Positions 1 through 33,068 of a stretch of DNA of 33,068 nt are shown one piece after another. The notes beneath the pieces were generated by a model, which was not told the DNA's origin, did not search any database, and saw only the letters and a list, made by a program, of their open reading frames with translations. The translations under genes were made by a program, and so were the position numbers. The stretch is from Chloroflexota bacterium (GTDB taxonomy: Bacteria; Chloroflexota; Limnocylindria; Limnocylindrales; CSP1-4). How positions within the stretch are numbered: the first letter of the stretch is position 1; every line of letters begins with the position of its first letter. The stretch spans positions 1 through 33,068 of the forward strand of contig JAFMJV010000027.1 of assembly GCA_017853275.1 (NCBI GenBank), given 5' to 3'.

Positions 1-1302
1 CCGCTCACCGTCCTCTTCATGCCCGAGAGCGCCTACGGGCCCACGAACAACTGCATCGGGATCGGGAACGAGCTCCTCCGGCGCGGCCATCGCGTCGTCT
101 TCGCCGCGGAGGCCTCGTGGGCCGGGCGGCTGGCGCCGCTCGGCTTCGTGGAGGATCTCGTCGATCTCGCACCGCCCCCGCCGCCGGATGCCCCTGCCCA
201 GGACGCGGGCCAGTTCTGGAAGGACTTCATCCGCGATACCGCGCCGGAGTTCCGGAAGCCCACGATCGAGCAGCTCGCCACCTTCCTCCAGCCCACCTGG
301 CAGGCGCTCATCGATGGCGCCCGCTACTGCGAGCCCCAGCTGCGCGCGATCCTCGCCCGGCAGGCGCCGGACGTCATCGTGGAGGACAACGTCGTCGCCT
401 TCCCGGCGCTCCTCACCCACGGCGCGCCTTTCGTCCGGATCGTCTCCTGCAACCCGCTCGAGGTGAAGGGTCCCGGGGTCGCCCCCGCCTACTCCGGCCT
501 CCCGGCCGCGGACCGCTCCGGCTGGGCCGGCTTCCGCGCCGAGTACGACCGGACGCACCGTGCGATGTGGAGCGACTTCGACGCCTGGGTCCGCGAGCAG
601 GGCGCGCCCGGGCTCCCCGACCTCGAGTTCATCCCCACCTCCGAGCACCTCAACCTCTACGTCTACCCCGCCGAGCTCGACTACACGGCGGAGCGGCCGC
701 TCGACCCCACCTGGCTCCGCCTCGAATCCTCGGTCCGGCGCACGGACGCCCCCTTCACCCTCCCGCCGGAGATCGCGGACCGCCCGGCGGGCTCCGCGCT
801 CATCTACCTCTCGCTCGGCTCCCTCGGCTCGGCGGACGTCGCGCTCATGCGCCGGCTCGTGGAGGTGCTCGGCGCGAGCCCGCACCGGTTCATCGTCTCC
901 AAGGGTCCCCAGCACGCGGAGTACACGCTCGCGCCGAACATGTGGGGCGCGGAGTTCCTTCCCCAGACCTCGATCATCCCCCTCGTCGATCTCGTCATCA
1001 CCCACGGCGGGAACAACACGACGACGGAGGCGATGCACTTCGGGAAGCCGATGATCCTCCTCCCCCTCTTCTGGGACCAGTACGACAACGCCCAGCGGGT
1101 GGACGAGCAGGGCTTCGGCGTCCGCCTCGCCACCTACGCCTTCACGGATGACGAGCTCCACGGCGCGATCGCGCGGCTCCTCGCCGACGCGCCGCTCCGG
1201 GCGCGGATGGCCGCGATCGGCGAGCGGATCCGTGCCCAGGACGGGGTCGCGGGCGCGGCGGCACGGATCGAGGCGATCGGCCGGAGCGCCGCCGGGCGAT
1301 GA
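1..1302 (+). CDS. UDP-glycosyltransferase of the GT1/MGT type (5' end outside window)
   Basis: The reading frame is already open at base 1 and reads PLTVLF before the first in-frame ATG at 19. The usual beta-strand opening of this fold lies there, so the true start is probably just outside the window and the gene is 5'-partial. The N-terminal half has the loose acceptor-binding part, with an early RRGHRVVFAA segment typical of macrolide-type glycosyltransferases. The C-terminal half carries the nucleotide-sugar signature: FLPQTSIIPLVDLVITHGG, then N-N-T-T-T-E-A, GKPMILLPLFWDQYDN and an R-V-D-E-Q-G-F-G-V segment. Members transfer sugar from a UDP- or dTDP-sugar to small acceptors such as lipids or natural products; neither donor nor acceptor can be read here. 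Its stop overlaps the next gene by four bases (ATGA), so translation is probably coupled to the amine-oxidising pair behind it. Why a glycosyltransferase sits with them is not clear. Confidence 0.85.
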   Translation, partial: PLTVLFMPESAYGPTNNCIGIGNELLRRGHRVVFAAEASWAGRLAPLGFVEDLVDLAPPPPPDAPAQDAGQFWKDFIRDTAPEFRKPTIEQLATFLQPTWQALIDGARYCEPQLRAILARQAPDVIVEDNVVAFPALLTHGAPFVRIVSCNPLEVKGPGVAPAYSGLPAADRSGWAGFRAEYDRTHRAMWSDFDAWVREQGAPGLPDLEFIPTSEHLNLYVYPAELDYTAERPLDPTWLRLESSVRRTDAPFTLPPEIADRPAGSALIYLSLGSLGSADVALMRRLVEVLGASPHRFIVSKGPQHAEYTLAPNMWGAEFLPQTSIIPLVDLVITHGGNNTTTEAMHFGKPMILLPLFWDQYDNAQRVDEQGFGVRLATYAFTDDELHGAIARLLADAPLRARMAAIGERIRAQDGVAGAAARIEAIGRSAAGR

Positions 1303-2720
1303 ACGCGCCACGACCGGACGACGCGCGGATCACCCGCGCGCTCGCGGACGCTCGGCAGAGCGTCTACTGGACGGACCGGCCGGACCGGCCCGCAGCGGGC
1401 GACCCCCTGGAAGGGACGATCCGTGCGGACCTTGCGATCGTCGGTGGCGGCTTCACCGGCCTGTGGGCCGCGGCCCACGCCCTGGAAGCGGACCCGGGGC
1501 GCTCGGTCGTCATCGTGGAGGCGGGCCGGATCGGGGGCGGCGCCTCGGGACGGAACGGGGGCTTCGTCTCCGCCTCGATCACCCACGGCGTGGGGCACGG
1601 TGCGGCGACCTGGCCGGACGAGATCGACCTCCTCCAGCGGATCGGCCGGGAGAGCTTCGCGGGGCTCGCCGCCTTCATCGCGCGGCACGGGATCGAGGCC
1701 GGCTGGCGGACGCCCGGCGAGATCACCGTCGCCACCCGCCCCCACGAGGTCGCCGGCCTGCGCAGCCTGCGCGATGCGCTCGTCCGCCACGGGGACGAAG
1801 CGGACCTCCTGGACGCGGACGCGATCCGCGACCGGATCGCGTCGCCCACCTATCTCGGCGCGGTCCACCAGCGGACGAGCTACGGGCTCGTCCACCCCGG
1901 CCGGCTCGCGGAGGGGATCGCGCGCGTGGTCCGCGCCGCCGGCGGGACGATCCACGAGGGGAGCCCGGTGGAGCGGCTCCGGTCGGGTCCGGACGGGACG
2001 GTGGAGATCGTCACGGCGCGCGGACGGATCCTCGCCCGGCGCGCGATCGTGGCCACCGGCGGCTACCCCTCCCCCCTCCGCCGGATGCGCCACTGGATCC
2101 TCCCCGTCTACGACCACATCCTCGTCACCGAACCGATCCCCGCCGCCACCTGGGCGGAGCTCCGCTGGGAGGACCGGGTGGGGGTCGCCGATTCCGGGAA
2201 CCGCTTCCACTACTACCGGCCCACGGACGACGGCCGGATCCTGTGGGGCGGCTGGGATGCCAACTTCCACGGCGGCTCCCGGGTCGATCCCCGCTGGGAG
2301 CACGACGAGCGCACGGAGCGGACGCTTGCGGCGCACCTCCTCGCCACCTTCCCCCAGCTGGACGGGATCCGGATCGAGCACCGCTGGGCGGGCGTCATCG
2401 AGACGACGAGCCGTTTCACCGCGCTCTTCGGGACGGCGCTCGGCGGCCGGGTCGCCTACGCCGCGGGCTATACCGGTCTGGGCGTGGGGGCGAGCCGCTT
2501 CGGGGGCGCGGTCGCGCTCGACCTCGTGGACGGCCGGCGCACGGAGCGGACGCAGCTCGCGATCGTCCGGCGCAAGCCGCTCCCCTTCCCGCCGGAGCCG
2601 GCTCGCTCGGCCGTGGTCCGGATCACCCAGGGCGCCCTGGCGCGCGCGGACGAGGAGGCGGGCCGGCGCGGTGCGTGGCTCCGGCTCCTCGACCGGCTCG
2701 GCGTCGGCTTCGACAGCTAA
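1299..2720 (+). CDS. FAD-dependent amine oxidoreductase (DAO family, PuuB-like)
   Basis: A 473-residue DAO-fold flavoprotein. The FAD dinucleotide site is at residues about 46-60 (AIVGGGFTGLWAA). It is followed by the acidic strand end VIVEAG and the GGGASGRNGGFVS loop at about 79-91, which is typical of gamma-glutamylputrescine oxidase and related amine oxidases. A second flavin contact is seen near the C terminus (YAAGYTGLGVGASRFGG). The tail (ALARADEEAG, then WLRLLDRLGVGFDS) resembles actinobacterial-type homologues. Family members oxidise a primary or secondary amine to an imine/aldehyde with O2 or another acceptor. The aldehyde dehydrogenase nine bases downstream could take the aldehyde product on to an acid, as in putrescine to GABA routes. 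No gamma-glutamylputrescine synthetase is in view, so the substrate is an inference. The ATG start overlaps the preceding stop. Confidence 0.85.
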   Translation: MNAPRPDDARITRALADARQSVYWTDRPDRPAAGDPLEGTIRADLAIVGGGFTGLWAAAHALEADPGRSVVIVEAGRIGGGASGRNGGFVSASITHGVGHGAATWPDEIDLLQRIGRESFAGLAAFIARHGIEAGWRTPGEITVATRPHEVAGLRSLRDALVRHGDEADLLDADAIRDRIASPTYLGAVHQRTSYGLVHPGRLAEGIARVVRAAGGTIHEGSPVERLRSGPDGTVEIVTARGRILARRAIVATGGYPSPLRRMRHWILPVYDHILVTEPIPAATWAELRWEDRVGVADSGNRFHYYRPTDDGRILWGGWDANFHGGSRVDPRWEHDERTERTLAAHLLATFPQLDGIRIEHRWAGVIETTSRFTALFGTALGGRVAYAAGYTGLGVGASRFGGAVALDLVDGRRTERTQLAIVRRKPLPFPPEPARSAVVRITQGALARADEEAGRRGAWLRLLDRLGVGFDS

Positions 2721-2729
2721 GGAGAACGG

Positions 2730-4178
2730 ATGGCGATCATCGGCGGACGACGGACGGAGGGCGCGGGCGCGGCCCGGACGATCACCGATCCCGCCACCGG
2801 CGCACCGGTGGGGACGGTCCGGGACTGCACGCCCGAGCAGCTCGAGGCCGCCGTGGCCGGCGCCGCGGATGCGCAGCGCGCCTGGGGGGCGGCCACGCCC
2901 GGTGAGCGCGCCCGCGTCCTTCTCCGGCTCGCCGACCTCGTGGAGGCGCACGCGGACGAGCTGACGGAGCTCGAGGTCGCGGAGACGGGGAAGCCGTGGG
3001 GGACGATGCGCGACGGCGAGCTCCCTTTCGCCGCGGACAACCTGCGATTCTTCGCGGGCGCCGCCCGCTCGCTCGAGGGGACCGGGGCCGGGGTCCTCTC
3101 CGCGGGCTACACCTCGCTCCTCGTCCGGCGGCCGATCGGCCTCGTGGGTGCGATCGCGCCCTGGAACTTCCCCTTCATCATGGCCGCCTGGAAGATCGGG
3201 CCGGCGCTCGCGGCGGGGAACGGCGTCGTCATCAAGCCGGCGTCGCGGACGCCGCGCTCCACCCTCCGGCTCGGGGAGCTGATCGCCGAGGCCGGTGCGC
3301 CGGACGGGCTCGTCGCGGTCGTCACGGGGGACGCCACGATCGGCGAGGCGCTCGTCCGTCACCCCGCGCTCGGGATGGTCAGCGTCACCGGCTCCACGGC
3401 CACCGGACGCCGGGTGATGGAGGGATCGGTCCCGGGCGTGAAGCGGCTCAGCCTGGAGCTCGGCGGCAAGGCGCCGGTCCTCGTCTTCGCGGACGCGGAG
3501 ATCGGCCAGATGGCGCGCGCGGTCGCGCTCGGCGCCACGTACAACACGGGCCAGGACTGCACCGCGGCCACCCGCGTCTACGTGGAGCGTTCGCGCTACG
3601 ACGATGCGGTCGCCGCGCTCCGGGAGCGCCTGGCCGCGATCCGGGTGGGCGATCCGCGCGCGGAGGGGACGGACCTCGGCCCGCTCATCTCCGGCGCGCA
3701 CCGCGACAGCGTCCACGGCTTCGTGCAGCGGGCCGTGGCGGCCGGCGCGGAGGTCCTCACCGGGGGCGCGCCACTCCCCGGCCCAGGCTCCTTCTACCCG
3801 CCCACCCTGATCGTGGGCGCGGACCAGGCGAGCGAGATCGTCCAGTCGGAGTGCTTCGGTCCGCTCCTCGTCGTCCTCCCGGTCGCGGACGAGGAGGAGG
3901 CGGTCGCGCGGGCCAACGACACGCCCTACGGGCTCGCCTCCTCGGTCTGGACGCGGGACGTGGGGCGCGCCCTCCGGGTGAGCCACCGGCTCGAGGTGGG
4001 GGTCACCTGGGTGAACGACCACCTGCCGATCGCATCCGAGGCCCCGCACGGCGGCGTGAAGGGGAGCGGCTTCGGCAAGGAGATGAGCCAGGAGGCGGTC
4101 CTCGAGCATTCCGTCACCCGGCACCTGATGATCCGTCACGCGGAGCCGCCCGCCCACGACGGGTTCCGTCCCGCCTGA
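2730..4178 (+). CDS. NAD(P)+ aldehyde dehydrogenase, gamma-aminobutyraldehyde dehydrogenase-like
   Basis: A full-length 482-residue aldehyde dehydrogenase. The Rossmann-type cofactor segment includes PWNFP (Asn146) and VVIKPA (Lys169). The general base is Glu243 in [10 protein letters not shown] and the nucleophile is Cys277 in [10 protein letters not shown]. The GQDC-TAA context is the form I associate with gamma-aminobutyraldehyde/aminoaldehyde dehydrogenases (PatD/PuuC-like) rather than succinate semialdehyde enzymes. The product would be an amino acid such as GABA, with reduction of NAD(P)+. The start is ATG 2730, with a strong AAGGAG ribosome site at 2719-2724, five bases upstream and overlapping the preceding TAA. 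It lies in a tight run with the FAD amine oxidoreductase, which could supply its aldehyde. Exact substrate is uncertain; family and activity class are secure. Confidence 0.9.
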
Positions 4179-4194
4179 CAGGACCGCTTCGCGG

Positions 4195-4200
4195 TACGAT
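4195..4200 (+). promoter_or_regulatory. -10 element of the probable gltBD promoter
   Basis: TACGAT sits in the 130-base gap between the aldehyde dehydrogenase and gltB, predicting a leader of about 100 bases. No good -35 is visible at 17 bases; CTGACA at 4175-4180 is only 14 bases away. A small ACCGC/GCGGT hairpin (4183-4195) directly precedes it and may help end the upstream transcript. The rest of the gap holds only short dyads such as GTTCG-AC-CGAAC near 4269-4280. Confidence 0.4.
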
Positions 4201-4308
4201 ACCCACTCGCTACCGGACCGTAACCGACCCGTTCCTCGGATCGGCAGCGGATTCCGGCATCCTCTTCGTTCGACCGAACCCCTCCCCCGACCGCGATCGG
4301 AGGTGCGC

Positions 4309-8898
<4,590 letters not shown>

Positions 8899-8901
8899 CC
8901 G

Positions 8902-10419
8902 ATGGGCAAGCCGACCGGGTTCCTCGACTACCTCCGCGTCCCCGCCCACCTCCGGCCGCCCCTGGAGCGGATCGGCGACTGGGACGAGTTCCACGACCAC
9001 CTGCCGGAAGCGACCCTGCGCGAGCAGGGCGCCCGCTGCATGGACTGCGGGATCCCCTTCTGCCACACCGGGAAGATCATCGCGGGCGCCGCGTCCGGCT
9101 GCCCGATCAACAACCTGATCCCGGAGTGGAACGACCTCGTCTACCGCGGGAAGTGGGAGGAGGCGAGCATCCGCCTCAACCGCACGAACGACTTCCCGGA
9201 GTTCACCGGCCGGGTCTGCCCCGCCCCCTGCGAGGGCTCCTGCACGGTGGGCATCAGCGCCCCGCCGGTGACGATCAAGACGATCGAGCTGGAGATCGCG
9301 GAGCACGGCTGGGAGCACGGGCTCACCCGCCCCGAGCCGCCGCTCACCCGGACCGGGACCACGGTGGCGATCGTGGGGAGCGGGCCGGCCGGTCTCGCCG
9401 CCGCGCGCCAGCTGAACCGCGCCGGCCACACGGTCACCGTCTACGAGCGGGCGGACCGGATCGGCGGCCTCCTCATGTACGGGATCCCGAACATGAAGCT
9501 GGACAAGCGGATCGTGGACCGCCGGATCCAGCTCATGGCGGCGGAGGGGATCTCCTTCGTCACCGGCGTGGAGATCGGCCGGGACCTTCCGGCGCAGAAG
9601 CTCCTGGACGAGTTCGATGCCGTCGTCCTCGCCACCGGCGCCACCGTCCCGCGGGACCTGCGCGTCCCGGGCCGCGAGGCGAGCGGGATCCACTTCGCGA
9701 TGGACTTCCTCCACGCGAACACGAAGAGCCTCCTCGACTCCCGCCACGGCGATGGCGCCTACACCTCCGCGAAGGGGAAGAAGGTCGTCGTCATCGGCGG
9801 CGGTGACACCGGGACCGACTGCGTGGGGACCGCCATCCGCCACGGCGCGGAGCGGGTGATCCAGCTGGAGATCATGGAGCGGCCGCCGGACGAGCGGGCG
9901 CCGGAGAACCCGTGGCCGCAGTGGCCGCGCGTCTACAAGCTGGACTACGGCCAGGAGGAGGCCAGGGCGCTGTGGGGCGACGACCCCCGGACCTACGCCG
10001 TCTCCACGAAGCGCTTCCTCGTGGGCGAGGATGGCCAGGTCCGCGGCCTCGAGCTCGTGCGCGTGGACTGGGCGATCGGCCCGGACGGCCGGCTCGGGAT
10101 GCAGGAGATCCCGGGCTCGGAGCGCACGATCGAGGCCGACCTCGTCCTCCTCGCGCTCGGCTTCCTCGGCCCGGAGCGCTCCCTTCCGGAGGAGCTCGGC
10201 TGCGAGCTGGATGCGCGCGGGAACATCATCGCGGGCGCAGACAAGCAGACGACCGTGCCGGGTGTCTTCACCGCCGGGGACTGCACGCGCGGGCAGTCGC
10301 TCGTCGTGTGGGCGATCGCCGAGGGCCGGGCCGCGGCCCAGGGCGTGGACGCCTACCTCCAGGGGGAGTTCGTGGCGGACCATCCCGACTGGGGGATGCG
10401 CACCGCCGAGGTCGCCTGA
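8902..10419 (+). CDS. gltD: glutamate synthase (NADPH), small/beta subunit
   Basis: A 505-residue NADPH-oxidising partner of GltB that passes electrons through FAD and iron-sulfur clusters to the large subunit. The N-terminal adrenodoxin-reductase-like cluster domain has cysteines at 46, 49, 54 and 67 ([12 protein letters not shown], then GCPINN) and at 106, 110 and 114 (CPAPCEGSC). The FAD site GSGPAG is at 159-164 and the NADPH site GGGDTG at 299-304. A closing FAD contact [23 protein letters not shown] lies near the C terminus. Length and order match the standard beta subunit. The start ATG is preceded by GGGAGGAGG at 8886-8894, inside the end of gltB, and the gap to gltB is three bases, so the two are co-transcribed and probably translated in step. 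It converges on ldhA with only 15 bases between, where I see no convincing terminator. Confidence 0.97.
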
Positions 10420-10434
10420 CGGGAGCTGCGCGCG

Positions 10435-11427
10435 CTACCCCGTGACGGGGTGGAGCGGGGCCCCATCCCGCGCATAGGCGTCCAGGTTCGCGATCGTCGT
10501 CTCGCCGATCCGCGTCAGCGCGTCCTCCGTGAAGAAGGCCTGGTGCGCCGTGATGAGGACGTTCGGGAAGGTGAGGAGCCGCGCGAAGAGGTCGTCCTGG
10601 ATGACGCTCCCGGAACGGTCCTCGAAGAAGAGCCCCTCCTCTTCCTCGTAGACGTCCAGGCCGAGCCGGCCGATCGTCCCGTCCTTGAGCGCCGCGATCG
10701 CCGCCTCCGTGTCGATGAGCGCCCCGCGGCTCGTGTTCACGATCGTCACGCCGCGGCGCATCCGGCGGAAGGCCTCCCGGTCCAGGAGGTGATACGAGTC
10801 CGGGGTGAGCGGCGCATGGAGGACGATGATCTCCGAGCGCTCGAGGAGCTCGTCCAGCGGGACGTAGCGGCCGCCGAGCGCCCGGACCTCGTCGTTCGGG
10901 AAGGGGTCCGTGGCGAGGATCTCCATCCCGAAGCCCGCCGCGATCCGGCAGAAGACCGTCCCGATCCGCCCCGTCCCCACGACCCCGATCGTCCGGCCGT
11001 GGAGGTCGACACCGAGGAGTCCTTCCAGCGCGAAGTTCCCCTCCCGGACCCGGTTCCAGGCACGGTGCGTGCGGCGGACGAGGGCGAGGAGGAGCGCCAT
11101 CGCGTGCTCCGCCACCGCGTAGGGGGAGTAGGCGGGGACGCGGCAGATCGCGATCCCGTGGGCGGCGGCCGCGGCGAGGTCCACGTTGTTGTACCCCGCG
11201 GCCCGGAGCGCCACGAGCCGGACGCCCCCCTCCGCGAGCCGCGCGAGGACCGTGGCATCCACGACGTCGTGGACGAAGACGCAGACCGCATCCGCCCCGT
11301 CCGCGAGCGCGGCCGTCTCCGGCGCGAGGTGCGCCTCGAGGAACCGCAGCTCATGGGCCCCCGCCGCGTTCGCCGCTCCGAGGAAGGTCCGGTCGTAGGG
11401 CTTGGTGGAGAAGACGGTGACGCGCAT
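10435..11427 (-). CDS. ldhA: D-lactate dehydrogenase (D-2-hydroxyacid dehydrogenase, LdhA type)
   Basis: A 330-residue NAD-dependent D-2-hydroxyacid dehydrogenase that aligns by eye along its whole length with E. coli LdhA. The opening VFSTKPYDRTFL, the AAGYNNVDL segment and VPAYSPYAVAEHA are all present. The NAD site is GTGRIG (151-156). The catalytic residues fall at the same numbers as in E. coli: Arg234 (NTSRGALID), Glu263 (DVYEEEE) and His295 (TAHQAFF). It should reduce pyruvate to D-lactate with NADH in the cytoplasm. Close relatives can act on other 2-oxoacids, so the substrate is likely rather than proven. The gene is transcribed alone, divergently from the MFS gene at 11529. Confidence 0.93.
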   Translation of the reverse strand: MRVTVFSTKPYDRTFLGAANAAGAHELRFLEAHLAPETAALADGADAVCVFVHDVVDATVLARLAEGGVRLVALRAAGYNNVDLAAAAAHGIAICRVPAYSPYAVAEHAMALLLALVRRTHRAWNRVREGNFALEGLLGVDLHGRTIGVVGTGRIGTVFCRIAAGFGMEILATDPFPNDEVRALGGRYVPLDELLERSEIIVLHAPLTPDSYHLLDREAFRRMRRGVTIVNTSRGALIDTEAAIAALKDGTIGRLGLDVYEEEEGLFFEDRSGSVIQDDLFARLLTFPNVLITAHQAFFTEDALTRIGETTIANLDAYARDGAPLHPVTG

Positions 11428-11478
11428 CGGGCTCCGCGCTGCGCCGGCGGGACCCTGGGGTGGGCACCGGACCTGGAG

Positions 11479-11484
11479 AGCGTA
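11479..11484 (-). promoter_or_regulatory. -10 element of the ldhA promoter
   Basis: On the minus strand the sequence reads GC-TACGCT, matching the TANNNT form seen before other genes here. It predicts a leader of about 45 bases before the ldhA ATG. No recognisable -35 element. It lies about 30 bases from the opposite-facing -10 of the MFS gene. Confidence 0.45.
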
Positions 11485-11514
11485 GCAGCGTGACGGGCGC
11501 CGCCCCGGATGGCC

Positions 11515-11520
11515 TATCCT
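11515..11520 (+). promoter_or_regulatory. -10 element of a leaderless-type promoter for the MFS gene
   Basis: TATCCT ends eight bases before the ATG at 11529, so initiation about seven bases downstream would place the transcript start at or next to the start codon. There is no Shine-Dalgarno sequence in that space, which agrees with a leaderless message. Confidence 0.45.
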
Positions 11521-11528
11521 CGCTGCGG

Positions 11529-12749
11529 ATGACGACCCCCGACCCCTCCGCCGCGGACCGGCGTGCCCGCTTCGCCGTCCTGCGCGCGTCCGTGACCGTG
11601 GGCGCCGTCATGGCGCTCTACGTCCCCTACGTCGCGGCGATCCTCGGGGAGCGCGGCCTCGATGCCGCGGAGATCGGGCTCGTCCTCTCGATCGCGGCGG
11701 TCGTCCAGATCGCGGCGGCGCCGGCCTGGGGCCAGATCGCGGATACCCGGCTCGGGCGGCCGCTCACGCTCGCGGTCGTGGCCGCAGGGGCAGGGATCGC
11801 CGTCCTCGCCCTCCTCCCCGGCACCGCCGGGCCACTGACCGCCTTCCTCGTCATCGTCGCCTCCTTCTTCACGAGCGCCTGGCAGGCGCTCACGGATGCG
11901 ATCCTCGTCACCCTCCGCGGCGATCCGAGCGCCTATGCCCGGCTGCGCGTCTGGCTCAGCCTCTTCTTCGCGATCGGGGCGCTCCTCGCGGGCCTCGTCT
12001 ACGCCTCCCTCGGCTTCTCTGCCGCGCTCGTCCTCTTCCCGGCCGGGACGCTCGTCCTCGCCGCGCTCGCGCTCCGCGTGCCCGGCCGGGGGCGCCCCGT
12101 CGCGCTCCCGGGAACGGCGGGCACTCCCCTCCTCCGCCGGATCGTGGATGGCCCGGCGATCGGCACCCTGCGCTCGGTGCGGCCACTGCGCTGGATCATC
12201 CTCAGCCTCGTCCTTGCCCTCTTCTCCCACGTGGCGGGCTACTCCTTCCTCACCCTCCGGATCGTCGACCTCGGCGGCCCCTTCGGGGTGGGTGCCTCCG
12301 CCGCCCTTTCGGCGCTCGCGGAGGTTCCGGTCATGCTCATCGCCGGGACGGTCGCCGCCCGCTTCGGGCTGCGGATCCTCTTCGTGGGCGGGATCCTCCT
12401 CGGCGTGGTCGCCGCTCTCCTGTGGGCCTCCACGGACGAGGTGATCCTCCTCCTTGCCGGCCGCCCGATCATCGGCTCCAGCTATGCCTGCCTGACCGTG
12501 GCGGGCGTCATCGCGATCCGGCGCCTCCTCCCCCGGGAGATCCAGGCCACCGGCCAGTCGCTCTTCCAGGCGCTCGGCTTCGGGCTCGCGGCGATCGTCC
12601 TCAACGCGGTCGGCGGGATCGTGGTCACCCGGCTCGGCGACACCGCGCTCTACCTCATCTGCGCGGGTGCCGGGCTCGCGGGCGCGGCGATCGCGTGGCG
12701 GGTCTTCGGGCCGATCGATGCCGGCCGGCCGGAGGACGCGCCCGCCTGA
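11529..12749 (+). CDS. MFS transporter (MFS_1-like)
   Basis: A 406-residue membrane protein with about twelve predicted hydrophobic segments, beginning near residue 20. The loop LRVWLSLFFAIGALLAGLVY resembles the RLRVWGSxG loop of the LacY/HcaT-like MFS_1 family. Substrate cannot be read from sequence; relatives move sugars, aromatic acids or drugs. An open frame extends upstream to 11460, but I chose ATG 11529 because the upstream part is not hydrophobic or conserved-looking and because TATCCT lies directly before this ATG. It is alone in its transcript, diverges from ldhA and converges on the acyltransferase gene, sharing a terminator hairpin with it. Confidence 0.85.
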   Translation: MTTPDPSAADRRARFAVLRASVTVGAVMALYVPYVAAILGERGLDAAEIGLVLSIAAVVQIAAAPAWGQIADTRLGRPLTLAVVAAGAGIAVLALLPGTAGPLTAFLVIVASFFTSAWQALTDAILVTLRGDPSAYARLRVWLSLFFAIGALLAGLVYASLGFSAALVLFPAGTLVLAALALRVPGRGRPVALPGTAGTPLLRRIVDGPAIGTLRSVRPLRWIILSLVLALFSHVAGYSFLTLRIVDLGGPFGVGASAALSALAEVPVMLIAGTVAARFGLRILFVGGILLGVVAALLWASTDEVILLLAGRPIIGSSYACLTVAGVIAIRRLLPREIQATGQSLFQALGFGLAAIVLNAVGGIVVTRLGDTALYLICAGAGLAGAAIAWRVFGPIDAGRPEDAPA

Positions 12750-12769
12750 GCGGAGTCGGCCTCAGGGGG
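12741..12769. terminator. bidirectional hairpin between convergent genes
   Basis: CCTGAG (12745-12750) pairs with CTCAGG (12761-12766) around a 10-base loop. One mismatch further out, CC (12742-12743) pairs with GG (12768-12769). The stop codons of both convergent genes lie in or next to the stem arms. No T-run follows on either side. Confidence 0.45.
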
Positions 12770-15107
12770 CGGGCGACGCGGAGGGTGCCGGTGTGGCGCG
12801 CGCGTCCGCCACGATCCGCTGGAGCGCCCGGCCCAGGTACGGGGCGAGGGAGCGGGCGAAGGTCGCCGTCATGTGGTGGTCGTCCCGGAACCGGATATAG
12901 CCGTCGAAGGCGACCGGGCATTCCGCGCCATCGCAGAAGAAGCGGGTGAAGTCGATGAGCGCGGCGTCCGCGACCTTGGCCACCTTCTCCTGGCGCTCGA
13001 GCGATCCACCGAGCCGGAGGTCCCAGCGATCCGCGTTGCAGGGCCGGACATCGGACTGGTTCCGGGAGAGGCAGCCCGGGACATCGTGGCGGACCCAGGG
13101 GGTCTCCGCGATGACGACGCGGATCCCCGGCAGCTGGCGGAAGGCCTTGCCCATCAGCTCGCCCTGGTAGATCGGGTCCTCGCCGCGCGGCTCGGCGGGG
13201 TAGATGAAGCGGAGCTGGGAGGTCAGGACAAGGTCCGGCTTGATCCGCTGGAGCCGCTCGATGGAGTTGCGCACGAAGTCCGCGCACTCCGGGTAGTCGC
13301 GCTTCTGGGAGAGGTTGTAGACGGGCATGAGCGTGAAGGGGCAGCTCACCTTCGTGAAGGTGAGGAGCTTCCAGCCCTCCTCCTTCGCGACCCGCTCGAT
13401 CGCCGGGAACCAGTGGGCGGCATGGGAATCGCCCACGAGGGCGACGACGAAGCGTCCCTTCTCGTTCCCGTAGACGCACTCCGGCGGGACGCGGACGCCC
13501 TCGAAGGCGAGGCAGCCGTCCTCGCGCAGCCGCTCATCGTCATCGCGCGCGAGGGCGAGGGGTGGCTTCACGTTCGCGGGGAGGACCCACGAGACCGGCG
13601 TGGGCCGGGGGGTCCGGGCCGGACGCTCCGTTGGCGCGGGGGACGGCGAGGGCGGAGCGAGGGTGGCCGGCGCGGGCGTCCGCGTGGCGACAGGCACGAT
13701 CGGCGTGGGCCCCGCGCTGCCGAGCGGAACGACCGGGGCGGCGGTCGCGGCCTCCGCCGGCTCCGGGGACGGCGCCGCGGACGCGACCGGGTCCTCCTCG
13801 GTGGGGCGGCTGATCAGGTCGTCCGGGTCGAAGGAGGGGTCGAGCGTCGGCTCCGCCTCCTCCGGCGGCACGATGGCACCCGGGTCACCGGGACCCGGGT
13901 CGGTGACGGCCGCCACGACCGTGGTCGCCGGTCGCATGAGGCCCGGCAGGCTCGTGGCGAGGACGAGGCCCGCGGAGAGGGCCACGACCCCGCCGATCGA
14001 GAGAAGGCCCGCCCCGATCGTCCGGCCCGAGGGCCAGCCCGCGGCCACCCGGCCCGCCCGGATCGGCTCCTCGATGAGGAGGGTGGAGATCGTGGCGAGG
14101 GCGATCGCGAGGGCGACGAGGAGGAGGCGTGCCTCCACGGAGAGCGGCGCGCCGATCGCCGTGGCGGGGAGGATGAGGAGCGGCCAGTGCCAGAGATAGA
14201 GCGCGTAGCTGATCCGGCCGAAGAAGCGGAGCGGTGGGATCGCGAGGAGCCGGCCGGGGCCACGCGCCGCCTGCCCACCCGCGATGAGCGCCACCCCGGC
14301 GAGCGAGGGGATGAGCGCGAGCGCTCCCGGCCAGGCCATCTCCGGCCCGATGAGGACCGCCGAGGCGAGGAGGGCGGCGAGCCCCACCCACGCGAGGCCG
14401 CCGCGCACCGGCCCGCCGAGCGATCCCTCGCGGAGGAGGATCGCGAGGAGCCCCCCGAGGCCGAGCTGCCAGGCCCGGGTGGGGAGGAGATAGAACGCCC
14501 AGTCGGGCGAGATCGCGGTGAGCGCCACGCAGGCGGCGAAGGAGGCCGCCGTGATCGCCGCGAGGAGGACGGCGAGGGGAAGGCGCGGCCGCGCGACACG
14601 CACCACGACGGCCACGAGGAGGGGCCACAGGAGATAGAACTGCTCCTCCACGGAGAGCGACCAGAAGTGGAGGAAGGGGGACGGGTCGCCGATCCGGGCG
14701 AAGTAGCCCGATTCCAGCGCGAAGCGCAGGTTCGCCACCGAGAGCGCGGCCGCCGCCCCGTCCTTCGCCACCCCGTCCAGGTCGAGCGGCGCCACCGCGA
14801 AGGGCGCGGCGAGGAGGGTGAACGTGAGGACGATCGCGCCCGCGGGGAGGAGGCGCCGGATCCGGCGCGCGTAGAAGGCACGGAGGTCGATCCGGCGCGT
14901 CCGCTCCCCTTCCCGGAGGAGGAGCCCCGTGATGAGGAACCCCGACAGGACGAAGAAGAGGTCGACACCGATGAAGCCCCCGGTCACGCCGAACGGGCCG
15001 GCATGGAAGAGGACGACGAGGAGGACGGCGATCCCGCGCATCCCCTCGATATCGGGCCGGAAGCCGGCGGAGCGGCGCCCCGTGGCCCCGGGATCGGTCT
15101 GCTGCAT
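12762..15107 (-). CDS. acyltransferase 3 (OafA-like) membrane protein fused to SGNH domain
   Basis: A protein of 781 residues. The N-terminal 400 or so residues form the multi-helix acyltransferase-3 domain. They carry the R-x10-H motif (Arg24 to His35), the GVDLFFVLSGFLI segment and FWSLSVEEQFYLLWPLL. A Pro/Thr/Ala/Ser-rich linker of more than 100 residues follows. The C-terminal SGNH hydrolase-like domain has GDSHAAHW (nucleophile Ser) and an RDDHHMTATFA Asp-x-x-His block near the end. Such proteins take acyl groups across the membrane and attach them to cell-surface polysaccharide or peptidoglycan on the outside. An in-frame extension to 15302 is open, but its residues look random. ATG 15107 is directly followed by a normal family start, and a -10-like TATTGT lies about 50 bases upstream. 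Acceptor unknown. Confidence 0.9.
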   Translation of the reverse strand: MQQTDPGATGRRSAGFRPDIEGMRGIAVLLVVLFHAGPFGVTGGFIGVDLFFVLSGFLITGLLLREGERTRRIDLRAFYARRIRRLLPAGAIVLTFTLLAAPFAVAPLDLDGVAKDGAAAALSVANLRFALESGYFARIGDPSPFLHFWSLSVEEQFYLLWPLLVAVVVRVARPRLPLAVLLAAITAASFAACVALTAISPDWAFYLLPTRAWQLGLGGLLAILLREGSLGGPVRGGLAWVGLAALLASAVLIGPEMAWPGALALIPSLAGVALIAGGQAARGPGRLLAIPPLRFFGRISYALYLWHWPLLILPATAIGAPLSVEARLLLVALAIALATISTLLIEEPIRAGRVAAGWPSGRTIGAGLLSIGGVVALSAGLVLATSLPGLMRPATTVVAAVTDPGPGDPGAIVPPEEAEPTLDPSFDPDDLISRPTEEDPVASAAPSPEPAEAATAAPVVPLGSAGPTPIVPVATRTPAPATLAPPSPSPAPTERPARTPRPTPVSWVLPANVKPPLALARDDDERLREDGCLAFEGVRVPPECVYGNEKGRFVVALVGDSHAAHWFPAIERVAKEEGWKLLTFTKVSCPFTLMPVYNLSQKRDYPECADFVRNSIERLQRIKPDLVLTSQLRFIYPAEPRGEDPIYQGELMGKAFRQLPGIRVVIAETPWVRHDVPGCLSRNQSDVRPCNADRWDLRLGGSLERQEKVAKVADAALIDFTRFFCDGAECPVAFDGYIRFRDDHHMTATFARSLAPYLGRALQRIVADARATPAPSASPAP

Positions 15108-15159
15108 CGTCTCCACGGATCGGACAGGTCGGGCACGGACCGCCCTCCCCGCGGATGCG

Positions 15160-15165
15160 ACAATA
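15160..15165 (-). promoter_or_regulatory. -10 element of the acyltransferase promoter
   Basis: The minus strand reads GG-TATTGT, about 52 bases before the ATG at 15107. The same bases on the plus strand (GACAAT) could serve nhaA in the other direction, but that match is poor. The 103-base gap must hold both promoters. Confidence 0.4.
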
Positions 15166-15210
15166 CCGCGACCGGCCCGAGCCTGACGCCGCCAGACCCG
15201 AGGACCCGCG

Positions 15211-16542
15211 ATGAGTGCCTTCTCCGACCCCCCGATCGACCGGATCCTCGCCCCCTTCCGGGAGTTCAGCCGCTCCACGGTCGCGGGCGGGATCCTCCTC
15301 ATCGCCGCCGCGATCGTCGCCCTCGTCTGGGCGAACTCCCCCTGGCGCGAGAGCTACGCCGCCCTCTGGGAGACGCCGGTCATCGTGGGCTTCGGCGCCT
15401 TCGCGCTGGAGAAGCCGCTCATCCTCTGGGTGAACGATGCGCTGATGGCGATCTTCTTCCTCGTCGTGGGGGTGGAGATCAAGCGCGAGCTCCTCGTGGG
15501 CGAGCTCCGGGACCGGCGCCGGGCGGCGCTCCCGATCGCGGCCGCGATCGGCGGGGCGGTCCTCCCCGCGGCGATCTTCCTCGCCGTCGCCGGCGGCGGG
15601 GAGGCCGGCCGGGGCTGGGGGATCCCGATGGCGACCGATATCGCCTTCGCGCTCGGTGTCCTCGCCCTCCTCGGGAGCCGGGTCCCGCTCGGCCTCCGGA
15701 TCTTCCTCACCGCGCTCGCGATCGTGGATGACCTGATCGCGGTCGTGGTCATCGCGATCTTCTACAGCGGGAAGCTGGACGTCACGATGCTCGCGGGCGC
15801 CGCGGGCATCGTCATCCTCCTCCTCGTGCTCAACCGGGCCGGCGCGCGCCACCCGGTCGTCTACGCCGCGCTCGGGGTCGTCCTGTGGGTCTTCGTCCTG
15901 AAGTCCGGCGTCCACGCCACGATCGCGGGTGTCCTCCTCGCCCTCACGATCCCCGCCACCACCCGGATCGACGCCCCGGGCTTCGCCGCGAGCGCGCGCG
16001 AGGCGCTCGACCGGTTCACCCATGCCGGTGACGGGAGCGGCGGGCACGCAGTGGAGGAGCGGCACGGGGCGCTCTGGGACCTGGAGACGGCCGCGGAGCG
16101 CGCGCAGTCCCCGATGCTCCGCCTGGAGCACACCCTCCACCCATGGGTCGCCTTCCTCATCGTCCCGCTCTTCGCGCTCGCCAACGCGGGCGTGACGATC
16201 CGCCCCGAGCTGGTCGCCCTGCCCCCCGCGCCGGTCATCCTGGGCATCGTCCTCGGCCTCGTCGTGGGCAAGCAGATCGGGATCACCGTGGCCGCCTGGC
16301 TCGTGGTCCGCGCGGGGATCGCGACCCTGCCGGATGGCGTGACCTGGGCCCGTCTCTACGGGGTGGCGTGGCTGGGCGGGATCGGCTTCACGATGTCCCT
16401 CTTCGTCGCGGAGCTCGGCCTGCCCGCGGGGACGGTCCTGGACCAGGCGAAGGTCGGGATCCTCGTCGCCTCCGTCATCGCGGGGGGCGTGGGCTACGCG
16501 ATCCTCCGGGCGCTCGGGCGGCCGGCCGGGACCCCCGGCTGA
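15211..16542 (+). CDS. nhaA: Na+/H+ antiporter NhaA
   Basis: A 443-residue inner-membrane antiporter that expels Na+ (or Li+) in exchange for protons, serving salt and alkaline-pH tolerance. Family motifs are clear: NDALMAIFFLVVGVEIKREL (74-93), ATDIAFALGVLALLG with Asp143 (E. coli Asp133), and ALAIVDDLIAVVVIAIFYS with the paired transport-site aspartates Asp173/Asp174 (E. coli Asp163/Asp164). Late helices show WLGGIGFTMSLFVAEL. A longer cytoplasmic insert (about residues 260-300, rich in charged residues and including HAGDGSGGHAVEERHG) separates the helical blocks, as in many actinobacterial/Chloroflexota versions. The ribosome site GAGGA at 15200-15204 lies six bases before the ATG. It stands alone, divergent from the acyltransferase. 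Confidence 0.96.
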   Translation: MSAFSDPPIDRILAPFREFSRSTVAGGILLIAAAIVALVWANSPWRESYAALWETPVIVGFGAFALEKPLILWVNDALMAIFFLVVGVEIKRELLVGELRDRRRAALPIAAAIGGAVLPAAIFLAVAGGGEAGRGWGIPMATDIAFALGVLALLGSRVPLGLRIFLTALAIVDDLIAVVVIAIFYSGKLDVTMLAGAAGIVILLLVLNRAGARHPVVYAALGVVLWVFVLKSGVHATIAGVLLALTIPATTRIDAPGFAASAREALDRFTHAGDGSGGHAVEERHGALWDLETAAERAQSPMLRLEHTLHPWVAFLIVPLFALANAGVTIRPELVALPPAPVILGIVLGLVVGKQIGITVAAWLVVRAGIATLPDGVTWARLYGVAWLGGIGFTMSLFVAELGLPAGTVLDQAKVGILVASVIAGGVGYAILRALGRPAGTPG

Positions 16543-16548
16543 CCCTCC

Positions 16549-16563
16549 CCGCGCTCAGCGCGG
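16549..16563. terminator. weak hairpin between nhaA and the second MFS gene
   Basis: CCGCG and CGCGG flank CTCAG in the 12-base gap and the first bases of the convergent gene's stop region. The stem is only five to six pairs and no T-run follows, so its role as a shared terminator is uncertain. Confidence 0.25.
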
Positions 16564-17754
16564 AACGGGCCGGACCGGGAGCCGTTCCGCGCTCCGGAAG
16601 AGGAGGACGCCCGCGAGGGCGAAGGCGGCACCGATCGCGATCCCACCCGAGACGTCCACGATCCCGAGGGTGAGGAGGGTCGTGCCGATGAAGGGCGAGA
16701 TGACGCCACGGATCCCGAGGACCGCGCTCCAGCCCGCCATCGCCGCCGTCCGCTCCGCGGCGGGGACCGATTCCGAGATGACCGCCTGGGTCGCCATCTC
16801 CACGGACGCGTTGCAGATCCCCGTCGCGACCGCCGCGATGCACAGCGCGGGATAGCCCGGCGCCCACGCGTAGAGGGCGAGCGCCACGACCGCGCCGATG
16901 CTCCCGAACCGGAAGACCCGCAGGCCGCCGCGCCGGTCCACCATCCCGCCCCACGGGAGACAGGCGAGCGTCGTGGCGCCGGCGGCGAGGATGCCGAGGA
17001 AGCCCACCTCAGAGAGGGAGAGCTGGAGCCGGTCCACGTGGACGAAGGCATAGAGCGGCGCTGCGGTGACGAACCCCGCCCCCTGGAATCCCTGGGCGAT
17101 CGTGATCCGCCGCAGGCGCGGGGTCGCGTTCAGGGCCCGGAGCGAGCGCCGGAAGTCATAGGGCGCCTCGGAGGTCGTGCCCGGGACCCGGTAGCCCCAC
17201 GCGAGCGCCCCGAGCACCATCCCGGCGAGGCCACCGAGCGCGATCACCTCGAGACCGCCGATCCGGTCCGCGAGCGCGCCGCCCACGAGCGCCGCGATCG
17301 CCGCGGTCGCCGCACGGCCCGTCCCCACGAGGCCCACGAGCCGGCCGCGCGCGCCGGTGGGGTAGATCGCCCCCCAGAGGCGGACCTGGTACGGGAAGAC
17401 CATGGAGATCGAGAGCCAGAAGACGAGGACGAGGAGGGCGAGCGTGGCGGGCGCCGGGAGCGGGAGCATGAGGACGAGGCAGGCCCCGCCGATCGCCCGG
17501 AGGGCGACGATCCCGCGCGGCGAGCGGACGCCGATCCGGCCCGCGAAGAGGGTGAGGATGTTCGCCACGAAGCCGGTCGTCGCGAGGACGGCGAGCCCGA
17601 GCGCGTCCACCCCCTCGCGCCGCGCCACGACCGGGAGGATGACCCCCACGAGCGACATCGTGAGGCCCGCGCCCGCGTTCACCCCGATATCGATCGCGAG
17701 GTTGCGCCGCAGGACGGGATCGAGCCCGCGCAACCGGCGCCAGGGTGCCCGCAT
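16555..17754 (-). CDS. MFS transporter
   Basis: A 399-residue protein with about twelve hydrophobic segments. The first helix begins near residue 18 (IDIGVNAGAGLTMSLVGVILPVVA). Basic inter-helix loops such as GRIGVRSPRG and WGGMVDRRGGLRVFR match the G-x-x-x-D/R-R-x-G-R-R class of MFS motif A. The substrate is unknown; a drug or metabolite exporter is the generic guess. The frame is open further upstream to 17844, but I chose ATG 17754: a GGAAGGACGGAGG ribosome-site-like stretch lies immediately before it, and a TAGAAT -10 element sits inside the would-be extension. It is divergent from the response regulator gene and converges on nhaA. Confidence 0.82.
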   Translation of the reverse strand: MRAPWRRLRGLDPVLRRNLAIDIGVNAGAGLTMSLVGVILPVVARREGVDALGLAVLATTGFVANILTLFAGRIGVRSPRGIVALRAIGGACLVLMLPLPAPATLALLVLVFWLSISMVFPYQVRLWGAIYPTGARGRLVGLVGTGRAATAAIAALVGGALADRIGGLEVIALGGLAGMVLGALAWGYRVPGTTSEAPYDFRRSLRALNATPRLRRITIAQGFQGAGFVTAAPLYAFVHVDRLQLSLSEVGFLGILAAGATTLACLPWGGMVDRRGGLRVFRFGSIGAVVALALYAWAPGYPALCIAAVATGICNASVEMATQAVISESVPAAERTAAMAGWSAVLGIRGVISPFIGTTLLTLGIVDVSGGIAIGAAFALAGVLLFRSAERLPVRPVPR

Positions 17755-17804
17755 CCGCCTCCGTCCTTCCGGTCCCCGGGTCGCCCGAACCGCCCGACCC
17801 CCTG

Positions 17805-17810
17805 ATTCTA
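17805..17810 (-). promoter_or_regulatory. -10 element of the second MFS gene
   Basis: The minus strand reads TAGAAT, predicting a leader of about 45 bases that includes the purine-rich ribosome site before ATG 17754. It lies about 50 bases from the repeat box that serves the divergent response regulator gene. Confidence 0.45.
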
Positions 17811-17856
17811 TCGGGGCGCCCCGGACCCGGAAGGCTCCCCGCACCGGCGAGCGACC

Positions 17857-17874
17857 CTCTCACCGTCCTCTCAT
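17857..17874 (+). promoter_or_regulatory. tandem-repeat binding box, probably for the adjacent response regulator
   Basis: CTCTCAC and CTCTCAT, two 7-bp half-sites in direct orientation separated by four bases (11-bp period), end exactly ten bases before the -10 hexamer TACCCT. This is the geometry of the E. coli Pho box (CTGTCAT-N4-CTGTCAT replacing the -35), which is bound by a winged-helix regulator of the same family as the gene that follows. The same box recurs at 19952-19969. Binding by this regulator is inferred. Confidence 0.6.
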
Positions 17875-17884
17875 CCGCGCGCGC

Positions 17885-17890
17885 TACCCT
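17885..17890 (+). promoter_or_regulatory. -10 element of the response regulator gene, leaderless type
   Basis: TACCCT is followed by CCGCGC and then the ATG at 17897. The usual spacing of about six bases from -10 to transcript start puts the first base of the message on the start codon. No ribosome site fits in between. Confidence 0.55.
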
Positions 17891-17896
17891 CCGCGC

Positions 17897-18574
17897 ATGC
17901 ACCTGCTCGTCGTGGAGGACGACCCCCGCCTGCGCAGCCTCCTCGTCCGCCTCCTCGGCGAGGAGCGCCACCTCGTGGACGCGGTCGAGACCGGGGAGGA
18001 GGCGCTCGAGGTCGTCCTGGGGCCGGCGGGGATCGATCTCGTCGTCCTCGATCTCGGCCTGCCGGACCTCCCGGGCCTCGAGGTCGCCCGCCGGATCCGC
18101 GCCGCCGGGCGGACGCTCCCGATCCTCATCCTCACCGCGCGCGACACGGTGGGCGACCGGGTGACGGGTCTCGATGCGGGCGCGGACGACTACCTCGTGA
18201 AGCCCTTCGCGTTCGCGGAGCTCGCGGCGCGGATCCGCGCGCTCGGGCGGCGCGGCGAGGGCCCCTCCCGCCGGACCGCGCCACTCCTCGCCGTGGGCCC
18301 GATCGCCCTGGACGAGACGACCCGCACGGTGACCGTGGACGGCGTGCCACTGGAGCTCAGCCCGCGCGAGCTCTCCCTCCTCGAGTGCTTCCTCCGCCAT
18401 CCGGGACAGGCGCTCACCCGCGACCAGCTCCTCGACCGGGCGTGGCCGTGGGGCGTGGCGGTCACCCCGAACGCGGTGGACGCCTACATCCACTACCTGC
18501 GCGAGAAGCTCGGCCCGGCGGGCGCCCGGATCCGGACGGTGCGCGGGATCGGCTACCGGCTCGCGGATGGCTGA
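17897..18574 (+). CDS. two-component response regulator, OmpR/PhoB family
   Basis: A protein of 225 residues, the standard length. The receiver domain (1-115) has the acidic pair Glu7/Asp8, phospho-acceptor Asp52 (VVLDLGLPDLPG), the conserved Thr80 (LILTARD) and Lys102 (DDYLVKPF). The DNA-binding winged helix (about 130-223) shows ELSPRELSLLECFLRHPGQ, RDQLLDRAWPW and the recognition/wing segment VDAYIHYLREKL then IRTVRGIGYRL. Phosphorylation by the kinase encoded next should promote dimerisation on direct-repeat DNA sites. Longer open sequence upstream (to 17402) is only the shadow of the opposite-strand MFS gene. ATG 17897 is set by the TACCCT element six bases before it. The kinase gene overlaps its last eight bases. 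A tandem repeat lies before this gene and an identical arrangement lies before the protease gene, so autoregulation is likely. Confidence 0.93.
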   Translation: MHLLVVEDDPRLRSLLVRLLGEERHLVDAVETGEEALEVVLGPAGIDLVVLDLGLPDLPGLEVARRIRAAGRTLPILILTARDTVGDRVTGLDAGADDYLVKPFAFAELAARIRALGRRGEGPSRRTAPLLAVGPIALDETTRTVTVDGVPLELSPRELSLLECFLRHPGQALTRDQLLDRAWPWGVAVTPNAVDAYIHYLREKLGPAGARIRTVRGIGYRLADG

Positions 18575-19982
18575 CGGCGCGGACGGGTCCGGGCGCGCGA
18601 CGCCGGCGGATGCCGCTCTCGGGGATGACGGGCGCCTGCTCCGGCGCGTCCGGCTCCGGCTCGTCCTGTGGAGCGGCGGCGCGACCCTCCTCGTCCTCCT
18701 CGCCGTGGGGCTCACCGTCCGCTGGGTCACCCAGGAGGCGCTCGCGGCGGCCGGGACCGCCCCCTTGCGCGAGCGGGTCACGCTCGTGGAGCGCTTCCTC
18801 GCCACCGAGGGGGACGGCGCGGCCCTTCCCCCGCTCGAGCTCTATTTCGGCGGCCCGGGCTCCGGCACCTTCGCCTTCCTCATCCCGGACGGGAGCGAGC
18901 CGCTCCGGCCCCAGGCGGTGGAGGCACCCACCGGGCCGAGCCTGGCCGGCGCCGCCGCGGCCCGGGAGGCCGGCGAGGATGTGCGCACGGAGACCCGGGA
19001 CGGGGTCTCGTGGCGCTTCCTCACGGTCGCCGGCCGGGAGCAGCTCATCGTCCCCGGTCTCGGCGGCGAGATCGCCTACCTCATCCAGGTCGTGGCCGAC
19101 CGGACCGCGGAGCAGCAGGCGCTCGATACGCTCCTCCTCGCCCTCGTCATCGCCGGTGCGGTCGCCCTCCTCGGGGCGGGCCTCCTCGGCGCGCTCTACG
19201 CCGAGCGGGCGCTCGTCCCGATCCGGGCCGCGCTCGCGAGCCGGCGCGCAGCCCTGCGACGCCAGCGGGAGTTCGCCGCGGATGCCAGCCATGAGCTGCG
19301 CACGCCGCTGGCCACGATCCGGGCCGGCGTGGAGCTCCTCCGCCGGAGCCCTGCCGCCGCCGGACCGGGGTTCACGGAGGCGCTGGACGACCTGGACGCC
19401 GAGGCGGTCCACCTCACCCGCCTCGTGGATGACCTCCTCCTCCTCGCGCGCGCGGATTCCGGCGCGCTCGACCTCGTGATGGAGCCGCTCGAGCTGGGCG
19501 ATCTCGTGACGGAGGCGGTCGCCGCGCTCGCTCCGGGGGCCGAGCGCCAGGGGAGCTCGCTCGCCGTGGACCCCGCGCCGGTCCTCGTCCTCGGGGACCC
19601 GCTCCGGCTAAGGCAGCTGGTCACGATCCTCGTGGACAACGCGCTCCGTCATGGCGGGCCGGGCCGGCCCGTGGAGATCGCGGTGACGAACGCGGGGGCC
19701 GGGGCGCGGATCGTCGTCCGCGATCACGGCCCGGGGATCCGGCCGGAGGACCTGGCGCGCGTCTTCGACCGGTTCTGGCGTGCGCCGGGCCGTCGGACGG
19801 AGGGGAGCGGGCTCGGCCTCGCGATCGCGGCCGCGATCGTCACCCGCCATGGCGGACGGATCGGCGTCGCGAACCTGCCGGGGGGTGGTGCGGCCTTCAC
19901 CGTGGAGATCCCGCTCGCGGGCGCTTCGGGGAACGGTCACGATCCCGCCGGCTCTCATGCTCCTCTCATCGAGGAGGCGTAG
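18567..19982 (+). CDS. membrane sensor histidine kinase
   Basis: A protein of 471 residues with a classic layout: a helix at about 32-51 (RLVLWSGGATLLVLLAVGLT), an extracytoplasmic sensor region of about 130 residues (55-187) that I do not recognise, a second helix at about 188-212, a HAMP-like linker with PIRAALASRRAAL, and the dimerisation box SHELRTPLATIRAG with phospho-acceptor His242. The ATPase domain has the N box (VDNALRHGG, Asn358), G1 (DHGPGI, 387-391) and G2 (GSGLGLAI, 413-420), and FDRFWR as the F box. It should phosphorylate the regulator encoded upstream; the genes overlap by eight bases (ATGGCTGA). The last codons are doubly used: they contain the second tandem repeat box, and the stop TAG lies in the -10-like hexamer for the protease gene. 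The signal is unknown; envelope stress is suggested by the protease neighbour. Confidence 0.93.
   Translation: MADGADGSGRATPADAALGDDGRLLRRVRLRLVLWSGGATLLVLLAVGLTVRWVTQEALAAAGTAPLRERVTLVERFLATEGDGAALPPLELYFGGPGSGTFAFLIPDGSEPLRPQAVEAPTGPSLAGAAAAREAGEDVRTETRDGVSWRFLTVAGREQLIVPGLGGEIAYLIQVVADRTAEQQALDTLLLALVIAGAVALLGAGLLGALYAERALVPIRAALASRRAALRRQREFAADASHELRTPLATIRAGVELLRRSPAAAGPGFTEALDDLDAEAVHLTRLVDDLLLLARADSGALDLVMEPLELGDLVTEAVAALAPGAERQGSSLAVDPAPVLVLGDPLRLRQLVTILVDNALRHGGPGRPVEIAVTNAGAGARIVVRDHGPGIRPEDLARVFDRFWRAPGRRTEGSGLGLAIAAAIVTRHGGRIGVANLPGGGAAFTVEIPLAGASGNGHDPAGSHAPLIEEA
19952..19969 (+). promoter_or_regulatory. second tandem-repeat box, upstream of the HtrA-type protease gene
   Basis: CTCTCAT-GCTC-CTCTCAT, two identical 7-bp half-sites with an 11-bp period, matching the box at 17857-17874 in sequence and in its ten-base distance to the next -10-like hexamer. 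It lies within the last codons of the kinase gene. It is proposed as the target that links the two-component system to the protease. Confidence 0.6.
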
Positions 19983-19985
19983 AAC
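19980..19985 (+). promoter_or_regulatory. -10-like element of the HtrA-type protease gene
   Basis: TAGAAC begins exactly ten bases after the tandem box and includes the kinase stop codon. The final base is C instead of T, consistent with a weak promoter that depends on an activator. It predicts a leader of about 37 bases carrying GGAGG at 20013-20017. Confidence 0.45.
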
Positions 19986-20028
19986 GGGACCATCGACCCA
20001 CCCCCTCACCACGGAGGTGCACAGACCG

Positions 20029-21216
20029 ATGGACCAGCGAACCGCTCCGATCGGCGATCCGGGGACCCGGATCCGACCCCTTCTCACCCTGGGCGCCGCC
20101 CTCTCCGGCGTGGCCCTCCTCGCGGGCGCGCTTGCGCCCACGGCGCTCGGCGTGGGCGCCGGACGCGACGCCACCTCGGCGCCCGCTCCCCTCCCCGCCG
20201 TCGTGGGCGACAACGAGACGATCGTCGACGTCGCCGCACGCCTCTCCCCCTCGGTGGTCACCCTCCAGGTGACCGGGGAGCGCCCCGGGAACGCGGCCGC
20301 GCTCCCCGACGGCTTCGGTGGCGGCTTCGGCGGGGACGGGATCATGCGCGGGACGGGATCCGGCGTCATCGTCTCCTCGGACGGCCTGATCCTCACGAAC
20401 CGGCACGTCGTGGATGACGCCACCACGGTGGAGGTCATCCTCGCGGACGGCGATCGCGTGGACGGCGAGGTCGTGGGGATCGACACCTACACGGACCTCG
20501 CGGTCGTCCGGATGGAGGGCGATGGCTACCCCGCCGCCGAGCTCGGCGACTCCTCCACCCTCCGGATCGGCCAGCTCGCGGTCGCGATCGGCAGCCCGCT
20601 CGGCGAGTTCACCGGGAGCGTCAGCGCCGGGATCGTGAGCGGTCTCGACCGGTCGATCGAGGTCGGCGACCCGATGACCGGCGGTCGCAGCCTCCGCCAC
20701 CTCATCCAGACGGATGCGGCGATCAACCCCGGGAACTCCGGTGGCGTCCTCGCGGACGGCTCCGGCCGGGTGATCGGGATCAACACCGCGATCGCCGGGA
20801 ACGCCGAGGGGATCGGCTTCGCGATCCCGATCGATATCGCCCGGCCGATCGTGGAGCAGGTCCTCGCCGGGGAGAAGATCGCGCGCCCCTGGATGGGGAT
20901 CGCGTTCCGGGATATCGATGCCCAGGTCGCCGAGGAGGAAGGGCTCCCCGTCACCGAGGGCGCCTGGGTGGCACCCGCCGAGAACGGCGAGGGGACCTCG
21001 ATCGTCGAGGGGAGCCCCGCCGAGAAGGCCGGCCTGCGCGAGGGGGACATCATCGTCGCCCTCGATGCGAGCGCGGTGAGCCGGGAGACCCCGCTCGACC
21101 TCCTCCTCCTCGGCTACGAGCCGAAGGCGAAGCTCACCCTCACCGTCCTCCGCGACGGCAAGGAGAAGACGCTCGAGATCGTCCTCGGGACCCGCCCCGC
21201 CGACCTCGGGCGCTGA
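20029..21216 (+). CDS. HtrA/DegP-type serine protease with PDZ domain
   Basis: A protein of 395 residues. A single hydrophobic segment (about 17-42, LLTLGAALSGVALLAGALAPTALGV) serves as signal or membrane anchor, placing the protease outside the membrane. The trypsin-like domain shows the full triad: His126 (TNRHVVDD), Asp156 (YTDLAVVRM) and Ser237 (GNSGGVL). A glycine-rich stretch precedes it (GFGGGFGGDG). One PDZ domain follows (about 288-385) with the GSPAEKAGLREGDIIVALD core. The family degrades or refolds misfolded envelope proteins. ATG 20029 has GGAGG eleven bases upstream; an in-frame GTG at 20017 overlaps that site and is less likely. Preceded by a response-regulator-like tandem box and followed by a strong hairpin, it looks like the effector of the kinase/regulator pair, as with PepD beside MprAB in mycobacteria. 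Confidence 0.93.
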   Translation: MDQRTAPIGDPGTRIRPLLTLGAALSGVALLAGALAPTALGVGAGRDATSAPAPLPAVVGDNETIVDVAARLSPSVVTLQVTGERPGNAAALPDGFGGGFGGDGIMRGTGSGVIVSSDGLILTNRHVVDDATTVEVILADGDRVDGEVVGIDTYTDLAVVRMEGDGYPAAELGDSSTLRIGQLAVAIGSPLGEFTGSVSAGIVSGLDRSIEVGDPMTGGRSLRHLIQTDAAINPGNSGGVLADGSGRVIGINTAIAGNAEGIGFAIPIDIARPIVEQVLAGEKIARPWMGIAFRDIDAQVAEEEGLPVTEGAWVAPAENGEGTSIVEGSPAEKAGLREGDIIVALDASAVSRETPLDLLLLGYEPKAKLTLTVLRDGKEKTLEIVLGTRPADLGR

Positions 21217-21233
21217 GCCCCCGCACCCTCCCT

Positions 21234-21269
21234 CGAACGGCCCGCCGGGGAGAACCGGCGGGCCGTTCG
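21234..21269 (+). terminator. strong hairpin after the protease gene
   Basis: A perfect 15-bp stem: left arm CGAACGGCCCGCCGG (21234-21248) and its exact complement at 21255-21269, around a six-base GGAGAA loop, starting 17 bases after the stop. There is no following T-run, as is common for terminators in high-GC genomes. Confidence 0.8.
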
Positions 21270-21305
21270 GCTGCCCTCCCGGCGGACGGGATCCGCGCGA
21301 GGCGC

Positions 21306-21311
21306 TAGATT
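21306..21311 (+). promoter_or_regulatory. -10 element of the CAP-domain gene
   Basis: GC-TAGATT lies between the terminator and the CAP-domain gene and predicts a leader of about 65 bases ending in CGGAGG (21372-21377). Its TAG also closes the reading frame of that gene upstream, so translation must start after it. Confidence 0.45.
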
Positions 21312-21383
21312 CCCCTTCCGCCGCTCCGCCGGCGCCCGTCCGGTCCCCCCGGCGGCTCTGCGCCGCCCCCTCGGAGGCCCGTC

Positions 21384-21980
21384 ACGATCGAGACCCGCAT
21401 CCCCCGCCGCGCCCTCACCCTCCTCCTCGCGCTGGCGCTCCTCGTCATCCCCGCGCCGGCCACGATCGCCGGCGGGCCGGACCCGGACGCGCCCTACGCC
21501 GCCGCAGAGGCGTACGCGCTGGAGCTCCTGAACTGCGTCCGGCGCGGCGGCTGGGTCCGGGAGGACGGCACGTGCAAGGAGCCCCGCCACGATCGGCGCG
21601 CGCTCCGCCCCCTCGAGCAGCATCCGGGGGTCGCCACCCGGGTGGCGCGGCCATATGCGCTCCGGCTCGCCCGTGCGGAGGCCTGCACCCACAGCCTGAA
21701 CGGACGGGACGTGGATGAGCGGTTCCGGGAAGCGGGCTTCCGCGACGAGCACCGGGGCGAGAACCTCGGCTGTGGCTGGGGACGGACCCCGCGCGAGATG
21801 GTCCTCTTCACCTTCCGCCTGATGCAGAACGAGCGCTCCTGGGGCGGGCCGCACTGGCGCCAGATGCGCGACACCCGCTGGAGGAGCGTCGGCATCGGCG
21901 TGATGGCCGTGGGGACCCAGTCACGGATCGTCTACGACTTCTACGGGCAGCCCGCGCCCGACCCCGGCCGGCCCGACTAG
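21384..21980 (+). CDS. secreted CAP/SCP-domain protein, non-canonical start
   Basis: The frame is open from just after a TAG at 21306 to the stop at 21978-21980. The first in-frame ATG/GTG/TTG is GTG 21642, in the middle of the domain. Clear protein sequence exists upstream of that: a signal-peptide-like IETRIPRRALTLLLALALLV, an A-P-A-like cleavage region and a conserved-looking N-terminal part with LLNCVRRGGW. The CAP-fold features are the central HRGENLGCGWG and the late GGPHWRQMRD and SVGIGVMAVG strands. CGGAGG at 21372-21377 sits six bases before ACG 21384, ideal spacing, so ACG is my best start (198 residues). ATC 21387 is an alternative, and a sequencing error turning ATG to ACG is possible. 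CAP proteins are extracellular with varied functions; none can be assigned. It shares a CTAG with the convergent LCP gene. Confidence 0.7.
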   Translation, partial: TIETRIPRRALTLLLALALLVIPAPATIAGGPDPDAPYAAAEAYALELLNCVRRGGWVREDGTCKEPRHDRRALRPLEQHPGVATRVARPYALRLARAEACTHSLNGRDVDERFREAGFRDEHRGENLGCGWGRTPREMVLFTFRLMQNERSWGGPHWRQMRDTRWRSVGIGVMAVGTQSRIVYDFYGQPAPDPGRPD

Positions 21981-23095
21981 CCGATCGGCCCGAAGAGGCG
22001 CTGGAAGAGGCGCCGGACGGGATCGAGCTTCAGCTCGATCGTGTAGAGGACGCTGCCGGGTCCCGCCCACGTGGACGGCGCGAGCACGATGCTCCGCGCG
22101 GTCCGCCAGCGCGCCCGCTCGCCGAGCTCCGCAAGGACCGGGAGCGCCGAGAGCGGGATATCCGTCTCCACCTGCGTGAGCGCGTACTCCGCGAGGGCCG
22201 GGAGGGCATCCGCGCCGTTCGCCACCACCTTCCCTCCCGCCGCGGCGATCAGCTGCTGCTGGCGCGCGGCACGCTGGTAGTCGCTGTCGCTGTGGCGGGT
22301 CCGGGCGAAGGCGAGCGCCTCGTTCCCGGCCAGCTCGTTCGGGCCGGCCTTCAGGCGGAGCCCCTTCTTCGACAGGTGCATCGTGGGATCGACGAGCGGG
22401 GCGTCCAGGACGACCGTCACCCCGCCGATCTGCTCGATCAGGCGCTCCAGGCCCCGGAAGCCGATGAGGACGTAGCCGTCGATCTCGATGTCGAAGGCGT
22501 ACGCGATCGCCTTCGTCGTGCGCCGCAGCGCCTCCTCGCGGTCCGCGCCGTCCAGCTCGTAGGCCTGGAGGAGCGCGTTGATCCGGTTCGGGCTGGCGAA
22601 GACCCGGCCGGGTCCGATCGGGACATTCACCGTGTCGCGCGGCAGGCTCGCCATCGCGACGCGCCCCGTCCCGGGATCGATCGTGGCCACGATGATCGCG
22701 TCCGTCCGCTCCCCGGTCACCGTGCGGCGGGCATCGCTCCCGAGGAGGAGGAGGGTGAACCGCCCGTCCCGGCCGGCGATCGCGTCCAGGCCCGGGATCG
22801 GCGGCATCGCCGTGGGCTTCGGGGTGGGGTCCGCGGTCGCCACCGGATCCGGCTCGGCGGTGGCGGTGGGCCGGCGCGGGCGGCGCGTGGGCTCCGGGGC
22901 CGCGGTCGCGGCCGGGTCGGCAGAGGGCCGCGGGCGGCGGGTGCGCTCCGGCAGCGGGGCCGGCGCGAGGCTCGCGACCGCAGCGGGTCCGGGGGTGGGC
23001 TCCGGCGCGGGGGCGCCGGGGAGGATCCCGCAGCCCCCCACGACGAGGGCGAGTGCGGCGATCAGGGCCGTGCGCACGGCCGCGGGTCCGGTCAT
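21977..23095 (-). CDS. LytR-CpsA-Psr (LCP) family protein, lipoprotein-like
   Basis: A protein of 372 residues. The N-terminal hydrophobic segment ends in VVGGC (Cys22), a plausible lipobox, so the protein may be lipid-anchored instead of held by the transmembrane helix common in this family. A Pro/Thr/Ala/Arg-rich spacer follows (about 27-100). The LCP domain then runs from FTLLLLGSDARRTVTGERTD through MASLPRDTVNVPI, RINALLQAYELDG, a GFRGLERLIEQIGGVTV block and the late AFARTRHSDSDYQRAARQQ. The conserved Asp and Arg residues that bind polyprenyl-phosphate substrates are present. Members attach anionic glycopolymers to peptidoglycan outside the membrane. The start ATG 23095 has only a distant GGAG. 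It is on the same strand as, and downstream of, the RND permease, separated by 164 bases of potential hairpins. Confidence 0.9.
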   Translation of the reverse strand: MTGPAAVRTALIAALALVVGGCGILPGAPAPEPTPGPAAVASLAPAPLPERTRRPRPSADPAATAAPEPTRRPRRPTATAEPDPVATADPTPKPTAMPPIPGLDAIAGRDGRFTLLLLGSDARRTVTGERTDAIIVATIDPGTGRVAMASLPRDTVNVPIGPGRVFASPNRINALLQAYELDGADREEALRRTTKAIAYAFDIEIDGYVLIGFRGLERLIEQIGGVTVVLDAPLVDPTMHLSKKGLRLKAGPNELAGNEALAFARTRHSDSDYQRAARQQQLIAAAGGKVVANGADALPALAEYALTQVETDIPLSALPVLAELGERARWRTARSIVLAPSTWAGPGSVLYTIELKLDPVRRLFQRLFGPIG

Positions 23096-23129
23096 CTGGT
23101 CAGGTCACTCCATAGCAGTCGCGCGAACG

Positions 23130-23135
23130 ACGGTA
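23130..23135 (-). promoter_or_regulatory. possible -10 element of the LCP gene
   Basis: The minus strand reads TACCGT about 35 bases before ATG 23095, giving a leader of some 28 bases. No -35 is seen. This is weaker evidence than for the other promoters in the window. Confidence 0.3.
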
Positions 23136-23171
23136 TGGACCGACTCGGGACCTGGGCACTGCCCCCGGCGG

Positions 23172-23230
23172 CCTGCACGCAGGAGCGTGCCGTGGTGGAG
23201 TCTAGCGCCCGTCCCTCCCGGGCGTGCAGG
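23172..23230 (-). terminator. competing hairpins between the RND and LCP genes
   Basis: CCTGCACGC (23172-23180) can pair perfectly with GCGTGCAGG (23222-23230) across 41 bases. Its inner part GCACGC (23175-23180) can instead pair with GCGTGC at 23185-23190 around an AGGA loop. CGCCCG (23206-23211) can pair with CGGGCG (23219-23224), which overlaps the outer arm. It lies 30-90 bases after the RND stop in the direction of transcription, so a terminator or attenuator is likely. Confidence 0.5.
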
Positions 23231-23259
23231 ACGCGCCGGAAGGACGGGACGCTGCTCGG

Positions 23260-26200
23260 CTAGGCGGCGGGGTCGATCACCGGCTCCGGCCGGCTCCCGA
23301 AGCGCCGTGCCACGGCGACCTTTCCGCCATCCACGAGCGAATAGATCACCGGGATGACGATGAGGGTGAGCGCGGTGGAGCTGATCAGGCCACCGATGAC
23401 CACCGTGCCCAGCTCCGCCGCGATGACCGAGCCCTCGGAGAGGCCGAGCGCGACGGGCATGAGCGCGAGGATCGTGGCGATCGCGGTCATGAGGATCGGC
23501 CGGACGCGCGTCCGCCCGCCCTGGATGAGCGCCTCCTGCGTGGAGAGTCCCTTGTGGCGCAGCTGTTCCACGAGATCGAGAAGGACGATCGCATTCGTCA
23601 CCACGATCCCGATGAGCATGAGGAAGCCGATGAGCGCGGAGAGCCCGATCGGCCGGCCGGTGATGAGGAGCGCCGGGAAGGCGCCGATCGTCGCGAGCGG
23701 CAGGCTGAAGAGGATGACGAAGGGGTCGATGAGCGAGCCGAAGACGAAGACCATGACGATGTAGACGACGAGGATCGCGACCCCCATCGCGAAGAAGAGG
23801 CCCCCGAAGGCCTCGCTCTGCTGGGCGGTCACCCCGGCGAGCGTCACCTCGACCCCGTCGGGGATCGAGCCGGCCGCGGTGAGGTCGTCGATGACGAGCT
23901 GGGCATCCCGGGAGACCGCGCCCTGGTCGTCGCTCGTGACGGTGGCGGAGATCGTGGCCGCCGGAGAGCCGTCAACGCGCGTGACGGAGCCCTGGACGTC
24001 CACCTCGCTCACCTCGGCGATCGCCCCGAGCGTGGAGGCGAGCGGGCCGGTGCCGAAGGGCAGGGCGCGGATCGCGTCCACCCCGGTGAGGCTGGCCGGA
24101 TCGATGCGCAGGACCGCGGGGAGCGCGGTGCCGTCACCGAGGACGATCGTGCCCAGCTCCTGGCCCACGAGGATGCCGCGCAGCTCCTGGCCGACCTGGG
24201 CCGTGGTGAGACCGACGGTGATCGCCTTGTTCGGGTCGACCGCGACGCTCACCTGCGGGGCGGCCTCGGCGAGGTCGCTCGTGACGTTCGCGAGGCCTTC
24301 CAGGCCGGCGAGGCCGGTGACGAGCGCGTCGCTCGCCGCGCGGATCTTCGCGCGGTCGTCTCCGCTCACGATGACCGCGAAGCCGCCGGCACCGAAGCCG
24401 GTCTCCTGCTCCACGGAGACCCCGTAGCCGTCCGTGCTCACCGGGGCGAGGACGCCGAGGAGCTCCTCGATCTTGGCGGCGAGGTCCGCGCTGTCATCCA
24501 GGCGGACGGTGATCCGGGCGCTGTTCGCGGAACGGCCGCTGAAGGCGGCCTGGAGGGTCTGGACGCCCGTGTCCGCGTCACCGGAGATCCGGGACTGGAC
24601 GAGCTCCACCTGTGCGTCCGCGAGGAGGAGCTCCTCGGCCGCGATCGTGCGGTCGAGGACAGCCTGCGTGGGGACCCCGGCCGGCGGGTCGATCGTGACG
24701 TTGAGGATCTTCTCGCCGCCCGCGCTGATGAGCGAGGTCGGCAGGAGCGGGACGAGCGCGGTCGTGGCCACGAAGAGGAGCGCGGCGATCCCGATCGTCC
24801 CCCACTTCGTGGCGCGGCGCCGGAGCGCGAGGGTGAGGACGGGCGTGTAGAGGCGCTGCCAGATCGTCTCCGGGAGCTCCCCGTCCGGGCCGACCTTCAC
24901 GTTCACCGTGCGCACGAAGAACCAGGCGAGGACCGGGATGACCGTGAGCGCCACGATGAGCGAGGCGAGGAGGGCGAAGGTGACGGTCAGGCCGAAGGGG
25001 AGGAAGAACTGGCTGACGATCCCGCCCACGAAGCCGATGGGCAGGAAGACCGCGACCGTGGTCAGGGTGCTCGAGGTGATCGCGGCGGCGACCTCCTTCG
25101 TCCCGTCCAGGATCGACTGCTCCACGCTCTCCCCGCGGGCGCGGTGGCGGTAGATGTTCTCGAGGACGACGATCGAGTCGTCCACGACGCGGCCCACCGC
25201 GACCGCAAGGCCGCCGAGCGTGACGATGTTCACGGTGAGACCGGCGGCGCCCATGACGGCGAGCGCGGCGAGGATCGAGAGCGGGATGCTCACGGCGGCG
25301 ACGAGCGTGCTGCGCAGGCTGCCGAGGAAGACGAGGATCGTGAGGATCGCGAAGAAGGCGCCGAGGAGGCCCTCCTTGACGAGCCCGTCCCGCGACTCCT
25401 TGATGAAGACGGAGAGATCGGAGATCACCTCGACCTCGAGGAGGTCCGGATGCTTCTCCTCCAGCGCGCGGAAGGCAGCCGTCACCTCGTCCGCCACGAT
25501 GACCGTGTTCGCACCACCGCTCTTGGAGACGGCGAGGCTGAGCGAGGGGACGCCGTTCGTGCGCGCGAAGCCGGAAGCCTGGACCTCGTCGACCGCGACC
25601 GTCCCCAGGTCCGCAAGGGTGATCGGGCTGGGGATCACCCCCGCCTGGATGCTCCCGTCCGGGTTGACGCCCCGGTAGCCCACGACGAGACCGGCGAGCT
25701 CCTCGACGGACGAGAAGCGATGCTCCGTGCTCACGGGGACACGGCCGGCATCGCTGGTGATCGTGCCGGACGGGATCGCGAGCTGGTTCGCCTGGATGAT
25801 CCCGGCCACACGGGAGAGCGGGATCCCCGCCTCCGCGAGCTTCGCCGGGTCGAGCGTGATCCGGAGGAGCGAGCTCGGGCCGCCGGATAGGTCGGCACCG
25901 CTCACGCCCTCGAGGGAGCGGATCTCGGGGAGGAGCTCCTCGCGGACGACCCGGAAGGCCTCCGCGGTGTCGGCGCCCTCCGCCGGTCCGATCGCCGCCA
26001 CGATGACGGGCTGGTCGTTGAGGTCGAGCGCGGTGACCCGCGGGCTCACGCCGGCGGGCAGGGTCACCCCGGCGAGCTGCTGGTCGATCGCTTCCAGCGA
26101 CGCCTTCAGGTCCGTGCCGAAGGCGAAGCGGGCCACGACGAGCGAGAGCGAGTTCGCGGAGGTGGACTGGAGCTGCTCAAGGCGCGGGATGTTCGCGAGC

Positions 26201-26412
26201 GCGCGCTCCACCGGCTCCGTGACCTGGCCGGCGACATCCTCGGCACCCGCGCCGGGGAGGGTGGAGATGATCGTGACGAAGGGGAGCCGGACGTCCGGGA
26301 GGAGCTCCTGGCGGAGCTGGCCCCAGGCGAAGAGGCCGCTGAGGAAGAGCCCGACGGCAAGGAGCAGCACCACGCTGCGCTCGCGGAGGGCGAACCGAGT
26401 CAACCAGGTCAT
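23260..26412 (-). CDS. RND-family efflux permease (SwrC/AcrB-like)
   Basis: A protein of 1,050 residues with the two-fold RND layout: helix 1 near residues 12-32 (RSVVLLLAVGLFLSGLFAWG), a large outer loop, helices 2-6, a second helix-loop unit and helices 8-12. The proton-relay Asp pair is in GRVVDDSIVVLENIYRHRARGES on helix 4. The helix-10 segment reads GIVVTNAIVLLD, where AcrB has a Lys; the Thr form is the one I associate with SwrC-like pumps of Gram-positives. It uses proton entry to expel amphiphiles, drugs or lipids. No membrane-fusion adaptor or outer-membrane channel gene is adjacent, so it may act alone. An open frame reaches 26478, but ATG 26412 has GAAGGGA seven bases upstream and starts the usual MTWLTRFALRERS. 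The 134-base gap before the divergent gene holds a direct repeat and a dyad. Confidence 0.93.
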   Translation of the reverse strand: MTWLTRFALRERSVVLLLAVGLFLSGLFAWGQLRQELLPDVRLPFVTIISTLPGAGAEDVAGQVTEPVERALANIPRLEQLQSTSANSLSLVVARFAFGTDLKASLEAIDQQLAGVTLPAGVSPRVTALDLNDQPVIVAAIGPAEGADTAEAFRVVREELLPEIRSLEGVSGADLSGGPSSLLRITLDPAKLAEAGIPLSRVAGIIQANQLAIPSGTITSDAGRVPVSTEHRFSSVEELAGLVVGYRGVNPDGSIQAGVIPSPITLADLGTVAVDEVQASGFARTNGVPSLSLAVSKSGGANTVIVADEVTAAFRALEEKHPDLLEVEVISDLSVFIKESRDGLVKEGLLGAFFAILTILVFLGSLRSTLVAAVSIPLSILAALAVMGAAGLTVNIVTLGGLAVAVGRVVDDSIVVLENIYRHRARGESVEQSILDGTKEVAAAITSSTLTTVAVFLPIGFVGGIVSQFFLPFGLTVTFALLASLIVALTVIPVLAWFFVRTVNVKVGPDGELPETIWQRLYTPVLTLALRRRATKWGTIGIAALLFVATTALVPLLPTSLISAGGEKILNVTIDPPAGVPTQAVLDRTIAAEELLLADAQVELVQSRISGDADTGVQTLQAAFSGRSANSARITVRLDDSADLAAKIEELLGVLAPVSTDGYGVSVEQETGFGAGGFAVIVSGDDRAKIRAASDALVTGLAGLEGLANVTSDLAEAAPQVSVAVDPNKAITVGLTTAQVGQELRGILVGQELGTIVLGDGTALPAVLRIDPASLTGVDAIRALPFGTGPLASTLGAIAEVSEVDVQGSVTRVDGSPAATISATVTSDDQGAVSRDAQLVIDDLTAAGSIPDGVEVTLAGVTAQQSEAFGGLFFAMGVAILVVYIVMVFVFGSLIDPFVILFSLPLATIGAFPALLITGRPIGLSALIGFLMLIGIVVTNAIVLLDLVEQLRHKGLSTQEALIQGGRTRVRPILMTAIATILALMPVALGLSEGSVIAAELGTVVIGGLISSTALTLIVIPVIYSLVDGGKVAVARRFGSRPEPVIDPAA

Positions 26413-26425
26413 GCTGCGTCCCTTC

Positions 26426-26479
26426 GTCGTTCCATCCGGCGGGCCGTCCCACGGCGGGGACGCCTCCGGTCGTTCCATC
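26426..26479 (-). repeat. 11-bp direct repeat in the RND upstream region
   Basis: GTCGTTCCATC occurs at 26426-26436 and again, identically, at 26469-26479, a 43-base period of about four helical turns. Both copies lie just upstream of the RND start codon, so they could be operator half-sites or part of the 5' leader. Confidence 0.45.
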
Positions 26480-26484
26480 GATCC

Positions 26485-26501
26485 TCACGCTCTTCGCGTG
26501 A
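26485..26501. promoter_or_regulatory. 17-bp dyad, possible operator between divergent genes
   Basis: TCACGC-TCTTC-GCGTGA is a perfect 6-bp inverted repeat with a five-base centre, midway between the RND start (26412) and the divergent gene (26547). The size suits a TetR- or MarR-type operator, which often controls RND pumps. No such regulator gene is in the window. As RNA it would also form a hairpin. Confidence 0.35.
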
Positions 26502-26534
26502 CCCGTGCGCGCGGATCGGCTCGCGCCGCGCTGC

Positions 26535-26540
26535 TAGCAT
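26535..26540 (+). promoter_or_regulatory. -10 element of a leaderless-type promoter
   Basis: GC-TAGCAT is followed by CCGCGC and ATG 26547. The arrangement, and even the six spacer bases, equal those before the response regulator gene at 17885-17899. Confidence 0.5.
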
Positions 26541-26546
26541 CCGCGC

Positions 26547-27224
26547 ATGCAGCCACCCCCGCTCATCCCCCCGGGTCCCGCGCGCCGGCGCGCCGGGACC
26601 TGGCTCGTCGTCTACGGTGTCGCCGGCCTCCTCGTCCTCGGCGTCCTCGCTGCGGCGATGGGCGTCGCGGCCTTCATGGGCCGGGATGGCTACGAGGACG
26701 TGGATGCCGCCCTCGGTGAGGTGGAGGCCGTCCTCTCCACCACGCAGGAGGCGCTGACGGCCGGCGCGGATACCGTGGAGGGCGTCTCGATCAGCCTCGG
26801 CGAGGCTGCCGTCGCGCTCGACCAGGCCGCCACGGTCTCGGGCGATCTCGCGAGCGCGGCCACGACCGTGGCGGATACCGCGGTCGCCTTCGACATCTTC
26901 GGCCAGCGGCCCTTCGGTGCGCTGGAGGGCCCCTTCCGCGTCGCGGGGACGAGCCTCTCGGACCTCACGGACCGGATCGTCGTCGTCGGTGACGCGCTGG
27001 GGCGGAACTCGTCGGATACCGCGCTCCTCGCCGAGCGCCTCGATGGCGTCGCGGGGAGCATCGGGGCGACCGCGGACCGTGTCGCCGCCGTTGACCCCTC
27101 GCTGGGGATCGCGGCGGTCATCGCCTTCCTCGTGATCCTCGCGATCCTCGGCTGGCTGATGGTCCCCGCGGTGGCGGCGATCTGGATCGGCCTCCGCTGG
27201 CGCCGGGAGAACCCGCCCGCCTGA
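26547..27224 (+). CDS. unrecognised membrane protein with two terminal helices
   Basis: A protein of 225 residues that I do not recognise. A short Pro-rich and basic start (MQPPPLIPPGPARRRAG) leads into helix 1 at about 17-41 (TWLVVYGVAGLLVLGVLAAAMGVAA). The middle 140 residues are rich in Ala, Val, Thr, Asp and Glu with regular small/hydrophobic spacing (EVEAVLSTTQEALTAGADTV, GEAAVALDQAATVSGDLASA, LLAERLDGVAGSIGATADRV). This suggests an extended helical or coiled-coil region outside the membrane, interrupted near 120-130 by FGQRPFGALEGPF. Helix 2 is at about 185-215 and the tail is basic (LRWRRENPPA). The layout recalls the spacer of methyl-accepting or DUF948-like proteins without their signalling parts. 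It is divergent from the RND pump and ends at a strong hairpin. The real-gene call rests on membrane pattern, codon use and the promoter. Confidence 0.75.
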   Translation: MQPPPLIPPGPARRRAGTWLVVYGVAGLLVLGVLAAAMGVAAFMGRDGYEDVDAALGEVEAVLSTTQEALTAGADTVEGVSISLGEAAVALDQAATVSGDLASAATTVADTAVAFDIFGQRPFGALEGPFRVAGTSLSDLTDRIVVVGDALGRNSSDTALLAERLDGVAGSIGATADRVAAVDPSLGIAAVIAFLVILAILGWLMVPAVAAIWIGLRWRRENPPA

Positions 27225-27232
27225 TCCGGGGA

Positions 27233-27256
27233 CGGGCGGCCCGGACGGGCCGCCCG
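27233..27256. terminator. bidirectional GC-rich hairpin
   Basis: CGGGCGGCCCG (27233-27243) is followed by GA and then its exact complement (27246-27256). The loop would open to four to six bases in practice. It sits between the stops of two convergent genes (27224 and 27280) and can serve both. No T-run. Confidence 0.7.
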
Positions 27257-27279
27257 GCGCGCGCCGTCCGCGCCCGGCG

Positions 27280-30039
27280 CTACTTGTCCCGCTCGGCCGC
27301 GCCCACGAGGGCCGCCTGCGCCGCCGCGAGCCGGGCGACCGGGACGCGGAACGGGGAGCAGGAGACGTAGTCGAGCCCGAGCTCGTGGCAGAAGGCGATC
27401 GATTCGGGGTCCCCGCCGTGCTCGCCGCAGATGCCGAGCTCGAGGTCCGGGCGCGTGGCCCGGCCCTTGGCCACGGCGATGCGCATCAGCTGGCCCACCC
27501 CATCCCGGTCCAGGGTCTGGAACGGGTTGACGGGGAGGATCTTCTCCTCCACGTACTTGAGGAGGAAGCCGCCCTCCGCGTCGTCCCGGCTGTAGCCGAA
27601 GGTCATCTGGGTGAGATCGTTCGTGCCGAAGCTGAAGAAGGCCGCCTCGGACGCGATCGCATCCGCGGTGAGCGCGCCACGCGGGACCTCGATCATCGTG
27701 CCGAACTTGTAGTCCACCGTGACGCCGGCCTTCGCCTCCACGGCCTGCGCCTCCGCCTCGAGGAGACGGCGCGTGGCGGCGAGCTCGTTCACGTGGCCAA
27801 CGAGCGGGATCATGATCTTCGCGATCGGGTTCCCGCCCGCCTTCTTCACCGCGATCTGCGCGTTGAGGATCGCGCGCGTCTGGATCTTCACGAAGTCGGG
27901 GATCATCAGCCCGAGGCGGCAGCCGCGGAGGCCGAGCATCGGGTTCTGCTCGTGCATCGAGCGGATCGTGGCGAGGAGCTCGCGGTCCTCCGCGCTCGCC
28001 GCGTCCCCGGCCTTCGTCACCCGGACGAGCTGCTCCTCCAGGTTCGGGAGGAACTCGTGGAGCGGCGGATCGATGAGGCGCACGACGACGGGGAGGCCGT
28101 CCATCGCGCGGAAGATCCCCTCGAAGTCGCCCTGCTGGAGGACCTCGAGCTTGCCCATCGCGGCGTCGAAGCGCCCGACGACCGCGCTCTCCTCCGCGTC
28201 CAGCGTCCCGCCCGCGGCGAGCTTCGCCTTGGCGCGCGTGGCGGCGGCGGCCACGAGGATCGCCCCGCGGACGATCTCGAGCCGCTCGCCCTCGCGGAAC
28301 ATGTGCTCGGTCCGGCAGAGCCCGATCCCCTCGGCGCCGTAGCTGCGCGCGAGAGCGGCCTCCTCCGGCTTGTCCGCGTTCGTCCAGATCCCGAGCCGGC
28401 GGATCTCGTCCGCCCAGCGGAGGACCGCCTGGAGCTCGGTCTGCTCCTCGTAGCGCGCGGAGACGGTGGGGATCGCACCGGAGAAGACCTCGCCGGTAGC
28501 GCCGTCCAGGCTGATCCAGTCCCCTTCCGCGAAGGTGGCGCCGGTCGTGGTGCTCCGGGCGCTCTTCGTGGCGTACTCCACCACGAGCTCCGCGCAGCCG
28601 GCCACGCAGGGCTTGCCGATCTGGCGGGCCACGACCGCCGCGTGCGAGGTGGCCCCGCCGCGGGCGGTGAGGATCCCCTGCGCCACGGCCATCCCATGGA
28701 AGTCGTCCGGGGAGGTCTCCACGCGGACGAGGACGACCTTCTCGCCGCGCGCGACCCACTCCACCGCGGTGTCCGCGGAGAAGACGGCCCGGCCCACGGC
28801 GGCGCCGGGGGAGGCGTTCAGGCCCTTGGCGATCCGGGTGGCGCCCTTCCGGGCGGCCGGGTCGTACTGGTCGCGCAGGAGCTGGTCCACGTGGCCGGGC
28901 TCGATCCGGGCGAGCGCCTCGCCCTTGGTGAGGATCCCCTCCTCCACCATGTCCGCGGCGATCTTCACCGCGGCGAGCGCGGTCCGCTTGCCGGAGCGGG
29001 TCTGGAGCATGTAGAGCTTGCCGCGCTCGATCGTGAACTCCAGGTCCTGCATGTCGCGGTAGTGGCGCTCGAGCCGCTCGCCGATCGCCTTGAACTCGGC
29101 GTAGACCGCGGGCATCGCCTCCGCCATGTGGGCGATCGGGAAGGGGGTCCGGATGCCGGCCACCACGTCCTCGCCCTGGGCGTTCGTGAGGTACTCGCCG
29201 AAGAGGGTGTGCTCGCCGGTGTTGGGGTCCCGCGTGAAGGCGACGCCGGTGCCGGAGTCGTCCCCCATGTTCCCGAAGACCATCGTCACGACGTTCACCG
29301 CCGTGCCCAGGTCATGGGCGATCTTGTTGTAGTCGCGGTAGTCCCGGGCGCGCTTGCCGAACCAGCTCTGGAAGACCGCCTTCACGGAGAGGTCGAGCTG
29401 CTCCCAGGGGTCCTGCGGGAAGGGCTTGCCGGTATCCGCGAGGACGATCGCCTCGAAGGCCGCGGCGGCCTCCCGGAGCGCGGCCGCATCCAGGTCCGTG
29501 TCCTGGTGGACGCCGCGGGCCTCCTTCACCGCCTCGAAGGCGTGCTCGAAGCGCTCGCCGTCCACGCCGAGGACGATCCGCCCGAACATCTGGACGAAGC
29601 GCCGCCAGGCATCCGCGCCGAAGCGCTCGTTGCCGGTGAGCGCGACCAGGCCTGCCACCGTGCGCTCGTTGAGGCCGAGGTTGAGGACGGTGTCCATCAT
29701 CCCGGGCATCGAGAACTTCGCCCCGGAGCGGACGCTCACGAGGAGCGGGTTCGCCGGGTCGCCGAAGCGCTTCCCGGTCTGCTCCTCCACCACGGCGACC
29801 GCGGCGCGGATGTCCTCCCAGAGGCCGTCCGGCATCCGCTCGCCCGCGGAGAAGTAGTCGTTGCACGCTTCCGTGGTGATCGTGAAGCCGGGCGGGACGG
29901 GGAGCCCTGCCTTCGTCATCTCCGCGAGGCCGGCACCCTTGCCGCCGAGGAGGTCCTTCATCGACCCGTCGCCCTCGGCCTGCCCGGCCCCCCAGCGGTA
30001 GATGTAGCGCTTCGCGGCGCGGTGGGCGGGCTGCGTCAT
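27280..30039 (-). CDS. ppdK: pyruvate, phosphate dikinase
   Basis: A protein of 919 residues with the full three-part PPDK layout. The N-terminal ATP-grasp nucleotide domain has KDLLGGKGAGLAEM, VSVRSGAKFSMPGMMDTVLNLG and GTGVAFTRDPNTGE. The phosphohistidine domain has GGATSHAAVVARQIGKPCV with catalytic His466 and the regulatory-type Thr464 two residues before. The C-terminal PEP/pyruvate barrel has GLCRTEHMF, the MIPLV segment and the closing SCSPFRVPVARLAAAQA with catalytic Cys894. It interconverts ATP, phosphate and pyruvate with AMP, pyrophosphate and PEP in the cytoplasm, either for gluconeogenesis or as a pyrophosphate-linked glycolytic step. An open extension reaches 30084, but ATG 30039 gives the normal N terminus, with GAGGT eleven bases upstream. 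No PPDK regulatory protein gene is adjacent. Confidence 0.97.
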   Translation of the reverse strand: MTQPAHRAAKRYIYRWGAGQAEGDGSMKDLLGGKGAGLAEMTKAGLPVPPGFTITTEACNDYFSAGERMPDGLWEDIRAAVAVVEEQTGKRFGDPANPLLVSVRSGAKFSMPGMMDTVLNLGLNERTVAGLVALTGNERFGADAWRRFVQMFGRIVLGVDGERFEHAFEAVKEARGVHQDTDLDAAALREAAAAFEAIVLADTGKPFPQDPWEQLDLSVKAVFQSWFGKRARDYRDYNKIAHDLGTAVNVVTMVFGNMGDDSGTGVAFTRDPNTGEHTLFGEYLTNAQGEDVVAGIRTPFPIAHMAEAMPAVYAEFKAIGERLERHYRDMQDLEFTIERGKLYMLQTRSGKRTALAAVKIAADMVEEGILTKGEALARIEPGHVDQLLRDQYDPAARKGATRIAKGLNASPGAAVGRAVFSADTAVEWVARGEKVVLVRVETSPDDFHGMAVAQGILTARGGATSHAAVVARQIGKPCVAGCAELVVEYATKSARSTTTGATFAEGDWISLDGATGEVFSGAIPTVSARYEEQTELQAVLRWADEIRRLGIWTNADKPEEAALARSYGAEGIGLCRTEHMFREGERLEIVRGAILVAAAATRAKAKLAAGGTLDAEESAVVGRFDAAMGKLEVLQQGDFEGIFRAMDGLPVVVRLIDPPLHEFLPNLEEQLVRVTKAGDAASAEDRELLATIRSMHEQNPMLGLRGCRLGLMIPDFVKIQTRAILNAQIAVKKAGGNPIAKIMIPLVGHVNELAATRRLLEAEAQAVEAKAGVTVDYKFGTMIEVPRGALTADAIASEAAFFSFGTNDLTQMTFGYSRDDAEGGFLLKYVEEKILPVNPFQTLDRDGVGQLMRIAVAKGRATRPDLELGICGEHGGDPESIAFCHELGLDYVSCSPFRVPVARLAAAQAALVGAAERDK

Positions 30040-30107
30040 GCTCAGGGTGACCTCACGTGGGCGGCGGCGCCCGGAGGGCAGCACGCCGGTGGATGGCAGG
30101 CGCGCGG

Positions 30108-30113
30108 ATTGTA
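30108..30113 (-). promoter_or_regulatory. -10 element of the ppdK promoter
   Basis: The minus strand reads GG-TACAAT, the closest match to consensus in the window, about 70 bases before ATG 30039. No recognisable -35. It lies in the 155-base gap shared with the divergent peptidase gene, for which I see no clear -10. Confidence 0.5.
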
Positions 30114-30194
30114 CCGGTTCAGCAGGAAGTCCCCCCGCAGCAGGACCCGAACGTCAGGCAGCATCCCGCGCGCGCCCGTGCGAGGATGCGCCCC

Positions 30195-32213
30195 ATGCCC
30201 TCCTTCGACCTCGATCGCTTCCTCGCCCTCCCCCGCCTGAGCGCCCTCCGGCTCTCGCCGGACGGCCGCCGGATCGTCGTCTCGGCTGCCCGCCCGGACC
30301 CCGCGGGGAAGCGCTTTGCGAGCGCCCTCTGGGAGCTCGACCCGGCCGGCGTCCGGGCGGCGCGGCGGATCACCCGCTCCGCACCCGGCGAGAGCGCGGG
30401 GACCTTCCTCGCGGACGGGTCGCTCCTCTTCACCTCCGCCCGGCCGGATCCGGAGCGGAGCCCGGAGCGCGCGGAGGCGCTCGGGGAGACGGCGGGGCTC
30501 TGGCTCCTCCCGGTGGACGGCGGCGAGGCCCGCCCGCTCGCCGCGCTCGCGGGCGGGATCGCGGACGTGACCACCGCGCGTGCCGCGGGTGTGGTCGCCT
30601 TCGCCACCGGGGTCCATCCGCGGACCACCACCCTGGAGGAGGACGAGGCAGCGGAGAAGGCGCGCGAGAAGGCGGGCGTGAGCGCGCACCTCTACGAGGA
30701 GTTCCCGATCCGCTACTGGGACCACTACCTGGGGCCGCGCGAGGCGCGCCTCTACACCGGCGTGCTGGGCGACGATCCCCATGCGCCGCTCGCGGACCTG
30801 CGCGACCTCGCCCCGGATGCCGCCGGCCGGCTCCGGGACGCCACGATCGCGCTCACGCCGGACGGCGCCACGCTCATCTGCAGCTGGCGGCGCGAGGAGG
30901 ATCTCTCCCGGCCGCGCGAGGATGTCGTGGCGATCGACCGCGCCACCGGGACGCGGCGGACCCTCCTCGCCGAGGACGCCTGGGTGAGCGGCATCGCCGT
31001 CTCGCCGGATGGCACGCAGGCGGCGGTCCTCCGGACGTGGAACGGCGCACCCGAGCGCGCGGACCGGCCGGGGCTCGTCATCGTGGATCTCGCGAGCGGC
31101 AGCGCACGGGAGCTCGGCGGGGACCTGGACGGCTGCTGGCCGCACGAGCTCCACTGGGCGCCGGACGGGCGCTCGCTCCTCCTCACCGCGGACCGGCTCG
31201 GTCACGTGGCGATCCTGCGCATCGCGCTCGCGGACGGCGCGATCACCGTCCTCGCCGCGGACGGGGCGTGGACGGATGTCGCGGAAGCCCCGGACGGAAC
31301 GATCGTGGGGCTTCACGCCACCCTCGCGTCGCCGCCGCGCCCCGCCCGCCTCGTGGACGGGCGCCCCGCGTACCTCCCCTTCCCCGGCCTCGCGGATGAC
31401 GAGGTCGGTGCGCCGGGTGTCGTGGAGCGCCTGCAGGCTCGCGCGGCGGACGGGACCCCGGTCGGCTCCTGGCTCGTCCGGCCGGCCGGCGCGAGCGCAG
31501 CGAGCCCCGCCCCGCTCGTCGTCTTCATCCACGGTGGCCCGCTCGGCAGCTGGAACACCTGGCACTGGCGCTGGAACCCGCACCTCCTCGTGGAGCGCGG
31601 CTACGCCGTCCTCCTCCCGGACCCGGCGATCTCCACCGGCTACGGCCAGGGCTTCATCGACCGCGGCTGGGGCCGCTGGGGCGAGGCGCCCTACACGGAC
31701 CTCATGGCGGCCGTGGACGGCGCGCTGGAGCGCCCGGACCTGGACCGGACCCGGACCGCCGCGATGGGCGGCTCCTTCGGGGGCTACATGGCGAACTGGG
31801 TGGCAGGACAGACGGACCGCTTCCGGGGGATCGTCACCCATGCGTCGCTCTGGGAGCTGCGCGGCTTCCACGGGACCACGGACCACGGACCGTCGTGGGA
31901 GATGGAGTTCGGCGATCCGTACGTGGACCCTTCGCGCTACGAGGCCTCCTCACCCCATCGGTTCGTGGACCGGATCCGGACGCCGATGCTCGTCATCCAT
32001 GGCGAGCTGGACCACCGGGTGCCGATCTCCGAGGCGCTCCGGCTGTGGACCGACCTCCGACGCCACGGGGTGCCGTCCCGCTTCCTCTACTTCCCGGACG
32101 AGAACCACTGGATCCTGAAGCCGCGGAACGCCCGCCTCTGGTACGAGACCGTCCTCGCCTTCCTGGACGAGACGGTCCTCGACCTCCCGTGGAAGCGCCC
32201 CGAGCTCGTCTAG
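30195..32213 (+). CDS. S9-family (prolyl oligopeptidase-type) serine peptidase
   Basis: A protein of 672 residues. The N-terminal part (about 1-400) is a beta-propeller with WD/PD40-like strands (LRLSPDGRRIVVSAARPDP, IALTPDGATLICSWRRE, IAVSPDGTQAAVLRTW, LHWAPDGRSLLLTADRL). The C-terminal alpha/beta-hydrolase domain has the oxyanion region VVFIHGGPLGSW, nucleophile Ser527 (GGSFGGYM), Asp606 (GELDHRVP) and His638 (DENHWI). This matches acylaminoacyl-peptidase/dipeptidyl-peptidase-like S9C enzymes that cleave short peptides. No signal peptide is visible, so it is probably cytoplasmic. I chose ATG 30195 because GAGGA (30182-30186) lies eight bases upstream; ATG 30186 is in frame but abuts that site. 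Open sequence further upstream overlaps the ppdK promoter and is not protein-like. It ends at a hairpin before the reductase gene. Confidence 0.9.
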   Translation: MPSFDLDRFLALPRLSALRLSPDGRRIVVSAARPDPAGKRFASALWELDPAGVRAARRITRSAPGESAGTFLADGSLLFTSARPDPERSPERAEALGETAGLWLLPVDGGEARPLAALAGGIADVTTARAAGVVAFATGVHPRTTTLEEDEAAEKAREKAGVSAHLYEEFPIRYWDHYLGPREARLYTGVLGDDPHAPLADLRDLAPDAAGRLRDATIALTPDGATLICSWRREEDLSRPREDVVAIDRATGTRRTLLAEDAWVSGIAVSPDGTQAAVLRTWNGAPERADRPGLVIVDLASGSARELGGDLDGCWPHELHWAPDGRSLLLTADRLGHVAILRIALADGAITVLAADGAWTDVAEAPDGTIVGLHATLASPPRPARLVDGRPAYLPFPGLADDEVGAPGVVERLQARAADGTPVGSWLVRPAGASAASPAPLVVFIHGGPLGSWNTWHWRWNPHLLVERGYAVLLPDPAISTGYGQGFIDRGWGRWGEAPYTDLMAAVDGALERPDLDRTRTAAMGGSFGGYMANWVAGQTDRFRGIVTHASLWELRGFHGTTDHGPSWEMEFGDPYVDPSRYEASSPHRFVDRIRTPMLVIHGELDHRVPISEALRLWTDLRRHGVPSRFLYFPDENHWILKPRNARLWYETVLAFLDETVLDLPWKRPELV

Positions 32214-32218
32214 CACGG

Positions 32219-32250
32219 CGCGCCGCGGGTCCGGAACGGGGCGCGGCGCG
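32219..32250 (+). terminator. hairpin after the S9 peptidase gene
   Basis: CGCGCCGCG (32219-32227) pairs perfectly with CGCGGCGCG (32242-32250) around a 14-base loop that itself contains the small palindrome TCCGGA. It starts five bases after the stop and ends two bases before the next -10 element. Confidence 0.6.
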
Positions 32251-32252
32251 GC

Positions 32253-32258
32253 TACACT
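32253..32258 (+). promoter_or_regulatory. -10 element of the ferredoxin-NADP reductase promoter
   Basis: GC-TACACT lies directly after the hairpin and predicts a leader of about 34 bases. The leader contains a good ribosome site (GGAGAAGGAG, 32277-32286) before ATG 32299. Confidence 0.5.
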
Positions 32259-32298
32259 GGGCGGGACCCGCCGCCCGGAGAAGGAGCCAGCGAACCGG

Positions 32299-33068
32299 AT
32301 GACGCACCACCACGAGGACCCGCGCGAGATCTCGCTCGAATCGGAGAACTACAACGCGACGCTCGTGCGGCGCGTGGACCAGACGAGCGACCTCGCGACC
32401 TTCACGGTCCGCTTCGACGGCGCGGCGACCCCCTTTGAGCCCGGCCAGTACATGACGATCGGCGTCTATGCGGACGGGAAGATCGTCCAGCGGCCCTACT
32501 CCGTGGCCTCCGCACCGGAGGCCGTGGGCACGGACGGCTACGAGTTCTACGTGCGGCTCGTGCCGATCCTCCGCTTCACCACGCTCCTCTGGCGGCTCCC
32601 CGTGGGCCACGGGATGCGGATGATCGGACCCAAGGGGAAGTTCGTCCTCGAGGACGACGACGACCGGACCCACCTCTTCGTCTCCACCGGGACGGGGATC
32701 GCCCCCTTCATCTCGATGACCCGCCAGCTGATCGCCGCAGGCACGCCGCGGAAGACGGTCATGCTCCACGGCTGCTCCTTCCAGGACGAGCTCGGCTACC
32801 GCGACGTCCTGGAAGGCTGGGAGCGCGACGGCACCTACCCGATGGCCTACGTCCCCACCCTCTCCCGCCCCGCCGACCCCCGGAACAAGGGCTGGACCGG
32901 CCACACCGGGCGCGCCGAATCGGTCGTCCGCGACGTGGTCCGCGAGCAGGGGCTGAAGCCCGAGAAGACGGTCGTCTACATCTGTGGCAACCCGGAGATG
33001 ATCCTCAACGTGGAATCGGAGCTGATGGACGCCGGCTTCCCCGAGTTCCACGTGAAGAAGGAGCTCTA
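32299..33068 (+). CDS. fpr: ferredoxin/flavodoxin-NADP+ reductase (3' end outside window)
   Basis: About 256 codons are present with no stop before the window edge. The family is normally about 255-260 residues, so only the last few are missing. After a His-rich start (MTHHHEDP) comes the FAD-binding barrel with FEPGQYMTIGV and RPYSVAS. The NADP domain follows with the STGTGIAPFISM pyrophosphate loop, the HGCSFQDELGYR segment and YICGNPEMILNVESEL. It moves electrons between NADPH and ferredoxin or flavodoxin in the cytoplasm. The ribosome site GGAGAAGGAG lies about twelve bases before the ATG. It has its own promoter downstream of a terminator, so it is independent of the peptidase gene. The product type is secure; the direction of electron flow and the partner are not readable. 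Confidence 0.92.
   Translation, partial: MTHHHEDPREISLESENYNATLVRRVDQTSDLATFTVRFDGAATPFEPGQYMTIGVYADGKIVQRPYSVASAPEAVGTDGYEFYVRLVPILRFTTLLWRLPVGHGMRMIGPKGKFVLEDDDDRTHLFVSTGTGIAPFISMTRQLIAAGTPRKTVMLHGCSFQDELGYRDVLEGWERDGTYPMAYVPTLSRPADPRNKGWTGHTGRAESVVRDVVREQGLKPEKTVVYICGNPEMILNVESELMDAGFPEFHVKKEL

Follow-up and report, generated by a model that had tools for sequence, protein, structure and literature searches.

Genes and sequence elements at the locus

In the window, by which is meant the whole 33,068-nucleotide stretch of DNA that was analysed, three plus-strand genes follow one another: those for a response regulator of the OmpR/PhoB family (225 aa, 17897-18574), a membrane sensor histidine kinase (471 aa, 18567-19982) and a membrane-anchored serine protease of the HtrA/DegP type (395 aa, 20029-21216). 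The regulator has the two domains of an OmpR/PhoB-family protein (Response_reg, 92.8 bits; Trans_reg_C, 82.7 bits), including the phospho-acceptor Asp52, and its recognition helix contains the stretch NAVDAYIHYLR (residues 192-202); the codons for residues 192-205, Tyr200 among them, occupy 18470-18511 on the plus strand, an assignment that draws on an alignment of the regulators and on the equivalence with Tyr220 of Mycobacterium tuberculosis PhoP (PMC4832192) described below. The kinase gene, which begins before the regulator gene has ended, encodes a HisKA domain with phospho-acceptor His242 and an HATPase_c domain. The protease combines a Trypsin_2 domain (PF13365, 118 bits) carrying the catalytic residues His126, Asp156 and Ser237 with a PDZ domain (PF13180, 49 bits), and falls below the narrower “Do family” cut-off (297 against 416 bits).

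Two short elements, here called boxes, accompany these genes on the plus strand. Box 1, CTCTCAC-CGTC-CTCTCAT (17857-17874), is a tandem 7-bp direct repeat with a 4-bp gap and is a candidate operator for the promoter of the regulator and kinase genes; exactly ten bases past it stands a -10-like hexamer, TACCCT (17885-17890), which ends six bases short of the regulator ATG. Box 2, CTCTCAT-GCTC-CTCTCAT (19952-19969), is a candidate operator for a separate htrA promoter, again with ten bases between it and a -10-like hexamer, in this case TAGAAC (19980-19985). Box 2 sits within the last kinase codons, the TAG of its hexamer being the kinase stop codon. A check of the sequence bore out a first-pass annotation of this DNA on all of these points, namely the positions and letters of both boxes, the ten-base distances and the placing of the second box inside the coding end of the kinase gene. 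A leaderless transcript is predicted for the regulator, given that TACCCT ends only six bases from the ATG at 17897. For htrA there is a leader, in which a Shine-Dalgarno-like GGAGG can be read at 20013-20017 (plus strand). An Rfam search of the window gave no match.

Elsewhere in the same genome there are four further strong OmpR-type DNA-binding domains, as well as a second regulator-kinase-HtrA operon (G000, contig C78, 27197-30328, minus strand; L226). This second operon is conserved in the family (L227, L238, L239), has a different recognition helix and is without TCTCA boxes.

Frequency of the boxes in the window and the genome

Exact copies of TCTCA-N6-TCTCA occur just twice in the 33 kb of the window, against an expectation of 0.03, and none of 100 shuffled sequences contained two; the earlier observation that the other promoter regions of the window hold no further copy was therefore right. 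In the genome as a whole (2.89 Mb) the same two window boxes are again the only exact copies, as they are for the full 18-mer pattern, so that the genome-wide scan proposed in the first-pass annotation returns a count that is not high. When three mismatches were allowed, seven matches were found in the window where 8.7 would be expected, which is chance level, and it follows that the signal depends on the exact repeats.

Conservation and geometry in related genomes

The boxes proved to be conserved in relatives; of the findings that the first-pass annotation named as counting against its reading, neither a high genomic count nor a lack of conservation was observed. G001, the only genome of the same genus among those listed, carries a box ahead of the regulator gene and another between the kinase and htrA genes (L207, reverse-strand positions 6456 and 8624), the second of these lying past the kinase stop codon and outside coding sequence. 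Across 107 genomes of the same family the pattern TCTCA-N6-TCTCA-N11-TANNNY gave 23 matches, while its reversed control gave none; the matches stand ahead of regulator and htrA genes, some of these htrA genes lying away from the regulator. Few matches to the exact form CTCTCAY-N4-CTCTCAY were found before regulator or htrA genes in relatives, because the half-sites of most relatives end in G; loosening the motif to TCTCA-N6-TCTCA recovers these boxes.

The spacing between the repeats is close to fixed. In a scan of 20 regulator/kinase loci, some of which were known beforehand to carry a box, 24 pairs of TCTCA were found at a spacing of 11 and two across every other spacing between 5 and 40 taken together, and the reversed and complemented words gave no pairs in the same scan. 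At 11 of 30 box sites, or about a third, TA is found at an offset of ten past the box, as compared with at most one site for any other offset, and relatives repeat both the ten-base spacing (box to -10) and the six-base spacing (-10 to ATG) of the window. The leaderless layout, in which the -10 is followed by six bases and the ATG, is seen at six of the 30 box sites including that of the window, and it occurs ahead of both regulator and htrA genes. In genus g2 (L219, L225) the boxes have TTGACT at the canonical offset, and TTGACTGG stands at the usual ten bases rather than a TANNNT -10. Actinobacterial and other kinase relatives, whose similarity lies for the most part in the catalytic half, showed no box accompanied by a -10. 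Matches to the box pattern in four genomes (G003, G029, G054 and G080; L148-L151; TTCTCACAGSCATCTCAT, TTCTCACAGSCATCTCATCACCTCCT) belong to one conserved stretch distant from gene starts and were rejected as not regulatory.

Genes that follow the boxes

The first homologous gene past a TCTCA site could be assigned for 29 of the 30 sites, and is most often HtrA (14), followed by the regulator (6), a MacAB-type membrane-fusion protein (4), DUF5666-like and YceI genes (2 each) and an FMN-binding gene (1). Several of the boxed htrA genes in relatives do not adjoin regulator genes, so the link between box and htrA is not a mere matter of gene position. The HtrA that neighbours the regulator in most other genera is short, lacks a PDZ domain and is usually encoded upstream.

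In most genera (L225, L219, L220, L224, L217) the regulator and kinase genes are clustered with this short, PDZ-less HtrA and a MacAB-type transporter operon; the same clusters include a DUF5666/CusF-like gene and sometimes YceI, and several of the genes have a box of their own. Boxes that are exact or have one mismatch also stand before FMN-binding, ApbE and ferric-reductase-like genes (L212 443-1777, L210 9148-10563, and L217), which suggests that the regulon has a branch concerned with flavin or redox functions outside the cytoplasm. Judged by these first genes, the predicted regulon in relatives is wider than one protease; of the “dedicated protease target” that had been proposed, htrA as a probable target is supported and the restriction to a single protease is not.

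Similar boxes are found in other families of the class. In L245 (G110), CTCTCAT-CTGG-CTCTCAC at 4403 precedes a Peptidase_A4 gene, and in L033 (G145) a TCTCA box lies ahead of a different regulator/kinase pair. TCTCA boxes may thus serve other regulators too, the motif not being exclusive to the regulator subfamily of the window.

Joint change of recognition helix and operator

Alignment of the regulators showed that genera without TCTCA boxes carry the helix NTVEAYIHLLR, whereas those with TCTCA boxes carry NAVDAYVHYLR. An unbiased search of 28 loci of the former kind for 5-mers repeated at a spacing of 11 returned TTCAG, with 33 pairs in 19 of the loci, and no TCTCA pairs at all. The first genes past the TTCAG boxes are of the same kinds as before (HtrA 13, membrane-fusion protein 11, regulator 4). 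When loci are sorted by the residue at position 200, the 23 loci with Tyr have 27 TCTCA pairs and no TTCAG pairs, while the 22 with Leu have 23 TTCAG pairs and no TCTCA pairs. Eight of the 23 Tyr-type and seven of the 22 Leu-type loci are without any exact pair, and several of these, though not all, are contig fragments. Genome-wide, with genera labelled as Leu or Tyr from the sampled loci, a Leu-genus genome holds on average 6.15 TTCAG pairs, against 0.92 for the reversed control, and a Tyr-genus genome 0.96, against 0.71; TCTCA pairs are present elsewhere in the genome in some Leu genera.

A second position behaves in a similar manner. The last base of the half-site is mixed (G, T or C) in the Tyr clade, and in the Leu clade 33 of 34 pairs have both half-sites ending in G, a pattern that parallels residue 195, which is Asp in the Tyr clade and Glu in the Leu clade. 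There are also natural intermediates, each with one box: L228, which combines Glu195 with Tyr200, and L237, which combines Thr193 with Tyr200, both have a TCTCA-type box that keeps the cytosine at the switched position (the L237 box has one mismatch, which is not at the switched base). About one change on the regulator tree suffices to explain the Leu group (support for the Leu clade 93/72), so the loci are not to be counted as independent trials; they represent one event affecting many separate promoters.

Structural work on related regulators gives these changes a plausible physical basis. In the crystal structure of M. tuberculosis PhoP with DNA (PMC4832192), a tandem dimer occupies two 7-bp TCACAGC motifs separated by a strictly needed 4-bp spacer. 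A hydrogen bond joins Tyr220 to the second base of the motif, C5, which is also touched by Val213 and Tyr217, and Glu215 reaches bases across from the motif's 3' part. No gap is needed to align the PhoP helix NVVESYVSYLR with NAVDAYIHYLR of the window regulator, so that Tyr220 is equivalent to Tyr200 (the two proteins are 37% identical overall, for a PhoP sequence whose helix residues match those named in PMC4832192), and the base corresponding to C5 is the C of TCTCA or the T of TTCAG. In PhoB, Arg201 takes the same helix position as Tyr200 and hydrogen-bonds a guanine (PMC3973317), which we infer to be the G of CTGTCAT. Since the residue at this position would read the base by which the window boxes and the Pho box differ, C or G at the third base, that base is likely to be a specificity-determining contact. 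It is this position that the first-pass annotation singled out when it named a change of the third base from G to C as the main departure from the Pho box.

It seems quite probable, on the strength of this covariation in sequence, that within one family the regulator and its whole regulon have switched operator jointly, NAVDAYVHYLR reading TCTCA-N6-TCTCA and NTVEAYIHLLR reading TTCAG-N6-TTCAG before the same genes (regulator, htrA and MacAB-type transporter), with Tyr200 to Leu corresponding to cytosine to thymine and Asp195 to Glu to a fixed G at the seventh base. Two-component systems that drive HtrA are a class already known, and what is newer in the present results is the change of operator from one sister clade to the other. 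It would provide a natural residue-level example of an OmpR-family regulator that alters its DNA specificity while its targets are retained, with intermediates available, and how one regulator and dozens of operators shift together becomes a directly testable question.

Proposed mechanism and alternative explanations

The uniqueness of the two boxes, their conservation within the genus, the fixed 11-bp and ten-base spacings, the boxes before htrA genes away from the regulator locus and the covariation of box with recognition helix all argue that both boxes are candidate operators of the response regulator encoded at 17897-18574, a reading that may be given a probability of roughly 0.88. All of these also speak for the original suggestion that the adjacent regulator acts on its own gene and on a protease target. 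Under such a scheme, an extracytoplasmic or envelope signal would cause the kinase to phosphorylate Asp52 of the regulator, which would then bind each 7-4-7 repeat as a dimer in head-to-tail arrangement, with a subunit on each helical turn; the dimer would replace a -35 element and contact RNA polymerase at the -10, whose first base follows ten bases after the box. From box 1 this would give autoregulation, as positive feedback, of the regulator/kinase operon with its leaderless start, and from box 2 it would drive htrA from a promoter of its own, the HtrA product presumably degrading or refolding damaged exported proteins as a form of quality control. The two-component system is probably of the envelope-stress type, and these results supply a predicted operator and regulon for it in a bacterial family for which no published regulon was found; a literature search for TCTCAT or TCTCAG direct repeats of response regulators likewise turned up no matching system.

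As to the sign of regulation, the autoregulation in the “positive autoregulation” put forward earlier is supported, and activation is suggested because the box occupies the place of a -35. It is conceivable, if unlikely, that the operators are real and that the regulator represses, or acts in opposite senses at the two promoters. There are precedents: in Streptomyces, CutR activates htrA3 and represses htrB (PMC10433416), and in Corynebacterium glutamicum overexpression of MprA represses sigE and sigB (PMC12113857). The position of the box speaks against repression, however, as it is that of a PhoB-type activator: the box stands at the place of the -35, and at several targets exactly ten bases separate its end from the -10.

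Control by the adjacent regulator might also be questioned on the grounds that some other regulator in the genome controls the locus through these boxes, given the four other strong OmpR-type domains and the box before an unrelated regulator/kinase pair in L033; but both genomic copies of the box lie at the locus of this regulator, and it is the recognition helix of this regulator with which the box covaries across the family, making control by another regulator very unlikely.

The boxes had also been described as Pho-box-like. In Escherichia coli, PhoB binds Pho boxes, tandem 7-4-7 repeats that take over the place of the -35 and are separated from the -10 by ten bases; the window boxes share all of this architecture, their half-site being one base off CTGTCAT, and to this extent the description holds. 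The further step of taking the regulator to be PhoB itself, with the boxes as variant Pho boxes answering to phosphate, is scarcely credible: the regulator falls below the PhoB equivalog cut-offs (TIGR02154, 179 against 296 bits; NF007546, 120 against 471), its recognition helix is PhoP-like with Tyr at the position of PhoB Arg201, the half-site is CTCTCAY with C rather than G as its third base, and the first genes in relatives are those for HtrA, the regulator, the MacAB-type transporter, YceI and FMN-binding proteins, no phosphate genes having been seen among these first targets. We would infer instead that a PhoB/PhoP-type regulator uses these tandem repeats as its operator, and that the box is not a Pho box.

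Finally, the boxes could be put down to chance or to the base composition of GC-rich DNA, with the second box no more than kinase coding sequence, and the three-mismatch pattern is indeed no commoner than in shuffles. But none of 100 shuffles reached two exact copies, the pairs in relatives peak at one spacing and the second box of G001 is non-coding; conservation and spacing in essence refute this reading.

Comparison with known systems

Direct control of HtrA in response to envelope or secretion stress is known from CiaRH in Streptococcus, CssRS in Bacillus and CutRS (acting on HtrA3) in Streptomyces (PMC12826053, PMC12802291). The window system resembles these in being a two-component system with an HtrA-type protease as its proposed target, and CiaR also uses direct repeats. 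The window system differs from them in gene order and in operator sequence, the CutR site being TAWATAAA.

Closer in organisation are MprAB-PepD of M. tuberculosis and CgtSR2/MprAB-HtrA of C. glutamicum, with which the window and G001 share the order regulator-kinase-HtrA, with HtrA directly downstream. In both of these systems the regulator controls htrA or pepD, in C. glutamicum it also controls itself, and htrA there has its own promoter inside the cluster (PMC3062566, PMC6975037, PMC12113857). The operators are not alike, at least as far as C. glutamicum is concerned, where the reported MprA motif is TKTTAAGAAM as against TCTCA-N6-TCTCA here, and unlike in the MprAB cluster no moa-type gene follows htrA within the window. 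For DNA recognition the resemblance is rather to M. tuberculosis PhoP, which has a similar helix and similar 7-bp direct repeats with a 4-bp spacer, TCACAGC being one base from TCTCAGC; the PhoP regulon is different, and the likeness is one of DNA reading without any claim of orthology. The closest known system is thus MprAB-PepD in gene order, and the closest found in DNA reading is M. tuberculosis PhoP.
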